Below are positions 1 to 64,000 of a DNA stretch of 64,000 nt, piece after piece. A program made the translations under genes and the position numbers. Origin of the DNA: Alphaproteobacteria bacterium (lineage in GTDB: Bacteria > Pseudomonadota > Alphaproteobacteria > Caulobacterales > Maricaulaceae); assembly GCA_024742735.1 (NCBI GenBank), contig JANSXV010000006.1, forward strand, positions 75,213 through 139,212. Reading direction: 5' to 3'. Position 1 is the first letter of the stretch, and every line of letters starts with the position of its first letter. The notes beneath the pieces are model-generated. The model saw only the letters and a program-made list of their open reading frames with translations. It did not search any database and was not told where the DNA came from.

Positions 1-534
<534 letters not shown>

Positions 535-542
535 GCCCGTTA

Positions 543-640
543 TGAATCCCCGGCCAAGCGAAGCGCAGAGCCGGGGCCTCGGTGCGAGCTCACCGAGAGG
601 TCCCGGCTCTGCGCCGCTTTGCGGCTTGGCCGGGAATTCA
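543..640. repeat. Long imperfect intergenic palindrome (dispersed repeat copy 1)
   Basis: About 98 bases form two imperfect arms: TGAATCCCCGGCCAAGC ... GCAGAGCCGGG on the left and CCCGGCTCTGC ... GCTTGGCCGGGAATTCA on the right, around a short CGAGCT loop. It lies between the convergent ends of ligA and the leftward envelope operon, so it could end transcription from both sides, but it has no T-run. Its right half shares TCCCGG...GGCGCAG...CCGGGACC (read on the minus strand) with elements at 29481 and 59932. Confidence 0.75.
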
Positions 641-650
641 TCTTGAAAGC

Positions 651-2699
651 TTATCTCCCCTCGCGCCGCCAGGCGCCCGCCAGCAGGGCCAGGGCCAGCG
701 CGGCGATCAGGAGACCCGGAGCCAGAGGCGTGCGCTGGGCGGCGGTGACCACATAGGCGTTGTTGCGCTCTAACCCGAGCCAGTCCGCGCCATAGGCTCG
801 AGACGTTCCGGACACGCGCCTGATCTCCGGCGCCGCGCGCCCTGGCGGCAGGGCGATCACGCCGCCGCCGGTCGCCTCGACCAGAGCGAACAGGCCCTGC
901 GGGTCAGGGCGCAGATCGGCGTATTCGCGCGGGTTCAGCGGTCCGGACGCCACGACGGCGGTCAGATCCCCGTTTTGAAGGCGCACGAGGCCCTGCTCGG
1001 TCGCCGGGGCTTCGGCCTGAAAGCGTCCTGGCGAGACCTCGACCATGTCGAGCGTTTGCGTCCGGCCCGAGGGCCACTCCACATCAAGCGGCGGTGCGGT
1101 CTCGGCCAGAGTCGTGCGGGTGACCGACAGGGTCCCGTCGGCGACCACCGAGGTCAGGCGTTCTTCGTCCAGCTCCGGTTCGCCCATCAGCCAGTGCGCT
1201 ACACGCCGGAACAGCTCGTCATGGGGACCGCCGCCCTCATGACCGCGCTCCCACAGCCAGGCCTGGTCGGACAGAAGGATTGCCGCGCGGCCCTCTCCGG
1301 CGCGCGCCAGGGTGAGCAGGGGTTCGCCGTCCGGGCTTTCCAGCACGGTCTCGCCGGACACCGCCGACGCGCCGATGCGCCGATACCAGGGGCCCCAGCC
1401 GGACTGGACGCTCGCCATGGGCGCGGTGACGGGATGGCGCAGGCCTGCCTCGCTGACGCGCGGCCTGAAGGCGCCTTCCGCGATCGTGCCGTCCGGCGCC
1501 GCGGGCAGCACGCCAGCCAGAGGCGACCGCGCCAGGCTTTCCGGTCCGGCGAAGGGCGGGCCGGTCGTGACCAGAAACGCGCCGCCCCGGCGCACATACT
1601 GGGCGATATTGTCCAGATAGAGCGGGCGCAGAATGCCCCGGCGGCGATAGCGGTCGAAGATGACCAGATCGAATTCTTCCAGGCGCAGCTGGAACAGCTC
1701 GAAAGTGGGAAAGGCGATTAGCGCCAGCTCGTCAGGCGGCACGCTGTCATCCTTGTCGAGGGGACGCAGAATGGTGAAGTGCACCAGGTCCACGCTCGGG
1801 TCGGACTTCAGAAGATTGCGCCAGGCCCTCGCGCCGTTATGGGGCTCGCCGGTGACCAGCAGCACGCGCAGCCGGTCACGAACGCCGGTCACATTCACCG
1901 CAGCGCGGTTGTTGATGAGAGAGAGCTCCTCTTCGCCCGCCTCCACTTCGATCTGGACGGTGTTGGGGCCGCGGTTCTGCAGGGCGGCGCGCACCTCCAC
2001 ATCGCGTCCGATCTGAACGCGGGCGCTGACGGGCTCGCCGCCATCTATGGACAGCTCCACGGTCGCGGTGCCGGCGGGCGCGCCTTCATCTTCCACGCGC
2101 AGCGTGAAGGTCACGTCCTCGCCCACCAGGCCATAGGCGGGCGCTTCGGACACGATCAGGCGCCGGTCACGGGCATCCGGCCGCCCGGTCACGACGTGAT
2201 GGAAGGGCGCTTGCAGGCCGAACGCTTCGGCGTCGTCGGGCGCATCGTGGATCTGGCCGTCCGAAGCCACGATGACGCCGGCCAGACGTTCGCGCGGGAT
2301 GCGTCCGAGCCCGTCCCGCAGAAGCGGCGTCAGCCGCGTGCCGTCCGGCGCGCCTCCGCCGGATATCTCGATCAGCTCCAGAGACGGATCGCGCTCGGCG
2401 GCGGCGCGCAGGGCCTCAGCGGTGCGCGCGGCGGCTTCGGAGCGCTCGCCGACCTCCATGGAGGGGCTGTCATCGGTGATCAGAAGCGCGATGTCGGACA
2501 GCGCCTCACGCTGCTCCCGGATCAGAGCCGGGTTCGCCAGCGCTGCAGCCAGCAGCGCGGCGGCCAGCGCGCGCCAGAGCCAGCCCTTCATGCCGCGCAC
2601 CAGCGCGAAGGCGGCGGCGGCCAGCGCCAGGCCGGCGAGCGCCGCGATCATCGCCGGTTCGATCAGCGGGGCGTAAGCAAGGGTGGAGGCGCTCGTCAT
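651..2699 (-). CDS. Membrane-anchored VWA-like protein of a MoxR/Bat-type operon
   Basis: A 682-residue protein with two N-terminal hydrophobic segments (about 15-35 and 40-58) and one at the C-terminus (about 655-677), leaving a large extracytoplasmic part. Near residue 75 it has DDSPSM, which fits the metal-binding DxSxS pattern of von Willebrand A domains. A glutamine-amidotransferase-like fold is likely in the middle (residues 270-480), as is common for this operon member. It is the last gene of the leftward operon, and its start overlaps the stop of the DUF4159 gene by four bases (ATGA). The operon type is linked to envelope or stress-related chaperoning; the exact role is not established. 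Confidence 0.75.
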   Translation of the reverse strand: MTSASTLAYAPLIEPAMIAALAGLALAAAAFALVRGMKGWLWRALAAALLAAALANPALIREQREALSDIALLITDDSPSMEVGERSEAAARTAEALRAAAERDPSLELIEISGGGAPDGTRLTPLLRDGLGRIPRERLAGVIVASDGQIHDAPDDAEAFGLQAPFHHVVTGRPDARDRRLIVSEAPAYGLVGEDVTFTLRVEDEGAPAGTATVELSIDGGEPVSARVQIGRDVEVRAALQNRGPNTVQIEVEAGEEELSLINNRAAVNVTGVRDRLRVLLVTGEPHNGARAWRNLLKSDPSVDLVHFTILRPLDKDDSVPPDELALIAFPTFELFQLRLEEFDLVIFDRYRRRGILRPLYLDNIAQYVRRGGAFLVTTGPPFAGPESLARSPLAGVLPAAPDGTIAEGAFRPRVSEAGLRHPVTAPMASVQSGWGPWYRRIGASAVSGETVLESPDGEPLLTLARAGEGRAAILLSDQAWLWERGHEGGGPHDELFRRVAHWLMGEPELDEERLTSVVADGTLSVTRTTLAETAPPLDVEWPSGRTQTLDMVEVSPGRFQAEAPATEQGLVRLQNGDLTAVVASGPLNPREYADLRPDPQGLFALVEATGGGVIALPPGRAAPEIRRVSGTSRAYGADWLGLERNNAYVVTAAQRTPLAPGLLIAALALALLAGAWRREGR

Positions 2700-5425
2700 T
2701 CCTGGCCCAGTCGTTCAAGGATGGCGGGCACGTGGACCTGATCGGCCTTGTAGTTGCCGGTCAGGGCGTACATGGCGACATTCACGCCGAACCGGATGGC
2801 GAGCTCGCGCTGGCGCGGACCGCCTTCGACGGGCGCCAGCGGGCGGCCGTTTTCATCCACCGCCCAGGCCGCCGCCCAGTCGGCCGATCCGATCACGACG
2901 CTCGACACCCCGTCGCGCGATGCGCCGGACCCGGCGGCTTCGACCCAGACCGTTCCGCCGGGATAGCGGCCGGGAAAATCATCGAGCAGATAGAAGGACC
3001 GGCCGATCACATGGTCGCCTGGGATCGGTTCCAACGGCGGCAAGTCCACGTGCTCCAGCGTGCGGACGAGGCCGGGATGGGGCTCGCCGCGCAGCGCGGC
3101 CTCCGCGCCGTCGCGTGTGTCGAAGATGATCAGCCCGCCTGCGTCCAGATAAGCCTGGACCTTGCGCGAGGCGTCCATGGACAGGGCGGGGGCGTCCAGC
3201 GTCACCGGCCAGTAGACGACCGGATAGAAGACGATCGGGTCGGTTTCGATATTGACCCCGACCGGCTCGGCCGGCTCCACCGCGCTGCGCCGCGTGCTCT
3301 CTCGGGACAGGCCGGTAAGGCCCGCACGGCTGAGCTGATCAATGCGGGCATCGCCGGTCAGGACAAAGGCCAGACGCACCTCAAGCGCGTTTTCCGCGGC
3401 GCCGAGCCCGGCCTCCTGAGCCTCCGACTCGTGCGGCGCCAGGACCGCGAGCATCGAGGCGGCCAGAAGGACCGGCGCGGCCTGTCCTGCGCGGCGCACG
3501 GCCGGCAGGCGGCCGGAGAGGGCCAGGGCGATGATCGTATCCACCGCCAGCAGGATCAGCGCCAGGGTGAGCAGGGGGCCGGCCAGGCGCCGTTCCACGG
3601 TCTCCCCGCGCACCGCATAGGTCGCGCCGGGCAGGTTCCGGGCGAGCGGGGCGAGCGTATCGCCGGGCTGGACGGCGTTGAGCGCGGCGCCCGCCGCGCC
3701 CAGTCGCCAAAGGCCGGGCGGGGTGGAGGCTGCAGCGCGGGCCTGGGCGAACTGATCAGACGGAATCGGGTCCGCCGCGCCCGTGGGGTCGGTCAGTACG
3801 CCGCGGCCGGTCAGGCTCTGCTCCAGGCTCCAGGCGCCGCCCGTGGGCGCAGCGGCGCGGCCGGTGTCGGCCAGGCTCAGCGTGCGCTCCAGCATGGCCG
3901 GGAAAAGGCCGGACAGGGGAAGGGAGGACCAGGCCGGACCCGCAGTCACATGGAACAGGACCAGCCAGCCTTCGCCGCGCCGGTCGGCGGTGACCAGCGG
4001 CGTGCCGTCCTCAAGCCGCGCCCAGACGCGGGCGTTCAGCGCTGGTCCGGGTTCGGCCAGCACCTGACGCTCGACAGTGGCTTCAGCCGGGACCGCAAGC
4101 CCTGCGAACGGGCTGTCATCAGGAAAGGGGGACAGGCCCTGGGCTTCGTCCCAGGCCAGCGCCCCGCCGAACAGACGCCCGCCCTGTCGCAAAGGCGCGG
4201 GCAGCAGCGTATCCGGCGCCGCGGCCAGACGAGGTCCGGCGAAGCGGATCACCAGACCGCCGGCTTCCAGAAAGGCTGTAATGCGCTCATCGTCGGCCTG
4301 CACCTGGTCGACCAGAACCAACACGGACGGCTCCGCGTTCAACACGAACTCCAGGTCGTCGAACACGATCTCGGCCGATCCTGACAGCGCCTCGCGGGCA
4401 TAGTGAAGGTCCGACAGGAGCGGCTGACCCTCTCCGCCTTCGGGCCGGACCAGGCCCACGCGCGGCCGCCGCCAGCGATCCCCTGTCAGGTGCACGGCGC
4501 CGGCGCTGGGCTCGCCGTCGATCTGCAGCCGGGCGATCCGGTTTCTGAGGTCCAGGGGCAGCCGGGCGGTCAGCCGGGCCTCGGTCTGTCCGGCCTCAAA
4601 CGCGCCCGGCGCGCGCGCCACCGCACGTCCGTCGGCGGTCAAAGCGGTCACGGACACAGTCTGCGTCAGCTCCCCGTCAGCCCGGCGCACCACGGCCGTG
4701 AACCCGTCGGGAGAGGCTTCGACCCCAGATAGAGCCAGGGGCAGGTCGTCGGTGGACGGCGTCAGCACAGACAGGGCGCCGGAATTGCTGGCGGCACGGG
4801 CCAGCGCCCGGTCGCCCTCGTCATTCGTCGCGATCGCGTCGGTGATCCAGACCGTCTCGATGCGGCCTGGCGCGCCGTCTGCGGCGAGGCCCGTGGTCAG
4901 CCGCTCCGCAGCGCCTGCGCGGTCCGGAGCCCAGGCGTGAGGGGCGTGGGCGTCAAGGCGTGAGAGCGCTTCGCCGGCCGGTGCAAATCTCAGGGGCGGC
5001 GCCCGGTCCGCCGGTGCTGCGGTGAACAGAAGCGCGGCGGTCCGCCCATCGGCGCGCGCGGCTTCAAGCCGCGTGCGCGCGGCGTCCCGCGCTGCATCCC
5101 AGCGTGCGGCCGACGTCCAGCCGTCATCGACGATCACCAGGACCGGCAGTTCGGTTTCGCTGGCCGGGTCGGGCTGGAGGATCGGGCGGGCCAGCGCCAG
5201 GATAACCAGCGCGGCCAGGATGAGGCGCAGGGCGATCAGCCACCAGGGCGTGGTCTGGGGCGTCTCCGGCGTGCGCGCCAGGCGCTGCAACAGGCGGATC
5301 GGAGCGAAGATCACGACATTGGGCGCCGGCGGCGTCGCGCGCAGCAGCATCCACAGGGCGGGCAGCGCCAGGAAGGCGATCAGCGCCAGCGGTGCGGCGA
5401 AGGCGAGGGGACCGAGCGTCAGCAT
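2696..5425 (-). CDS. BatA-like / DUF4159 double-domain membrane protein
   Basis: 909 residues. The N-terminus is a BatA-type double-transmembrane domain (residues 1-85, with PAPNVVIFAPIRLLQRL between the helices). Next comes a VWA-like stretch (LVIVDDGWTSAARWDAAR), a further transmembrane pair near 620-680, and a C-terminal DUF4159 domain from about 690 (DPIVFYPVVYWPV, GLIIFDTRDG). This fusion is typical of alphaproteobacterial MoxR operons. The start codon shares one base with the stop of the DUF58 gene (TGATG), implying translational coupling. Probably an envelope-located partner of the MoxR ATPase; substrate unknown. Confidence 0.85.
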   Translation of the reverse strand: MLTLGPLAFAAPLALIAFLALPALWMLLRATPPAPNVVIFAPIRLLQRLARTPETPQTTPWWLIALRLILAALVILALARPILQPDPASETELPVLVIVDDGWTSAARWDAARDAARTRLEAARADGRTAALLFTAAPADRAPPLRFAPAGEALSRLDAHAPHAWAPDRAGAAERLTTGLAADGAPGRIETVWITDAIATNDEGDRALARAASNSGALSVLTPSTDDLPLALSGVEASPDGFTAVVRRADGELTQTVSVTALTADGRAVARAPGAFEAGQTEARLTARLPLDLRNRIARLQIDGEPSAGAVHLTGDRWRRPRVGLVRPEGGEGQPLLSDLHYAREALSGSAEIVFDDLEFVLNAEPSVLVLVDQVQADDERITAFLEAGGLVIRFAGPRLAAAPDTLLPAPLRQGGRLFGGALAWDEAQGLSPFPDDSPFAGLAVPAEATVERQVLAEPGPALNARVWARLEDGTPLVTADRRGEGWLVLFHVTAGPAWSSLPLSGLFPAMLERTLSLADTGRAAAPTGGAWSLEQSLTGRGVLTDPTGAADPIPSDQFAQARAAASTPPGLWRLGAAGAALNAVQPGDTLAPLARNLPGATYAVRGETVERRLAGPLLTLALILLAVDTIIALALSGRLPAVRRAGQAAPVLLAASMLAVLAPHESEAQEAGLGAAENALEVRLAFVLTGDARIDQLSRAGLTGLSRESTRRSAVEPAEPVGVNIETDPIVFYPVVYWPVTLDAPALSMDASRKVQAYLDAGGLIIFDTRDGAEAALRGEPHPGLVRTLEHVDLPPLEPIPGDHVIGRSFYLLDDFPGRYPGGTVWVEAAGSGASRDGVSSVVIGSADWAAAWAVDENGRPLAPVEGGPRQRELAIRFGVNVAMYALTGNYKADQVHVPAILERLGQE

Positions 5426-6306
5426 CAGGCCGCGCCCTCAAGGGCCTGATAAAGAGCCAGAACCGCCGACGCGGCAGGCCGGTCGGTGCGGTGCGTGATC
5501 AGTGTACAGCCTGCCCGACGCGCGAGCGCATGAAGCGCTGCGCCATGCTCGGCCCACACCTCGCGATAGCGGGCGCGGGCGTCCTCGGCGCGCCCCAGCA
5601 GAAGCGGCCGGCCTGCAGCTGGCGGCGTGAACCGCGTCCGTCCGGTGAAGGGGAAGTCTTCCTCCGCCGGGTCGATCACCCGTAGCAGGACACCCCGCCC
5701 GCCCCTTGCGGACAAAGCAGACAGGCGCGCCTGCCAGGTCTCCGGCGGATCGAGGAAGTCGCCCGCGAGCACGACGCGGCCATGGCGGGAAATATCCGGG
5801 CTTTCCACGCTGGACGCCGCGCCGGGACCATCGGCCAGCGCGCGCCCGGCGATCTCCAGGGCCGGGCGCCCTGAGCGCGGCCGGCCGGTTTCACCCAGCG
5901 CTGCGATCCGCTCCCCCCCACGCACCAGCAGGCTGGCTGTGGCGATCAGGCAGACCGAGGCGCGCTCGCGCTTTGTGGGGAGGCCCGCAGAGCCCGCGTC
6001 CATGCCCGGCCCGCCATCGCGCCACAGATAGACCGCGTTCGCCGCTTCCCACTCGGTTTCACGCACATAGAGATGATCCCCGCGCGCCGAGCGGCGCCAG
6101 TCCACGGCGCGTGCGCCGTCCTCGGGGCGGTGATGGCGGTATTCCCAGAAGGTCTCGCCGGAGCCTGAACGCCGCCGGCCATGGACGCCGTCAGCGATGG
6201 TCGCCGCGACCTGTTCGGCTTCAGCGAGCAGAGCCGGGAAGCGCGACGCGGCGCGCTCGGCGTCGCGGCGAAGTCGGGCGTACTGATCGGAAGCGGCTTT
6301 CGCCAT
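5425..6306 (-). CDS. DUF58 domain protein
   Basis: 293 residues with the DUF58 signature: a basic, charged segment at residues 48-75 (YRHHRPEDGARAVDWRRSAR, then YVRETEWEAA) followed by a degenerate VWA-like metal site (RDGGPGMDAGS). DUF58 proteins are near-universal partners of MoxR AAA+ ATPases and are thought to act as adaptors or clients. The gene lies 7 bases after moxR and its stop overlaps the start of the BatA/DUF4159 gene. The DxSxS motif is weakened to RDGGPGMD, so metal binding may be lost. Confidence 0.88.
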   Translation of the reverse strand: MAKAASDQYARLRRDAERAASRFPALLAEAEQVAATIADGVHGRRRSGSGETFWEYRHHRPEDGARAVDWRRSARGDHLYVRETEWEAANAVYLWRDGGPGMDAGSAGLPTKRERASVCLIATASLLVRGGERIAALGETGRPRSGRPALEIAGRALADGPGAASSVESPDISRHGRVVLAGDFLDPPETWQARLSALSARGGRGVLLRVIDPAEEDFPFTGRTRFTPPAAGRPLLLGRAEDARARYREVWAEHGAALHALARRAGCTLITHRTDRPAASAVLALYQALEGAA

Positions 6307-6313
6307 GAGCTGA

Positions 6314-7309
6314 CTACGCCGCCTCGCCGGCCAGGCGCGAAATCAGCGCGTCCAGCGTCAGCCCGTCGGCGCGGGCGGCGAAGCTGAGCGCCATGCGGTG
6401 CTTGAGCACCGGGGCCGCCAGAGCTTCGACATCCTCGCTCGACGGCGCCAGGCGTCCCTGAAGCAGGGCGCGGGCGCGCACCGCCAGCATCAGCGCCTGT
6501 CCGGCGCGCGGACCAGGGCCCCAGGACACGCCGTCGCGCACATCCGCGTCGGAGGAGCGATCCGGGCGTGCGCGCTCGAGAAGGTCCAGTATTGCGGTGA
6601 CGACCTGCTCGCCCACCGGCATGGCGCGGACAAGCTGTTGCAGGTCCACCAGCTCCCCGACCGAAAGCACCTTGTGGGCTTCGCTCTCCTCGACGCCTGT
6701 GGTCGCCAGCAGGATCGCGCGCTCATCGTCCCGGTCCGGGTAGGGCACGTCGATCTGCATCAGGAATCGGTCGAGCTGGGCTTCCGGCAGAGGGTAGGTG
6801 CCTTCCTGCTCAATCGGGTTTTGCGTGGCCAGCACGTGGAAGGGCCGGGGCAGGTCATGGCGCTGACCGGCCACCGTGACGAAGCCCTCCTGCATGGCCT
6901 GCAGCAGGGCGGCCTGGGTGCGTGGGCTCGCCCGGTTGATCTCGTCAGCCATGAGCAGCTGGCAGAAGACGGGGCCGGGAATGAAGCGGAAGCTGCGCTT
7001 GCCGGCCTCGTCCTGCTCCAGCACTTCAGAGCCCAGAATATCGGCCGGCATCAGGTCCGGCGTGAACTGCACGCGCTTGTCATCCAGACCGGTGACCACC
7101 GCCAGCGTGTGCACCAGACGGGTCTTGGCCAGACCCGGCGCGCCGACCAGAAGCCCGTGCCCGCCGGACAGCAGAACCGCCAGGGACTGCTCGACGACTT
7201 CATCCAGTCCGACGATGGATTTGGCGATCGAGCTGCGCGCCTCCGCCAGGCGTTCAACCGCAGCGTCGGCGCGTGCGGCGAGGTCGGCGTCTTTTTTATC
7301 GGCCGTCAT
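6314..7309 (-). CDS. MoxR-family AAA+ ATPase
   Basis: 331 residues. Walker A is GAPGLAKT (residues 56-63), Walker B is LLMADEIN followed by RASPRTQAALLQAMQE, and sensor 1 is ATQNPIEQEGTYPLPEAQLDRF, all diagnostic of MoxR ATPases. I chose the ATG at 7309 (MTADKK), preceded by AGGG at about 9 bases, over an in-frame TTG at 7330. It is the first gene of the four-gene leftward operon (MoxR, DUF58, BatA/DUF4159, VWA-like) and is transcribed divergently from the DUF1285 gene, so the promoters of both lie within 7310-7376. Confidence 0.95.
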   Translation of the reverse strand: MTADKKDADLAARADAAVERLAEARSSIAKSIVGLDEVVEQSLAVLLSGGHGLLVGAPGLAKTRLVHTLAVVTGLDDKRVQFTPDLMPADILGSEVLEQDEAGKRSFRFIPGPVFCQLLMADEINRASPRTQAALLQAMQEGFVTVAGQRHDLPRPFHVLATQNPIEQEGTYPLPEAQLDRFLMQIDVPYPDRDDERAILLATTGVEESEAHKVLSVGELVDLQQLVRAMPVGEQVVTAILDLLERARPDRSSDADVRDGVSWGPGPRAGQALMLAVRARALLQGRLAPSSEDVEALAAPVLKHRMALSFAARADGLTLDALISRLAGEAA

Positions 7310-7376
7310 CGGCTTACATCCCTGAACCAAGACCTGTTGTCAGAGCCAAACATGGCGGCGGCTGAACGGAGTGTCC

Positions 7377-7961
7377 ATGGCGGGAAGCCCACCTGACCGA
7401 AATGCAATGCAGTCCCTGATCGAAGCCGCCGAGTCCGCGGCCGGCGAGGGCGGCTATCCGCCCGTGGACCGCTGGGAGCCGGACTTTTGCGGTGAAATGG
7501 ACCTGGTCATCCGCCGTGACGGCTCCTGGTGGCATGAAGGAACCCGCATCGGGCGCGAAAAGCTGATCCGGCTGTTCTCGCGGATTCTGAGGAAGGACGC
7601 CGATGGCGAGACCTATCTCGTCACGCCGGTCGAGAAGATCCAGATCAAGGTCGAGGCCGCGCCCTTCCTGGCCGTGCGCGTGGACGCCGCCGGCGAGGGA
7701 CGGGAGCAACGCATCGCCTTCCTGACGAACCTGGACGACGCGGTCGTCGCCGGGCCTGACCATCCCCTGCGCGTCGAGCTGGGGCCGGACGGCGAGCCGG
7801 AGCCGTATGTCCATATTCGCGGACGGCTCGAAGCGCTGATCACACGGGCGGCGTTCTATGATCTGGCTGAACTCGCTGTGGAGGGTGTCGACCAGGCGGG
7901 CGAGCCCTGCATGGGCGTGTGGAGCCGGGGCGTGTTCTTTGCCCTGGGGCCGAAGGCGTGA
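7377..7961 (+). CDS. DUF1285 family protein
   Basis: 194 residues, soluble, with the conserved DUF1285 features: PVDRWEPDFCGEMDLVIRRDG near residue 30, GSWWHEGTRIGREKLIRLFS, and YLVTPVEK in the middle. Structures of this family show two small beta-rich domains; function is unknown. The ATG at 7377 is preferred over the GTG at 7371 because CGGAG lies at a proper distance from it. It is the first gene of an operon in which every following start overlaps the preceding stop (GTGA or ATGA), so the five genes are probably translated as a coupled unit. Confidence 0.88.
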   Translation: MAGSPPDRNAMQSLIEAAESAAGEGGYPPVDRWEPDFCGEMDLVIRRDGSWWHEGTRIGREKLIRLFSRILRKDADGETYLVTPVEKIQIKVEAAPFLAVRVDAAGEGREQRIAFLTNLDDAVVAGPDHPLRVELGPDGEPEPYVHIRGRLEALITRAAFYDLAELAVEGVDQAGEPCMGVWSRGVFFALGPKA

Positions 7962-8623
7962 CCGCGGTTCAGAAGGCGTCGCCGGACGCCGATGCGATTC
8001 TTCAACGTTTGCGCCAGGTGCTCGATCCCGTCGATGCGCGCCCGACACCGCCGCGCTATGGCGATGGTGATCTGAACGGCGCCCCTTCGCCCACAGGACG
8101 CAAGCTGAAGCCCGCCGCCGTTCTGGCGCTCTTGCGGCGCGACGAGGACGCGCTGCGGATCCTGTTCACGCGGCGCGCCGACCATCTGCAGGCGCATGCC
8201 GGCCAGGTGAGCTTTCCCGGCGGCCGCCAGATGGCGGGCCGGGAGAGCCTTGCAGAGTGCGCCCTGCGCGAGACCGAAGAGGAGATCGGACTGGCCCCGC
8301 AGCACGTGGAACTGCTGGGCCGTTGGGAAGCCTATGAGACGGTGACCGGCTATGAGGTCACGCCCTTCCTCGGCGTCGCGCCAGCCCATCTGCCGGTGAC
8401 GGCCGATCCGGGCGAGGTGGCGGAGATCTTCGAAACCCCGTTCGATTTTCTGATGAATCCCGATAATCACCGGCTGGAAGAGCGGGAGTTTCGCGGCATG
8501 CTCCGGCGCTACTACGCCATGCCGTGGAAGGGCCGCTATATCTGGGGCGCCACGGCGGGCATGCTCAAAGCCCTGTCGCGGCGCTGGGCCGAAGGCCGGC
8601 TGAACGAGAAAGAGATCCGATGA
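7958..8623 (+). CDS. CoA pyrophosphatase-type NUDIX hydrolase
   Basis: 221 residues from a GTG at 7958 that overlaps the previous stop (GTGA). The segment LFTRRADHLQAHAGQVSFPG matches the UPF0035 signature of coenzyme A diphosphatases (YeaB/NUDT7-like) and is followed by a NUDIX box ending RETEEEIGL. Such enzymes hydrolyse CoA and its derivatives to phosphopantetheine and 3',5'-ADP. The catalytic glutamates of REXXEE are present. The neighbours DUF6111 and cca often accompany this gene in alphaproteobacteria. Confidence 0.92.
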   Translation: MTAVQKASPDADAILQRLRQVLDPVDARPTPPRYGDGDLNGAPSPTGRKLKPAAVLALLRRDEDALRILFTRRADHLQAHAGQVSFPGGRQMAGRESLAECALRETEEEIGLAPQHVELLGRWEAYETVTGYEVTPFLGVAPAHLPVTADPGEVAEIFETPFDFLMNPDNHRLEEREFRGMLRRYYAMPWKGRYIWGATAGMLKALSRRWAEGRLNEKEIR

Positions 8624-8916
8624 TCCGCTTTATACTGGTCATGGTCGTGGTGTTCGCCCTGCCTTTCATCGCCTGGAAGGTGCGCGCGGCCATGGGGGAC
8701 GGGGAGCCGGGTCCCATGCCGGTCGGCGTCCTGTCCGCCATCGGCACGGCGGCCGCTGCGATCGCCATGATCACGCTCGCCTTCCTGTCCATCGAAGGCA
8801 GCCGGGAGGACGGCGCCTACGAGCCGCCGCGTCTGGACGAGGGCGAGGTGCGCCCGGGCCGGTTCAACGACGAGGAGCCCGAGGGCGATCCTGAGCGGCC
8901 CTCCCTGGAGCGATGA
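8620..8916 (+). CDS. Small membrane protein, DUF6111-like
   Basis: 98 residues beginning MIRFILVMVVVFALPFIAW, with two transmembrane helices (about 2-19 and 33-54) and an acidic, proline-rich cytoplasmic tail. The ATG at 8620 overlaps the NUDIX stop. I recognise the position and topology of the DUF6111 proteins found between NUDIX and cca genes in alphaproteobacteria; the match is by context and general features. No function is known. Confidence 0.7.
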   Translation: MIRFILVMVVVFALPFIAWKVRAAMGDGEPGPMPVGVLSAIGTAAAAIAMITLAFLSIEGSREDGAYEPPRLDEGEVRPGRFNDEEPEGDPERPSLER

Positions 8917-10130
8917 CGGCCGCGCTTGATCCTGCAGACCATGCCTGGCTTCGCGCCGGAACGACGCGCCGTGTCCTTGGCGCGCTGAACGCCGAGACCC
9001 CGGACGCAGCCCGAATCGTCGGCGGCGCGGTGCGCAACGCGATCATGGGCCGTCCGGTCGATGACATCGATATCGCGACCACCCATACGCCGGACGCAGC
9101 GTCTGCGCTTCTGGAAGCAGCAGGCCTGAAAGTCGTCCCGACGGGAATCGAGCACGGCACGGTGACGGCGGTCGCCGACGGCCAGCCCTTCGAAGTGACG
9201 ACCCTGCGCAAGGACGTGGAGACGTTCGGCCGGCGCGCCGTCGTCGCTTTCACGACCGACTGGGCCGAAGACGCCGCGCGCCGGGACTTCCGGCTCAACG
9301 CCATCTATTGCGGCGCGGACGGGTCGCTCTTTGACCCGTTTGGCGGGATCGAGGACGCCCGGGCCGGGCGGATCGTCTTCATCGGAGAGCCGCGCGACCG
9401 CATCGCGGAGGATCATCTGCGAATCCTGCGCTTCTATCGCTTCCTCGCCTGGTACGGCGATGACGTGGACCGCGACGGACAGGCCGCGTGCGCGGCCATG
9501 GCCGGGACGCTCAAGGCCCTGTCGGCCGAACGGGTCTGGAAAGAACTGAAGAAACTCCTCGCCGCGCCCGATCCGCGGCTTGCTCTGGAAGCGATGCAGG
9601 AAGGACACGTTCTTGAGGTCCTGATCCCCGGCGCGCTCGACTTTAGGCTCCTGTTAAGCTTAATTAACAGGGATCGAGGGAAAGCGCGCGCGCCGAATCC
9701 GCTGCTGCGGCTGACGGCGCTAGCGGGCGGGGATGAGGCGGCCATGACGGCGCTGTGCGAACAGATGAAGGCGTCCAACGCCGAGAGGGCCTATGTGCAG
9801 GCGGTCTGCGTTGCGCCGGATCTGGCTGGAGATGCGGACCAATCCGCTCTGGCTCGGGCCGTGTATGAGTTCGGCGACGAGGCCATCGAAGGCCGGTTGC
9901 GGCTCGCCGAAGCGCAATCCGGGACCGGCGCGGATGAGGCTCTGAATTTCCTGCACGGCTTCGCGCGTCCGGTGTTTCCGGTCAAAGGCCGCGATCTGCT
10001 GGAGGCCGGCTTTCCACGCGGACCCGAGCTGGGCCAGCGGTTGGCCGAGCTGGAGCAGGCCTGGATCGAGAGCGGTTTCGCGCTGGACCGGGTGGCGCTG
10101 CTTGAGCGTGCGAAAAGGGGCGAGGCATGA
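8913..10130 (+). CDS. cca: CCA tRNA nucleotidyltransferase
   Basis: 405 residues. The class II nucleotidyltransferase head is clear: RIVGGAVRNAIMGRPVDDID carries the GG-x-VR motif and the catalytic DxD pair (DDIDIA), followed by RRDFRLNAI and the ARAGRIVFIGEPRDRIAEDH/LRILRFYRF segments typical of the poly(A) polymerase/CCA family. It adds or repairs the CCA tail of tRNAs. Start overlaps the upstream stop (ATGA). Within it, at 9650-9671, lies an AT-rich perfect hairpin with a rare TTA codon. Confidence 0.95.
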   Translation: MTAALDPADHAWLRAGTTRRVLGALNAETPDAARIVGGAVRNAIMGRPVDDIDIATTHTPDAASALLEAAGLKVVPTGIEHGTVTAVADGQPFEVTTLRKDVETFGRRAVVAFTTDWAEDAARRDFRLNAIYCGADGSLFDPFGGIEDARAGRIVFIGEPRDRIAEDHLRILRFYRFLAWYGDDVDRDGQAACAAMAGTLKALSAERVWKELKKLLAAPDPRLALEAMQEGHVLEVLIPGALDFRLLLSLINRDRGKARAPNPLLRLTALAGGDEAAMTALCEQMKASNAERAYVQAVCVAPDLAGDADQSALARAVYEFGDEAIEGRLRLAEAQSGTGADEALNFLHGFARPVFPVKGRDLLEAGFPRGPELGQRLAELEQAWIESGFALDRVALLERAKRGEA

Positions 10131-11404
10131 GCGACGGCCAGAAGCGCCTTGACGCGGGCAAGGTGTTCCACACCACCTTGGAGAAGCTGAAAGCGTTCGG
10201 CTATGTCGACCGCAACTGGGTGCTGTCGGCCTACGCCGCCTTCTACAAGAAGGAGCAGGAGCGCAACGCCCGCAAGGAGGACGACAAGCCGGGCTTCTGG
10301 GCCAGGCTGGGCAAGGCGCTGGCCAAAATGTTCGGCGCAGGACCCTCGGGTGAGCCGGACCGGTTCGCCTACCTCAATCAGAACAAGGATGGGCGGGAAA
10401 GCCTGCGCATCCTCCAGGCGCTGCTGGCCAATATCCCCAATCCGACGCCGTCCCTGCACGGCCAGAGGCCGGCCCGGCGCGGACCTCAGCGCCGCTCGGT
10501 CGAGGACATCCTTGCGAAGGCCGATCCTGATCAGGCCCAGCTGGTTGCGCGCTTCCTGCGCAAGTCGGGCCTTGAGGAGACCGGATTTCCGGTCCGTCTG
10601 ATCGGGGAAAAGGGCGAGGGCGCCGAACCGGCCGACGTCTCGTCGGGCGAAGGGTCCGTTTCGACGAACCGCAACGCGGCGCTATCCACGCTGACCGGCG
10701 GCCTGCTCTACCGGTTCGCCTATGATCACGACAAGAAGCTGAAGTGGGAGGACACCCGCAAGGTGTTCCGCGCCGAGGGCCTTTACCGGGTCTATGTAGT
10801 CCCGCCCGATGCGACCTATATCGAGCGCCGCCTGCTTCTGGTCAGCCTGATCGGCGACGGCGCCATCGTACGCGCGGCCGAAATCCGCAAGCGCCGCAAC
10901 AGCCTGGTGGTGCGCGGCGGGTATGTGATCCCGGCGGCGGGCATCAACACGTTCGTGCTGTCCTCGGATTTCTCGCCGGACGTTCTGGCGGAGATGATCG
11001 AGACCGGAATCAGCCCGGCCGCGCGTGAAGTCGTCTTCCCTGACGGCGTCCCGCTTGAGGCTGAAACCACGGCCTCCTTCCTTCAGGAGCACCAGCTGGG
11101 CTTCTACAGCCTGTTCAGCCGGGGAGAGGGCGAGCTGCGCGGCTCGCTCATGGAGGCGCCGACGCCCGCAAGCGCTGTGGGCTATCGCGTCGACCCGGCC
11201 CAGATTGATCTGAGCGAGCCGGACAAGGCCGTCATCGGCCGGCCCGACCCCTCCAGCGACAGCTTCACCGAGGCGCCGGCCTATATCGCGCCGCGCACGC
11301 CGGAGCTGGGCTTCCTGACGCTGGAAGAGATCGAGGACCGGCGCGACCAGATCCTGGTCGCCGCCATCAGCCGGAACCCGGCGGTCAGCATCGATATCGG
11401 CTAG
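10127..11404 (+). CDS. Conserved hypothetical protein, soluble
   Basis: 425 residues that I do not recognise. Visible features: an N-terminal charged helical part (residues 1-60), an arginine-rich linker (RPARRGPQRR near 115), a central alpha/beta part with DHDKKLKWEDTRKVFRAEG and YRVYVVPPDATYIERRLL, and a C-terminal LGFLTLEEIEDRRDQILVAA helix. No signal peptide or membrane segment. The ATG at 10127 overlaps the cca stop, making this the last gene of the coupled operon. Codon use matches the neighbours, so it is probably native. Confidence 0.8.
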   Translation: MSDGQKRLDAGKVFHTTLEKLKAFGYVDRNWVLSAYAAFYKKEQERNARKEDDKPGFWARLGKALAKMFGAGPSGEPDRFAYLNQNKDGRESLRILQALLANIPNPTPSLHGQRPARRGPQRRSVEDILAKADPDQAQLVARFLRKSGLEETGFPVRLIGEKGEGAEPADVSSGEGSVSTNRNAALSTLTGGLLYRFAYDHDKKLKWEDTRKVFRAEGLYRVYVVPPDATYIERRLLLVSLIGDGAIVRAAEIRKRRNSLVVRGGYVIPAAGINTFVLSSDFSPDVLAEMIETGISPAAREVVFPDGVPLEAETTASFLQEHQLGFYSLFSRGEGELRGSLMEAPTPASAVGYRVDPAQIDLSEPDKAVIGRPDPSSDSFTEAPAYIAPRTPELGFLTLEEIEDRRDQILVAAISRNPAVSIDIG

Positions 11405-11423
11405 GCCGCAGCGCCGTCTGTGC

Positions 11424-12326
11424 TCACGGCCATATGGCGTGGGGCGGCATGGATGACAGAATGCTGGTCACGTTCCCGCCGGTCTCCAGGCCGAACTTCG
11501 TGCCCCGGTCATACAGAAGGTTGAACTCGGCGTAGCGCCCGCGCTGGACCAGTTGCTCATAACGGTCCGCCTCGCTCCAGCGTTCGCCCATGCGCTTCTC
11601 CACGATGGCCGGATAGGCCTGCAGGAAGGCTTCGCCCACTGACCGGGTGAACGCGAAGTCGGCGTCGAAATCGCCTGTGTCCAGATGATCATAGAAGATG
11701 CCGCCGGTGCCGCGCGGCTCTTCGCGGTGCTTCAGCCAGAAATACTCGTCGCACCACGTCGTGAAGCGCTCGTAGTAGTCCGGGCCATGGGCGTCACAGG
11801 CCGATTTCGCCGCTGCGTGGAAGGCGCGACTGTCTTCGAAGTCCTTGTCGCGCTGGTAGGCCTGGGTCGGGTTCAGATCCATGCCGCCGCCGAACCAGCT
11901 CACCGTGGTGGTGATGAAGCGCGTGTTCATGTGCACGGCCGGGACATGGGGATTGCGCTGGTGGGCGATCAGCGAGATGCCCGTCGCGAAGAAGCGCGGA
12001 TCGGTCTCCGCGCCGCGCACGCGCTTGGCGAAGTCGGGGCTGAAATCGCCGTGCACAGTGGAGACGTGGACGCCGACCTTCTCGAACAACCGGCCACGCA
12101 TCAGACCCATGACCCCGCCGCCAAGGTCCTCGCCGTCCGAGCCGCGATCCCAGGCCGTCAGCTCGAACCGGCCGGGTTCGCCGGGATAGAGCGCCGGGTC
12201 GGCCGCATCTTCCAGGGCTTCGAACCGGGCGGTGATCTTGTCGCGCAGCGTCTCGAACCAGGTCTTCGCTGCGGCGCGGCGATCGTCCAGGGTCTGTGCG
12301 CTCGGCGCGGGGGCTGCGTCGGCCAT
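11424..12326 (-). CDS. hemF: Oxygen-dependent coproporphyrinogen III oxidase
   Basis: 300 residues, the normal length for HemF. Diagnostic stretches are FFATGISLIAHQRNPHVPAV, SWFGGGMDLNP and, at the C-terminus, KFGLETGGNVTSILSSMPP. It carries out the O2-dependent oxidative decarboxylation of coproporphyrinogen III in heme synthesis. The start at 12326 (MADAAP) has AAGGAG about seven bases upstream, better than the upstream ATG at 12344. It stands alone, convergent with the operon to its left; heme supply suits the bc1 genes about 2 kb away. Confidence 0.96.
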   Translation of the reverse strand: MADAAPAPSAQTLDDRRAAAKTWFETLRDKITARFEALEDAADPALYPGEPGRFELTAWDRGSDGEDLGGGVMGLMRGRLFEKVGVHVSTVHGDFSPDFAKRVRGAETDPRFFATGISLIAHQRNPHVPAVHMNTRFITTTVSWFGGGMDLNPTQAYQRDKDFEDSRAFHAAAKSACDAHGPDYYERFTTWCDEYFWLKHREEPRGTGGIFYDHLDTGDFDADFAFTRSVGEAFLQAYPAIVEKRMGERWSEADRYEQLVQRGRYAEFNLLYDRGTKFGLETGGNVTSILSSMPPHAIWP

Positions 12327-12478
12327 GCTCGGCTCCTTATACACTGTCGCGTGTAAACCAAGCGCGGGTGCGCACCCTTGGCAAGTGCGGCAGATGCGCT
12401 GCGGCGCCGGACGCTGGTCTGCATGCCCGGCCCCGTCTAGGTTCCGGCGGTCGATTTCAACACGCCTGTCTGAGAACC

Positions 12479-13906
12479 ATGTCCGAATTGCTTTCCAAGA
12501 TGCGCGCCGCTGTCCAAGCGGAAAATCTGCTGGCGGCGTCCAACGAATGCCGCGCCCTCCTCGCGCAAGCGCCCAATCTCGGCGGCGCCTGGGGGGAGGT
12601 GGCGGACACCGCGTTGACCGCCGGTGATGAGCTGACGGCTTTGGCCGCGGCGCAGAAACTCAGCGAGGCTCTTCCCGACCATGCCGAGTCCTGGCTGTGG
12701 GTGGCCAGCGTGCACACGGCTCTGGGCCGTCACGCGGCCGCAGCGTCCGTCCTGCAGCAGCAGGCCCGGCGCTTTCCTTCCAATGGAGCGGTCCAGCGCC
12801 GCCTGGGGCGTTCGCTGCTCGAAAGCGGTCAGCCCGCCCGGGCCGAGCAGGCCTTCACCGTCGCCCTGAATATTGATCCCTCAGACGCCCTGTCCTGGGA
12901 AGGCATCTCGCGTTGCAAGACCTTCAATCGCGGCGACGATGATCTGGCCGACATGGAGCAGCTGCGTCTGAACTGGCCCTCCAGCGCCGGTGCGGACAAG
13001 CGCGGGGTGCTCAGCTACGCCATCGCCAAGGCCTATGAGGACATGGGCGAATACGAGACGGCGGGGCGGCGCATCGCCGAGGGCGCGGCCTTCTATCGCG
13101 AGGCGGCGCCGTTCGATGTCGCCAAACACGAAGCCGGTGTGGACGCGGTCCTGGCGATTTATGATTCGCGCTTCACCCTGACCAATGACGAAGCCGGAGT
13201 TCTGGATGCGCGTCCGGTGATGATCCTCGCGCCGCCCCGCAGCGGAGCGGACTGGCTGGCCCAGGTCCTGTCCGCCTGTGACGGAGCCGCCGGCCTGGCG
13301 CGCCGGAATGCGTTTTTCTGGGCTGCGAGTTCGCCCCTGGGCGACCATACGCCTGAACACCTGCTCCATGCGCTCAAGGTGGGCGGCCGCAACATCCTGG
13401 CCGATGTCGGGCGGACCTATCTGACCAGGCTGACCGAGCTGGTCGGGCGCGAACCGAGCCGGATCATAGACCCCTCTGGCTTGCTGGAAGTCGCTGGCGG
13501 CGCGGCGGGCCTCTGCCTGCCGGCGGCGCGCTTCGTGCGGATTACCCGTGAGCCGCGCGATGCGGCCTGGTCGGTCTATCGGCACCGATTCGTCCGGGGC
13601 CGGCACTGGAGCTACCATCCCGACGACATCGCCCGTGTGCTCGCGACCCACAACCGGCTCTGCGGCCGATGGGCCGAGCTGTTCGGCGACCGCGTGCTGA
13701 CCGTGGCCTACGAGGACCTCGTGGCTGAGCCGCAGAAGACCGTCGCCGACATCGCCCGCTTTGCCGGCCTTGATCCTGAAACGGCCGGTGCGGAGGCCTG
13801 GCTGACTGCCGACCGGCTCAAGTCCGAACCCGTCGGAGTGCATCAGCGCGGCGGATCCCGCTTTGAAGCGGTGGAGGCGGCCCTCCAGCGCGCGGGGCTC
13901 ATCTAG
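12479..13906 (+). CDS. TPR-repeat sulfotransferase family protein
   Basis: 475 residues. The N-terminal 200 residues are tetratricopeptide-like (repeating A-x3-Y/L-x8-G-x3-A pattern, e.g. RRLGRSLLESGQPARAEQAF). From about residue 245 a sulfotransferase fold follows: VMILAPPRSGADWLAQVLS is the PAPS 5'-phosphosulfate loop, and RFVRITREPRDAAWSVYRHR the 3'-phosphate site. Such fusions transfer sulfate to carbohydrates or proteins; the substrate is unknown. No signal peptide. The ATG at 12479 has only a weak ribosome-binding site. Confidence 0.85.
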   Translation: MSELLSKMRAAVQAENLLAASNECRALLAQAPNLGGAWGEVADTALTAGDELTALAAAQKLSEALPDHAESWLWVASVHTALGRHAAAASVLQQQARRFPSNGAVQRRLGRSLLESGQPARAEQAFTVALNIDPSDALSWEGISRCKTFNRGDDDLADMEQLRLNWPSSAGADKRGVLSYAIAKAYEDMGEYETAGRRIAEGAAFYREAAPFDVAKHEAGVDAVLAIYDSRFTLTNDEAGVLDARPVMILAPPRSGADWLAQVLSACDGAAGLARRNAFFWAASSPLGDHTPEHLLHALKVGGRNILADVGRTYLTRLTELVGREPSRIIDPSGLLEVAGGAAGLCLPAARFVRITREPRDAAWSVYRHRFVRGRHWSYHPDDIARVLATHNRLCGRWAELFGDRVLTVAYEDLVAEPQKTVADIARFAGLDPETAGAEAWLTADRLKSEPVGVHQRGGSRFEAVEAALQRAGLI

Positions 13907-14127
13907 CGCCGCGTCTGCGTAATTCGTGGGTTTAAGCGAGGATTGCGGTTGAAAAACCTCAGGGGTCGCAATAAACCGCGCGGTGACGGGACGCGCCTTG
14001 AGTCCAACTGCGTCAGCAGGACGCAGTGGCGTTGCGGGTCCCGGCTCTAAGTCTGGCATGGCCGCCGGCGCGCATTCGGAGCATGACGCTTCGCAGCGGC
14101 GGACGGTTCCAATGAAGAGGTCGGCAC

Positions 14128-14742
14128 GTGACGGACGTGAACAACACCCCTGACAGCGGCCAGGATCCTTCCCGCCGCGATTTCATCCATATCGCCGCCG
14201 TCGGCGCGACGGCCGTGGGCGGCGCGTTCGTGATCTGGCCGTTCATCGATCAGATGAACCCGGCGGCGGATACGCTGGCCGAGGCCAGCACCGAGGTGAA
14301 CCTGGCTGATATCGACGAAGGCGTCACCGTCACGGTGATGTTCCGGTCCAAGCCTCACTTCGTGCGCCGGCGGACCCAGGCCGAGATCGACGAGGCCCGC
14401 GGGGTCGATGTCAGCTCGCTTCCCGATCGCGACGCGCGCAACGTCAACATCGAGGCCGGCGCCCCGGCGACGGACGAAAATCGTTCCGCGCTGACCGCCA
14501 TGGTCGATGACGGCGTGGAGGTGGACGACGCGCTGCGCGCCGCCTTCCTGGTGTCCGGCGCAAACTGCACGCACCTGGGCTGCGTTCCCACCGGTGAGGC
14601 GGGCGCCTATGACGGCTGGTTCTGCCCCTGTCACGGCTCCCACTACGATACGTCGGCGCGCATTCGCCGCGGCCCGGCGCCGGAAAATCTGCCGATCCCT
14701 CCGATGACCTTCATCTCCGCCACCACCGTGCGGCTCGGCTAG
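14128..14742 (+). CDS. petA: Ubiquinol-cytochrome c reductase, Rieske iron-sulfur subunit
   Basis: 204 residues from GTG 14128, with GAAGAGG seven bases upstream. A Tat-like N-terminus ([20 protein letters not shown]) leads into a membrane anchor. The [2Fe-2S] ligands sit in CTHLGC and CPCHGSHYD. It passes electrons from ubiquinol to cytochrome c1 in the bc1 complex. First gene of petABC. Between the anchor and the cluster (about residues 75-130) there is an insertion relative to short Rieske proteins. Confidence 0.97.
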
Positions 14743-14755
14743 GAGACATCAAAAC

Positions 14756-16051
14756 ATGAGCGGACCAAGCACCTACAAGCCGTCGACCGGCTTCGAGAAG
14801 TGGCTCGACGAGCGCCTTCCCATCGTGCGTCTGGGCTGGGACTCCTTCGTGGATTTTCCGACCCCGCGTAACCTGAACTACTGGTACACGTTCGGCGGCA
14901 TCCTGACTGTCTGCCTGATGGTCCAGATCCTAACCGGCATCGTGCTGGCCATGCACTACGTCCCGCACGTGGACATGGCCTTCGCCTCGGTGGAGCGGAT
15001 CGACCGCGACGTGAACTTCGGCTGGCTGCTGCGGAACATTCACGCGGTCGGCGCGTCGATGTTCTTCCTGGCCGTCTACATGCACATCTTCCGCGGGCTC
15101 TATTACGGCTCCTACAAGGCGCCGCGCGAGCTCCTGTGGATCCTGGGCGTGGTCATCTATCTGCTGATGATGGCGGCGGCCTTCCTGGGCTACGTGCTGC
15201 CCTGGGGTCAGATGTCCTTCTGGGGCGCGACCGTGATCACCGAGCTGTTCGGCGCTCTGCCGCTGATCGGCGGACCTGTGACCGAGTGGCTGTGGGGCGG
15301 CTTCTCCGTGGGCAACGCCACGCTGAACCGCTTCTTCTCCCTGCACTATCTGATCCCGTTCCTGATCGCGGGCGTCGTGGGCCTTCACATCTGGGCGCTG
15401 CACGTGCCGGGCAACAACAACCCGACCGGGCTGACCGCGAAGACCTCCAACGACACGCTGCCTTTCCACCCGTACTATACGGTGAAGGACGGCTTTGCGA
15501 TCGTGGTCTTCCTGGTGATCTTCGCCTTCTTCGTCTTCTACTGGCCCGACGCGCTCGGCCATGCGGACAACTATATCGAGGCTGATCCGCTGGTGACGCC
15601 GGCCCACATCGTTCCGGAATGGTATCTGCTGCCCTTCTACGCGATCCTGCGGGCCGTTCCGGACAAGCTGGGCGGGGTCATCTTGATGTTCGGCGCCATC
15701 GGCGTGCTGTTCATCCTGCCCTGGCTCGACACCAGCCGCGTGCGCTCCATGCGCTACCGTCCGGTCGCCAAGTGGTTCTTCGCCTTCTTCGTGGTGGCCT
15801 GCCTGGGTCTGGGCTGGGCCGGCGCTGAGCTGCCGGACAACAAGGTTCCGGTGCTGGGCGCGATCGGGGTGGACTTCCTGCTGCTGGGCCGGGTCCTGAC
15901 CCTGTACTACTTCGCCTACTTCCTGGTGATCCTGCCGGTTCTGGGCTTTGTCGAGAAACCCAAGCCGCGGCCGGCCTCGATCGAGGCGGACGTTTTGGGG
16001 TCCAAGAAATCCGGCGACGCCGCCGCGCCCGCCGGCGCTCCGGCTGAATAG
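14756..16051 (+). CDS. petB: Cytochrome b of the bc1 complex
   Basis: 431 residues with eight or nine transmembrane helices. The four heme-ligating histidines lie in [20 protein letters not shown] and the SLHYLIPF...GLHIWALH segment. The Qo-site PEWY motif is VPEWYLLPF. The short C-terminal extension after the last helix ([12 protein letters not shown]) is common in alphaproteobacteria. It lies 13 bases after petA with AGGAG just before the ATG, and petC follows by 11 bases: a standard operon. Confidence 0.98.
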
Positions 16052-16062
16052 GAGAGCTGTCG

Positions 16063-16869
16063 ATGAAAACGATCCACCGCCTCCTCGCCGCCGCTGCGGG
16101 GGTCATCGCTCTCGCGGCGCCGGCCGCCCTGGCCGCCGGCGAGTACAAGAAGCCCGAAGAGCATACCTGGTCGTTCGAAGGGCCGTTCGGCACCTTTGAT
16201 CAGGCTGAGCTTCAGCGCGGCTTCCAGGTCTACAACCAGGTCTGTTCCGCCTGCCACGGGCTGAACTATCTCTCCATCCGCCACATGGGCATGGAGGGCG
16301 GCCCCTTCTACACGGAAGGCGTCGCGCCGAACGATAATCCGGCCTTGCAGGCCATCGCGGCCGAGATGCGCCCGATCGAGGACGGTCCGGACGATTTCGG
16401 CGACATGTTCGAGCGTGAGCGCCGCGTGACCGATCCGTTCCCCTCGCCCTATGAGAACGAGCAGATGGCCCGTTCGGCCAATGGCGGCGCCTATCCGCCG
16501 GACCTGTCGGTCATCGTGAAGGCGCGCAAGGGCGGGACCGAATACATCCGGTCGCTGCTGCTGGGTTACGACCAGGAGCCGCCTGAGGACCTCGATATCC
16601 GGACGGGCAATTACTACAACCCGTACATGTCCGGTCAGGTGATCGCCATGCCGCCCCAGCTCTACGAAGGAATCGTCGAGTATGAGGACGGCACGGAAGC
16701 CACGCCGGAGCAGATGGCCCATGACATCGCGGCCTTCCTGACGTGGACGTCCGAGCCTCACATGGACGCGCGCAAGCGCATGGGGCTGATGGTGATGATC
16801 TATCTGCTGATCCTGTGCGGCCTGTTGTACTGGTCCTACCGTCAGATCTGGTCGAAGGTGGAGCACTAG
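16063..16869 (+). CDS. petC: Cytochrome c1
   Basis: 268 residues: a Sec signal peptide (about 1-25, ending LAAG), the heme c motif CSACH (VCSACHGLNYLSIRHMG) and a C-terminal membrane anchor (MVMIYLLILCGLLYWSYRQI). The probable methionine ligand lies in the GQVIAMPPQLYEG segment. It takes electrons from the Rieske protein and hands them to soluble or membrane cytochrome c. The operon ends at a strong intrinsic terminator at 16896. Confidence 0.97.
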   Translation: MKTIHRLLAAAAGVIALAAPAALAAGEYKKPEEHTWSFEGPFGTFDQAELQRGFQVYNQVCSACHGLNYLSIRHMGMEGGPFYTEGVAPNDNPALQAIAAEMRPIEDGPDDFGDMFERERRVTDPFPSPYENEQMARSANGGAYPPDLSVIVKARKGGTEYIRSLLLGYDQEPPEDLDIRTGNYYNPYMSGQVIAMPPQLYEGIVEYEDGTEATPEQMAHDIAAFLTWTSEPHMDARKRMGLMVMIYLLILCGLLYWSYRQIWSKVEH

Positions 16870-16895
16870 CGCTTCATCTGCACCGTCTGAATTTC

Positions 16896-16932
16896 GGGCC
16901 GTCTGCTTCGCGCAGGCGGCCCGTTTTCTTTT
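16896..16932 (+). terminator. Intrinsic terminator of petABC
   Basis: GGGCCGTCTGC / GCAGGCGGCCC form an 11-bp stem with one G-U pair around TTCGC, followed directly by GTTTTCTTTT. It lies 26 bases after the petC stop. Confidence 0.92.
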
Positions 16933-16958
16933 GTGCCTTCGCGCGATATCAGAACGTC

Positions 16959-17563
16959 ATGAAGAAAGAGCCGATCAAGGTCGTGCCCGCCGATCCCGCC
17001 TGGATCGACGAGGGTCATCGCTGGGCCGAACGCGCGGCGGAGGCGCTGGGCGACCTGGCCATGCGGGTTGATCATGTGGGATCGACCGCGGTGCCCGGCC
17101 TGCCGGCGAAGGACGTGATCGACGTGCAGGCGCTGGTCTTTCGGCTGGATGATCAGGACATCACGGCGCGTCTGACCGAGGCCGGCTTCCGGCATCTGCC
17201 TGAATACGTCAGCGATCCAGCGCACTCCCACACCGCCGCGGTGCTGGGAGAGGACGACTGGCGCAAGCTGTTCTTCCGCGAGCCCAGGGGCGAGCGCCGC
17301 ATCCACCTTCATGTGCGCCGCAACGGCGCGGCCAGCGCGCGCAACACTTTCCTTCTGCGCGACTATCTGCGCGATGACGCCCCCGCGCGGGGCGACTACG
17401 GCGCGTTCAAGCAGGCGCTGGCGGAGAAGACCAAGAAAGATCGCGAGGCCTATCAGGCCATCAAGGCGCCCTTCATCTCCACCGCCCTGCGCGCGGCGGA
17501 GGGCTGGGCCGAGCTGACACGCTGGCAACCCGGCGCGCCGGACGCCTATTGGAGGAGCGGGGA

Positions 17564-17567
<4 letters not shown>
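16959..17567 (+). CDS. GrpB/UPF0157 nucleotidyltransferase-like protein
   Basis: 202 residues. MRVDHVGSTAVPGLPAKDVIDVQ is the hallmark of the GrpB (UPF0157) family, in which an HxGSTxVPGLxAKxxIDI motif forms a nucleotidyltransferase-like site. Biochemical role is unsettled; related domains are fused to dephospho-CoA kinases. The ATG at 16959 follows the petC terminator. The stop overlaps the mtnP start (ATGA), so the two are co-translated. Confidence 0.88.
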
Positions 17568-18439
<872 letters not shown>

Positions 18440-18494
18440 CTGGTTGAACGAAGTTTCATTCGCCTTCGCGCGTCAGGCCTCTATCCTCTGCTTC

Positions 18495-19277
18495 ATGCGC
18501 AGTTTCCTGCTGTCCACGTTCGCTGCTTTGATGCTTGGCGCTGCTTCAGTCGCCGACGGCGACTCCCTGCGCTCCGGGCCTTCGGCGCTCTATGACGCTG
18601 GGGACTGGGCGGCCGCCGAACAGCTGGCTGCGACAGCCTCCGACGCCAGCTCCCGAACGCTCGCAGCCCAGGCCGTGCTCGCGCGCCTCATGTCCGGCGA
18701 GCTGGCTGACGAGTCACGCGGCGACAAGCGCGAAGCGGCGCGCCGCGCCCAGTCTCACGCCCGGACCGCGCTCGACTTTGATCCGGACTATGCGCCGGCG
18801 CACCTGCGTCTGGCCGCCGGAATCGGCTACGAGGCGCGCTACCGCTCCTCCATCAGTGCGGCGATGGCCCGTCTGCCTCAGCGGGGTCTGGCGCATATCG
18901 AGACCGCGCTGGACCTTGATCCGTCCGATCCCTGGGCTCATGCGCTTCTGGGCGCCTGGCATCTGGAAGTGGCGCGCAAAGGCGGTGAAGGAATATTCGG
19001 TTCGGACATCCAAACCGGCCTCGCCGCTTATCGCCGCGCAGTTGCTATGGAAGAGGCCGAGCCGGCGATTCCCTACCATTTCGCCCTCGCGCTGGTCGCG
19101 GCCGACCCCGCGGCTCATGGCGATGAGGCCTTGGCCATGCTCGACCAGGCTCTGGCCGAACCGGCGCCCGACGCCTTTGCAGAGGCGGCTCAGGCGCTGG
19201 CGGCGTCATTAAAGGCCGAACTCGAAGCCGACCCGGCCGCCGCCCAGACCCTCGCCGTCACCCGCCTGGAACAATAA
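18495..19277 (+). CDS. Exported TPR-like hypothetical protein
   Basis: 260 residues starting MRSFLLSTFAALMLGAASVA, a signal peptide of about 20 residues. The rest is helical and resembles degenerate TPRs (HLRLAAGIGYEAR, GLAHIETALDLDPSDPWAHALLGAWHLEVA, ALAMLDQALAEPAPDAF). Probably periplasmic. Comparable proteins are found near transport or envelope genes, but here there is no informative partner. The upstream in-frame extension to 18444 has no ribosome-binding site. Confidence 0.75.
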   Translation: MRSFLLSTFAALMLGAASVADGDSLRSGPSALYDAGDWAAAEQLAATASDASSRTLAAQAVLARLMSGELADESRGDKREAARRAQSHARTALDFDPDYAPAHLRLAAGIGYEARYRSSISAAMARLPQRGLAHIETALDLDPSDPWAHALLGAWHLEVARKGGEGIFGSDIQTGLAAYRRAVAMEEAEPAIPYHFALALVAADPAAHGDEALAMLDQALAEPAPDAFAEAAQALAASLKAELEADPAAAQTLAVTRLEQ

Positions 19278-19289
19278 ATCAGACACGAT

Positions 19290-19352
19290 GTCGATAATAT
19301 TTGACATTGGGTCGAGAATTTCATACACGCCGTCATGTCAAAGATTTTCGAC
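19290..19352. promoter_or_regulatory. Three GTC-N10-GAC-like operators and promoter of the membrane/HTH module
   Basis: Three 16-base elements: GTCGATAATATTTGAC (19290-19305), GTCGAGAATTTCATAC (19311-19326, weaker) and GTCAAAGATTTTCGAC (19337-19352). The third is the inverse of the first with 14 of 16 matches. TTGACA (19301-19306), a good -35 box, forms the right arm of site 1, and a possible -10 overlaps the end of site 2. Binding would block the promoter. The likely binder is the HTH protein at 19799. Confidence 0.65.
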
Positions 19353-19373
19353 CTGTGGACAAAGGAGTTTGAC

Positions 19374-19793
19374 ATGTCGTTTCAGGAGAAAAGCAATCTC
19401 GCCATGACGGCGATCTTCGTGCTGGCCTACAGCGCTTATGCGGTTCACGTGCTGCCTCCCGCGCTGGAGGGGACGGCGTCCATGGAAGGCGTCGGGCCCT
19501 ACCTGTTCGCCGCCGTGCTGTTTCTGGTGATTGGCGGGATCGTCGCGCACATCCTCATCGCCGTGACTGCGCCGAACGAGGCCGACGCCGCTGATGAGCG
19601 TGATCGTCTGATCGAAATGCGCGCCGATGCGCGCTCCAGCTATGTGCTGGGGACCGGCGCAATCCTCGCGCTGGGTCTGGCGCTGACGGAGCAGCCCCTG
19701 TTCTGGATCGTCCACGCGATTCTGGCTGGTCTGGTGCTGTCGGAGATCGCCAAGGGCGTGTTGCGCGCCATCGATTATCGCCGGGGCGTTTAA
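19374..19793 (+). CDS. Four-helix membrane protein paired with an HTH regulator
   Basis: 139 residues, starting MSFQEKSNLAMTAIF with AAGGAG eight bases upstream. Four predicted transmembrane helices (about 9-28, 40-62, 85-103, 107-125) with a short acidic loop in the middle (APNEADAADERDR). I know no function. It is followed five bases downstream by a small XRE-type HTH protein, an arrangement seen again at 34018-34604. The pair may work as a membrane sensor or antagonist with a DNA-binding partner; that is inference from gene order. Confidence 0.85.
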   Translation: MSFQEKSNLAMTAIFVLAYSAYAVHVLPPALEGTASMEGVGPYLFAAVLFLVIGGIVAHILIAVTAPNEADAADERDRLIEMRADARSSYVLGTGAILALGLALTEQPLFWIVHAILAGLVLSEIAKGVLRAIDYRRGV

Positions 19794-19798
19794 GCGCC

Positions 19799-20026
19799 AT
19801 GGGTAAGCCGACCAAGATCCGAAACCGCATCCGGGAGCTGCGCTTTCACGCCGGAGAGATGACCCAGGCGCAGCTCGCCGGGAAGATCGGCGTGACCCGC
19901 CAGACCGTGAACGCCATCGAGCAGGGCAAGTACTCGCCCTCGCTCGAAAGCGCTTTCCAGATCGCCGAGGTGTTCGGCGTCGGTCTGGAGGAGGTGTTTC
20001 AGTACGGCGACCAGCCTTCGGCGTGA
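19799..20026 (+). CDS. Small XRE-type HTH regulator (YozG-like)
   Basis: 75 residues consisting almost only of a Cro/CI helix-turn-helix: IRNRIRELRFHAGEMTQAQL, then KIGVTRQTVNAIEQGKYSPS and FQIAEVFGVGLEEVFQY. This is the short YozG-like form that lacks an effector domain. It ends the two-gene module whose promoter carries three GTC-N10-GAC-like sites, so autoregulation is likely. It converges on the S24 gene across a strong hairpin. Confidence 0.92.
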   Translation: MGKPTKIRNRIRELRFHAGEMTQAQLAGKIGVTRQTVNAIEQGKYSPSLESAFQIAEVFGVGLEEVFQYGDQPSA

Positions 20027-20034
20027 AGACCGGC

Positions 20035-20080
20035 CCCGCATCGTCTGGTCGAGCCTACTGGCTCGCCCAGACGATGCGGG
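20035..20080. terminator. Convergent hairpin between HTH and S24 genes
   Basis: CCCGCATCGTCTGGTCGAGCC and its inverse GGCTCGCCCAGACGATGCGGG enclose a TACT loop: about 21 bp with one mismatch. The right arm is the last coding stretch of the S24 gene (residues ARIVWAS). There is no T-run, so termination might need Rho or rest on the strength of the stem. Confidence 0.7.
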
Positions 20081-20681
20081 CCATCCACACGACCTCTGAC
20101 GGGTCGAGAATGCGGTTGTCGTAATCGGGATTGAGGCTGATCAGCTCGATCGTATTGGCCGTGGCGCGCCCAAGCTCCTTGGCCATGACTTCCCCGGAGC
20201 GGGTCTTCACGACGACCCGGTCACCCCGGCGCGGGGCGGCGTCGGGGGCGACGACGATGCGGTCGCCGTCGCGATAGACCGGCGCCATGGAGTCCCCTGA
20301 GATTTCGAGCGCGTAGGCGTTGTCGTCGCTGACGCCGGGAAAGCGCACTTCCTCCCAGCCGGTCCCGACCGGAAAGCCGGCGTCGTCGAAAAAACCCTGA
20401 TCGCCCGCCTGGGCAAAGCCGATGAGCGGGACAGAGCGGCCTGCAGCCGTTCCTGCGGCCAGGGCGGCGAAGTCCTCGAACGTGACGCGCACCGCGCTGA
20501 GGGCCTTGGACAGGCTTTCAGTTGAGGGCCAGCGCGGCTTCACCCCGTCAGAGCTGACGCGCTTTGAAGGATTGAACGTGGTGGGATCGAGCCCGGCGAC
20601 CCTCGCCAGGCCGGACGGGCTGAGGCCTGCGCGCTCGGCAAGACGGTCTATGCCGCGCCAGATCTGTGTGTGGGTGAGCAT
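20055..20681 (-). CDS. HTH / S24 (LexA-like) peptidase-domain repressor
   Basis: 208 residues. An N-terminal HTH (residues 5-65) is joined to an S24 domain. The nucleophile is Ser131 in SGDSMAP, the general-base lysine probably Lys168 in VMAKEL, and an Ala-Gly pair at residues 92-93 (FAQAGDQG) matches the usual self-cleavage position. A signal-responsive, self-cleaving repressor is therefore plausible. GGAGG precedes the ATG at 20681. A perfect palindrome at 20733 in its upstream region may be its operator. No phage genes are nearby. Confidence 0.9.
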   Translation of the reverse strand: MLTHTQIWRGIDRLAERAGLSPSGLARVAGLDPTTFNPSKRVSSDGVKPRWPSTESLSKALSAVRVTFEDFAALAAGTAAGRSVPLIGFAQAGDQGFFDDAGFPVGTGWEEVRFPGVSDDNAYALEISGDSMAPVYRDGDRIVVAPDAAPRRGDRVVVKTRSGEVMAKELGRATANTIELISLNPDYDNRILDPSEVVWMARIVWASQ

Positions 20682-20730
20682 GGGCCGCCTCCAGTCCGCG
20701 CAAGGGTGCAACGCCTGGATGAACCTATTA

Positions 20731-20750
20731 GCAGGAAAATTTTCCTTGCG
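20731..20750. promoter_or_regulatory. Palindrome AGGAAAATTTTCCT in the S24-DUF952 divergent region
   Basis: AGGAAAATTTTCCT (20733-20746) is a perfect 14-bp palindrome, AT-rich in a GC-rich region, with GC..TTGC extensions. It lies about 52 bases upstream of the S24 start and 81 before the DUF952 start. It is a reasonable operator candidate for the S24 repressor; there is no direct evidence. Confidence 0.45.
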
Positions 20751-20826
20751 CCAGCTGGGCGCCGCTTTCCTGCAGGACCGCGCGCCCGTCTTGCCAGCGG
20801 GCCACGCGCAGGCTAGCGAGACGCCC

Positions 20827-21177
20827 ATGGACACTGTGATTTTCCGCATCGCCGCGCCCGAAGCGCTGGCCGCCGCCTCGGTCTCCGGCGCGTATGAGGG
20901 CGAAGCCTTCGACCACGCCGACGGCTTCATCCACTGCTCCGCCCGCTCGCAGGTGGCCGGGACGCTGCAGGCGCACTTTGCCGGCGCTGACCGCCTGGCC
21001 GTGGCGGAGATTGATGCCGCAGCGCTGGGCGAGACGCTGAAATGGGAGACCTCTCGCGGCGGAGAAAAGTTTCCCCACGTCTACGGGGTCATCCCCTGGA
21101 GCGCGGTGCGCACGGTTCATCTGATCAGCCGGGACGAAGAGGGCGCCTGGCGCCTGCCCGAGGAGCTGTGTCCGTGA
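20827..21177 (+). CDS. DUF952 family protein
   Basis: 116 residues. FRIAAPEALAAASVSGAYEG, AFDHADGFIHCSARSQVAGT and WETSRGGEKFPHVYGVIPW are the conserved blocks of DUF952, a glutathione-S-transferase-like small fold of unknown role. The stop overlaps the pyrD GTG start (GTGA), so the two are translated together; this neighbourhood is common in alphaproteobacteria. Confidence 0.92.
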   Translation: MDTVIFRIAAPEALAAASVSGAYEGEAFDHADGFIHCSARSQVAGTLQAHFAGADRLAVAEIDAAALGETLKWETSRGGEKFPHVYGVIPWSAVRTVHLISRDEEGAWRLPEELCP

Positions 21178-22211
21178 GCGATCTTCTCGCCAGGGCGCTG
21201 ACCCTGCTGCCCGCAGAGCTGGCGCACCGGACAGCCTTGCTGGGGCTGAAGGCCGGCTTTGGACCCAGGGACGCCGGCGCGTCTGATCCGGTGCTGCGCA
21301 CTGCGGTCGGGGGGATCGAGCTGGATCACCCGGTGGGACTCGCCGCCGGGTTCGACAAGAACGCCGAGGCGCCCGATGCGCTCTTGCGCGCCGGATTCTC
21401 GTTTGTGGAAGTGGGCGCCGTCACACCCCGGCCCCAGGCCGGCAATCCGAAACCCCGCCTGTTCCGCCTGCGCGAAGATCGCGCGGTCATCAACCGGATG
21501 GGCTTCAACAATGAGGGTCTGGACGCCGTGAAGGCGCGCCTGGAGGCGCGGCAAGCCGATCCCGCGCCGGGCGTGGTCGGCGTCAATCTGGGCGCCAACA
21601 AGGATTCCGAGGATCGGGCGGAGGACTACGCCATCCTGCTCAAGGCGCTGTCCGGTCTTGCGGATTTCTTCACGGTCAATATCTCCTCGCCCAACACGGC
21701 CGGATTGCGCGATCTGCAGACCGGTCAGGCGCTCGATGACCTGCTCAAGCGCGTCAACGATGCGCGCTGGGCCGAGCCGGTCTTTCTGAAGCTGGCGCCG
21801 GATCTGGAGCTCGAAGCGATTGAGCCGATCCTGGAAGCCGTCGAGGCGCACCGCCTGTCCGGCCTGATCGTATCCAACACGACGCTTGCGCGGCCCGGCA
21901 GCCTGACCTCGCGCCATAAGGACCAGCAGGGCGGCCTGTCCGGCGCGCCGCTGTTTGAGCGCTCGACAGAGATCCTCAAAGCGTTCCGCCGCGCGGCGGG
22001 GCCTGATCTTCCGATCATCGGGGTGGGAGGCATCGACGGGCCGCAGGCCGCCTACGCCAAGATCCGCGCCGGGGCGAATGCGGTCCAGCTGTACACCGCG
22101 CTGGTCTACCAGGGGCCGGGGCTGGCGCTGAAGATCCGTGAGGGCGTGGCCGACCTGCTCAAGGCGGACGGGTTCGAGCGCCTCGCCGATGCGGTCGGTG
22201 TGGACATCTAG
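21174..22211 (+). CDS. pyrD: Quinone-dependent dihydroorotate dehydrogenase (class 2)
   Basis: 345 residues from GTG 21174. VGLAAGFDKNAEAPDALLRAGF, GAVTPRPQAGNPKPRLFRL and NRMGFNNEG are class 2 signatures. The catalytic serine lies in FFTVNISSPNT and the FMN phosphate site in IIGVGGI. It oxidises dihydroorotate to orotate at the inner membrane, passing electrons to ubiquinone. The short hydrophobic N-terminal helix pair needed for membrane association is present. Confidence 0.97.
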   Translation: MSDLLARALTLLPAELAHRTALLGLKAGFGPRDAGASDPVLRTAVGGIELDHPVGLAAGFDKNAEAPDALLRAGFSFVEVGAVTPRPQAGNPKPRLFRLREDRAVINRMGFNNEGLDAVKARLEARQADPAPGVVGVNLGANKDSEDRAEDYAILLKALSGLADFFTVNISSPNTAGLRDLQTGQALDDLLKRVNDARWAEPVFLKLAPDLELEAIEPILEAVEAHRLSGLIVSNTTLARPGSLTSRHKDQQGGLSGAPLFERSTEILKAFRRAAGPDLPIIGVGGIDGPQAAYAKIRAGANAVQLYTALVYQGPGLALKIREGVADLLKADGFERLADAVGVDI

Positions 22212-22214
22212 GGC

Positions 22215-23525
22215 TCAGGCGTAATCCCGCTTCAGCCCCGCCCATCCGGCCGCCAGCGTCCCGGCGCGCGCCACGTAGTAAAGCAGGAAGGCGAGCCACA
22301 GCCCGGTCACGCCCAGCATCGGTCTCAGCACGAAATCCAGCGCCAGATAGATCAGCAGGGCGGCGAGCATGGCGTTGCGCATGAGGGCGCCGCGCGTGGT
22401 TCCGATCATAAGGCCGTCCAGCTGCCAGCTCGGCCAACCCACGACCGGGACCAGCGCGCACCAGATCAGCGCATCCAGAGCCGCCGCGCGGGCGGCGGGA
22501 TCATCGGTCATGGCTTCGATGAAGAGATGTCCGCCGATCAGGAACACCGCGCCGAGCACCAGTGCGCAGCCGGCGGCCAGCTCGCTGGTCAGGCGGAAGG
22601 CGCGGGTCAGGGCATTCCAGTCGCGTGCGCCCGCCGCCCGGCCGGTCTCGGCCTCAGCCACATGGGCGAAGGCGTCCAGGAAGAAGGCGGAGATGGATAT
22701 GAACTGCAAGAGGATCGCATTGCCGGCCAGCACCTCCGGACCCAGGCGCAGGCTTGCTTCATTAAACCAGTAGAACCCGGCCAGAAGGGCCAGGGTGCGC
22801 AGGAAGATGTCCCGGTTCACCGCAAACAGGCGCACCAGGGCGGCGCGATCGAGCACCTGGGCGCGGCTGGGCCACCGGCGCTTGAGCAGCACCGGCGCAA
22901 TCAGCACGGCGGCGGCGATGAGATGGATCCACTGGGCCAGCGCGCTCGCCGCGCCGACGCCGGCGACGCCCTGATCCAGCCCCAGAACGAACCAGAGCGA
23001 CAGGGCGATATTGACCAGATTGAGCGCGATCTGAAGGGCCAGCGCCCGCCCGGTCAGGCCCAGCCCGATCAGCCAGCCATAAAGCGCGAAGCCGGCCAGC
23101 GCCGCCGGCGCGCCCCAGATTCGGGCGTCCACATAGGCCTTGCCCGCCGCCTCCACGTCTTCGGGTCCGGAGAACGCCATGAAGGCGGCTTCGCGCAGCG
23201 GAGCCTGCGCGATGATCAGGGCAAGCCCGAGCCCGGCCCCGACCGCCAGGCCGCGCCAAAGGACAGCGGCGGTTTCGCCCGGCGCTCCGCCGCCATCGGC
23301 CTGGGCGGCCAGCGCCGTCGCCCCCATGCGCAGAAAGCCCAGCGACCAGTAGAAGGCGTTGAACACCAGCGTGCCCAGCGCGACGGCGGCGATGGGGGTC
23401 GCATCGCCGGTATTGCCGATGACGGCGAGGTCGGCGAGGCCGACCAGAGGGGTTGCGATATTCGCGCCCATGATCGGCACGGCGCGCACGAACAAGGCGC
23501 GGCGGGTGAGGGCGGGAGCGGCCAT
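22215..23525 (-). CDS. MATE family efflux transporter (DinF-like)
   Basis: 436 residues with about twelve transmembrane helices. The N-terminus (RRALFVRAVPIMGANIATPL, then GLADLAVIGNTGD) and the second-half repeat (NRDIFLRTLALLAGFYWFNE) show the MATE two-fold layout of the DinF branch. Proteins of this branch export cationic compounds with H+ or Na+ antiport. It is convergent with pyrD, with a three-base gap. Substrate unknown. Confidence 0.92.
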   Translation of the reverse strand: MAAPALTRRALFVRAVPIMGANIATPLVGLADLAVIGNTGDATPIAAVALGTLVFNAFYWSLGFLRMGATALAAQADGGGAPGETAAVLWRGLAVGAGLGLALIIAQAPLREAAFMAFSGPEDVEAAGKAYVDARIWGAPAALAGFALYGWLIGLGLTGRALALQIALNLVNIALSLWFVLGLDQGVAGVGAASALAQWIHLIAAAVLIAPVLLKRRWPSRAQVLDRAALVRLFAVNRDIFLRTLALLAGFYWFNEASLRLGPEVLAGNAILLQFISISAFFLDAFAHVAEAETGRAAGARDWNALTRAFRLTSELAAGCALVLGAVFLIGGHLFIEAMTDDPAARAAALDALIWCALVPVVGWPSWQLDGLMIGTTRGALMRNAMLAALLIYLALDFVLRPMLGVTGLWLAFLLYYVARAGTLAAGWAGLKRDYA

Positions 23526-23566
23526 GGCGTCCGATTAACGCGCCGCGTGCAGATTGGCGAGCCGGG

Positions 23567-24556
23567 TCAGCTTTGAGACAGAGCCTCCCCCAGCGCTTCG
23601 CCGGACGTCCAGGCGGCCTCGGCCTTGCCGCCCAGGCGCCAGTCGCCCGCCACGCCCACCGTTGCGTCTTCTGCGACCGCGCACGGTGTTCCGGCGGGCT
23701 CGGTCACCATGGCGTAGCGCCAGCGGTGGGCGCCGGACCATTTGGGAAGCGGCATGGCGAAGCGCACATAGGCTTCCTCGCAGAGCTGACGCGCGACGGC
23801 GTCCGGGCTCTCCTCCAGAAACGCCGCCGACCAGTCCGGCGAGGCCTGGATGACGACCGCCTCGGCGCTGCTCCCGCCGGGGCGCGATCCCATGCGCGCC
23901 ATCCAGCGGATCGCGCCGCCATAGATCTTCGCGCCGTCGAACTCGGGATCGAAGGGCGCATCGAGCACCGCCATGACTGTCCAGCACGGCTCTACGACGG
24001 CACGGTTGGCCTCTGTAATGATTTCGGCGAAGTCCCCATCGCTGCGGGCCAGAAAGTCGATCAGCTGTTCCGGAGGCAGGGTGAGGCAGACCCTGTGGAA
24101 CGGGCCTTCTGTCGCGCCGTCCTCGAAATGGATCGTCCAGTCGCCGGCCCCGCCCTTCATCTTCACGGCGCGTCGCTGGAGCTGAACATTCAGCCCGGCC
24201 TGGGCGTGCTTGACGATGGCGTTCATGCCCGGCGCGCCGACAAAGCGCTCCGCCTGGCGCAGGGGGTGGGCGTTGCCGCCCCGGTCGATGCTGACCAGAC
24301 GCGCGTCCCACAGCTGCGCCGCGCCTGCTTCGACGGCGCTGGACAGGAAGGCATGGAAGCTGGCCGTGCGCGCCGTGACGAACTGGGCGCCATGGTCAAA
24401 GCGCAGCGTGCCGGCCGGCGTTTCAGCACGGCGTGAGGACAGCCGTCCGCCCGGTCCGCGGCCCTTGTCGAACAGGACCGGGTCGACGCCGCCGAGGCGC
24501 AGTTCCCGCGCTGCAACCGATCCGGCGAGGCCTGCTCCGATCACCGCCGCTTTCAT
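23567..24556 (-). CDS. NAD(P)/FAD-dependent oxidoreductase, renalase-like
   Basis: 329 residues with an N-terminal Rossmann fold (AAVIGAGLAGSVAARELRLG), then FDKGRGPGGRLSSRR and FDHGAQFVTART, characteristic of bacterial renalase-like flavoproteins; a second FAD motif, VGVAGDWRLGG, is near the C-terminus. Substrate unknown. It is divergent from the DUF393-photolyase genes, and flavin enzymes next to photolyase genes are a frequent association. Confidence 0.88.
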   Translation of the reverse strand: MKAAVIGAGLAGSVAARELRLGGVDPVLFDKGRGPGGRLSSRRAETPAGTLRFDHGAQFVTARTASFHAFLSSAVEAGAAQLWDARLVSIDRGGNAHPLRQAERFVGAPGMNAIVKHAQAGLNVQLQRRAVKMKGGAGDWTIHFEDGATEGPFHRVCLTLPPEQLIDFLARSDGDFAEIITEANRAVVEPCWTVMAVLDAPFDPEFDGAKIYGGAIRWMARMGSRPGGSSAEAVVIQASPDWSAAFLEESPDAVARQLCEEAYVRFAMPLPKWSGAHRWRYAMVTEPAGTPCAVAEDATVGVAGDWRLGGKAEAAWTSGEALGEALSQS

Positions 24557-24603
24557 CGTGCCGTCCCCTATGCGTACGCGCTCGTCGTCCTAAGTTTCAC
24601 GAT

Positions 24604-25005
24604 ATGTCAGAGCAAAAGCAAAAGACGACTGAATCAGCTGCAGAAACCGCACAAACCTGCGAGGTGTTCTTCGACGGATCCTGCCCGCTTTGCCGCGCTG
24701 AGATCGGCCTTTACCGCAAGAGTGGTTCGGATGCGCAATTCACCGATATCTCGCAGGAAGACGCCGCCCCGCCGCAGGAGATTTCGAGGGCCGAAGCCAT
24801 GGGCCGCTTTCACGTGCGCCGTTCAGACGGGCGGTTGGTCTCCGGTGCTGCGGCCTTCGCGGAGCTGTGGAAAGCCACGCCCGGCTGGCGCTGGCTGGGT
24901 CACATCGCCGCGCTGCCGCCTTTCGTCTGGATCGGGGAGGGGCTGTACCGGCTGTTCCTGTTGATCCGGCCGACCATCCAGAGGGCGGTGCGCCGGGCGG
25001 GCTGA
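24604..25005 (+). CDS. DCC-family thiol-disulfide protein (DUF393)
   Basis: 133 residues. FFDGSCPLCRAEIGLYRKSG contains the DxxCxxC motif that gives the DCC family its name, in a thioredoxin-like setting; later GAAAFAELWKATPGWRWLG and GLYRLFLLIRP are conserved. The first 18 residues are a polar extension. The stop shares bases with the photolyase start (TGATG), so the two are coupled. DUF393 and photolyase pairs are common in proteobacteria; the biochemical link is not known. Confidence 0.9.
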   Translation: MSEQKQKTTESAAETAQTCEVFFDGSCPLCRAEIGLYRKSGSDAQFTDISQEDAAPPQEISRAEAMGRFHVRRSDGRLVSGAAAFAELWKATPGWRWLGHIAALPPFVWIGEGLYRLFLLIRPTIQRAVRRAG

Positions 25006-26552
25006 TGGCGGTCAATGTCGTCTGGTTCAAGCGCGATCTGCGCATCCATGACCATGGTCCGCTGCGCGACGCGGTCGCAAGCGGCGACCCCGTCATCTGC
25101 CTTTACGTAATTGAACCTGAGCTATGGGCTCTGCCGGAGTATTCCGGACGGCAATACGCTTTCCTGCTTGAGTGCCTCGACAGCCTCGACGCAGCCCTGA
25201 AGGCGAAGGGCGGGTCGCTGACCGTGCGTGTGGGCGCTGTGGCCGACGTGCTGGATGCGCTCCTCGCCGAACATGCCATCTCTACAGTGCGCGCCCATGA
25301 AGAGACCGGCCTGCGCTGGACCTGGGAGCGGGACAAGGCGGTGGCGCGCTGGGCGCGCGCGAACGGCGCAGCCTTCCTGGAAACGCCCCAGCATGGCGTC
25401 ATTCGCGGCCTGTCCACCCGCAATGGCTGGGCGAAGCGCTGGGACGCCTTCATGTCCCAACCGGTGATCGCAGCGCCGGAGCGGATCGAGACGGCCTTCG
25501 CCGCCAGCGACCCGATCCCCGGCGCGGACGCTCTTGGGCTCGAGCCGGATCCCTGCCCGGACCGCCAGCCGGGCGGGCGCCGCGCGGCGGTTTCAGATCT
25601 TAAATCCTTCCTGAGCGAGCGCGGCGAGGACTATCGCAGGGCCATGTCCTCACCGCTGACCGCCTATGACGCCTGCTCACGCGTGAGCGCCCATCTGGCG
25701 TTCGGGACGGTGTCCATGCGCGAGGCGTTTCAGGCGGCGGACCGGGCCTTGAAGGCCCGTCGCTCAAGCGGCGAGACCGGCTATGCCAAGTCCATCGACA
25801 GCTTCGTCTCCCGTCTGCACTGGCACTGCCATTTCATTCAGAAGTTCGAGGATGAGCCGGGGATCGAGACCACGGACCTGCATCCGGCCTATCGCGGCGC
25901 CCGGCCTGAGCCCGACGAGGAGTCCGTGCGGCGCTGGATCGAGGGCGAGACCGGCTTTCCGTTCGTTGACGCCTGCATGCGGGCGCTGAACGCCACCGGC
26001 TGGCTGAACTTCCGCATGCGCGCCATGGTCGCCGCCTTCTCCAGCTACCATCTCTGGGTCGACTGGAAGCGCCCGGCCGAAGCGCTGGCGCGGCGCTTCA
26101 CCGATTTCGAGCCGGGCATTCATTACGCCCAGTTCCAGATGCAGTCAGGAACGACCGGCGTGAACACGCCGCGCATCTATAATCCGGTCAAGCAGGGCCA
26201 TGATCAGGACCCCGACGGCGTCTTCACGCGGCGCTGGGTTCCAGAGCTCTCCGGGCTCCCCGCCAGCTTCATCCATGAGCCCTGGAAGGCGCCGGTTGAC
26301 GTGCTGGCGGCTGCCGGCGTGACGCTGGGCGGGACGTACCCTGAGCGCATGGTCGACCACGAACAGGCCGCCCGCGAGGCGCGCGCCCGGATCGGCGCCC
26401 TGCGCAAGGGCGAGGATCACCACCAGGCCGCGAAGGCGATCCAGATCAGGCATGGCAGCCGCAAGTCCGGCCTGAAACAGACCGGGTCGGCGTCCAGCCG
26501 GAAGAAGGCCCGCAAGGCCGAGGACGACCGCCAGGCGCGGTTCGAGTTTTAG
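25005..26552 (+). CDS. Photolyase/cryptochrome family flavoprotein
   Basis: 515 residues. The N-terminal antenna domain starts VVWFKRDLRIHDHGPLRDA. The FAD domain holds SRLHWHCHFIQKFED, FPFVDACMRALNATGWLNFRMR and FSSYHLWVDWKRPAEAL. The cofactor pocket reads QFQMQSGTTGVNTPRIYNPV, where classical CPD photolyases have WQW-x-AGTG-T-D; this subgroup is the one usually linked to DUF2256. A lysine-rich tail (residues 480-515) resembles an RNA- or DNA-binding extension. It is coupled to the DCC gene upstream, with the DUF2256 gene nine bases downstream. Confidence 0.92.
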   Translation: MAVNVVWFKRDLRIHDHGPLRDAVASGDPVICLYVIEPELWALPEYSGRQYAFLLECLDSLDAALKAKGGSLTVRVGAVADVLDALLAEHAISTVRAHEETGLRWTWERDKAVARWARANGAAFLETPQHGVIRGLSTRNGWAKRWDAFMSQPVIAAPERIETAFAASDPIPGADALGLEPDPCPDRQPGGRRAAVSDLKSFLSERGEDYRRAMSSPLTAYDACSRVSAHLAFGTVSMREAFQAADRALKARRSSGETGYAKSIDSFVSRLHWHCHFIQKFEDEPGIETTDLHPAYRGARPEPDEESVRRWIEGETGFPFVDACMRALNATGWLNFRMRAMVAAFSSYHLWVDWKRPAEALARRFTDFEPGIHYAQFQMQSGTTGVNTPRIYNPVKQGHDQDPDGVFTRRWVPELSGLPASFIHEPWKAPVDVLAAAGVTLGGTYPERMVDHEQAAREARARIGALRKGEDHHQAAKAIQIRHGSRKSGLKQTGSASSRKKARKAEDDRQARFEF

Positions 26553-26560
26553 GACGACCC

Positions 26561-26728
26561 ATGGCCAAGAACGTCAATCGCGGCGGCAAGACCGCCAAAG
26601 CCGATCTGCCGGAAAAGACCTGCGCCGCCTGCGGCCGGCCGTTTTCCTGGCGCAAGAAGTGGGCGCGGGACTGGGAGCAGGTGAAGTACTGCTCAAAACG
26701 CTGTGCGGGCGAAAGCCGGCGAACCTGA
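26561..26728 (+). CDS. DUF2256 zinc-ribbon-like small protein
   Basis: 55 residues. Two Cys pairs, CAACGRPFSWRKKWARDWEQ and YCSKRCAGES, match the DUF2256 pattern, a probable small zinc-binding protein. It begins nine bases after the photolyase stop. DUF2256 genes are found next to photolyase/cryptochrome genes in many proteobacteria, which supports a common transcript. Role unknown. Confidence 0.9.
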   Translation: MAKNVNRGGKTAKADLPEKTCAACGRPFSWRKKWARDWEQVKYCSKRCAGESRRT

Positions 26729-26885
26729 ACAGATCCTGTCGGTCAGCTTGCGGTTTTCTCATCCTGCCGACCTTCGCCGGTTAAGCGGGGCCGGCGATCC
26801 TGTTCCGGTGGTTCAGCAAGAGGCAGACGGCGACAGACCGTCTCGGGCTGAGCCGCATGGTCGATACTGGAAAAGGTCAACTCCC

Positions 26886-27227
26886 ATGAAAATCCGCGTC
26901 ATCACATCCGCCTTGCTCGCCTGCTGCGCAGCGGCCGCCGCCGCCACGGCCGCCCGTGCTGAAAACCCGCCCCAGTCCGTCGTCGAGTTTCAGTCCGAAC
27001 AACTGCTGACGGCTCAGGGCCGCGCCGCGCTGCGGGCGCAGATCGCTGAAACCGCGGAAGACGTCTGCATCACGCTGCGCGGTCAGGAATTCGAGCTGCG
27101 CCGTGAGCGCCGGGCGTGCATCGAGACCACTATCGAACAAGCCGAACGCCAGCTTGAGCTCAAGATCGCCGCCGCCGCCGAGCGCCGCTTCGCAAGCACT
27201 GAAACCGGCGCCGACGCTCAAGGCTGA
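26886..27227 (+). CDS. UrcA family exported protein
   Basis: 113 residues: a signal peptide (about 1-24, ending AARA) and a mature part with the UrcA pattern, in which LTAQGRAALRAQIAETAEDVC is followed by RACIETTIEQAERQ, with the two cysteines forming a likely disulfide. UrcA proteins are abundant in Caulobacterales and sphingomonads and have no known function. The gene is monocistronic and ends at a strong terminator. Confidence 0.85.
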   Translation: MKIRVITSALLACCAAAAAATAARAENPPQSVVEFQSEQLLTAQGRAALRAQIAETAEDVCITLRGQEFELRRERRACIETTIEQAERQLELKIAAAAERRFASTETGADAQG

Positions 27228-27237
27228 CGGCCCCCAG

Positions 27238-27326
27238 TTCAGACCCTCCCAAGGTCTGAAACCGGCGCGACTCACGCGTCGTTCCCCGACTGCGCCCGCT
27301 TCGTTTGCCGAAGCGGGCGCATTTTT
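27238..27326 (+). terminator. Tandem hairpins and terminator after urcA-like gene
   Basis: TTCAGACC/GGTCTGAA (27238-27260) is a perfect 8-bp hairpin. The main terminator is TGCGCCCGCTTCG / CGAAGCGGGCGCA (27291-27321), a perfect 13-bp stem with loop TTTGC, followed by TTTTT. The T-run abuts the end of the leftward HDAC-like gene. Confidence 0.93.
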
Positions 27327-28255
27327 CAGGCATAGGCTTGCACCGCCGCCGCACCAGTTCGATGCAGCAGGGTGTGACGGCGCGCCAGAGCGTCGAGGTC
27401 GCGCGAATACCCGCCTCCCAGAACCCCGGTGACCGGTATGCCGCGCGCCATCACGCTCTCGAAGACAAGCGCCTCGCGCGCCGCCAGACCCTCGTCGCTT
27501 AGATCCAGCAGGCCCAGCCGATCCTCGCGGTGGGGGTCGACCCCGGCGTTGTAGAAAACAAGATCCGGGCGGCTGGCCTCCAGCGCATCGGCGACCGCGT
27601 CGCGGACCGCGCTGAGATAGGCGGCGTCGCCGGTTCCCTTGGGCAGGCCCACATCGCGGTCGGACACCGCCTTGCGGCGGGGCCAATTCTCCTCGCAGTG
27701 GACCGACAGGGTGAAGACGCGCGGATCGTCCTCGAAGATTCGCGCCGTGCCGTCGCCCTGATGAACATCGAGATCGATCACAAGAACCCGGCTCACCGCG
27801 CCCTCGGCCAGCAGCAGCCGGGCGGCGACGGCGACATCGTTGAACACGCAGAATCCCGCCCCGCCGTCTGCAAAGGCATGATGGCTGCCCCCGGCGGTGT
27901 TGCAGGCTGCGCCATGCTCCAGGGCCAGGCGGGCGGCGAGCGCCGTGCCCGCAACGGCGCAGCGCGAGCGCATGGCGACATCGGCGGTCATTCTGAACCC
28001 GATCCGCCGCTCCAGAGGCTCCGGCACGCTCTGGGTCAGGACCTGATCCACATAAGCTGGATCATGGGCGAGCTGCAGCCAGCTCGCCGGTGCGGGCATG
28101 GGCCGGTGAAACTCATCAAAGGACGCGACGAGCCCTTCAGCGACGCAGTGTTCGGCGACAGCGCGGAACTTGCCCATGGGAAAGCGGTGGGTCGCCGGCA
28201 CGTCGCGGGCGACATAGGCCTCGTGGTGGATGATCGGCAGCATGAGCGAACACAT
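27326..28255 (-). CDS. Histone deacetylase-like amidohydrolase
   Basis: 309 residues. PIIHHEAYVARDVPATHRFP, NTAGGSHHAFADGGAGFCVF, VIDLDVHQGDGTARIF and LVFYNAGVDPHREDRLG supply the paired histidines and the Asp/His/Asp zinc ligands of the HDAC/AcuC/acetylpolyamine amidohydrolase fold. The substrate could be an acetyl-lysine protein or acetylpolyamine. The start may be 28255 or 28243 (MLPIIHH); neither has a clear ribosome-binding site. It follows the YqgE gene by 27 bases in the same direction, so the two may be co-transcribed. Confidence 0.9.
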   Translation of the reverse strand: MCSLMLPIIHHEAYVARDVPATHRFPMGKFRAVAEHCVAEGLVASFDEFHRPMPAPASWLQLAHDPAYVDQVLTQSVPEPLERRIGFRMTADVAMRSRCAVAGTALAARLALEHGAACNTAGGSHHAFADGGAGFCVFNDVAVAARLLLAEGAVSRVLVIDLDVHQGDGTARIFEDDPRVFTLSVHCEENWPRRKAVSDRDVGLPKGTGDAAYLSAVRDAVADALEASRPDLVFYNAGVDPHREDRLGLLDLSDEGLAAREALVFESVMARGIPVTGVLGGGYSRDLDALARRHTLLHRTGAAAVQAYA

Positions 28256-28282
28256 AGGCGCGCCGGGCGCCGGAGGCGAGCT

Positions 28283-28861
28283 TCAGGCGTGACCGCTCGA
28301 AGCCGTCAGGAATTCCGGTGTGACGCCGAGCGTCTTCAGCGCGGCGTTCCATTTGGTCGAGGCGTCCTCGGCGAACAGGATGGGCTCTTCGGCCTCGCAC
28401 ACCAGCCAGGCGTTGGCGCCGATCTCGTCCTCCAGCTGACCGGCATCCCAGCCGGCATAGCCCAGCGTCATGAGGAAGCGTTCGGGCGGCTGGTCCGAGG
28501 CGAGGGCGTCCAGGATTTCCTTGGTCGCGGTCAGACCCAGGCTGTCGCTGACCTCCAGCGTCGCCGGACCCAGATGGACGTCGAGCGTGTGCAGGACAAA
28601 GCCGCGATCCCGGCTGACCGGTCCGCCATTGAAGACCGGCGCGTCGGCGGCTTCGGCGCCGCCCGCGATATCCAGCTGATCCAGAAGGTCAGGCAGGCGC
28701 AGCCCGTCCATGGGCTGATTGACCACCAGACCCATGGCCTGGTCATCGCCATGGCTGCACATGTAGACGACCGCACGATCGAAGCGCGGATCGCCGATGA
28801 GCGGGCTGGCGATGAGCAGCTTGCCGCCAAGATAGCCGGTCTGGGTGCGCGCTTCGGTCAT
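28283..28861 (-). CDS. YqgE/AlgH family protein
   Basis: 192 residues. YLGGKLLIASPLIGDPRFDR, YMCSHGDDQAMGLVVNQPM and FNGGPVSRDRGFVLH are the conserved blocks of this family (UPF0301). LTLGYAGWDAGQLEDEI is also typical. The family's function is unresolved. It is transcribed divergently from the peroxiredoxin gene, with 119 bases between the starts. Confidence 0.95.
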   Translation of the reverse strand: MTEARTQTGYLGGKLLIASPLIGDPRFDRAVVYMCSHGDDQAMGLVVNQPMDGLRLPDLLDQLDIAGGAEAADAPVFNGGPVSRDRGFVLHTLDVHLGPATLEVSDSLGLTATKEILDALASDQPPERFLMTLGYAGWDAGQLEDEIGANAWLVCEAEEPILFAEDASTKWNAALKTLGVTPEFLTASSGHA

Positions 28862-28980
28862 GGACCAAGCTTCCGGTGCGAGACGCCGCGTGTCCAGTGC
28901 GTGAATTCAGACCGCTTCGGCTTGCCGCAGCGCCGCGCGCCCGTTTAAGTGCACGCGAAACCCAAGCCAAGGAGCTTTCC

Positions 28981-29463
28981 ATGACGATCAAGGCCGGCGA
29001 CGCCCTTCCTGAAGTCACCTTCATGACCATGACCGCCGACGGACCGGCGCCTGTGACGACCGCCGAAGCGTTTGGCGGCAAGCGCGTCGCCCTGTTCGCG
29101 GTGCCCGGCGCCTTCACGCCGACCTGTTCGGCCAAGCACCTGCCCGGCTTCATCGAGAAGGCCGGCGAGCTGAAGGCCAATGGGATCGACCGGATCGCCT
29201 GCACCTCGGTCAACGACGTGTTCGTCATGGGCGCCTGGGCGAAGGATCAGGGCGCGGGCGACGAGGTCATGATGCTCGCCGACGGCAATGGCGATTTCGC
29301 CGAAGCCATCGGCCTGGTGCTGGACGGCTCCAAGTTCGGGATGGGCAAGCGCAGCCAGCGCTACGCCATGGTCGTCAATGACGGCAAGGTCGAGCACCTC
29401 TTCGTGGAAAAGGGCGGCGGCTTTGAAGTCTCCAGCGCCGAACACGTGCTGGCGAATCTGTAG
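28981..29463 (+). CDS. Peroxiredoxin, Prx5 (AhpE/PMP20-like) type
   Basis: 160 residues beginning at ATG 28981 with AAGGAG upstream. AVPGAFTPTCSAKHLPGF holds the peroxidatic cysteine (PxxxTxxC). KFGMGKRSQRYAMVVNDGKV and the C-terminal FEVSSAEHVL fit the Prx5 subgroup. It reduces peroxides with glutathione or thioredoxin as partner. Monocistronic; the following palindrome resembles a terminator. Confidence 0.95.
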   Translation: MTIKAGDALPEVTFMTMTADGPAPVTTAEAFGGKRVALFAVPGAFTPTCSAKHLPGFIEKAGELKANGIDRIACTSVNDVFVMGAWAKDQGAGDEVMMLADGNGDFAEAIGLVLDGSKFGMGKRSQRYAMVVNDGKVEHLFVEKGGGFEVSSAEHVLANL

Positions 29464-29478
29464 GCCCTAAAGTATTCG

Positions 29479-29512
29479 AGGTCCCGGACGGCGCAGGGCC
29501 CATCCGGGACCT
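29479..29512 (+). terminator. Terminator-like palindrome after prx (dispersed repeat copy 2)
   Basis: AGGTCCCGGA and TCCGGGACCT form a 10-bp stem, then TTTGCTTTCT. The core TCCCGGACGGCGCAG...ATCCGGGACC is almost the same as the minus-strand reading of 59932-59960, so it doubles as a member of a repeat family. Confidence 0.8.
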
Positions 29513-29519
29513 TTGCTTT

Positions 29520-30638
29520 CTAAAGCACCGTCAGCCAGCTCGGCTTGACGTACTTCACGCCCAGATCGCCCGCGACTTCCTTGTAGGTGATCTCGCCCTC
29601 CGCGACGTTCAGCCCGCGCGCCAGGTGGATGTCCGCGTTCAGCGCCTCGCGCGTCCCCTTGTTCGCCAGCGCCACCGTGAAGGGCAAGGTCGCGTTGGTC
29701 AGAGCCAGCGTCGAGGTCCGCGCCACGGCGCCGGGCATGTTCGCGACGCAATAATGCACGATGCCGTCGACCACATAGGTCGGGTCGTCGTGGGTTGTGG
29801 GCTTCGAGGTTTCAAAGCAGCCGCCCTGGTCGATGGCGATGTCCACCAGGACCGCGCCTTCCTGCATGGTCGACAGCATCTCGCGGGTGACGAGCTTCGG
29901 CGCGGCTGCGCCAGGGACCAGCACCGCGCCGATGACGAGATCGGCCTCGGCGATCTCCTCGGCGATGGCGCCGGTGGTGGAGAAGCGGGTCTTCACCGCA
30001 CCGCGGAAGAACTGGTCGGTCTCGGCGAGTTTCGGGATGGAGCGATCCAGGACCGTCACGTCGGCGCGCAGGCCCAGCGCCATCTCCGCAGCATGGCTGC
30101 CGGAAACCCCGGCGCCCAGGATCACGACCTTGCCCGGCGTCACGCCCGGCACGCCGCCCAGAAGCACGCCGCGACCGCCCGCAGCCTTGTGCAGCGCCGT
30201 GGCGCCGACCTGCACGGACAGCCGCCCGGCGACTTCGGACATGGGGCGCAGCAGCGGCAGACGGCCGCTGGCGTCAGTCACCGTCTCATAGGCGATGGCC
30301 GTGCAGCCGGATTTGCGCAGGCCTTCAGCCTGAACCGGATCGGGCGCCAGGTGCAGATAGGTGAACAGCGTGTGCGCCTCGGTCAGCATGGCGGTTTCAG
30401 AGGGCTGGGGCTCCTTGACCTTCACGATCAGCTCGCCGGCCTCGAACACGGCCTTGGCGTCCGCGAGAATCTGCGCGCCCGCCTCGACATACTGCTCGTT
30501 GGAGAACCCGGCGCCGAGCCCGGCGCCGTCCTGGACGAAGACCTCATGGCCGTGGCCGACCAGCTCACGCGCGCCATTGGGGGTCAGGCCGACACGGTAT
30601 TCACGGGTCTTGATCTCGGTGGGAACGCCGATGCGCAT
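29520..30638 (-). CDS. ald: Alanine dehydrogenase
   Basis: 372 residues, the usual length. MRIGVPTEIKTREYRVGLTP starts the N-terminal domain; the NAD-binding loop is VVILGAGVSGSHAAEMALG; ADLVIGAVLVPGAAAPKLVT and DIAIDQGGCFETSKPTTHDD are signatures. It interconverts L-alanine and pyruvate plus ammonia. The GGAGACGC upstream of ATG 30638 is a fair ribosome-binding site. An Lrp-type gene is divergent, the usual arrangement for ald and its AldR activator. Confidence 0.97.
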   Translation of the reverse strand: MRIGVPTEIKTREYRVGLTPNGARELVGHGHEVFVQDGAGLGAGFSNEQYVEAGAQILADAKAVFEAGELIVKVKEPQPSETAMLTEAHTLFTYLHLAPDPVQAEGLRKSGCTAIAYETVTDASGRLPLLRPMSEVAGRLSVQVGATALHKAAGGRGVLLGGVPGVTPGKVVILGAGVSGSHAAEMALGLRADVTVLDRSIPKLAETDQFFRGAVKTRFSTTGAIAEEIAEADLVIGAVLVPGAAAPKLVTREMLSTMQEGAVLVDIAIDQGGCFETSKPTTHDDPTYVVDGIVHYCVANMPGAVARTSTLALTNATLPFTVALANKGTREALNADIHLARGLNVAEGEITYKEVAGDLGVKYVKPSWLTVL

Positions 30639-30744
30639 GGCGCGTCTCCTCATGTTGCAGGCGCGAAGGTTTTCGCCGCTGAAATTTGCGCGGAAGCTAA
30701 GTCCGGCGGGCATATCACGCAACACAGATTTTATTCGCCGAAGA

Positions 30745-30786
30745 TTCTTGCGTGACAGATCATCCTGGCCGAACATCTTGCAAGAA
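30745..30786. promoter_or_regulatory. Candidate Lrp-type operator between ald and its regulator
   Basis: TTCTTGC (30745-30751) and GCAAGAA (30780-30786) are inverse copies about 35 bases centre to centre, the second inside CTTGCAAG. The position, between divergent ald and Lrp genes, fits binding by an Lrp octamer. It is a weak, spaced match only. Confidence 0.35.
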
Positions 30787-30865
30787 AGCGCGCGACTGCG
30801 CAGGCGCCAGCGGTGCGCTGTTCGAATGGAGAGAAGCTGCACGTATGGAGCAGGGGGAGACAGGC

Positions 30866-31339
30866 ATGACCATCGCGACACTCGACGCTGTGGACTCAGC
30901 GATCCTGAATGCGCTGCAGCATGAGGGCCGCCTGCCCAACGCCGAGCTCGCCGAACGGGTGGGCCTGTCGGCCTCGGCCTGTCACCGCCGGGTCAAGGCG
31001 CTGGAGGCCTCTGGAGTCATTTCAGGCTACGCCGCCATCCTCGATCCCGATGCAGTCGGGCGCGGGCTGACCGTGATCACGCTCGTTACGCTGGAGAACC
31101 AGCGCCGCGAGACTCTGGAGGCGTTCGAGCGCGCGGTCGCAGAGATTGAAGACGTCATGGAATGCCGCCTGACCACGGGAGCAGAGGACTATTACCTGCG
31201 CCTTCAGGTGCGCGACGCCCGCGATTACGAGCGTGTTCACCGCGAGCGGCTGTCGGGTTTGCCGGGGGTGGCCCGGCTGGTCTCCAACATCGCCATGCGC
31301 ACGGTCTTCACGCGAACGGCTCTGCCCGTGGACCGGTAG
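30866..31339 (+). CDS. Lrp/AsnC family regulator (probable AldR)
   Basis: 157 residues. An N-terminal winged helix (LDAVDSAILNALQHEGRLPN, then LSASACHRRVKALEASGVIS) and a RAM ligand domain (VMECRLTTGAEDYYLRLQVR). The start at 30866 is supported by GGGGGAG six bases upstream; an earlier ATG at 30845 is less likely. Being divergent from ald, it most likely senses alanine or a related amino acid and controls ald. Confidence 0.93.
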   Translation: MTIATLDAVDSAILNALQHEGRLPNAELAERVGLSASACHRRVKALEASGVISGYAAILDPDAVGRGLTVITLVTLENQRRETLEAFERAVAEIEDVMECRLTTGAEDYYLRLQVRDARDYERVHRERLSGLPGVARLVSNIAMRTVFTRTALPVDR

Positions 31340-31345
31340 CGTCCG

Positions 31346-33040
31346 TCAGGCTGCGCTGGCGCCGGGCAGAGGGTCGGGGATGTGAGCCGCGACGGTGGAG
31401 TCCATCCACGCCATGATCTTCTCCTCGTCGACCCCGGCATGGCTTAGGAGCGCGGCGGCGAAGTCGAGGCCCTCGGGCATGGAGCGGTTGATGACCGCGT
31501 GCATGCCCAGCTCGCGATGCTTTTCCGCCTCGGTCTCGTCCTCGACCACCACGAAGCGGGCGAGGTCGGGATACGTCTCGTTCACGTACGCGGTGACGTC
31601 CTTCGAGATCTCGTAGCGGGACTGGCCCAGCGCCAGCACGCGCGCATTCACCGCGCCGACCGCCTTCATCAGGCGCAGATCGCTGGGATCGCCGAAGCCG
31701 ACATCGTAGCCGTCGGCCAGCGCGGCCATGAAGCGGCGCGGGTCGCTGTCGATGGCGACGGCGGGAATATGGAAGTGCTTCAGCCCGTCCAGCGCCATCC
31801 GTCCGGCGGGTGTCATGGCGAAGACGAGAATGGGCCGGTCCGCCCCCGTCGCGGACGGCGCTCCGGGTTTCGCCTTGGCGGCGGCCAGCCGCCGGGCGAG
31901 CTTCAGGCCCAGCCCGGTCCAGACCGGGGTCAGCGCCAGGGATGCCGCACTGGCCGCGACCAGCGCTCCGGCGATCTCGGCGCCCAGCCCGAGCGCAACG
32001 GCAGGCAGGGCCAGGAGGACCAGGCCGAATTCCGATCCTTGTGCGGTCAGAAAGGCGAGCTGGGTCGCGCCAGGACGGCTCCAGCCAGAGGCGAGGGCGG
32101 CCAGGAAGGTCAGCACCGTCTTGCCGGCCATCAGCGCGGCGAGCGCGGCCAGGATCAGGGGCGCCTGATCAATCAGGGCGCGCCAGTCCAGGCCCATCCC
32201 CACCGTAATGAAGAAAAAGCCCAGCAGCAGCGCGCCGAACGGCTTGGCTTCGGATTTCACAAGCGCGCGATAGGGCGTCTCGGCCACCATGACCCCGGCC
32301 AGAAACGCGCCGAGGGTCAGCGACAGGCCGAGCGCGCCGGTCGCGGCGGCGGTCGCCAGCACCAGGAAAAGCGCTGCGGCGGTGAACACTTCCGGCGAGT
32401 TGGTCCTGGCCAGAAGCGTCAGAGCCGGCCGCGCGCCATAGCGTCCGATCAGGAGCGCGGCGCCCGCTGCGATCGCAGCGTTCAGGCCGGCCATCGCCAG
32501 GGCCGGTCCAAGGCCCCCGCTTCCCGCGCCAAGCGACGTGGCGAACACCAGAAGGAAGATGCCGGCGACGTCCTGGAATACCAGAAGCGCCATGGAGGAT
32601 TTGCCCAGCGGACAGGTCACCAGGCCGCGATCGTGCAAAGTCGCGCTGACGACGGCGGTCGCGGAAATCCCGGCGCCGAAGCCCACGACGATCGCCAGCG
32701 GCCAGTCCAGCCCGAACGCCAGCGCCGCCGCCGCGAAGCCTGCTCCACAGATCAGCATCTGCAACGGGCCGAGCACCACCAGATCACGTCCGCTTTCCCG
32801 GATCGTCCTGGACGAGAACCCAAGGCCGATCTCGAACAGCAGGAACACGACGCCCAGCTGGCCCAGAAGGTTGGTCACGGAGTTGAGCGGCGCCAGGCCA
32901 AGCGCGTTGGGACCGATCAGCAGACCGGCGGCGATGAACATCACGATGGGAGACGTCTTCACCAGCCGCGCCGCGATGATGCAGATGAGGCCCACGCCGA
33001 GCAGCGTCACGGCGGGCAGGATGGCGAGGACGTCTGACAT
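31346..33040 (-). CDS. Kef-type monovalent cation:proton antiporter (CPA2)
   Basis: 564 residues. Twelve or thirteen transmembrane helices are followed from about residue 410 by a TrkA-N/RCK nucleotide-binding domain (RPILVFAMTPAGRMALDGLK). FLLFEIGLGFSSRTIRESG, QDVAGIFLLVFATSLGAG and LGFFFITVGMGLDW are KefB/C-like. Probably K+/H+ exchange controlled by a nucleotide or glutathione adduct. The start is ATG 33040 (MSDVLAIL). It converges on the Lrp gene. Confidence 0.93.
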   Translation of the reverse strand: MSDVLAILPAVTLLGVGLICIIAARLVKTSPIVMFIAAGLLIGPNALGLAPLNSVTNLLGQLGVVFLLFEIGLGFSSRTIRESGRDLVVLGPLQMLICGAGFAAAALAFGLDWPLAIVVGFGAGISATAVVSATLHDRGLVTCPLGKSSMALLVFQDVAGIFLLVFATSLGAGSGGLGPALAMAGLNAAIAAGAALLIGRYGARPALTLLARTNSPEVFTAAALFLVLATAAATGALGLSLTLGAFLAGVMVAETPYRALVKSEAKPFGALLLGFFFITVGMGLDWRALIDQAPLILAALAALMAGKTVLTFLAALASGWSRPGATQLAFLTAQGSEFGLVLLALPAVALGLGAEIAGALVAASAASLALTPVWTGLGLKLARRLAAAKAKPGAPSATGADRPILVFAMTPAGRMALDGLKHFHIPAVAIDSDPRRFMAALADGYDVGFGDPSDLRLMKAVGAVNARVLALGQSRYEISKDVTAYVNETYPDLARFVVVEDETEAEKHRELGMHAVINRSMPEGLDFAAALLSHAGVDEEKIMAWMDSTVAAHIPDPLPGASAA

Positions 33041-33115
33041 GGCGGCTCCAGGCGAGAGCGTTGAACATAGGCGCGCCATTGCCGCCGCGCCATGGCGGCG
33101 CTAAATGCCTCGCTC

Positions 33116-33580
33116 ATGACTGATGCGCGCTATGAAAACCTGAACCAGCTGGGCTCGGCGGCCGACGCCCCGGCCCGGCCCGAAGATGCGGTGCTGGAGC
33201 GGGTCGCGAACCCGGAGACGGACACGGACTATCTGATCCGCTTCACCTGCCCGGAGTTCACCTCCATCTGCCCGGTGACCGGCCAGCCCGATTTCGCGCA
33301 TCTGGTCATCGACTACGCCCCGGAGCAGTGGATCGTGGAGTCCAAGGCGCTGAAGCTCTACCTGCAGAGCTTCCGCAATCACGGCGCCTTCCACGAAGCC
33401 TGCACGACCATGATCGGCAAGCGGCTGGTCGACGAGATCAGCCCGAAATGGCTGCGCATTGGCGGCTACTGGTATCCGCGCGGCGGCATCCCCATTGACG
33501 TGTTCGCCCAGTGGGGCGAACCGCCGGCCGGGCTCTGGATCCCCGACCAGGGCGTTCAGCCCTATCGCGGCCGGGGGTAG
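33116..33580 (+). CDS. queF: NADPH-dependent 7-cyano-7-deazaguanine reductase
   Basis: 154 residues. [20 protein letters not shown] holds the catalytic cysteine, and [20 protein letters not shown] is the QueF signature with the substrate glutamate; [10 protein letters not shown] completes it. This is the short, unimodular YkvM-type enzyme making preQ1 for queuosine. An upstream ATG at 33092 is possible; neither has a clear ribosome-binding site. No preQ1 riboswitch is visible upstream. Confidence 0.96.
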
Positions 33581-33616
33581 GGCACCCTTACATTCTGACA
33601 GGTTTTGTGGCGATAG

Positions 33617-33682
33617 GTCAGGTATGCTTGACATTCTGTGCATGTGTCAGGTAAGCATGACTTTAAGTCAAGTTAACCTGAA
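33617..33682. promoter_or_regulatory. Three tandem GTC-N10-GAC-type operators upstream of the second HTH module
   Basis: GTCAGGTATGCTTGAC (33617-33632), GTCAGGTAAGCATGAC (33646-33661) and GTCAAGTTAACCTGAA (33667-33682, inverse TTCAGGTTAACTTGAC). Consensus GTCAGGTWWGCWTGAC. TTGACA (33628-33633) ends site 1 and can be a -35 box; TAAGCA inside site 2 is a possible -10. The ribosome-binding site of the first gene follows right after site 3. The HTH protein at 34401 is the expected binder. Confidence 0.7.
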
Positions 33683-33692
33683 AGGAAGCCTC

Positions 33693-34016
33693 ATGTTCCG
33701 ACCCTCAAAGCGCCTGACTTTGGGAGCGCTGACGGCGATCATTATCGGCATCGTCACCGCTTTGGCCGTCGCAGCCGGCGCGTTTGGTGAGGATCGTCTG
33801 ACGGTTGAGCGCGACGGCGCCCAAGCGTCGGCGACGCAGGTTCACCCGCTGAACTCCATACTGGACGCGCACGAGGCCGCGCGCCGCTATAGCGCCCAGT
33901 ACGAGCGCCTCGACCGGTTCGAGATGCGCACCGTGGCCGACTCGCGTCACTTCATCATGCTGAATCAGCCTGAGCGCTTCGCTGATGATCTGCAGCGCGC
34001 CGTGCAAGGAGAATAA
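33693..34016 (+). CDS. Exported/anchored 107-residue protein with an alpha/beta-hydrolase-like tail
   Basis: Starts at ATG 33693 with AAGGAAG upstream. Residues 8-30 are hydrophobic (LGALTAIIIGIVTALAVAA), a signal peptide or anchor. Residues 70-100 (RFEMRTVADSRHFIMLNQPE, then RFADDLQRAV) look like the last 35 residues of an alpha/beta hydrolase, where the RHFIM-x-x-x-PE histidine is the catalytic base; the nucleophile and acid are absent. It could be a remnant of such a gene captured behind the module's promoter, or a peptide with another role. First gene of the module, two bases from the next. Confidence 0.7.
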   Translation: MFRPSKRLTLGALTAIIIGIVTALAVAAGAFGEDRLTVERDGAQASATQVHPLNSILDAHEAARRYSAQYERLDRFEMRTVADSRHFIMLNQPERFADDLQRAVQGE

Positions 34017-34017
34017 G

Positions 34018-34404
34018 ATGAAACCGGCGGCCAGACGCTACACCTTCGCCTTCACCGGCTTCATGATGTGCTACAGCGGCCTTGTTCTCGGCGTGCCGTT
34101 TCTGGACCGGGCGTTCGAGCTGTCCTCGCCGGTGCGCCTCCTGCTGGCCCTTGCGCCTGTCGTCCCGGCTCTGTTCGCGCTTCGCGAGTTCGTAATCTTC
34201 CTGCGGGCCGCCGACGAGGTGCAGGCCCGAATCCAGTCCGAAGCGATCCTGATCACGGCCGGAGTCGTGGCGTTCGCCAGTTTCGCCTGGGGGTTCGTGG
34301 AAGGCTGGATGGAGGTTCCCGACCTGTCCTTCATCTGGATTCTGCCGGCCATGGTCGCGGTCTGGGGCTGTGCGCTGCCGTTCGTGACGAGGCGGTATCG
34401 ATGA
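34018..34404 (+). CDS. Four-helix membrane protein paired with an HTH regulator (second module)
   Basis: 128 residues with four predicted helices (about 8-27, 34-60, 72-94, 100-120). AAGGAG lies six bases before ATG 34018. It is similar in size and topology to the protein at 19374 but not obviously similar in sequence. The stop overlaps the HTH start (ATGA), so membrane protein and regulator are made in step. Function unknown. Confidence 0.85.
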   Translation: MKPAARRYTFAFTGFMMCYSGLVLGVPFLDRAFELSSPVRLLLALAPVVPALFALREFVIFLRAADEVQARIQSEAILITAGVVAFASFAWGFVEGWMEVPDLSFIWILPAMVAVWGCALPFVTRRYR

Positions 34405-34604
34405 ACAACCGCATCCGCGTCCTTCGCGCCGAGCGGCGCTGGAGCCAGGCCGAGCTGGGCCAGCGTGTGGGCGTGTCGCGGCAGGCGATCAATGCAGTCG
34501 AGACCGGCAAGCACGATCCGTCCTTGCGTCTGGCCTTCGACATCGCCGCCGCTTTCGCGCTGAAGATCGAAGATGTGTTCGATCCAAGCCGTTCAGAGAC
34601 CTGA
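34401..34604 (+). CDS. Small XRE-type HTH regulator (second module)
   Basis: 67 residues: MNNRIRVLRAERRWSQAELG, QRVGVSRQAINAVETGKHDP and FDIAAAFALKIEDVFDP, a stand-alone Cro/CI HTH of the YozG type. Similar to the protein at 19799, especially around SRQAINAVETGK. It is translationally coupled to the membrane protein and follows three candidate operators. Likely to repress its own operon; an effect on the curlin genes just downstream cannot be excluded. Confidence 0.92.
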   Translation: MNNRIRVLRAERRWSQAELGQRVGVSRQAINAVETGKHDPSLRLAFDIAAAFALKIEDVFDPSRSET

Positions 34605-34631
34605 ACAAACCCGTTCATCAGGCCGAACGTC

Positions 34632-34663
34632 AGCTGAACGGCGCCCTCGGACGGCGTTCAGCT
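34632..34663. promoter_or_regulatory. Hairpin between HTH module and curlin-like gene
   Basis: AGCTGAACGGCG / CGGCGTTCAGCT form a near-perfect 12-bp stem over an 8-base loop. No T-run follows. It could be a weak terminator of the HTH module or an operator for the curlin-like gene that starts 68 bases later. Confidence 0.5.
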
Positions 34664-34730
34664 AGGCCCTGCCAATCTCCTCATCGACAGGCGCGCCGCG
34701 TCTGCGTCACGCAATGAGGAGACCCAAGTG

Positions 34731-35243
34731 ATGAAACTCAAAATGCTTCTTGCCGCAGGGCTTGGCCTGGCCGCCTTCACCGCCACGATGCCGAGCGCGG
34801 AGGCCCAGCAACGCAACCGTGTCGACATCAACCAGGCCGGCTACTCCAACGAGATCGGCGGGCGTCAGGTCGGCCATCGCAACCGCCTCTATCTCGAGCA
34901 GCGCGGTTCGCGCCAGTACATCTCCACCTATCAGGGTGGTCTGCGCAACGGCGCGACGGTGGCCCAGTATGGCCATGGCAACCAGGCTGGTCTGGATCAG
35001 TATGGCCGGGGCAACTCCGCGGTGATCGGTCAGGACGGGCGTTACAACAGCGCCTACGCCTACCAGCAGGGCTGCCGCAACCAGGCCGGCATCGCCCAGA
35101 TCGGAACCGGCCACCGCGCCGTGACCGACCAGGCCGGCTGCAACAACGCCGCCGGCGTGATCCAGGTCGGCCGCGGACAGAGCGCCAGCGTGCGTCAGAC
35201 CGGTTCGGGCAATGTCAGCCTGATCATCCAGGGCAATCACTGA
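34731..35243 (+). CDS. Curlin-repeat (CsgA/CsgB-like) amyloid protein
   Basis: 170 residues: signal peptide (1-25, ending AEA/QQ) then repeats of the curlin type with regularly spaced Gln, Gly and Asn (VAQYGHGNQAGLDQYGRGNS, then AVIGQDGRYNSAYAYQQG, IAQIGTGHRAVTDQAG, VIQVGRGQSASVRQTGSGN). Each about 22-residue unit would form one turn of a beta-helical amyloid. Two cysteines (GCRNQ, GCNNA) are unusual for curlin. The ATG at 34731 or the GTG at 34728 both follow GAGGAG. No csgG, csgE or csgF is in the window. Confidence 0.85.
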   Translation: MKLKMLLAAGLGLAAFTATMPSAEAQQRNRVDINQAGYSNEIGGRQVGHRNRLYLEQRGSRQYISTYQGGLRNGATVAQYGHGNQAGLDQYGRGNSAVIGQDGRYNSAYAYQQGCRNQAGIAQIGTGHRAVTDQAGCNNAAGVIQVGRGQSASVRQTGSGNVSLIIQGNH

Positions 35244-35313
35244 TCACTGCGCCCAGCGCCCGCCGGCCTGTCCGGCGGGCGACTTGCCCGGCGCGAGCTT
35301 TAAGGAGACTGAT

Positions 35314-35739
35314 ATGAAGACGCTTCTCGCAACCGCCGCGACCGCCGTCGCAGTCCTGTCGGCGACGGCCGCCGCCCAGACCTTTCCGGCCGTTCCCGGC
35401 GCCCCGGCGCACTCGGCCGCCCACCGTCCCGGCATCATGGAAGACTGCAAGCTGATCTATGGCGGGTATTACGTCATCGCGCTCGCCGTTCCTCACGGCG
35501 CCTCGAGCTGGTCGCTGGACCTGCGCTCGCCCGGAATGAGCGCCAGCCAGGGCGGCCCGCTCGACGGGGTCTCTTCCGACATGACCACCCTGTCCCAGGT
35601 GGTGCTGCTTCAGGACCCGACCGGTCGCGGCGTGCAGTCGCTGAGAAGCCGGCCCGTGCACGCCGAGCTTCTGGTTCACGATGACCGCGGCCGCACGATC
35701 TGCCGCGACACGGTCCGCACGCAAGGCCCCTGGCGCTAG
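35314..35739 (+). CDS. Exported protein, possibly CsgH-like
   Basis: 141 residues from ATG 35314 with AAGGAG upstream. Signal peptide about 1-20 (ATAAAQ). The mature part has two cysteines (EDCKLIYGG and RTICRDTV) and alternating beta-strand patterns (SSWSLDLRSPGM, VHAELLVHDDRGRTIC). The position 70 bases after a curlin gene and the C-terminal AxLxVxDxxGxxxC pattern recall CsgH, an alphaproteobacterial curlin chaperone. Similarity is by pattern only, so the role is tentative. Confidence 0.7.
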   Translation: MKTLLATAATAVAVLSATAAAQTFPAVPGAPAHSAAHRPGIMEDCKLIYGGYYVIALAVPHGASSWSLDLRSPGMSASQGGPLDGVSSDMTTLSQVVLLQDPTGRGVQSLRSRPVHAELLVHDDRGRTICRDTVRTQGPWR

Positions 35740-36284
35740 GCGCAGGCGTTGATCGCGCGCTCCAGCGCGTTCAACGCGGCGTCCGGTTCGGTGTGAAAGC
35801 TCATGGCCTCGAGGACATCGGGCTTGGCGTAGCCGGACTGAACGACGTGGCGCATCAGCGCCTCCAGCGGAGCCCAGTACGCGGCGTCAAGGAAGGCGGA
35901 CGGCTTGGCGTGCCGGCCGAGCTGGCGCAGCATGATCATGTCGAACACCTCCTCCAGCGTACCCGCGCCGCCGGGAAGCACGAGGAAGGCGTCGGCCTCC
36001 TCCACCATCATGGCCTTGCGCGCGCCCATGGTCGCCGTGATGCGGATCTCGGCCCCGTCCTGTGCGCCCTCGACGGGGATCAGAAACTCCGGAATCACAC
36101 CCAGGACCGACCCGCCTGCTTCCAGACAGGCCCGCGCCGTCACGCCCATGAGGCCGGCTTCAGCGCCGCCATAGACCATGCGCCACCCCCGGGCGGCGAT
36201 CGCCCGGCCGGTCGCTTCGGCCAGGGCCGTGTGACCGGCCTCGCCGCCGACGCCTGACCCGCAGAAGACGCAGATACTCCCCAT
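35736..36284 (-). CDS. LOG-family (TIGR00730) Rossmann-fold protein
   Basis: 182 residues. SICVFCGSGVGGEAGHTALA, YGGAEAGLMGVTARACLEAG and LPGGAGTLEEVFDM are the LOG motifs (PGGxGTxxE). Members are cytokinin-activating phosphoribohydrolases or nucleotide 5'-monophosphate nucleosidases (PpnN-like short forms). The start at 36284 (MGSICVF) is chosen because the residues upstream do not fit the family. It overlaps the 3' end of the CsgH-like gene by four bases on the opposite strand. Confidence 0.95.
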   Translation of the reverse strand: MGSICVFCGSGVGGEAGHTALAEATGRAIAARGWRMVYGGAEAGLMGVTARACLEAGGSVLGVIPEFLIPVEGAQDGAEIRITATMGARKAMMVEEADAFLVLPGGAGTLEEVFDMIMLRQLGRHAKPSAFLDAAYWAPLEALMRHVVQSGYAKPDVLEAMSFHTEPDAALNALERAINACA

Positions 36285-36423
36285 TTTCGCCTCAAGCCTG
36301 CTGATGCTGATCAAGAAGACGCGTTGAATCACGACGCCGACCGGTTCAGCATAGAGCAACGTTGACCCGGCGCGAGGCTTGCATGCCGAAACGCCACGAC
36401 GCCGTTGCCTGACGGAGACGCCC

Positions 36424-37416
36424 ATGGCCGCCACGCGGTCCTTTCTCATCGCCGCCGCCCTGCTTGTCGCCGCCATCGCGGCGGCGGCCGCCTTCATCAT
36501 GACCCGGCCTTCGGCGGATCCCGAACCGGTGCTCGATGAGACGCCGGGCGTGCAGACGCCGTCCGCGGAGGCGTCGCCAGCCGAAGTCCCTGCGGCTTTG
36601 ACAGCCCCCACTTTCGACATCGTGCGCGTTGACCCGCGCGGTACGGCCGTGATCGCGGGCCGGGGTGCGCCAGGCAGCCAGGTCGCGCTCATGATCGGAG
36701 ACCGGGAAATCGCGCGCTCCGATATCGATGCGGCCGGCGAATGGGTGATGATCGTGTCCGATCCTCTGCCTGCGGGCTCGGCCGAGCTGTCCCTGCTGAT
36801 GATCACGCCGCAAGGTCAGGAGATCCGCTCCGAACAGGTCGTGGTCGTTTCGGTGCCTGAGAGCCGGGACACGACGCCGCTGGTCGTTCTGGGGCGGCCG
36901 GGCGAGGCCAGCCGTGTGATCCAGAGCCCGTTCGACGGGGTGGCCATGGGCCCCCTGGCGCTGGAGACCGTGGACTATGACGAAAGCGGTTCGGTGATCT
37001 TCTCCGGCCGGGCCGAACCGGGTTCGCGGATCCGGGTCCTCGCTGATGAAGAGCTGGTCGGCACGGCGACCGCCGGTGATGACGGGCGCTGGACAGTGGA
37101 AGCCGGCGCGAACTTCTCACCAGGCGTGTATGATCTTCAGGTCGACCAGATCGACCCGGAGACCGGCCGCGTGACCGCCGTGATCGCCCTGCCGTTTGAG
37201 CGCGCGACGCCGGAGGCCGCCCTTCAGGCGCGCGAGGCGGGCCGTGTCGTTGTCCAGCCGGGCAACTCCCTCTGGCGGATCGCACGCCGGCTCTATGGCG
37301 AGGGTGTTCAATACACGGTGATCTATGAGGCCAATCGCGATCAGATTCGCGACCCGGACCTGATCTATCCCGGCCAGGTGTTCAGCGCGCCCAATTCCGA
37401 AGACGCTGACGGCTGA
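36424..37416 (+). CDS. LysM-domain envelope protein with Ig-like repeats
   Basis: 330 residues. An N-terminal transmembrane or signal segment (7-27), a proline- and acid-rich linker, two bacterial Ig-like modules (each with G-x-A-x-P-G-S-x-V/I-x-L/V; AGRGAPGSQVALMIGDRE and SGRAEPGSRIRVLADEE) and a C-terminal LysM (VVQPGNSLWRIARRLYGEGV, YPGQVF). Likely binds peptidoglycan in the periplasm. This architecture is common in alphaproteobacteria. The ABC exporter follows 39 bases later. Confidence 0.9.
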   Translation: MAATRSFLIAAALLVAAIAAAAAFIMTRPSADPEPVLDETPGVQTPSAEASPAEVPAALTAPTFDIVRVDPRGTAVIAGRGAPGSQVALMIGDREIARSDIDAAGEWVMIVSDPLPAGSAELSLLMITPQGQEIRSEQVVVVSVPESRDTTPLVVLGRPGEASRVIQSPFDGVAMGPLALETVDYDESGSVIFSGRAEPGSRIRVLADEELVGTATAGDDGRWTVEAGANFSPGVYDLQVDQIDPETGRVTAVIALPFERATPEAALQAREAGRVVVQPGNSLWRIARRLYGEGVQYTVIYEANRDQIRDPDLIYPGQVFSAPNSEDADG

Positions 37417-37455
37417 CGCTGGCGCGGCGACCCTGCGGGCCCTAAGTAGGCCCCT

Positions 37456-39294
37456 ATGCACGGTCAATCCTACAAGGACGTTCTTGAGGGCCCGGCGCCG
37501 GAAGGCCGCCTGGGCGAGGCGATCTCGCGCCTTCTCGCCATTCTGGCCTCGCCGGAGATGGCGCGCTGGCGCCCGCGCATGGTCATCGCCTTCCTGATTA
37601 CGCTGGCGGCCAAGGGATTCGCCGTGTCGGCGCCAGTCGCGTTCGGAGAAGGGGTGAATGCCGTCAGCCGGTCACTGGGCGAGGGCGGGGCGGGCGTTGC
37701 AGGCTTCGCCGCGGCCGGCGGGCTGCTCGTCGCATACGGCCTGCTGCGCTTTGCGTCCTCCGGCGCGCCGCAGCTGCGCGACGCGATCTTCGCTCCGGTG
37801 ACCAACGACGCCCAGCGCCTGACCGCCGTGCAGGGTTTCGCGCACGTCCAGTCCCTGTCGCTGGGCTATCACCAGACCAAGCGCACCGGCGCGGTGAACC
37901 GGATCATTGATCGCGGCGCCAACGCGGTCGACTTCCTGCTGCGCTTCCTGGTGTTCAACATCCTGCCGGCGCTGGTCGAGCTGGCGCTGGCGGCCTGTGT
38001 CGCGGCGGTTCTGTATGGCTGGGAATTCGCCGCGATCATCGTCGTGGCCGTGCTCGCCTATGCGCTCCTGACCTGGTCCATGACCGAGTGGCGGGTGAAG
38101 CTGCGCCGGATCATGAATGAGGCCGACACCGAGGTGAACGCCCGCTCTGTCGACGTCATGGCCAATTTCGAGACCGTGAAGGCCTTCGCTGCCGAGGAGC
38201 GGGAAACCCGCCGGTTCGACGACGCCAAGACCCGCTATGCCGGCGCGGCGACAAATTCCCAGCAAAGCCTGGCGGCGTTGAACGCCGTACAGGCCGCGAT
38301 CATGAATGGCGGATTGCTGGCGGTGGCGGTTCTCGGCGCCTGGAAGGCGCTCAACGGACAGCTGGAGGTCGGCGATATCGCCGCCCTGACCATGATGCTG
38401 ATGCAGGTCTATCAGCCGCTGAACATCCTGGGCTGGGCCTATCGCGAGATCAAACAGGCCAGCGTTGATCTGGAGCGCCTGTTCCAGACCCTGCGCCTGC
38501 GGCCGGAGATCGAGGACGCGCCGGATGCGCCCGATCTGAAAGTCTCCGGCGGCGCGGTCCGTTTCGAGTCCGTGAGCTTCGCCCATGACGGGCGCTCACG
38601 CTCGGTCGATGAGGTCAGCTTCGAGATTCCCGCCGGCGCCTATGTGGGTCTGGCCGGGCCCTCAGGCGCAGGCAAGTCGACCCTGCTGCGCCTTCTGTTC
38701 CGCTTCTATGACCCCGACGAGGGGCGCGTCCTGATCGATGGCCAGAACCTGGCCGATGTCACTCAGAGTTCGCTGCGCCGCAATCTCGGTCTGGTGCCTC
38801 AGGAAGTCGTGCTGTTCAACGACACCCTGCGCAACAACATCCTCTATGGCCGCCCGGAAGCCGACGAGGCCGCCTTGTGGGACGCCGTGGACCGCGCCTA
38901 CCTGAAGACCTTCGTGGAAAGCCTTCCCGACGGGCTGGAGACACGCGTGGGCGAGCGCGGCCTGAAACTGTCCGGCGGAGAGAAACAGCGCGTCGGCGTG
39001 GCGCGCGCCATCCTGAAGGACCCGCCGATCCTGATCCTCGATGAGGCGACAAGCGCGCTCGACTCAGAGACCGAGAGCGAAGTGCAGGCCGCGCTCGCCG
39101 AGGCGGCGCGCGGGCGCACGACGATCGCAGTGGCCCACCGCCTGTCGACCATCGCCAAGGCGGACCTGATCCTTGTCATGGAAGATGGTCGTCTGGTGGA
39201 GCAGGGCACCCATGGCGAACTGCTCAGCGCCGGCGGACGCTACGAATCCATGTGGACACGCCAGGTGGAGGCCGGGGAGGCTGAAGCGGTCTAA
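37456..39294 (+). CDS. Atm1/HMT1-type ABC exporter (fused permease and ATPase)
   Basis: 612 residues: six transmembrane helices (about 30-300) and a nucleotide-binding domain with Walker A GPSGAGKST, Q-loop LVPQEVVLFNDTLRNNILYG, signature LSGGEKQR, Walker B ILILDEATSALDSETE, and the H-loop in VAHRLSTIAKADL. FAHVQSLSLGYHQTKRTGAV is typical of the Atm1 group, which exports glutathione-linked or sulfur species and supports Fe-S or metal tolerance. A full-length transporter acting as a homodimer. Confidence 0.95.
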   Translation: MHGQSYKDVLEGPAPEGRLGEAISRLLAILASPEMARWRPRMVIAFLITLAAKGFAVSAPVAFGEGVNAVSRSLGEGGAGVAGFAAAGGLLVAYGLLRFASSGAPQLRDAIFAPVTNDAQRLTAVQGFAHVQSLSLGYHQTKRTGAVNRIIDRGANAVDFLLRFLVFNILPALVELALAACVAAVLYGWEFAAIIVVAVLAYALLTWSMTEWRVKLRRIMNEADTEVNARSVDVMANFETVKAFAAEERETRRFDDAKTRYAGAATNSQQSLAALNAVQAAIMNGGLLAVAVLGAWKALNGQLEVGDIAALTMMLMQVYQPLNILGWAYREIKQASVDLERLFQTLRLRPEIEDAPDAPDLKVSGGAVRFESVSFAHDGRSRSVDEVSFEIPAGAYVGLAGPSGAGKSTLLRLLFRFYDPDEGRVLIDGQNLADVTQSSLRRNLGLVPQEVVLFNDTLRNNILYGRPEADEAALWDAVDRAYLKTFVESLPDGLETRVGERGLKLSGGEKQRVGVARAILKDPPILILDEATSALDSETESEVQAALAEAARGRTTIAVAHRLSTIAKADLILVMEDGRLVEQGTHGELLSAGGRYESMWTRQVEAGEAEAV

Positions 39295-39482
39295 GCCGCC
39301 GCACGGCCGCCGATCCATGCAAAGGCCTCGGCACGCGTCCGCGCGCCGTCGATCGTCATGATCGTCGCATTCAGGCTGTCATGGTGTTCGAGGATGACCC
39401 GGATCATCGGCCGGCATCTCAAAAGAGTCTGAAGATTGTAGGCATCGAGCGCCTGAGCGATCGCCGGCGCAGGACCGGACAT
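39291..39482 (-). CDS. Small hypothetical protein
   Basis: 63 residues (MSGPAPAIAQALDAYNLQTL ... RAEAFAWIGGRAAA). Codon use has the high third-position GC of real genes here, and its end overlaps the ABC exporter stop by four bases, a common convergent arrangement. It lacks a clear ribosome-binding site and I recognise no family. The rest of the 39295-39589 gap shows nothing else. Confidence 0.4.
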   Translation of the reverse strand: MSGPAPAIAQALDAYNLQTLLRCRPMIRVILEHHDSLNATIMTIDGARTRAEAFAWIGGRAAA

Positions 39483-39589
39483 AGGCCAATGAATTCAGAC
39501 CTGAGCCTGTGAGCGGCGCCTGGCGCATCAAAGCCTGCTCGGTCGCGGCTCGCGCTATCAGGATGCTTCGGATCAGGATGATTGCGAAG

Positions 39590-39665
39590 TGGCTCCCCGG
39601 GACGGGCTCGAACCGCCGACCCGGTGATTAACAGTCACCTGCTCTACCAACTGAGCTACCGGGGA
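39590..39665 (-). tRNA. tRNA-Asn (GTT)
   Basis: Read on the minus strand: acceptor TCCCCGG pairs with CCGGGGA, D-arm GCTCAGTTGGTAGAGC, anticodon loop CTGTTAA with anticodon GTT, T-arm GTTCGAGCC, and an encoded CCA end. 76 bases. Confidence 0.98.
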
Positions 39666-39756
39666 ACACTGTCTCCGCAACGGAGGCGAGGTCTTTAGCA
39701 ATGCCGGACAGGGCGCGCAAGCCGGTATAGGGCCTGTGATGCAGCGCCGGTGGGTC

Positions 39757-39785
39757 AAAAAAATCGGGAGCCGCAAGGCTCCCGA
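39757..39785 (-). terminator. Leftward intrinsic terminator just upstream of tRNA-Asn
   Basis: TCGGGAGCC / GGCTCCCGA form a perfect 9-bp stem with a 4-base loop; on the minus strand seven T follow. It therefore ends a leftward transcript that starts right of it, inside 39786-39986, where no good protein gene is seen. Confidence 0.85.
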
Positions 39786-39841
39786 AAAGGCATTGGGTGG
39801 ATGGTGGGGTGTCTTCGAGGGAAGACGCGTAAAGGAATACT

Positions 39842-39867
39842 GAGTCGGGCGTTAACATCGTCCTAAC
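39842..39867. promoter_or_regulatory. CtrA-like box beside a GANTC site
   Basis: TTAACATCGTCCTAAC (39852-39867) differs by one base from the CtrA pattern TTAA-N7-TTAAC. GAGTC (39842-39846) is a CcrM-type GANTC site. A further GTTAAC follows at 39869. Both signals regulate cell-cycle genes in Caulobacter-like bacteria. The match is short and could be chance. Confidence 0.35.
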
Positions 39868-39986
39868 GTTAACGGAAAACTGCCAAAGAGTTTGCAGACC
39901 CTGAATCGGCCCGGCCCCGCAGCGACGCGTTCCAACTAAACGACGCGCATGCTAGCGTACCCGGCGACGCAATGATGGAGGCGAGC

Positions 39987-40343
39987 ATGGCTGAACGCAG
40001 CGCAAGCTTTGAGGAGTTCTGGCCGTTTTATCTGCGTGAGCACGCTGAGCCAGGCACGCGCACGATGCACTATGCAGGCACGGTGCTGTCGACTTCGGTG
40101 CTGATTGCGGCGCTGGCGACCCAGACCTGGTGGGCGCTCCTGCTGTATCCGCTGCTGGGCTATGGGTTCGCCTGGGTCAGTCACGCCTTCATCGAACGCA
40201 ACAAGCCCGCCACCTTCATTCATCCGCTCTGGTCGCTCATGTCCGATTACCGGATGACGTTCCTGGCCTTCACCGGCCGTCTCAAACCGCACCTTGAGCG
40301 CGCGGGCGTTCTGGATCATCCCCATGCCAGCGCGGCGGAGTAG
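39987..40343 (+). CDS. DUF962 / Mpo1-like membrane protein
   Basis: 118 residues with GGAGG before ATG 39987. SFEEFWPFYLREHAEPGTRT and HYAGTVLSTSVLIAAL, then YGFAWVSHAFIERNKPATF with HxxxE-N-K-P-A-T-F, are DUF962 hallmarks; yeast Mpo1 of this family is an Fe-dependent 2-hydroxy fatty acid dioxygenase. Conserved histidines match the proposed iron ligands. Two or three transmembrane helices. It lies between two leftward tRNA genes. Confidence 0.9.
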   Translation: MAERSASFEEFWPFYLREHAEPGTRTMHYAGTVLSTSVLIAALATQTWWALLLYPLLGYGFAWVSHAFIERNKPATFIHPLWSLMSDYRMTFLAFTGRLKPHLERAGVLDHPHASAAE

Positions 40344-40372
40344 GTCTGTCTGATCAGGAGAACGCCGGTCCC

Positions 40373-40446
40373 TGGAGGCGCCACCCGGAATCGAACCGGG
40401 GTACAAGGATTTGCAGTCCTCTGCGTCACCACTCCGCCATGGCGCC
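40373..40446 (-). tRNA. tRNA-Cys (GCA)
   Basis: Minus-strand reading gives acceptor GGCGCCA/TGGCGCC, anticodon loop CTGCAAA with anticodon GCA, T-arm GTTCGATTC and an encoded CCA. 74 bases. Confidence 0.98.
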
Positions 40447-40641
40447 GAACCGAAGGAACCGGAACGCGATACATAGCCAACGCGGCGGCGCGCTGCAACG
40501 CGCTCACGCGGTCGCGCTGCAGGTGGCCGGCCGGGCGCAGCCCTGCGGCTTTTCACGCCTTGCCCGCCTGCGAGCCGCAATAATATAAGCAGGCTCAAAC
40601 CGCCTGACCTGATTGACCCTTGACCGGCGAAGGACCGCGCC

Positions 40642-41298
40642 ATGACCGATTACGCCAAGGCCCGCCTTGCGATGGTTCACAGCCAGATCCGTCCCAACGA
40701 CGTCACGGACCACCGCATCCAGGACGCCATGGCCGAAATTCCGCGCGAGCTGTTCGTGCCGAAGGCGGAGCGCGCCAAGGCTTACGCGGACGCTGAAGTG
40801 CGGCTCTCCGACAGGCGTGTCATGCTCTCGCCCATGCACCTGGCCAAGCTGGTCCACGCCGCCGACATCCGGTCCGGCGATGTGGTGCTCGATATAGCCT
40901 GCGGGCGAGGTTATTCCTGCGCGCTCATCTCGCGCCTGGCCGAAACGGTCGTGGGGCTGGAGGAGGAGGGCGCCGGCTTCGCCTCCAAGGCCACCGAGCG
41001 CCTGGCGAAGATCGGCGCGGACAACGCTGTGGTCGTTGAAGGCGATCTGAAGGCCGGCGCGCCCAAGCAGGGGCCGTTCGACGTGATTATCGTCGGCGGC
41101 GCCGTAACCCAGGCGCCCAAAGCCTGGTTCGACCAGCTGGCTGAGAACGGACGCCTGGCGGTGATCGAGCGAGACGGGCCGGTCGGCCGGGCGCGAATCT
41201 ACACCAAAGCCAGGGGCGCTGTCGGCGAACACTCGGCCTTCGACGCCAACGCCTCCCTCCTGCCCGGTTTCGAGCCCGAGCCCGGCTTCGTATTCTAG
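40642..41298 (+). CDS. pcm: Protein-L-isoaspartate O-methyltransferase
   Basis: 218 residues. MVHSQIRPNDVTDHRIQDAM and IPRELFVPKAERAKAYAD belong to the PIMT family of alphaproteobacteria; VLDIACGRGYSCALISRLAE is the SAM-binding motif I, and DVIIVGGAVTQAP motif II. It methylates isoaspartyl residues to start repair of damaged proteins. It is followed by tolC and popZ, the same order as in Caulobacter. Confidence 0.92.
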   Translation: MTDYAKARLAMVHSQIRPNDVTDHRIQDAMAEIPRELFVPKAERAKAYADAEVRLSDRRVMLSPMHLAKLVHAADIRSGDVVLDIACGRGYSCALISRLAETVVGLEEEGAGFASKATERLAKIGADNAVVVEGDLKAGAPKQGPFDVIIVGGAVTQAPKAWFDQLAENGRLAVIERDGPVGRARIYTKARGAVGEHSAFDANASLLPGFEPEPGFVF

Positions 41299-41323
41299 GC
41301 GGGAAAATTGGCGGCGGATCGAA

Positions 41324-41340
41324 AGTGAACACTGTTCACT
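41324..41340. promoter_or_regulatory. TetR-type operator in the tolC promoter
   Basis: AGTGAACACTGTTCACT is a perfect palindrome around its central base. TATATT (41355-41360) downstream is a plausible -10, so the operator covers the -35 region. The 49244 site upstream of the RND genes matches it at 15 of 17 positions, and both are preceded by GAA. Confidence 0.8.
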
Positions 41341-41408
41341 CTGGTGATTCGTCCTATATTCATGATGAGGCCGCGCGGTCGGCGCTTGCCGGTGATGGGA
41401 GACAAGCG

Positions 41409-42767
41409 ATGAACGCCAGGGTGATCCGGTACACAGTGCTTGCAGCGCTTGGCGCGTCCTTGATGGGCGTTGGCGGGGCCGCAGAGGCGCAGACGCTCGA
41501 AGAAACGCTGGTCTCCGCCTATCAGACCAATCCCTCGCTCGCGGCTCAGCGCGCACGGCTCTCCCAGACCGAGGAAGGGTATGTGCAGGCGCGCGCCGGC
41601 CGTTTGCCGACAGTCTCCGCCAGCGCCGACGTGAGCGAGCAGGAGACCTGGGGCGGCGCGTTCAACGCCCGCAACGGCGATCTTGGCTATGGCGTTTCGT
41701 TGAACCAGCCGCTGTATCGCGGCGGGCGCATTGACGGGTCCATCGACGCCGCTCTCGCCCGGGTCGAGGCGGGTCGCGAATCGCTCCGCTCCGCCGAGCA
41801 GGGTGTCTTGCTGAGTGCTGTCGCCGCCCATGCCGAGGTCGTTCGGGACCGTCAGATCGTCGCCATCCGGTCCAATAACGTGGATGTGCTGGCCGAGCAG
41901 CTGCGCGCGGCGCGCGACCGGTTTGAGGTCGGCGAGATCACGCGCACGGACGTCGCCCAGGCCGAAGCGCGCCTGTCCGGCGCTCGCGCTCAGCTCTCCG
42001 CGGCCCAGGCCGGGCTTGCTGCGTCGCGCGCGGCCTATGCCCGGGTGACCGGCGTGGAGCCGACCGATCCCGAAGCGGTCGAGCCGGCGGCGGCGCTGCC
42101 CGAAGCGCTCGCTGACGCCGCCGAGGTCGCGCTGTCGACCAATCCGGACCTGCGCGCCGCCCAGTTTCAGGAAATCGCTGCTGAACAGGGCGTCCGCATC
42201 GCCCGTGGGGCCATGCGCCCGGACGTCTCGGTCAGCGCTTCGGCGAGCGAGGGACGCGCTTCGGATTTCACCGGTCAGGCTCGCGGCTCAGCCACCGTGC
42301 GCGCCCAGCTCTCCGTACCGATTTTCACTGGCGGTCTGAACCAGTCACGTGTGCGAGAGGCGCGCGCGGCCGCGGATGAGGCGCGTCTGTCTCAACTCGC
42401 CGTGCGCCGGCAGGTCATCGAAGGCGTGACCAATGCCTGGAACAACTATCTGGCGGCTCAGGCCGTGATCGCATCGAGCCGCGAGGCTGTGCGCGCAAAC
42501 GAAATCGCGTTCGAAGGCGTTGAACAGGAGGCCTTCGTTGGACTTCGCACGACGCTTGACGTTCTGAACGCTGAACAGGAATTGCTGAATTCCCGCCTGG
42601 AACTGGTGCGGGCCGAGCGGGATCTGACCGTAGCGGCCTATGCCCTCTTGCAGGCCATGGGAATTCTCGACGCCGAGCGCCTTGGGCTGCCGGTCGCCGA
42701 CGCCCGGCGGACACCTGTCGAGGAGAGGGGCCTGGCTCCTAACCTCGACTTAACGCCCTGGAATTAG
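41409..42767 (+). CDS. tolC: TolC-family outer membrane efflux protein
   Basis: 452 residues with a signal peptide (about 1-25, ending AEAQ). The two-fold repeat of outer membrane efflux proteins is clear: TLEETLVSAYQTNPSLAAQR and ALADAAEVALSTNPDLRAAQ open the repeats, with long heptad helices between and the AFVGLRTTLDVLNAEQELLN signature at about 375. A trimeric channel for RND or type I export. GGGAG precedes ATG 41409. Its promoter carries the same operator as the RND genes at 49.2 kb, linking the two. Confidence 0.95.
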   Translation: MNARVIRYTVLAALGASLMGVGGAAEAQTLEETLVSAYQTNPSLAAQRARLSQTEEGYVQARAGRLPTVSASADVSEQETWGGAFNARNGDLGYGVSLNQPLYRGGRIDGSIDAALARVEAGRESLRSAEQGVLLSAVAAHAEVVRDRQIVAIRSNNVDVLAEQLRAARDRFEVGEITRTDVAQAEARLSGARAQLSAAQAGLAASRAAYARVTGVEPTDPEAVEPAAALPEALADAAEVALSTNPDLRAAQFQEIAAEQGVRIARGAMRPDVSVSASASEGRASDFTGQARGSATVRAQLSVPIFTGGLNQSRVREARAAADEARLSQLAVRRQVIEGVTNAWNNYLAAQAVIASSREAVRANEIAFEGVEQEAFVGLRTTLDVLNAEQELLNSRLELVRAERDLTVAAYALLQAMGILDAERLGLPVADARRTPVEERGLAPNLDLTPWN

Positions 42768-42861
42768 TTCAGTCGAAGTCCGGTGACGTGCTGGACAGGG
42801 CGGCTCGGCCCTGCCTAAGTTTGTGACACCGTTTCCCCCTCGACGGACGCAAGGATATTCC

Positions 42862-43440
42862 ATGGCTCAGGAAAACGCCGAACAGGAACCGACAATGGAG
42901 GAGATCCTCGCCTCCATCCGTCGCATCATCAACGAAGACGAAGACGAAAAGCCGGCCGAAGCCGCCGCCGAGCCTGAAGCGGCGCCGGAACCCGAGCCTG
43001 AACCGGAACCGGAGTTTGAGGCTGCCCCGGAACCCGAGCCGGAGCCTGAGCCCGAGGCGCTCGAGCTGACTGAACGGGTTGAAGAAGAGATCGAGCCGGA
43101 GCCCGAACCGGAGCCGGAGCCAGAGCCTGAGGCCGTCGCGCCCGAAGACGATCTGATGATCGTTGATCGCGAGGACGAGCCTGAGTTCGAGGCCGCCCCG
43201 GAGCCGGTAGAGGACGAAGAGACCCTGATCGACGAGGCGCCGGCGAGCGCCGCGGCGGGCATGTTCGCCGCGCTTTCGGAGAATCTTCGCGTATCGTCGG
43301 ATCAAGGCCAGACGCTGGAAGGTATCGTTCGGGAGCTTCTGCGTCCGATGCTGAAGCAGTGGCTTGATGAGAACCTGCCCTCCATCGTGGAGGAGAAGGT
43401 CCAGGCCGAAATCGAACGCATCGCCCGCCGCCGCCGCTAG
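42862..43440 (+). CDS. popZ: PopZ polar organising protein (DUF2497)
   Basis: 192 residues in the three-part PopZ design: an N-terminal helix ([20 protein letters not shown]), a very acidic proline/glutamate linker (about 30-125, made of repeated EPEPEP-type units) and a C-terminal oligomerisation helix ([20 protein letters not shown]). PopZ forms a polar mesh that anchors ParB-parS and cell-cycle kinases. AAGGA precedes the ATG. It sits after tolC as in Caulobacter and ends at a perfect terminator. Confidence 0.95.
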
Positions 43441-43469
43441 GCTCGCCCGGGATGAGAGGTTGACTGAAG

Positions 43470-43499
43470 ACGGGCGCTGGGTTTCCAGCGCCCGTTTTT
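43470..43499 (+). terminator. Intrinsic terminator of popZ
   Basis: ACGGGCGCTGG / CCAGCGCCCGT make an 11-bp perfect stem over GTTT, followed by TTTTTC. The ribosome-binding site of the next gene begins two bases later, so that gene is reached only by read-through or has a promoter inside the hairpin region. Confidence 0.95.
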
Positions 43500-43518
43500 C
43501 GTGGAGGGATTGGACATC

Positions 43519-44496
43519 ATGCGCGATCTGGAGGCGATCCGCGAGGAACTGACCCCCTGGCTCGAGGACAAGGAGGCTGAACGCAAGCAGGCTGTGCGCC
43601 GCTTCCTGATCTCGATTCCGATCGCGCTGGGCCTGGCCGCCACCGCAGGCGTCGTAGGCGCGCTTTTCGCCTGGCCGGCCCCTGTGATCGTCATCCTGGC
43701 CGTCATCATGGCGGGTCTGACCCTGGCGCTGGGCGCCTCAGCCATGAATGCGCTGCGCCGCACGGTGAAGCTCCAGCTCAACACCCGGATGGCTGAGGCG
43801 TTCGGTCTGGCCTATCGCGAAAAGCCGCCCACGCCCTCGCGCTTTGAGGCCTTCAAGGGGCATGGCCTCGTTCCCGGCGGGGACCGGCGCAGCTTCGAGG
43901 ACAATTTCCACGGCGCCTTGCATGGCGCGGAGTTCGAGCTCTACGAGGCCCATGTCGAGGAGCGGCGGCGCACGAAGAATCGCACCTATTACGTCACGGT
44001 TTTCCGCGGCGCCCTGATCCGCATTCGATTCCCGCGCACCGTGGAGGGTGTGACTCTGGTGACCCGGGACAAGGGCATCTTCAATGCGTTCGAGGGGTGG
44101 GGCAAAAAGACCTTCGGCTCTCACGGCAAGAAGCTTGATCGCATCGGGCTGGTGGATCCGACCTTCGAGAAGCAGTTCGAGGTCTATGGCACCGACCAGG
44201 TCATGGCGCGCTATCTGCTCACCCCCAGCTTCATGGAGCGGCTCCTTGAGCTGGAAACCCTTTTGAAGGGCAAGAATGTGCGCTGCGTCTTTGATGAGAG
44301 CCTGGGGGAGGAGGCCGGGCAGGGCGAGCTGCTGATCGCGGCGGAAACGGGCAATTTGTTCGAACCGGCGACCCTGTTCACACCGCTCACTGACCCCAAG
44401 CGGGTCGATGATCTCTACGCCGACATCAAGACCATCGAACGCATCGCTGGAACCCTGCTCGAATCCCCCGTTGAGCGCATGGAGCAGGGCGCCTAG
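43519..44496 (+). CDS. DUF3137 family membrane protein
   Basis: 325 residues with two N-terminal transmembrane helices (about 30-50 and 54-76) and a soluble DUF3137 domain (FHGALHGAEFELYEAHVEER, then GWGKKTFGSHGKKLDRI, DPTFEKQFEVYGTDQVMARY). The family has no firm function. The start at ATG 43519 follows GGAGG at a rather long 11 bases. The gene ends in a four-base overlap with the opposite-strand xthA. Confidence 0.9.
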   Translation: MRDLEAIREELTPWLEDKEAERKQAVRRFLISIPIALGLAATAGVVGALFAWPAPVIVILAVIMAGLTLALGASAMNALRRTVKLQLNTRMAEAFGLAYREKPPTPSRFEAFKGHGLVPGGDRRSFEDNFHGALHGAEFELYEAHVEERRRTKNRTYYVTVFRGALIRIRFPRTVEGVTLVTRDKGIFNAFEGWGKKTFGSHGKKLDRIGLVDPTFEKQFEVYGTDQVMARYLLTPSFMERLLELETLLKGKNVRCVFDESLGEEAGQGELLIAAETGNLFEPATLFTPLTDPKRVDDLYADIKTIERIAGTLLESPVERMEQGA

Positions 44497-45284
44497 AGGG
44501 CGAATGTCCCGATGATGGGCGTGTGATCTGACGCCTTCTCCCTGCCGCGCGGACCCTTGTCGATCTCGACCCCTTCGAGCGCGTCGGCGGCCTGGGGCGA
44601 GAGCAGAAGGTGGTCGATCCGGATGCCGTGGTCTTTCTGCCAGGCGCCGCGTTGATAGTCCCAGAACGTGTACTGGTTGGCCCGCCCATCGGCCTGTTCG
44701 AAGGCGTCGGCGTAGCCCAGCCATTTGATCGCGGCGAAGGCGTCCCGGCTGTCCGACCGGATCAGGGCGTCGCCCTCCCAGGCGGCGGGATCATGCACGT
44801 CGCAATCGCGCGGAATGATGTTGTAGTCGCCGGCCAGGATCACCGGTTCCTCGTAGGTCAGAAGCTCAGCGGCGCGCTCGCGCAGGCGTTTCATCCAGCC
44901 GAGCTTGTAGTCGAACTTGTCGCCCGGCGCCGGGTTGCCGTTGGGAAGGTAGATCGACGCCACGCGCACCGCGCCGGTGTCCGTGCTTATGACCGCTTCG
45001 ACATAACGAGCCTGCTCGTCGCTCTCGTCGCCGGGCAGGGCGGTGAGGGCGACTTCGTCGATAGAACGCATGGATAGAAGGGCGACGCCGTTATAGCTCT
45101 TCTGGCCGACCGTCTCGACATTATAGCCGAGCTCTTCGATCTCCAGGCGCGGAAATCCGTCATCCTGGCATTTGATCTCCTGAAGGCAGACCACGTCTGG
45201 TCTTTTCTCCTTGAGCCAGGCGATGACGTTGGGCAGGCGGGCCTTGATCGAGTTGACGTTCCAGGAAGCCACGGACAAGCTCAT
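44493..45284 (-). CDS. xthA: Exodeoxyribonuclease III
   Basis: 263 residues. SVASWNVNSIKARLPNVIAW, VCLQEIKCQDDGFP (catalytic Glu), VILAGDYNIIPRDCDVH (Asp/Asn) and the C-terminal ASDHTPIIGTF (Asp-His) are the AP endonuclease family-1 motifs. It removes 3' blocks and cleaves abasic sites in base-excision repair. Monocistronic. Confidence 0.97.
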   Translation of the reverse strand: MSLSVASWNVNSIKARLPNVIAWLKEKRPDVVCLQEIKCQDDGFPRLEIEELGYNVETVGQKSYNGVALLSMRSIDEVALTALPGDESDEQARYVEAVISTDTGAVRVASIYLPNGNPAPGDKFDYKLGWMKRLRERAAELLTYEEPVILAGDYNIIPRDCDVHDPAAWEGDALIRSDSRDAFAAIKWLGYADAFEQADGRANQYTFWDYQRGAWQKDHGIRIDHLLLSPQAADALEGVEIDKGPRGREKASDHTPIIGTFAL

Positions 45285-45317
45285 GGGAGAACCTCAAAGG
45301 GGGCGGGGGTGCGAGAC

Positions 45318-45692
45318 ATGGCCGAAGAGACCGAGCCTAAACGATACACGGTTTTGACCGTGATTCTGATGCTGCTTGCGACGGTGGTCGCTCTGGGGGT
45401 CGGTTTTCTGGGCTTCGGCCTGTGGATGACCAACATGATGAGCTTCGCCGGCACGCTCGACGCGGAACCGGAAAACCGTCTGGCGCTGGCGATCTTCCTG
45501 TTTCTGTCCGCCGGCCCGTTCGCGGCTGGCGCCGGGATCATCCTGGGCTGGCTCAGCTTCATCTTCTTCCGCGCGCCCAGAACCGGGGTGAAGCTGGTCT
45601 TCTTCATCCCGGTGATCTGGGGCGTGGCGTTGCTGGCCTATCTGGCGATCGTGACGACCGCGTGCGGGGACAGCTTCACCTGCGGATTGTAG
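45318..45692 (+). CDS. Small membrane hypothetical protein
   Basis: 124 residues with three transmembrane helices (about 12-34, 50-80, 90-113) and a C-terminal tail with two cysteines (TTACGDSFTCGL) that probably form a disulfide outside. I prefer ATG 45318 (MAEETEPKRY) over GTG 45309. No family recognised. Transcribed divergently from xthA. Confidence 0.75.
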   Translation: MAEETEPKRYTVLTVILMLLATVVALGVGFLGFGLWMTNMMSFAGTLDAEPENRLALAIFLFLSAGPFAAGAGIILGWLSFIFFRAPRTGVKLVFFIPVIWGVALLAYLAIVTTACGDSFTCGL

Positions 45693-45699
45693 GTCCGGC

Positions 45700-46701
45700 T
45701 TAGAGTTTCACCAGCATCTTGCCGATATTCTGGCCGGTGAAGAGACCCATGAAGGCCTCCGGCGTCTTGTCGATGCCTTCGAACACGGTGTCGCGGGTCT
45801 TCACCTTGCCGGCCATCATCCAGCTCGACAGGTCGGAGACGAAGCTCTCGTAGATGTCGAAATGGTCCGGCGCGATGAAGCCGCGAATGGTCAGCTTCTT
45901 GGCGACGATCTGGGTCAGGTTCGTCGGGCCGGGCAGGGGCGTATCGTCGTTGTACCGCGCGATCATCCCGCACGCTGCGATGCGGCCGAACGGCTTGATG
46001 ACATCCAGGGCGGCCTGCAGGTGATCGCCGCCGACGTTCTCAAAGTAGGTGTCGACGCCGCCGAAGGGCTTGGCCGCTTCACGCACGGCGCCGGCCAGAT
46101 CGTCGACCGCCTTGTAATCCACCACTGCATCCGCGCCGATCTCGCTGCAGAAGGCGGTTTTCTCCGCGCCGCCGGCCGTGGCGATCACATGCGCGCCCAT
46201 GGCCTTGGCGAACTGCACGCCGGCGGATCCGACCGCGCCGGCGGCCGCGCTCATCCACAGCGTCTCGCCCTCCTTCAGCTCGATCATGCGCTTGATGCCG
46301 ATATAGGCGGTCATGCCCGTGAGCCCGGCGACGCCCAGATAGGCTTCCAGCGGCAACAGATTCGCATCCAGCTTGGTGATGCCGGCGGCGGACCCCGTCC
46401 AGCCTTCGCGCCAGCCATTCATGCTCATCACCCAGTCGCCCTCAGCGAAGCCGTCGGCGTTGGACTTGATCACCTGGCCGACCGCGCCGCCCTCCATGGG
46501 CGCGCCGATGCGGAACGGGTCGACATAGGTCTTGATGCCGATCATCCGCCCGCGCATGTAAGGGTCCACAGACAGCCAGGCGTTCTTCACCTGGATCTCG
46601 CCTTCGCCCGGGTCGGGCAGGTCGACCTCGGTCATCTCGAAATAGTCCGGCTTGACGGGCCCGGTGAAGTGCTGGGTCAGATGGATTTCGCGGCTTTTCA
46701 T
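45700..46701 (-). CDS. Zinc-independent NADP-dependent MDR oxidoreductase (CurA/PTGR-like)
   Basis: 333 residues. KPDYFEMTEVDLPDPGEGEI, NAWLSVDPYMRGRM and the NADP loop MSAAAGAVGSAGVQFAKAMG belong to the prostaglandin reductase/CurA branch of medium-chain reductases; no zinc ligands. It reduces the double bond of enones or enals. Divergent from the Gfo/Idh gene. Confidence 0.94.
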   Translation of the reverse strand: MKSREIHLTQHFTGPVKPDYFEMTEVDLPDPGEGEIQVKNAWLSVDPYMRGRMIGIKTYVDPFRIGAPMEGGAVGQVIKSNADGFAEGDWVMSMNGWREGWTGSAAGITKLDANLLPLEAYLGVAGLTGMTAYIGIKRMIELKEGETLWMSAAAGAVGSAGVQFAKAMGAHVIATAGGAEKTAFCSEIGADAVVDYKAVDDLAGAVREAAKPFGGVDTYFENVGGDHLQAALDVIKPFGRIAACGMIARYNDDTPLPGPTNLTQIVAKKLTIRGFIAPDHFDIYESFVSDLSSWMMAGKVKTRDTVFEGIDKTPEAFMGLFTGQNIGKMLVKL

Positions 46702-46838
46702 GGATTAGCTCCGTTCTGGAAATTCGGGCGCGATCATGACGGGCTCTTCTGTCAGCGCAAGAGTTGGAAACCAATTGTGAGGCGACCGGCCTCTCGGGCT
46801 GCATTGCGCCGCAGCACCGCGCGTGCTTGAAGCGCGAC

Positions 46839-47780
46839 ATGAACGAGATCCGCTCCTCCTTGCGCGCCGGCGTCGTCGGTGCAGGCGTCTTCGGCGGCTA
46901 TCACGCCTCGAAATACGCCGCCTTCGCCGACGCCGATTTCCTCGGCGTCTTCGATCCTGTGCATGATCATGCCGAGGCGCTGTGCGCCAAGCACGGCGGC
47001 GAGCCGTTCGAGAGCCTCGCCGCCTTGATCGAGGCCTGCGATGTCATCACCGTTGCGAGCCCGGCTGTGTTCCACCATGACGCCGCGCGCCGCGCCCTGA
47101 TCGCAGGCAAGGGCGTGCTGGTGGAGAAGCCGCTGGCCGCGACCGCCGCCGAGGCGCGTGAGCTGGTGCAGCTGGCTGGACTGAACGATGCGGTGCTGCG
47201 CGTGGGCCACCAGGAACGCTTCGTGTTTGAAGCCATGGGGCTGTTCGGAGACCTGCCGCGCATCGCCGGGCTGGAGGCGCGGCGCATGGGCCCTCCCGGT
47301 GCGCGCAATCTGGATGTCTCGGTCACGCTGGATCTGATGATCCACGATATCGACCTGGCGCTGGCGCTCGCAGGGGGGCGGCCCACGCAGATCGAGGCCG
47401 AGCTGGTCGCCGAGCGCGCCGGCCTTGCCGATCATGTGCGGTGCGCCTTGCACTTTGACGGGGGCGTCGTGGCGCGACTTGAGTCCAGCCGGGTCGCGGA
47501 CGGACGAGACCGCGTCATGACGGTGGACTATCAGGACGGGGCTTCGGTGGCGGTCGACTTCATCGCCAAGCGGTTTGAAAATCCGCAGAATCTGCCGCTT
47601 GATCCTGACTTCGCCGACAAGCCCTCGGCGAAAGACAGCCTGGGCGCCAATGTCGCTGCGTTCCTGGCGGCCGTGCGCGGCGAAGCCCATGGCCCTGCCG
47701 CCGACGGTCCGGCCGGCCTGGCGGCTCTGGAGACTGCGTTGGCCATTGATGAGGCCTGCGGCGCACGCTCGCGCCTGTAA
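46839..47780 (+). CDS. Gfo/Idh/MocA family oxidoreductase
   Basis: 313 residues. AGVVGAGVFGGYHASKYAAF is the N-terminal dinucleotide-binding loop, GKGVLVEKPLAATAAEA includes the EKP motif, VGHQERF follows, and DLMIHDIDLALALAGG carries the catalytic DxxxH. A sugar or cyclitol dehydrogenase; substrate unknown. No carbohydrate genes are adjacent. Confidence 0.92.
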   Translation: MNEIRSSLRAGVVGAGVFGGYHASKYAAFADADFLGVFDPVHDHAEALCAKHGGEPFESLAALIEACDVITVASPAVFHHDAARRALIAGKGVLVEKPLAATAAEARELVQLAGLNDAVLRVGHQERFVFEAMGLFGDLPRIAGLEARRMGPPGARNLDVSVTLDLMIHDIDLALALAGGRPTQIEAELVAERAGLADHVRCALHFDGGVVARLESSRVADGRDRVMTVDYQDGASVAVDFIAKRFENPQNLPLDPDFADKPSAKDSLGANVAAFLAAVRGEAHGPAADGPAGLAALETALAIDEACGARSRL

Positions 47781-47781
47781 C

Positions 47782-48405
47782 CTATCCCCAGCGGCTGACC
47801 TGCGGCGCCTTGCGCGGGCGCTCGTCGGCGTCAGCTGTTGCGGAGCCGACATAGATGAAGCCGGCCACCCGTTCGCCGGGCGCCAGGCCGAGCGCGGTCT
47901 TCACCACGCGGTCATAGGCGTACCATTCCGTCAGCCACTGGGCCGCAAAGCCCAGCGCGCTCGCCCCGATCAGCAGGTTCTGGCAGACCGCGCCGGCCGA
48001 GAGCACCTGCTCCCATTCGGGAATCTTGTGGTTCTCGGTGACGTCTGAGATCACCGCGATGACCACCGGCGCGCGCAGAAATCGATTGCGCTCCAGGGCG
48101 TAGCGCTCATCAGGGCCGTCCGGCTCAAGTTCGCGCAATCGCGTCTCCAGCACCTCCCCGAAGCGTGCGCGCGCCTCGCCCTCGAACACGATGAAGCGCC
48201 AGGGGAAGAGCTTGCCGTGATCGGGTGTGCGCGCTGCGATCTTCAGCAACGTCTCAAGCTGGCCAGCATCAGGACCTGGGCCGGTCATGTTCTTGGCGAC
48301 CGTTGAGCGGCGGCGGGCCAGCAGCGTCAGGGTGTCAGAGCTTGGATTCGCCGGCGCCAGCGCCTCGCCAGGTTCGGGGAAGGCGGGCGGGGTGAAGTCG
48401 GACAT
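47782..48405 (-). CDS. Nitroreductase family protein (YdjA-like)
   Basis: 207 residues. LLARRRSTVAKNMTGPGPDA (basic FMN-phosphate contact RRS), RTPDHGKLFPWRFIVFEG and SAGAVCQNLLIGASALGFAA with QWLTEW are the short single-domain YdjA-type nitroreductase pattern. Flavin-dependent reductase of nitro or enone compounds. It is divergent from the TetR gene. Confidence 0.93.
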   Translation of the reverse strand: MSDFTPPAFPEPGEALAPANPSSDTLTLLARRRSTVAKNMTGPGPDAGQLETLLKIAARTPDHGKLFPWRFIVFEGEARARFGEVLETRLRELEPDGPDERYALERNRFLRAPVVIAVISDVTENHKIPEWEQVLSAGAVCQNLLIGASALGFAAQWLTEWYAYDRVVKTALGLAPGERVAGFIYVGSATADADERPRKAPQVSRWG

Positions 48406-48544
48406 GGGCGGCTCCGGGGCTGGAATTGGCCTTTGGATGCAAGGTCTTTTGACGGACCGGCTGCAGCGCGCGTATATCTGTACTCTCAATCGTAACGGTG
48501 CAATGCGCCTCGTGGCCGCGCCTGCAGGAGCCGGACTGTTCCAT

Positions 48545-49222
48545 ATGGATGCTGACATCGCCCTTGAAGACGATCTGACGCCGGCCGAGCGCCGCCGCCG
48601 CAAGGTGCGCGATGCGATTATCGAGGCGGCTGAGGACATCTTCTCCGAGGACGGCGAAGCGGGCCTGTCCATGCGGCGCATCGCGGAACGGATCGATTAC
48701 TCTCCGGCCGCGCTCTACAAGTATTTCGACTCCAAGGAGGCCCTGTTCCGCGAGATCCGCGAGCAGTTCTTCGAACGCCTGTTGAAGCGCATGCAGGTCG
48801 CCTGCGCGGCGATCGATCAGGGGCCGAAGCTCTGCACGCGCTGCATGCGCGCCTATGTGGAGACCGGACTGGAGCAGCCGTCCCACTACAAGCTCGCCTT
48901 CGCCGGGATCTGTCCGGAGGAAGAGGTGGAAGAGGGCACGTTCGCCTTCGCCGCGGCCGAGCACCTCCATGCCATGATCGCGGAATCCATGGCGGCGGGC
49001 TGGTTCCGCCAGGTGGATCTCGCCAAGGCCGCGAACTCGGTCTGGTCCGCCTCCCACGGTCTGACCATGCTGGCGGTCACCCTGCCGGAGTTTCCCAAGG
49101 AAATGCCGGGCCGAGGCGATATCTCACTGGATGAGATGATCGATTTCCACTCCGAGCTTGTCATGCGGGGCCTTGGCTCGGACAAGCTGATCGACCGCAT
49201 GAACGCCGGCGACCGCTTCTAG
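48545..49222 (+). CDS. TetR-family regulator of the efflux regulon
   Basis: 225 residues. RKVRDAIIEAAEDIFSEDGE then LSMRRIAERIDYSPAALYKY and FDSKEALFREI form the TetR HTH. The ligand domain has several cysteines (CAAID, CTRC, CPEE). I start at ATG 48545 (MDADIALE), though its SD is distant; an alternative is 48503. The stop lies 19 bases before a palindrome identical in type to that at tolC. Likely a repressor of the RND operon and tolC. Confidence 0.9.
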   Translation: MDADIALEDDLTPAERRRRKVRDAIIEAAEDIFSEDGEAGLSMRRIAERIDYSPAALYKYFDSKEALFREIREQFFERLLKRMQVACAAIDQGPKLCTRCMRAYVETGLEQPSHYKLAFAGICPEEEVEEGTFAFAAAEHLHAMIAESMAAGWFRQVDLAKAANSVWSASHGLTMLAVTLPEFPKEMPGRGDISLDEMIDFHSELVMRGLGSDKLIDRMNAGDRF

Positions 49223-49241
49223 AGTTCATTACAATTTGGCG

Positions 49242-49262
49242 AAAGTGAACAGCGTTCACTTT
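49242..49262. promoter_or_regulatory. TetR-type operator in the RND adaptor promoter
   Basis: AAAGTGAACAGCGTTCACTTT: nine-base arms around AGC. TTTCCA (49260) and TATATC (49283) are spaced by 17 bases and could be -35 and -10, so the operator overlaps the promoter. Same motif as 41324. Confidence 0.85.
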
Positions 49263-49318
49263 CCAAACATTGTTTATCGGCCTATATCAGGCGCTGCATC
49301 ATCGCTGGAGCAAGCGCC

Positions 49319-50449
49319 ATGGCGTCCGCAGGCCGTCCGATTTTCAACCGATTCACCCTCGGAGCCGTCACCCTGACCGTCCTGCTTGCGGCCGTCGTGA
49401 TGGCCGTCAGCGCCTTGCGTGCCGCTGAGGCCGGGCCTGCGGCGCCCGATCAGGTCGACCCGTTGCCAGTCGCTGTCCAAACGGTCCGGTTTGAAGACGG
49501 AACCGGGATCGAAACCCGGTTCCCCGCCCTTGTCTCGGCCCGCCGGGAAAGCGCGCTGGGCTTCGAAGCGGGCGGGCGGATCGCCGACATCGCCTTTGAC
49601 GTGGGCGACCGGGTTGAGGCCGGCGCCGTGCTGGCGTCGCTCGATACTCGCACGCTCGAGGCCCAGCTCGCCTCCGCCCGGTCCCAGATCGCGGCGGCCG
49701 ATGCGCGCGCCGAGCTCGCCAGCGTGACGCTCAACCGCCAGCGCCAGCTCGTCGAGCAAGGTCATGTCTCGCCGCAGCGCCTCGATGAAGCCGGCGCCGA
49801 AGCGCGCTCAGCCCAGGCCCAGGCCGAAGCCGCCCGCGCCGAGGCCCAGTCGCTCCAGGTCCGCATCGATCTGTCGAGGATCGAAGCGCCGTTCGCCGGC
49901 GTGGTGACCCGCCGTTTCTCTGACGAAGGGGCGATCGCCAGTCCGGGCGCGCCGGTTCTTCAGCTTGTGGAAGACGGCGCTCTGGAACTGCGCGCCGGCC
50001 TGCCCCAGCGGGATGCGCGCGCGCTGGAGCCGGGCGAGGCCTACATCGCCGAAATCGACGGGCTCGAGGTCGAAGTGACGTTCCGGGCTGGAACCGGCGT
50101 CATCGATTCGCGCCGCCGTTCGGTGACTGCAGTGTTTGATGTCGATTCTGCCCCAGGTGCGCGCAGCGGCGAGGTGGCCCGCCTGGTCCTGCCGACCCGG
50201 CTTGAGGATCGCGGATTCTGGGCGCCGATCACCGCGCTGTCTGAAGGCCGGCGCGGGCTCTGGTCGGTGTATGCGCTTGTGCGCGAGAACGGTTACTTCA
50301 TCCTGGAGCCGCGTGCGGTTGAGATCATTCATACCGAGGGCCAGAGGGTTTTCCTGTCCGGCGCGGTCGAGGATGGCGCCCAGATACTTTCAACGGGCGT
50401 GACCCGCGTCGCTCCGGGCCAGATCGTGCGCCCGGCTGGCGAAGGTTGA
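49319..50449 (+). CDS. RND efflux periplasmic adaptor (HlyD/MFP family)
   Basis: 376 residues. N-terminal anchor or signal (about 12-32), lipoyl half-motifs (SALGFEAGGRIADIAFDVGD and IEAPFAGVVTRRFSDEGAIA) around a coiled-coil hairpin of about 70 residues rich in Ala, Gln and Glu, then a beta-barrel domain. No lipobox cysteine, so it is anchored by its helix. Its stop is followed five bases later by the pump gene. It joins the pump to TolC. Confidence 0.95.
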   Translation: MASAGRPIFNRFTLGAVTLTVLLAAVVMAVSALRAAEAGPAAPDQVDPLPVAVQTVRFEDGTGIETRFPALVSARRESALGFEAGGRIADIAFDVGDRVEAGAVLASLDTRTLEAQLASARSQIAAADARAELASVTLNRQRQLVEQGHVSPQRLDEAGAEARSAQAQAEAARAEAQSLQVRIDLSRIEAPFAGVVTRRFSDEGAIASPGAPVLQLVEDGALELRAGLPQRDARALEPGEAYIAEIDGLEVEVTFRAGTGVIDSRRRSVTAVFDVDSAPGARSGEVARLVLPTRLEDRGFWAPITALSEGRRGLWSVYALVRENGYFILEPRAVEIIHTEGQRVFLSGAVEDGAQILSTGVTRVAPGQIVRPAGEG

Positions 50450-50453
50450 GGCC

Positions 50454-53400
50454 ATGGGCTGGTCGACGCTCTTCTACCGCTTCCCGCGCCTGACGGTGCT
50501 GGCGCTGTTCCTGATGGTGGTCAGCGGACTGGCGGCCCTTGCCGTGCTGGGGCGCCAGGAGGACCCGTCCCTGGTGCAGCGCTACGGCTTCGTCACCGCC
50601 CAGTTTCCCGGCGCCGATGCGGCCCGCGTTGAAGCGCTCGTCATCGAGCCGCTCGAACGCGAGTTGCTTGAGCTTGTGGAGATCGACGAGATCAACTCCG
50701 AGGCCCGCGCCAATGTCGGCATCGTCGACATCAATATCCGTGAGGACCTGAGCGAGGATCAGGTCGAACAGGCGTGGACCCTGATCCGCAGCCAGGTCGC
50801 CCAGGCCGAAGCCTCCATGCCTGACGGCGTGCTGCCCGCCGAGGTGCGCCAGGCCTATCTGGGTGCGTCCACGCTCATTGTCTCCCTGAAATGGCCGGAT
50901 GGGGCGGAAGCCAGCTTCGGCGCCCTCGGGCGTCTGGCACGCGACCTCGAAGACCGGCTGCGCAATGTGTCCGGCACTGAGGAGACCGACATCTACGGCG
51001 CGCCGGAGGAAGAGGTGCGGGTCATCCTCGACCCCGAGAGCGCCGCTGCTTTGGGCCTGACGGCGGCTGATGTCGCGGCGATCCTGGCGCGCTCGGACGC
51101 CAAGATTCCCGCCGGCCGCCTGGCAGGCGACCAGATCGACCTGACGGTCGAAGTCGCCGGCGCGTTTGAGTCCCTGGATCGCATTCGGGATGTGCCGATC
51201 GCCGAGACCGGAGATGGCTTTCTGCGCCTCGGCGACATTGCGACTGTCGAGCGGGCCGCCGCTGACCCGCCGCGCTCCCTGACGATCCGGAACGGGGAGC
51301 GCACGATCCTTGTGGCGGCCTTCCTGGAGCCGGGCCTGCAGGTTGATCAATGGGATGAGCGCGCCCAGGCGGCGGTGCGCGAGTTCATCACCGCCAATCC
51401 CGGGGTGGATACCGAAATCGTGTTCGACCAGGCCAGCTACGTGGTCGACCGCCTTGCGGGCCTCGCCGTCAATCTGGGCTTTTCGGCTCTGATCGTCTTT
51501 GCGGTTCTCTTCCTGATGATGGGGTGGCGTTCAGCCCTCATTGTCGGGTCAGCCCTGCCGCTCACCGTGCTTCTGGTGATGGTGCTCATCAATCTTTACG
51601 GCGAGCCGCTGCACCAGATGTCGGTGACGGGCCTGGTGGTGTCGCTGGGCCTATTGATCGATAACGCCATCGTGGTCGTGGACGACTACAGGCTTCTGCG
51701 CGCGCGGGGCATGGAGCGGCTGCCGGCGCTGGAGAAGGTCTCGAAGACGCTGTTCGGCCCGCTTCTGGCCTCCACCCTCACCACCATCCTCGCCTTCGGT
51801 CCGATCGCGCTGCTGCCCGGATCGGCCGGCGAGTTCGTGTCCATGATCGGGATTTCCGTGATCTTCGCCGTGGGCTCGTCCTTCGTGCTCGCCTTCACAG
51901 TCGTTCTGGCCCTGGCGGCCTGGTTCGACGACGGCCGGGCAGGTGAGCCGAACGCGCCGCTCTGGCGTGACGGGCTTCGCTCGAAGCCGCTCGCGGCGGC
52001 TTACCGCACGCTGCTGGACGCGGTGATCGCCCAGCCTTTGCTGGGGCTGGGTCTGGGCGTCCTGTTCCCCATCGCCGGCTTCGTTGCGGCGACGACGCTG
52101 CCTTCGCAATTCTTCCCGCCGACCGAGCGGGACATGTTCCAGGTCTCCATGGTGCTGCCGCCCTCGACCTCGATCGAGCAGACCCGCGCGGAGGTGGAGC
52201 GCGCGACCGCCTTCATCGCGGACTATGACGGGGTTCAGGACATCGTTTTCACCCTCGGGGAGAACAGTCCACGCGTGTATTACAACATGTCGGCCGGCAC
52301 GAGCGGGCGGCCGAACTTTGCAGCGGGCTTTGTGCGAACCGACTCCGCTGAAGTGACCAGCGCCATCATCGGGGCGGTTCAAAGAGACATGCGCGAGGCC
52401 TTCCCGCAGGCCCAGGTTCTGGCCCTGCCATTCGAGCAGGGGCCGCCGCGCCCGGCGCCCATCGAGCTGAAGGTGATCGGCCCGGATCTGCGCGTCCTCA
52501 ATCAGATCGGCGACGACATCCGCCGCGTGCTCTATCAGGTTCCGGGCGTGACCTACACCGAGGCCCGCCTGCAGATGGGCGAGCCGGTGGCGCGTCTGGA
52601 CGCCGATGAAGCGGCCGCGAGCCAGGCGGGCCTGCGCATGACAGACCTGTCCGCTCGCCTGCGCGCGGATGTCGACGGGGTCGTCGGCGGTTCGGTGCTG
52701 GAGGGCGTCGAGGAATTGCCGGTGCGCGTCATGGCGCCTGTCGAGCGGCGCAGCGCGCTGGATCTGCTGGCCTCCACGCCCTTGCCCAGCGGACCGGAGG
52801 GTGACGCTGTACCGGTGGCCATTGGAACGCTGGGCCCGGTCAACCTCTATCCGGAAACCTCGCTGATCACGCGCATCGATGGGGAGCGCTCCAACACGAT
52901 TTTCGCTTTCCTGGATCCGTTCGTTCTGCCCGCACCGGCGCTGGAGCGCTTTCAGGCGCTGTATGAAGAGCAAGGCGCGCCGCTGCCGCCCGGATACCGG
53001 ATCAGCGTGGGCGGCGATGCGGAAAACCAGGGCGACGCCATGGGCGATCTGATGAGCACGGCCCTGCCGCTGTTCACCTTGATGATTGCGGCGGTGGTGC
53101 TGGCGTTCAACTCGTTCCGCTATGCCGGCGTGGTCTTCTTGGTCGGGTTTCTGAGTGCAGGCTTGGCCATGTTCGGCGTGTGGATGTTCGGCACGCCGCT
53201 GGGGTTCAACGCCATCATCGGCTCACTCGGCCTGGTCGGTCTCTCCATCAACGGTACGATCGTTGTGCTGACGGCCTTGCGGGCGAATGAGAAGGCCCTC
53301 GCCGGCGATCCGGACGAAACACGCGAAACCGTCATGGACGCGACACGGCACATCCTGGCCACCACGCTGACGACCATGGGGGGCTTCGCGCCCTTGCTGA

Positions 53401-53555
53401 TCGAGGGCGACAGCTTCTGGCTGCCCTTCGCCTCGGCCGTGGCGGGCGGTGTGGCCGGTTCGGCCGTGCTGGCGCTGGTCTTCGCGCCGGCCGCCTTTGT
53501 CCTGCTCGCCCGGTTTGACCGGCGGGTCCCGGCGGGCGAGCCTTCGCCGGCCTGA
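50454..53555 (+). CDS. RND efflux pump permease
   Basis: 1033 residues with the RND twelve-helix, two-half layout. The proton-relay helix 4 reads GLLIDNAIVVVDDYRLLRAR: the first Asp (AcrB D407) is kept, the second is Asn, as in a known subgroup of HAE/acriflavin pumps. EDPSLVQRYGFVTAQFPGAD and PSQFFPPTERDMFQVSMVLP are porter-domain blocks. Substrate unknown. Third element of the regulon with tolC. Confidence 0.95.
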   Translation: MGWSTLFYRFPRLTVLALFLMVVSGLAALAVLGRQEDPSLVQRYGFVTAQFPGADAARVEALVIEPLERELLELVEIDEINSEARANVGIVDINIREDLSEDQVEQAWTLIRSQVAQAEASMPDGVLPAEVRQAYLGASTLIVSLKWPDGAEASFGALGRLARDLEDRLRNVSGTEETDIYGAPEEEVRVILDPESAAALGLTAADVAAILARSDAKIPAGRLAGDQIDLTVEVAGAFESLDRIRDVPIAETGDGFLRLGDIATVERAAADPPRSLTIRNGERTILVAAFLEPGLQVDQWDERAQAAVREFITANPGVDTEIVFDQASYVVDRLAGLAVNLGFSALIVFAVLFLMMGWRSALIVGSALPLTVLLVMVLINLYGEPLHQMSVTGLVVSLGLLIDNAIVVVDDYRLLRARGMERLPALEKVSKTLFGPLLASTLTTILAFGPIALLPGSAGEFVSMIGISVIFAVGSSFVLAFTVVLALAAWFDDGRAGEPNAPLWRDGLRSKPLAAAYRTLLDAVIAQPLLGLGLGVLFPIAGFVAATTLPSQFFPPTERDMFQVSMVLPPSTSIEQTRAEVERATAFIADYDGVQDIVFTLGENSPRVYYNMSAGTSGRPNFAAGFVRTDSAEVTSAIIGAVQRDMREAFPQAQVLALPFEQGPPRPAPIELKVIGPDLRVLNQIGDDIRRVLYQVPGVTYTEARLQMGEPVARLDADEAAASQAGLRMTDLSARLRADVDGVVGGSVLEGVEELPVRVMAPVERRSALDLLASTPLPSGPEGDAVPVAIGTLGPVNLYPETSLITRIDGERSNTIFAFLDPFVLPAPALERFQALYEEQGAPLPPGYRISVGGDAENQGDAMGDLMSTALPLFTLMIAAVVLAFNSFRYAGVVFLVGFLSAGLAMFGVWMFGTPLGFNAIIGSLGLVGLSINGTIVVLTALRANEKALAGDPDETRETVMDATRHILATTLTTMGGFAPLLIEGDSFWLPFASAVAGGVAGSAVLALVFAPAAFVLLARFDRRVPAGEPSPA

Positions 53556-53569
53556 AGCGGAGAGCGGCC

Positions 53570-54187
53570 ATGACTGAGACCAAGCGCGGCCCCTGGACCG
53601 TGCGCGCTGAGCGTACCGTCTATGAAAACCCGTGGATCACCGTCAGCGAGTACGACGTGATCCAGCCGGACGGATCGCCGGGCCTTTACGGCGTCATGGA
53701 GCCGAAATTCCTCGCCGTGGGCGTCGTGCCGCTGTTTGAGAACGGCGACACGCTGCTGGTCGGCCAGCACCGCTTCGCGCTGGATGCGTTCTCATGGGAA
53801 TGCCCGGAAGGCGGCGGAGCGAATGATGCCGATCCGCTGGAAACCGCTCGGCGCGAACTGGCCGAAGAGACCGGTTGGCGCGCCTCGCACTACCGCGAGA
53901 TCTGCAGCTTCGATGTGTCCAACTCGGTCACCAGCGAACGGGCCGTCGGCTTCCTCGCGACAGGTCTGGACCCGGGATCACCCGATCGTGAAGGCAGCGA
54001 GGCGGACATGGAAGTGCGGCGCATGCCCTTCCATCAGGCCTATGAGATGGCCATGTCAGGAACGATCCGCGACGGCTTTTCCATCATCCTGCTCAGCGCC
54101 GCCGCTCACCTCGCCCGCACCGGCGGGCTTGATCGCGCGCTCGCTGCGCGCATGTTGCCGGAAGAACTTGCTGGAGCCGCGCCATGA
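53570..54187 (+). CDS. NUDIX hydrolase, ADP-ribose pyrophosphatase-like
   Basis: 205 residues. An N-terminal beta segment (VYENPWITVSEYDVIQPDGS) and NUDIX box ending RRELAEETGW with the REXXEE glutamates. The segment WECPEGGGANDADPLETA resembles ADP-ribose/GDP-mannose hydrolases. Its stop overlaps the cysE start (ATGA). Substrate not certain. Confidence 0.9.
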   Translation: MTETKRGPWTVRAERTVYENPWITVSEYDVIQPDGSPGLYGVMEPKFLAVGVVPLFENGDTLLVGQHRFALDAFSWECPEGGGANDADPLETARRELAEETGWRASHYREICSFDVSNSVTSERAVGFLATGLDPGSPDREGSEADMEVRRMPFHQAYEMAMSGTIRDGFSIILLSAAAHLARTGGLDRALAARMLPEELAGAAP

Positions 54188-55014
54188 CGCCGGAAGACAA
54201 TGTCGCCGCCGATACGTTGAACGCCCGCGCCTCGAGCGGGCTGCAGGATCGCGTCTGGTCGCGCCTGCGCCTCGAGGCGGCCTCGGCTGCAGCCGGAGAG
54301 CCGGTGCTGGCGAGCCATCTCAACAACGCCATTCTGCGCCACGACCGGTTCATGGATGCGCTGGCCCATCGGGTGGCCGACAAGATCGCCGACGCCCAGC
54401 TGGACGCTCTCCAGCTCAACGACGTGGCCCAGGCCGCCTTCCGCGCCGAGCCGGGACTGGCTGACCGGGCGGCGGCGGACATGCTGGCGGTGGACGAACG
54501 TGATCCGGCTTGCCGCTCCCTCCTGCAGCCCTTCCTGTACTTCAAGGGCTTTCACGCGCTCCTGTGCTATCGCATCGCCCATTGGCTGTGGCGGGAGGAG
54601 CGCGAGACGCTGGCCTTCCACATCCAGAGCCGCGTCAGCGAACGTTTCGGCGTGGACATCAACCCGGCCGCGCGCCTGGGCTGCGGGATCATGATCGACC
54701 ACGCGACCGGCGTGACCATCGGCGAGACGGCAGTCGTGGGCGATGACGTGTCCATACTTCACGAGGTGACGCTGGGCGGGACCGGCACTGAGGACGGCGA
54801 CCGTCATCCCAAGATCGGGCGCGGTGTGCTGATCGGCGCCGGTGCGAAGGTGCTGGGCAATATCACCGTAGGCGAGGAGGCGCGCATCGCGGCGGGCTCG
54901 GTCGTGCTGAAGCCCGTGCCGGCGCGCTGTACGGTGGCCGGCGTTCCTGCCGTGCCCGTGGGCGGACCCTGCGCGGAGCCGTCGCGGACCATGGACCAGA
55001 CCCTGACCGGGTAG
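54184..55014 (+). CDS. cysE: Serine O-acetyltransferase
   Basis: 276 residues: an N-terminal helical domain and a left-handed beta-helix with hexapeptide repeats. DHATGVTIGETAVVGDDVSI, then LHEVTLGGTG and DRHPKIGRGVLIGAGAKVLG, are the CysE active-site coil. It acetylates serine for cysteine synthesis. It is coupled with the NUDIX gene and followed by DUF3126, a usual neighbour in this class. Confidence 0.97.
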   Translation: MTPEDNVAADTLNARASSGLQDRVWSRLRLEAASAAAGEPVLASHLNNAILRHDRFMDALAHRVADKIADAQLDALQLNDVAQAAFRAEPGLADRAAADMLAVDERDPACRSLLQPFLYFKGFHALLCYRIAHWLWREERETLAFHIQSRVSERFGVDINPAARLGCGIMIDHATGVTIGETAVVGDDVSILHEVTLGGTGTEDGDRHPKIGRGVLIGAGAKVLGNITVGEEARIAAGSVVLKPVPARCTVAGVPAVPVGGPCAEPSRTMDQTLTG

Positions 55015-55114
55015 CCCATGCAGCGGTCACGGCGCCCGCGCCATTGCCCTTGCGCGCGGGCGCGCTAGGCTGCACCTCAATCTTTGAATCGACCTCTAGA
55101 AAGGAGCCGCAAAC

Positions 55115-55342
55115 GTGGCAGCCCCCGTCTTTCACCGTGACGAAGCCGCCAAGGTGCAGGCTTTCCTGAATCAGAAGCTGAACCCGGAGCTTAAGGTTCA
55201 GCTACGCCAGCGCGCCGACGAGTGCGCGGAGATCTATATCGGATCGGAGTGCCTGGGCGTGGTGTCCAAGAATGTGGAGGAGGGCGAGACCTCCTACTCG
55301 TTCGAGATCACCATTCTCGACATCGACCTGGAAGATCTCTGA
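55115..55342 (+). CDS. DUF3126 family protein
   Basis: 75 residues from GTG 55115 with AAAGGAG upstream. FLNQKLNPELKVQLRQRADE, then AEIYIGSECLGVVSKNVEEG and SYSFEITILDIDLE, covers the whole DUF3126 domain, restricted mainly to alphaproteobacteria and usually beside cysE. Function unknown. Confidence 0.95.
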   Translation: MAAPVFHRDEAAKVQAFLNQKLNPELKVQLRQRADECAEIYIGSECLGVVSKNVEEGETSYSFEITILDIDLEDL

Positions 55343-55352
55343 CCGGCGAACC

Positions 55353-56132
55353 ATGATCCTGCAGGTCGACCAGCTGGCGAAGCGGTTTCCCGGCGGGGTC
55401 AAAGCGGTCGCCGATGTCAGCTTCACCGCCGGTGCAGGCGAACTGGTCGCGCTGGTCGGGGAATCCGGCTGCGGCAAGACCACGACGCTGAAATGCATCA
55501 ACCGGCTCCATGAGCCGAGCGCCGGGCGTGTGCTCATCGAGGATGAGGACATACAGGGCCTTGATCCAGTCGCCCAGCGCCGGCGCATCGGCTGGGTGAT
55601 GCAGGGCGACGGCCTGTTTCCACACATGAGCGCTGCGGCGAATATCGCCGTCGGCCCCAGGCTTCTGGGTTGGGAGGCCGGGCGGATTGCGGCGCGGGTC
55701 GACGAGCTGCTGGAGCTGGTCCGTCTGGACCCGGCCATCTATCGCGATCGCCTGCCGCGCCAGCTCTCGGGCGGCCAGCGCCAGCGCATCGGCGTGGCGC
55801 GCGCGCTCGCGGCCGGGCCTCATCTGGTGCTCATGGACGAGCCGTTCGGCGCGCTCGACCCCATCACCCGCGACGGGCTGCGCGCCGACTTCTCCGAGCT
55901 GCAGGCGAGGCTGAAATTCGCCGCGGTCATGGTCACCCATGACATGGCCGAAGCCCTGCTCATGGCTGACCGGATCGCGGTCATGGAGGCCGGGCGCATC
56001 CTGCAATACGACACGCCATCCGCCCTGCTGGCCGCACCGGCGGGCGAGACCGTGGCGCGCATGCTGGAAAGCCCGCTGCGCGAAGCCGAACGGGTCGGCG
56101 CCCTGAAAGCGGGAGCGGCGCAAAATGGGTGA
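55353..56132 (+). CDS. Opu/EgtU-type ABC importer ATP-binding subunit
   Basis: 259 residues. Walker A GESGCGKTT, Q-loop VMQGDGLFPHM, signature LSGGQRQRIG, Walker B LVLMDEPFGALD and H-loop VTHDMAEALLMAD. Shorter than OpuAA or ProV: no C-terminal CBS domains, so osmotic gating through CBS is absent. It overlaps the permease gene by eight bases. Confidence 0.94.
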   Translation: MILQVDQLAKRFPGGVKAVADVSFTAGAGELVALVGESGCGKTTTLKCINRLHEPSAGRVLIEDEDIQGLDPVAQRRRIGWVMQGDGLFPHMSAAANIAVGPRLLGWEAGRIAARVDELLELVRLDPAIYRDRLPRQLSGGQRQRIGVARALAAGPHLVLMDEPFGALDPITRDGLRADFSELQARLKFAAVMVTHDMAEALLMADRIAVMEAGRILQYDTPSALLAAPAGETVARMLESPLREAERVGALKAGAAQNG

Positions 56133-57675
56133 GACGCTGGGCCCCCTGATCGAACGCCTGCCGGCTTTCCTGGGCGGGCATCTCCAGCTGTCAGTCGCCG
56201 CGATCCTGACCGCTTTGGCCGTGTCCCTCCCGCTGGGGATCGCCGCGGCCCGCAATCCGAAGATCGCTGCGCCGGCCCTGACCGTCGCCAGCGTGATGCA
56301 GACCATTCCCGCCCTGGCGCTGTTGGCTCTCATGGTGCCGCTTCTAGGCGGGACGATCGGCTTTGCGCCGGCTTTCATCGCCCTGACCCTCTACGGTGTT
56401 CTGCCGGTTCTCAGAAACACGATCGTCGGCCTTCAGGGCGTGGACCGGACCGTGCGAGAGGCGGCGAGGGGGATCGGGATGAGCCCGGTCCAGTCCCTCG
56501 TTCAGGTCGAGCTGCCGCTGGCCGCTCCGACCATAATCGCCGGGGTGCGCACCGCCACGGTCTGGGTCGTCGGCGCGGCGACGCTGGCGACTCCGGTGGG
56601 CGCGACAAGCCTTGGAAACTACATCTTCTCCGGGCTCCAGACCCGGTCATGGGACATGGTGATATTCGGCTGCGTGTGCTCGGCCGGGCTGGCCATCCTC
56701 CTCGATCAGCTGATCCGCGCGCTTCATGTCTCTGCTGAAGCGCGCAAGCCGCTCCAGGCCGTTCTGGCCGGCTGCGCGGTGGTGGTGATCCCGGCTGCTG
56801 CGATGTCGGGAGCGGCGCTTTATGTGTCAGACGAGCGCTCCGGTGCATTCGCGGCGGGGTCTGTTGATGCGGGCTTTGGCGATGATGAAGTGATCGTCGG
56901 CGCGAAAGCCTTTACCGAACAATATATTATCGCCGAGGTGCTGGAGGCCCGCCTGGAAAATGCGGGCGCCGAAGTCCGCCGGCGGGACAATCTGGGCTCC
57001 ACCGTGGTTTTCGATGCTTTGGTGTCCGGGGAGATCGATGTCTATGTCGATTACACCGGCACCTTATGGAACAACGTGCTCCAGCGCGGCGCGCCTGTGG
57101 ACCGTCATCTCATGTACGCCGAGGTGAGTTCCCACCTCCTTTCGCAATATGGCGTGCTGACGCTGGGCCGGCTGGGCTTCGAGAACGCCTACGGCATCGC
57201 TGTGCGCCGCGATTTCGCCGAGGTCAACAGTCTCACCAGCATAGCCGACCTCGCCCGGGTGGAGGATTTGTCCATCGGCGCGGACCCGGAATTCTTTGTG
57301 CGCCCGGAGTGGGAGCGGGTGCGCGACGGGTACCAGATCACCGGCGCGGAAGAACGCTCCATGGACGCGGCCTTCATGTACGGCGCGGTGCGCGACGGCG
57401 CGGTGGACGCCATCACCGCCTACACCACGGACGGGCGTATCGACGCGTTCGACCTCGTGATCCTGGAGGACCCGCTCGGCGCGCTGCCGCCCTATGATGC
57501 GGTCCTGCTGCTCTCGCCCCAAGCTGTCCAGCGGCCCGCCATCGCCCGCGCCCTCGCGCCCCTCATCGGCGCCATAGACGCCGACCTCATGCGCCAGGCC
57601 AATGCCGTGGTGGATCTGGAAAGGCGCAGCGTGGGCGAGGGGGCGGACGTGATTTTGCAGGCGGTGGAGGATTAG
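56125..57675 (+). CDS. Fused permease and substrate-binding protein (Opu/EgtU-type)
   Basis: 516 residues. The N-terminal 220 residues are a BPD-type permease (EAA loop: EAARGIGMSPVQSLVQVELP). A seventh membrane helix at about 210-235 leads to a type II (OpuAC-like) binding domain from 250: VGAKAFTEQYIIAEVLEARL, FDALVSGEIDVYVDYTGT, AITAYTTDGRIDAFDLVILE. Such fusions import glycine betaine, choline or ergothioneine. One transcript with the ATPase makes a complete importer. The last 120 bases are repeated at 59743. Confidence 0.95.
   Translation: MGETLGPLIERLPAFLGGHLQLSVAAILTALAVSLPLGIAAARNPKIAAPALTVASVMQTIPALALLALMVPLLGGTIGFAPAFIALTLYGVLPVLRNTIVGLQGVDRTVREAARGIGMSPVQSLVQVELPLAAPTIIAGVRTATVWVVGAATLATPVGATSLGNYIFSGLQTRSWDMVIFGCVCSAGLAILLDQLIRALHVSAEARKPLQAVLAGCAVVVIPAAAMSGAALYVSDERSGAFAAGSVDAGFGDDEVIVGAKAFTEQYIIAEVLEARLENAGAEVRRRDNLGSTVVFDALVSGEIDVYVDYTGTLWNNVLQRGAPVDRHLMYAEVSSHLLSQYGVLTLGRLGFENAYGIAVRRDFAEVNSLTSIADLARVEDLSIGADPEFFVRPEWERVRDGYQITGAEERSMDAAFMYGAVRDGAVDAITAYTTDGRIDAFDLVILEDPLGALPPYDAVLLLSPQAVQRPAIARALAPLIGAIDADLMRQANAVVDLERRSVGEGADVILQAVED
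57556..57675 (+). repeat. 3' end of importer gene, copy A of a 120-bp duplication
   Basis: This stretch encodes the last 39 residues and stop of the fused importer. It matches 59743-59862 at 113 of 120 bases with no gaps. Six of seven differences are silent; the seventh changes Met to Leu. Confidence 0.95.
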
Positions 57676-57868
57676 GTAGCTCTTCGCCTGCAGGGCGCCG
57701 CGCTTCGCACCGGGGCGTCGAAATGCGCCACACCCGCGCGCCTCAGCCACAATTCAGCTTCAATTGAGGCGCTTGGTGAAGGGGAGGCGTTGCATGGCCG
57801 GGTGACCGGTGCTTGGATGACCTGAGCGGGAAGGGTTCCGCTCGAAACAGGGCTGGATTCTCACTCAC

Positions 57869-58714
57869 ATGAGACGACTGGGCGTGAGCGCTTTGGCGCT
57901 GGTGCTGGCCGGTTGCGCGACGTCGCCGGCGGACTTGAACTTTTCAACCACATCGGCGGCCTTCACCGGCGAGACGAGCCAGGCGCAGACCGCGCTTCTC
58001 GTGCTTGCGATCGGCGGCGTCGGCGCGTCTGGAACTTATCGGTTCCAGCGCATTGACAGCGATCCGGCCGGGTTCGCCGGCGATCCCGTCGCCCTGCGCT
58101 TTGGCGGGGTCGGCTCCACCATGATGGCGCGCCCGGCGGGCTCGCCCTCGAATCTCTGGGTGGTCCAAGACGAGATCAACTTCCTTGTCGCTGAGGTGGA
58201 GCCGGGCCTCTACGCGGCCAGCTACGCCGGGTGGGGCGTCTATAGTCCGGTCTCCTCCGGCACGGCGTGGCACTGTCAGACCGGGGGGGCGCCGACCTTC
58301 GAGGTGCTTCCGGGATCGATCTCTCTGGTCCTGTCTCGAGACGCCTACCCGCCCAATACGCCTTCGCGCCTGCCCACGACTTACTCAACTCGCGACGTCC
58401 TTGAGCGCTTCGCCCTGGTGCGCGCCGGCTATCCCGGCCTTGAAGGCGAACCGACGTTGATCACGGCGTCCCATGAAACCCGCTGGACCGAAGCGCCGCC
58501 GAATGTCTGGGTGGGGGAACCGTGCACACGTGCGGTCGACGGCTCCGTCTCGATCAATCGCTATGTCGTTTATGACCTGCCCGGACCGAACGGCGCTCAG
58601 GAGAGCGACGCCGCGCTGGCGGCTCGCGAAGCGGCGATGCGCCTGCTTGAAGCCGAGCGCGACCCCTCTGATTCTGAAATTCCGGCTCAAACCTCGGAGG
58701 ACCAGCCGAAATGA
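57869..58714 (+). CDS. Predicted lipoprotein A of a two-gene cassette
   Basis: 281 residues. RRLGVSALALVLAGCATSPA is a type II signal with lipobox LAGC (Cys15). The mature part is beta-rich with RTYRFQRID-like strands (GTYRFQRIDSDPAG) and two or three cysteines (WHCQTGG, GEPCTRA). I recognise no family. The second lipoprotein starts inside its stop (ATGA), so both are made together. The preceding 57676-57868 gap shows no gene. Confidence 0.8.
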   Translation: MRRLGVSALALVLAGCATSPADLNFSTTSAAFTGETSQAQTALLVLAIGGVGASGTYRFQRIDSDPAGFAGDPVALRFGGVGSTMMARPAGSPSNLWVVQDEINFLVAEVEPGLYAASYAGWGVYSPVSSGTAWHCQTGGAPTFEVLPGSISLVLSRDAYPPNTPSRLPTTYSTRDVLERFALVRAGYPGLEGEPTLITASHETRWTEAPPNVWVGEPCTRAVDGSVSINRYVVYDLPGPNGAQESDAALAAREAAMRLLEAERDPSDSEIPAQTSEDQPK

Positions 58715-59637
58715 CGAAGTTCCACGCTTTCCCGGCCCGCGCCGGTTTGGCCGGCGCGGCTGCGCTCCTTGTGTCGGCGTGCGTGTCGTTGACGCCCGAT
58801 CAGGTCTACCCCATCGGATTCGTTGAGCCGGTGGACCCAGCGGTGTTGGCGGAAACGAATGATTCGGCGGCTGAGAGTGTCCGCACGGCTTCACCCGGTG
58901 AGATCCTGTTTCAGCAGCCCGTTAGCACGCTTTCGATCCTGCGTCTGGAGAACGACATCGTGACGGACGGCGATGTCAGCCTCGCCGTTCAGGCGCGCAC
59001 CGTCGAGTTTACGCGCGGCATGGGTTTCTACCCAGCGCTCAGCGTTGGAAGCCGGACCGAGCTCGCCGCCTGTTCCTACGACCGGCCCGCCACCTGGGTT
59101 CCTCGCCTGAACCCCGGCGCCAGCGCCCAGGGGAAAATCTGTTTCATCCTGAATGAACTTGATGCCGCACCGGGCGATGAAGATGACCAGATTGAGCGCG
59201 CCGAGGCGGCCCTAAGAGACGGTGAGCTGTCCTCATCGACCTTCTTCTTCGTCAGCGAGGGCGTCGGCATGGGTGTCTCCTCGCAATACCAACGCCTGGC
59301 GCGCTGGGATCCTCAGCTGACCTACCGCGTGGTCGAACCTGCCAGGTTTTCCATTGATCGCAGCCCCGCGGCCGACCCGTCCGCGCCCAGTCTTGCACTG
59401 AGATATGTCGACACCGCGCAGGGCGCGTTGATCGAGCCGGTCTATCTGATCAACGGCCAGCCCGCCGCCATCAATGGCAAGGGGCGCGTTATCAGCGCCG
59501 ACCAGACTTTCCCGACCGTGATCGAGGTCGAGGGGGCAAGGATTGAGGTTCTGGCCCTGGTGGATCGGGCCCTTGCCTACCGGGTCCTGTCCGGCCTGCC
59601 GGCAAGCAACGCCGCCGTCCTAGACCTGCCGCAATAG
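58711..59637 (+). CDS. Predicted lipoprotein B of a two-gene cassette
   Basis: 308 residues with signal GLAGAAALLVSACVSLTPDQ (lipobox VSAC). Later parts are beta-rich (AVQARTVEFTRGMGFYPALS, RLARWDPQLTYRVVEPARFS, PVYLINGQPAAINGKGRVIS). No family recognised and no similarity to lipoprotein A clear by eye apart from being a lipoprotein of the same size. The cassette lies between two copies of the importer gene's 3' end. Confidence 0.8.
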   Translation: MTKFHAFPARAGLAGAAALLVSACVSLTPDQVYPIGFVEPVDPAVLAETNDSAAESVRTASPGEILFQQPVSTLSILRLENDIVTDGDVSLAVQARTVEFTRGMGFYPALSVGSRTELAACSYDRPATWVPRLNPGASAQGKICFILNELDAAPGDEDDQIERAEAALRDGELSSSTFFFVSEGVGMGVSSQYQRLARWDPQLTYRVVEPARFSIDRSPAADPSAPSLALRYVDTAQGALIEPVYLINGQPAAINGKGRVISADQTFPTVIEVEGARIEVLALVDRALAYRVLSGLPASNAAVLDLPQ

Positions 59638-59658
59638 CCCTGTAGGCCTCCGTCAACC

Positions 59659-59742
59659 CTATCGGGGTGAGACGGTCAGGCCATAGTCGATGGAGAGCGT
59701 CAGGCTCAACGGCCCGGCGTTCTGCCATCGCACGGCGCTGTT
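59659..59742 (-). pseudogene. C-terminal remnant of an unknown gene (leftward)
   Basis: On the minus strand a frame ends AVRWQNAGPLSLTLSIDYGL then TVSPR and a stop. The alternating polar/non-polar residues resemble the last strand of a beta-barrel. Upstream of it the frame runs straight into the opposite-strand copy of the importer gene end, so it looks like a truncated gene tail. It is short, so uncertain. Confidence 0.4.
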
Positions 59743-59862
59743 GCGCCCCTCATCGGCGCCATCGACGCCGACCTCCTGCGCCAGGCCAACGCCGTGGTGG
59801 ATCTGGAGCGGCGCAGCGTGGGTGAGGGGGCGGATGTGATTTTGCAGGCGGTGGAGGATTAG
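59743..59862 (+). pseudogene. Displaced 3' end of the importer gene (copy B)
   Basis: 120 bases encoding the last 39 residues and stop of an Opu/EgtU-type fusion protein, without the rest of the gene. 94% identical to 57556-57675, with nearly all changes silent, so it derives from a functional gene rather than from a decaying copy. Confidence 0.9.
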
Positions 59863-59876
59863 GCCTTTCAGGAACA

Positions 59877-59964
59877 CCTATCCCGGCCGACCGTAGGAAG
59901 CGCCGGGACCTCGTTGAGGTCGTCGTCAGACCGGTCCCGGATCGGCTGCGCCGTCCGGGATAGG
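59877..59964. repeat. Intergenic palindromic element (dispersed repeat copy 3)
   Basis: Outer arms CCTATCCCGG / CCGGGATAGG, inner hairpin GACCTC-GTT-GAGGTC and GGGACC/GGTCCC pairing between them. On the minus strand 59960-59932 reads TCCCGGACGGCGCAG, CCG, ATCCGGGACC, almost the element after prx. Confidence 0.85.
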
Positions 59965-59968
59965 TACA

Positions 59969-60001
59969 AGAAAAAGGGCGGCCCGCTCAGGGACCGCCCT
60001 T
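59969..60001 (-). terminator. Intrinsic terminator of phoH
   Basis: AAGGGCGG / CCGCCCTT stem (59974-59981 and 59994-60001); on the minus strand it is followed by TTTTTCTTG. It lies 23 bases after the phoH stop. Confidence 0.88.
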
Positions 60002-60023
60002 CCTTGTCTTATGACGACGACCC

Positions 60024-60779
60024 CTACAGCACCGTCAGCATGCTCGCCACCAGCGGGTGGCGCACGATGTCTTCGGACTGCAGGCGCACCACGCCGATAT
60101 TGTCCACCGCTTCCAGCTTCTCCGCGATGACGCCGAGGCCGGAGAGTTCCGGCAGGAGGTCAGTCTGGGCCGGGTCGCCGGTGACCACCATGGTGGAGTT
60201 CCATCCCAGGCGCGTGAGCAGCATTTTCAGCTGGGAGTAGGTGCAGTTCTGGGCCTCGTCGACCACCACGAAAGCGTTGTTGAGCGTGCGCCCGCGCATA
60301 TAGCCGATGGGCGCGATCTCGATCAGGCCTTCGGCCATGAGCGCCTTCAGGCGCTTCGGGCTGAGGCGGTCGGACAGGGCGTCGTAGAGGGGGCGCAGGT
60401 AGGGGGCGAGCTTTTCTTCCATGGCCCCGGGCAGGAAGCCGATGGATTCGCCGGCCTCGACCGCCGGGCGGGACAGCACGATCCGGCCGACCTCGCCCTT
60501 CTCCAGCGCTTCAACGCCCTTGGCCACGGCCAGATAGGTCTTGCCGGTGCCGGCCGGGCCGAGCGCGAGGACGAGATTGTGTTCGTCGATGGCGTCCATG
60601 AGGACGGCCTGGTTCTTCGAGCGCGGCTTCACATTCTTGGTGTAGCTCTGGTCGCGCATGGGCTCCTTGTCGTCGGGAGACCAGTTGGTTCCGGGGAAGA
60701 GGGCGCGGACCTTCTCCTCCTCGTAGGCCTCGGCGTTAAAGGTTCCAGCTTGGCGACGCTTGGCGGCTCGTTTGCCCAT
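60024..60779 (-). CDS. phoH: PhoH family ATPase
   Basis: 251 residues. Walker A LALGPAGTGKTYLAVAKG, Walker B FVVVDEAQNCT, and the motifs LSRPAVEAGESIGFLPGAME and TGDPAQTDL are those of PhoH. This shorter form lacks the KH-type or PIN extension. Role: a predicted RNA-related ATPase. ATG 60779 has GGAGG five bases upstream. Its start overlaps the stop of a proline-rich small ORF (TGATG), and a terminator lies within that ORF. Confidence 0.95.
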   Translation of the reverse strand: MGKRAAKRRQAGTFNAEAYEEEKVRALFPGTNWSPDDKEPMRDQSYTKNVKPRSKNQAVLMDAIDEHNLVLALGPAGTGKTYLAVAKGVEALEKGEVGRIVLSRPAVEAGESIGFLPGAMEEKLAPYLRPLYDALSDRLSPKRLKALMAEGLIEIAPIGYMRGRTLNNAFVVVDEAQNCTYSQLKMLLTRLGWNSTMVVTGDPAQTDLLPELSGLGVIAEKLEAVDNIGVVRLQSEDIVRHPLVASMLTVL

Positions 60780-60916
60780 CAGGCCCTCCACAAGACAAGA
60801 AAAAACCCCTCACGCGGATGCGGAGGGGTCGGGGATACGGCCAAGGGGCGGAACTCCGGGGACGCCGGCGCAGCGGGCGGCGGCGGAAATCCAGAATTTG
60901 GCGGTGCGAACGGCAT
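60779..60916 (-). CDS. Proline-rich leader ORF upstream of phoH
   Basis: 45 residues from ATG 60916 with a perfect AAGGAGG nine bases upstream. 14 residues are proline (MPFAPPNSGFPPPPAAPASP, then EFRPLAVSPTPPHPREGFFL), including four in a row. The stop overlaps the phoH start (TGATG). An intrinsic terminator lies inside the last third of the ORF. The arrangement is that of a leader peptide whose translation governs read-through; no function is known. Confidence 0.6.
   Translation of the reverse strand: MPFAPPNSGFPPPPAAPASPEFRPLAVSPTPPHPREGFFLVLWRA
60800..60829 (-). terminator. Intrinsic terminator/attenuator inside the phoH leader
   Basis: On the minus strand ACCCCTC-CGC-ATCC-GCG-T-GAGGGGT, a 10-bp stem with one bulge, is followed by TTTTTTCTTGTC. 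It lies 21-50 bases before the phoH start. The 5' arm CCCCTC can alternatively pair with GAGGGG at 60934-60939, next to the leader's ribosome-binding site. Confidence 0.85.
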
Positions 60917-61116
60917 GGCGCCGCGCCTCCTTCCCCTCGACAACATGCACCTTGCGGTGCGGCGAGGCGACTCAGGCTCTTGATCCCGAATCACATCGAC
61001 AGTCTCATTCTAAGACAGTGAACGAAGCGTGAGTCCCCCCTTCTTGGAGATGTCACGAAGATGTCGCCCCGGCGCCACGCCCGCGGCGGCGCGCAGTTGC
61101 AAATGAAAGGCTATTT

Positions 61117-61638
61117 ATGACCCTTTACGCCCTGGACGGACACGAGCCGGAACTCCGCGACGGCGCCTGGGCCGCCCCGTCGTCCAGCCTTATCGGCAAG
61201 GTGCTGCTGGAAAAGAACGCCTCGGCCTGGTTCGGCGCGGTGCTGCGCGGCGATAACGAGCTGATCACCGTGGGCGAGGACTCCAACGTCCAGGACGGTA
61301 CGGTCATGCACACCGATATGGGCTTTCCCCTGGTGCTGGGGCGCGGCGTGACCGTGGGTCACAACGCCATGCTCCACGGCTGCACCGTCGGGGATTACTC
61401 GCTCGTGGGGATCGGCGCGACGATCCTGAACGGCGCCAGGATCGGCAAGCACTGCATCATCGGCGCGCACGCCCTGATCACCGAAGGCAAGGAGATCCCT
61501 GACGGCTCGGTGGTGATGGGATCGCCGGGCAAGGTGGTCAAACAGATCCAACCCGGGGTGGACGAGATGCTGAAAGCCAGCGCCGATCACTATGTGGAGA
61601 ACGCAAGGCGCTATGCGGCGGGGCTGAAGGCGGTTTAG
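61117..61638 (+). CDS. Gamma-carbonic-anhydrase-like hexapeptide protein (YrdA/PaaY type)
   Basis: 173 residues, left-handed beta-helix. [20 protein letters not shown], then [20 protein letters not shown] and [10 protein letters not shown] contain the conserved Arg/Asp/Gln and the metal-binding histidines of the gamma-class family. Activity in the YrdA branch is often low or unknown. GAAAGG precedes the ATG. Confidence 0.94.
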
Positions 61639-62159
61639 TCCCGCCGGCCCCACAGGTCACGGATGCGTTCGTCGGCGTCGCGGCCCAGATTGAACCAGGC
61701 GGAGCGGTCGCGGCTGGCGTCGACGACCAACAGCCTGTCTTCCCGGCCCAGCAGATGGCTCAGCTCGTTGCGCAGATGGGCCGCGCTGGCCGCGCCGCGC
61801 AGGATCCAGACGCCGGGTGTGATGCGCTCCACCTCGCCGAATTCCGGCAGCGCAGCTTCGAAGGCCGCGCGATGATCAGCGTGCAGATCGGCTGCGACGA
61901 TGAAGTTGGCCGTGCGCGCGTCGGCGGGCAGGGGACGCTTTTCGTGCGGCGCCTTGCGGGCCTCATCCAGCCAGGCCTTGAGCTGGGGAATGTCGGTGGC
62001 GGACGCAAAACCGCTTTCGCGATTGTCCGACACCGATGAGTGCGGCGCCACGCGGCCTTCGCCCACGAAGGCGCGCATCTGGGCGCCCGTGTAGGGCCCG
62101 TAGACCCGTCCTTCGACTTTTACAAACCAGGTCATGGCGATTCCGTCGTCACGCGGCAT
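61635..62159 (-). CDS. GYF_2 (DUF4339) domain protein
   Basis: 174 residues. The N-terminal [20 protein letters not shown] (GYF_2 pattern: W...G..yGP) is followed by an alpha/beta part with no known fold to me. I start at ATG 62159 because GGGGAG lies eight bases upstream; the ATG at 62135 (MTWFVK) is an alternative. It ends in a four-base overlap with the opposite gene. Confidence 0.85.
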
Positions 62160-62293
62160 GTTCATGTCTCCCCGGCCTCGGCCCGCTTTCCCGAAGCTCT
62201 CACCTGGATAAGGCAAGAATCAGGCCGATGCCGGGTGATATGGCGACGAGCGGTGACAGTTTCACCGTCGGCGTCGTGAATTTAATGAAGCGA

Positions 62294-62911
62294 TCAGGCT
62301 TCCGGACCGTCCGGCGGGTCAAAGCGCACGGCGAATCCGTTGTCCAGCCAGCGTGCGACGCGGCCCGTCATTTCGCCCACCTTCACAGGTTCTCCCACGC
62401 GCGGGCGCTCCAGACAGGCGAAGGCCGCCCCCGTGATGGACACGTCCACCACATCGGCCTGGATCACGACGCCGTCCTTGAGATGCACTCTGGCGCGTCC
62501 GCGGCCCGGCTTGCGCGGCGCGGCGCGGTCTTCATTCAGACCCAGGCGATCCATATTGAAACGCCAGGTGATGGCGTCGGCCAGACGGTCGCGCTTGCGC
62601 TGGCTCATGGTCAGGTTCACGGCGAAACCGGCACGCCCGGCGCGAACGACCTCGCCTTCCATGCGGCCGATGCCGTCGAACAGGAGAACGACCCGTTCGC
62701 CCATTGTCGGAGGTGTTCTAGAGGCGATGCGCGCCCCGCCAGGGGAGACGTCCACAAGCGTGCAGGCGAATTCGCCGGTGCTCGCCGCCAGACCGCGGCC
62801 GGGCACGGCAAGCGGCACACGCCGGTGCCGGCGGCGCTCCTGGGCGCCGCGCGCTGCGATCTTGATCTTGCGCCGGTCGAGCCGGGCCTGGAATTCGCTG
62901 ATGCGGGTCAT
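62294..62911 (-). CDS. Tandem PilZ-domain protein
   Basis: 205 residues with two PilZ-like halves. The first has RRRHRRVPLAVPG (RxxxR-type) and VDVSPGGARIAS (DxSxxG), giving a full c-di-GMP-binding signature; the second has DVSITGAAFACLERPRVGEP but lacks a clear RxxxR. A c-di-GMP receptor is likely. It precedes a PAS gene in the leftward series. Confidence 0.88.
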   Translation of the reverse strand: MTRISEFQARLDRRKIKIAARGAQERRRHRRVPLAVPGRGLAASTGEFACTLVDVSPGGARIASRTPPTMGERVVLLFDGIGRMEGEVVRAGRAGFAVNLTMSQRKRDRLADAITWRFNMDRLGLNEDRAAPRKPGRGRARVHLKDGVVIQADVVDVSITGAAFACLERPRVGEPVKVGEMTGRVARWLDNGFAVRFDPPDGPEA

Positions 62912-62972
62912 CGCGCCTGCATAAAAGTTGACGCGAAAGGATGCCCCGCCGGAGCTTAATTTTTCGCTAGGC

Positions 62973-63530
62973 TCACACGTCGTTTGCGATAAGGGCGCGC
63001 GGCGCTTCCGCGGTGCGGCCGAAGATGGAAATGCTTGAAGCGCTTTCGCTGGGCGGGCGCACCTCAAGAAGCCGGTGGCGCACGGCGGGACGATTGGCCG
63101 GCAGGCCGCCTTCCAGCGGCTGATAAAGCCCCAGCGTGCGGTCCAGCCAGCCTTCCGGGCCGCGTAACGGCAAGAGCGCGATCTCCACCGGCGCGGCGGT
63201 ACCGTCCAGGGCCACCGCCTCGGCTGTGGCGCTCGCCGGCGCGGGCGCGGTCAGGGCGCCTTCGATCAGGGCGCGCATGTGGGTGCGGTCGTGATCGGTC
63301 CAGAGGCTCAGGAAGTTCTGGTCGCGAAACTCCCGCTTGTGCATGCGGCACAGGCCCGTGCCCGCGATCCGGAAGACGTGATGGTCGCTGTCCATCCGGC
63401 GCAGAAGAAAGAGATTGGCCAGAAGTCCGCCGAGATCCTGAGGCAGGATGTCGGCGCGCGCCGGGGCCGGACCGCCGCGGCGGCGGGCGTCCCAATAGGC
63501 GAACAGGGTCCGGGTGTTGACGTGTTTCAC
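62973..63530 (-). CDS. PAS-like domain protein (DUF5388-like)
   Basis: 185 residues from GTG 63530. RTLFAYWDARRRGGPAPARA, then ILPQDLGGLLANLFLLRRMD, and HVFRIAGTGLCRMHKREFRD are those of the PAS_5-type proteins common in alphaproteobacteria. Start uncertain; the frame continues upstream without an ATG. Located next to a PilZ gene, so a role in second-messenger or redox signalling is possible but not shown. The 63531-63721 gap holds no gene. Confidence 0.85.
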   Translation of the reverse strand: MKHVNTRTLFAYWDARRRGGPAPARADILPQDLGGLLANLFLLRRMDSDHHVFRIAGTGLCRMHKREFRDQNFLSLWTDHDRTHMRALIEGALTAPAPASATAEAVALDGTAAPVEIALLPLRGPEGWLDRTLGLYQPLEGGLPANRPAVRHRLLEVRPPSESASSISIFGRTAEAPRALIANDV

Positions 63531-63721
63531 GGCGGCGCAAGCGTCCTTCGGGCGTAAGCAGGGGCAGGCCGTCGCGCCGGTCCGCACCCTTGAAGTGGTC
63601 GGTTCGAGCCGGCGGTCTGCAAGCCGCTTGCCAGTCCGGTCCCGTAACCGCTCTTGAACCTGGATCTCGAAAACGGCCCCGGCCTTGCATCGGGAGGCGC
63701 AAGACAGAGTTGGAGACCGCC

Positions 63722-64000
63722 ATGCGCGTTTCATCGCGATACGCTAGCCTGATCGCCGCCGTCGCCACGGGTGTCGCCGCGGCAGCTGCTGCTGCGGCCA
63801 GTCCGGCCCCGACGCCGCAATCCCCGCCGCCGCCGCACCACCAGCCGTGCTGCACCCATCCCGGCGGGCCGACCATCCATGGGCCCAGCGTCCACATCGG
63901 CGGACCCAATGTTCATGTGGGCGGGCCGAACATTCATGTCGGCGGCATTCATCTGAACAGCTCGGTGAATGTGAACGTCTCGGCCAGCGCGTCGGCGAGC
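63722..64000 (+). CDS. Secreted low-complexity protein, 5' part (truncated by window)
   Basis: 93 residues in the window. Signal peptide (about 1-26), a proline/histidine stretch with paired Cys (PPPPHHQPCCTHPGGP) and then a short Gly-Pro-Asn-(V/I)-His repeat (GGPNVHVGGPNIHVGGIH), followed by alternating Ser/Val/Asn (SVNVNVSASASAS). It could be a surface or adhesive protein. GGAG lies before the ATG. No family recognised. Confidence 0.75.
   Translation, partial: MRVSSRYASLIAAVATGVAAAAAAAASPAPTPQSPPPPHHQPCCTHPGGPTIHGPSVHIGGPNVHVGGPNIHVGGIHLNSSVNVNVSASASAS

Follow-up and report, generated by a model that had tools for sequence, protein, structure and literature searches.

A leader reading frame threaded through an intrinsic terminator points to a pyrBI-type attenuator upstream of short phoH genes in Alphaproteobacteria

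In an Oceanicaulis-like bacterium, the gene for a short PhoH protein is preceded by a leader reading frame that passes through an intrinsic terminator and ends on the phoH start codon. As this layout is kept in related bacteria, phoH is probably switched by how near ribosomes trail RNA polymerase, and we propose, with moderate confidence, that the leader works in cis to attenuate transcription in the manner of pyrBI. With a frame that crosses the terminator, the leader resembles pyrBI in principle more closely than mgtA, the Salmonella system to which a first-pass annotation of the same DNA had likened it: a short leader frame with proline codons does recall mgtA, but here the frame extends across the terminator and no conserved alternative fold accompanies it. 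If the leader does read the coupling of translation to transcription, it would provide a direct link from ribosome performance to phoH.

The leader frame and its terminator

The window, a stretch of 64,000 nucleotides, comes from an Oceanicaulis-like genome whose PhoH is 94% and 92% identical to those of Oceanicaulis sp. MMSF_3324 and HTCC2633, the closest named relatives. Its phoH gene (60024..60779, minus strand, as are all leader features below) encodes a short paralogue of 251 amino acids that matches Pfam PF02562 (E=1.1e-81, 273.7 bits against a cut-off of 27); elsewhere in the genome, a different contig has a second PhoH match within an open frame of greater length. Between phoH and its divergent neighbour, which encodes a hexapeptide-repeat protein (61117..61638), we find a probable -10 region, a GATTCG element, the Shine-Dalgarno sequence AAGGAGG, an open reading frame (ORF) of 45 codons, a hairpin with a run of six T, the Shine-Dalgarno sequence of phoH itself and the overlap TGATG.

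The leader ORF (60779..60916, 45 codons plus TGA) begins with an ATG at 60916, 9 bases after AAGGAGG (60926..60932), and reads MPFAPPNSGFPPPPAAPASPEFRPLAVSPTPPHPREGFFLVLWRA*, with 14 prolines in 45 codons, four of them consecutive; the first-pass annotation had read these features and counts correctly. Its stop codon TGA (60781..60779) overlaps the ATG of phoH (60779..60777) within TGATG (60777..60781), again as annotated, and the phoH Shine-Dalgarno GGAGG (60785..60789) lies within the final leader codons (W-R-A). The hairpin, CCCCTC-N11-GAGGGG (60806..60828), begins 88 nt downstream of the leader ATG and runs into the T6 tract (60800..60805). An intrinsic terminator with six T had been placed in the last third of the leader, and there it is (60828..60800), conserved at the same place in relatives.

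To what extent is this layout a property of the gene rather than of one genome? We assembled a first set of 110 loci (L001-L110), mostly of the same order and including some MAGs without firm assignment, 21 short-PhoH loci from other orders and 58 loci from further same-order genomes; 170 of these 189 oriented loci, with distinct and sufficiently long upstream regions, were kept, and long-paralogue loci (L132-L138, n=7) were left out of the counts. Terminators were sought within 130 nt of phoH, with loops of up to 12 bases (a generic terminator scan missed the hairpin of the phoH leader because its loops were limited to 8 bases), and expectations were derived from dinucleotide shuffles. Note that the loci are related, so that counts are not independent, and that all expectations given here come from shuffles made in this analysis.

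A first count over 126 unique regions (105 from the first set, 21 from other orders) places a terminator upstream of phoH in 88 of the 105 (7.9 expected) and in 10 of the 21 (1.3 expected), and in 0 of the 126 loci for two control stretches within phoH. Across all unique regions upstream of short-PhoH genes, 132/170 have a terminator and 38/170 are without one by our own criteria. Hairpin sequences vary from group to group. Covariation was assessed on 15 distinct Brevundimonas-type hairpins: 97.6% of stem cells are paired, and 5 of 11 pairs vary in both partners; their covariation score was reached by 0/500 shuffles and the signal was lost when the partner was slid. In folding of four groups, the terminator prevails at equilibrium in three (mean pair probabilities 0.95-0.98) and less so in the fourth (0.80, minimum 0.00). 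Of 11 terminator-like sites found by scanning both strands of the 64-kb window, the phoH site alone has an ORF with a Shine-Dalgarno match running across it and stopping where another ORF, 100 codons or longer, begins. Predicted folding of 60779-61010 by itself is unremarkable (z -1.55).

The leader frame is retained along with the terminator in most loci. A Shine-Dalgarno match of at least 4 together with a leader start is present in 97 of the 132 terminator loci, and the best such ORF passes through the hairpin in 89/97 and reaches the phoH start in 80/97, against 33.3/69.8 and 31.0/69.8, respectively, in upstream-shuffled sequence; the top ORF ends before the hairpin in 8/97. The first-pass annotation had named, as an outcome that would count against it, homologues that keep the terminator but not the ORF: in loci with such a start the frame crosses the hairpin in the proportion just given, and no start was found automatically in the remaining 35/132. 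Without the Shine-Dalgarno requirement the excess of spanning ORFs is modest (77 versus 54.1 expected), and we therefore rest no argument on it.

We analysed 113 leaders, of which 28 had their starts set by hand (that of L148 one codon too early); some automatic starts, for example that of L041, are doubtful. The leader stop falls at -6..+5 of the phoH start in 96/113 leaders and elsewhere in 17/113, taking the form of TGATG or TGAnATG, of ATGA, or of a TAA just within phoH (ATGGGTAA or ATGGCTAA). In L008 and L098 the leader frame continues beyond the phoH start, out of frame. A group that is possibly Caulobacter, in the family to which Brevundimonas also belongs, has leaders started by TTG or GTG, many of them with EPPG or EPPR; these leaders have the terminator and stop on the phoH start or close to it. 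L192 and L193 have a leader-like frame across the terminator with TPPPG, but none of ATG, GTG and TTG stands at the normal spacing from GGAG; by eye, the candidate start is ATC, or a TTG immediately after GGAG.

Is the frame itself constrained? In-frame pN/pS is 0.62, 0.39, 0.66 and 0.51 in 12 Oceanicaulis, 6 Maricaulis, and 18 and 4 Brevundimonas sequences (14, 6, 97 and 6 pairs, with no more than 6 behind either the Maricaulis or the second Brevundimonas value; Oceanicaulis pairs are below 35% divergence). In the other two frames it ranges over 0.91-1.98 across the four groups, with 1.41 and 1.21 in Oceanicaulis. Stops occur in 0/40 sequences in the leader frame versus 41/80 sequence-frames otherwise, a zero that arises by construction because the groups were picked after the ORF had been seen and 12 loci were left out; the pN/pS contrast is less affected by this post hoc choice. 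Those 12 loci, in which the frame seemed different or which were set aside, are Oceanicaulis L015 and L092, Maricaulis L014, L016, L017 and L020, and Brevundimonas L032, L034, L038, L067, L068 and L076; several of them have a spanning ORF in the 170-region count. As judged from these alignments, the contrast between frames shows purifying selection on the leader frame. The attenuator-like arrangement in the first-pass annotation is supported, its leader ORF being genuine and linked to phoH.

Proline motifs and a proposed switch

The leader had been called proline-rich, a description that survives in part. Ahead of the hairpin, prolines make up a mean fraction of 0.171 of the 113 leaders, where dinucleotide shuffles give 0.159; proline richness alone is therefore unremarkable, and we set it aside. 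What is enriched is the clustering of prolines into stall-type motifs: PP[PGDN] is found in 57/113 leaders (17.4 expected), PPP in 33/113 (9.9 expected), PPG in 35 (5.3 expected) and PP in 76/113 (58.1 expected). Most of the 37/113 leaders without PP belong to Brevundimonas, where leaders mostly have SDPGG or similar at a comparable place ([DE]PG in 29 versus 1.6 expected). The 12/12 aligned Oceanicaulis leaders have two PP pairs. That proline codons matter, as the first-pass annotation supposed, is plausible if they act as PPx stall motifs, but mostly does not extend to Brevundimonas.

In the window, the PPPP at codons 11-14 (60875..60886), a candidate EF-P-dependent stall, lies about 44-50 nt before the hairpin, and across leaders the nearest PP upstream of the hairpin is mostly about 39-72 nt away, with a few closer. 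At that distance, a stalled ribosome would leave the hairpin free.

Given that the frame threads the terminator, the simplest device would be ribosome masking, as in pyrBI. RNA polymerase would begin near 61000 and transcribe the leader, and a ribosome starting at 60916 would follow. If it is close behind, it would cover the 5' arm of the hairpin, the terminator would stay unfolded and transcription would proceed into phoH; the ribosome would end on TGATG, the site of the phoH translation start, allowing translational coupling. If it is late, because it started late or stalled at a PPx motif some 40-70 nt before the hairpin, the terminator would form and, were termination to follow in vivo, the transcript would be limited to a leader RNA some 200 nt long. 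phoH would then read ribosome-polymerase spacing as its physiological signal, with a slow polymerase turning it ON and slow translation at PPx turning it OFF. The first-pass annotation had proposed that pausing at proline codons lets transcription into phoH; for a terminator enclosed in the ORF the opposite sign is expected, and a PPx stall should raise termination.

Background on pyrBI bears on both the mechanism and its sign. Sensing of UTP by pyrBI depends on a U-rich stretch at which polymerase pauses; by eye, no U-rich tract is obvious before the hairpin in the window. The pyrBI system concerns another gene, lineage and signal, and the PPx motif ahead of the hairpin is a feature of phoH. 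The layout is nonetheless similar: the E. coli pyrBI terminator sits inside a leader gene (pyrL) of about 135 bp, compared with 138 for the phoH leader, and the advancing ribosome is described as suppressing termination (PMC4824070, PMC5021804). Also similar is a PPPPPP-pyrL-mCherry reporter made for a study of EF-P, in which polyproline precedes an intrinsic terminator within one translated frame, as at phoH; the phoH leader, if our reading is true, would be its natural counterpart. Although the reporter is artificial and was assayed in E. coli, it predicts the sign proposed here, from stall to termination: without EF-P, expression is reported to fall 26-fold, or 32-fold with a fast polymerase, compared with 1.3-fold in the fast-polymerase strain with EF-P, a drop from which the authors infer increased termination (PMC5021804). 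In E. coli, ribosomes are further reported to mask a terminator poorly when it lies in the opening 100 bp of an ORF, a difficulty that pyrBI overcomes by polymerase pausing (PMC4824070). The phoH hairpin, 88 nt after the leader ATG, begins in this range, and that weighs against our reading. The default state of phoH may, on that account, be termination, relieved when polymerase is slow, which would fit induction of phoH on starvation.

Competing explanations

Could the terminator be a constant brake or the source of a leader sRNA, with the ORF serving coupling only and regulation residing at the promoter (through GATTCG/GANTC, NtrC or CtrA)? We consider this unlikely, though it survives better than the alternatives that follow. 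On the promoter side, TTAGAAT (61007..61013), an A/T-rich hexamer in the same place in the genus alignment by eye, is a probable -10 region; a generic promoter scan of the window lists no promoter at the leader. A GATTCG element (60987..60992) with a GANTC site, close to where the leader RNA presumably begins, is conserved in relatives: GATTCG occurs at -300..-120 of phoH in 129/169 loci, against 19.3 expected from shuffles, a conservation strong enough to speak for control at the promoter. GANTC is the CcrM methylation motif. GATTCG is also seen upstream of phoH in some loci outside the order. In the window, GTGATTCGGG and CCTGAGTCGC could form a 5' hairpin (60967..60994) whose partner arm, by eye, seems to covary in the genus alignment; in Oceanicaulis and Brevundimonas, GATTCG seemingly supplies one arm, the 5' one, of a hairpin whose other arm varies (also by eye). 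Promoter control also accords with the listing of a Caulobacter PhoH gene among CtrA targets (PMC3073932) and with binding of NtrC and GapR at its promoter (PMC10274813), but the authors of the latter study call NtrC control not simple, direct repression. Loci in which the ORF is fused to phoH, 13/16 of one clade being without a terminator by our own criteria, likewise suit a constant brake with coupling. Coupling alone, however, calls for no ORF that crosses a conserved intrinsic terminator, and for no PPx motifs ahead of that terminator.

Classical attenuation, in which pausing at prolines favours an antiterminator and turns phoH on, as in the Salmonella mgtA and mgtCBR leaders, we regard as improbable. 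Like phoH, mgtL/mgtA and mgtP/mgtCBR have short leader ORFs with proline codons read by ribosome speed, and the enrichment of PPx motifs would suit such a device. The 17-codon mgtP ORF, with three consecutive proline codons, uses alternative stem-loops (PMC3641672), and mgtA uses Rho, stalling turning the gene on (PMC3641672, PMC5021804); at phoH, no conserved alternative fold accompanies the ORF, which passes through the terminator with no stop before it. The alternative pairing that the first-pass annotation had proposed, between GAGGGG beside the leader Shine-Dalgarno (60938..60933) and the CCCCTC of the terminator, does exist in the window, where the 5' arm pairs upstream more strongly than in any other member of the group (0.57), but it is found in 1/13 loci of the Oceanicaulis group. 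A search for an antiterminator based on pair probabilities, covering four groups of 13, 15, 13 and 11 loci, gave none that stood clearly above shuffles: mean upstream pairing of the 5' arm, observed versus shuffled upstream sequence, is 0.22/0.38, 0.32/0.47, 0.52/0.62 and 0.59/0.58, that is, below shuffles in three groups and high but equal to shuffles in the fourth, possibly Caulobacter. By these comparisons a conserved antiterminator is not supported at the phoH leader, as befits a pyrBI-type device, which needs none. As a separate candidate, we considered pairing of a Shine-Dalgarno sequence (of phoH or of the leader) with the 5' arm of the terminator; by eye it is possible in Oceanicaulis, because CCTCC resembles an anti-Shine-Dalgarno sequence, and not in Brevundimonas, and we rejected it.

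Rho-dependent attenuation, in which C-rich proline codons would constitute a Rho-loading site that translation masks or exposes, seems highly improbable. Proline codons are indeed C-rich, overlap of rut sites with PPX has been noted (PMC5021804), and there is an alphaproteobacterial precedent in the Sinorhizobium meliloti DUF1127 uORF, whose translation sets premature termination (PMC12218461). The DUF1127 authors nevertheless report no intrinsic terminator and a probably Rho-dependent process, with a uORF that ends before the termination region (PMC12218461), whereas phoH has a conserved intrinsic hairpin and T-run close by.

Chance, meaning an accidental overlap in G+C-rich DNA where extended open frames abound, is scarcely credible: the excess without a Shine-Dalgarno demand is modest and the ATGACC and ATGGGTAA starts carry their own out-of-frame stops, but codon-level selection in four groups, the Shine-Dalgarno-based excess and the retention of the ORF in lower-GC loci (a 73-codon ORF across the terminator, with PPP or PPPP, in L194 and L195 at GC 0.51 and 0.47, and an ORF across the terminator in L128, from another order, at GC 0.39; window 0.67) indicate that the layout is not due to chance.

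Caulobacter, lineage variants and flanking sequence

A connection with published work comes from Caulobacter. Carbon starvation is reported to raise the PhoH-family gene CC_2644 44.56-fold (PMC3073932). CCNA_02727, which is apparently that gene under another tag, is reported to rise 10-fold in an ntrC deletion, returning to normal with glutamine (PMC10274813, a preprint). According to a figure legend of the preprint, CCNA_02727 forms one operon with a small hypothetical gene, CCNA_03973, an arrangement of small gene and PhoH-family gene like that seen here (PMC10274813). CCNA_03973 is probably the phoH leader ORF, by inference from this arrangement, and our reading would suggest a function for this annotated gene; the equivalence of the pair to leader ORF and short PhoH is likewise inferred, and the available text of the preprint describes no attenuator. 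Locus tags of the CCNA_039xx series include small CDSs apparently derived from Ribo-seq, among them CCNA_03934, the ileS leader CDS, and CCNA_03904, 03915, 03919 and 03965, apparently four new small CDSs tagged in that study (PMC4117421). PhoH, with no statement in the available text as to which, is reported to be lowered by copper stress in Caulobacter (PMC8224329). PhoH proteins more generally are described as widespread ATPases tied to RNA metabolism (PMC10274813). Our search of open-licence papers turned up no description of a phoH attenuator, in keeping with the first-pass annotation, which knew of no such control.

Two kinds of lineage variant stand out. Eight Brevundimonas loci (L036, L038, L040, L042, L052, L056, L064, L065) have an insertion of 36-39 nt between terminator and phoH, several of these insertions containing a copy that resembles the terminator segment; the leader frame and its ATGA overlap are kept in 7/8, and L038 has an upstream stop in that frame. 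In 16 loci, from MAGs and others (L021, L023, L024, L025, L027, L028, L031, L033, L045, L047, L080, L154, L155, L177, L178, L181), leader and PhoH are fused: a GTG start (TTG in L028) after GTGGGGGA leads in frame into PhoH, giving an extension of 46-55 residues that mostly follows the pattern VG.RR...PP.GA...FFD.P..GR...RKE.SMAKR. Of the 16, three (L025, L045 and L155) have a terminator by our own criteria. A loose search for in-frame PhoH extensions lists 26/170 loci; others among them, such as L029, L048, L062, L068, L110 and L123, are probably accidental open frames, and the Phenylobacterium-type loci L041, L051 and L174 may be a second fused group.

We offer a broader generalization tentatively: Alphaproteobacteria may carry a conserved coupling sensor in which a leader ORF threads a terminator, a polyproline (EF-P-dependent) speed bump lies about 40-70 nt before it and phoH output reports ribosome-polymerase distance, with one lineage having fused the leader to the PhoH N-terminus and mostly lost the terminator.

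Rfam yields no leader or riboswitch family at gathering score in 59500-61700 of the window, and nothing at gathering score in 12 relatives. A weak match to the ar35 sRNA (59967..60098, minus strand, 23.1 bits, cut-off 45) covers the 3' end of phoH together with the repeat that lies downstream, and relative L059 has a weak antisense match to Ysr251 (23.3 against a cut-off of 100). By the 3' end of phoH, 140 bases at 59724..59863 (plus strand) match 57538..57676 at 91% identity. The latter interval is where a permease/substrate-binding gene (56125..57675) has its 3' end, and the segment by phoH reads as a partial duplication or remnant. In some relatives, a similar 3' end lies convergent, after phoH.
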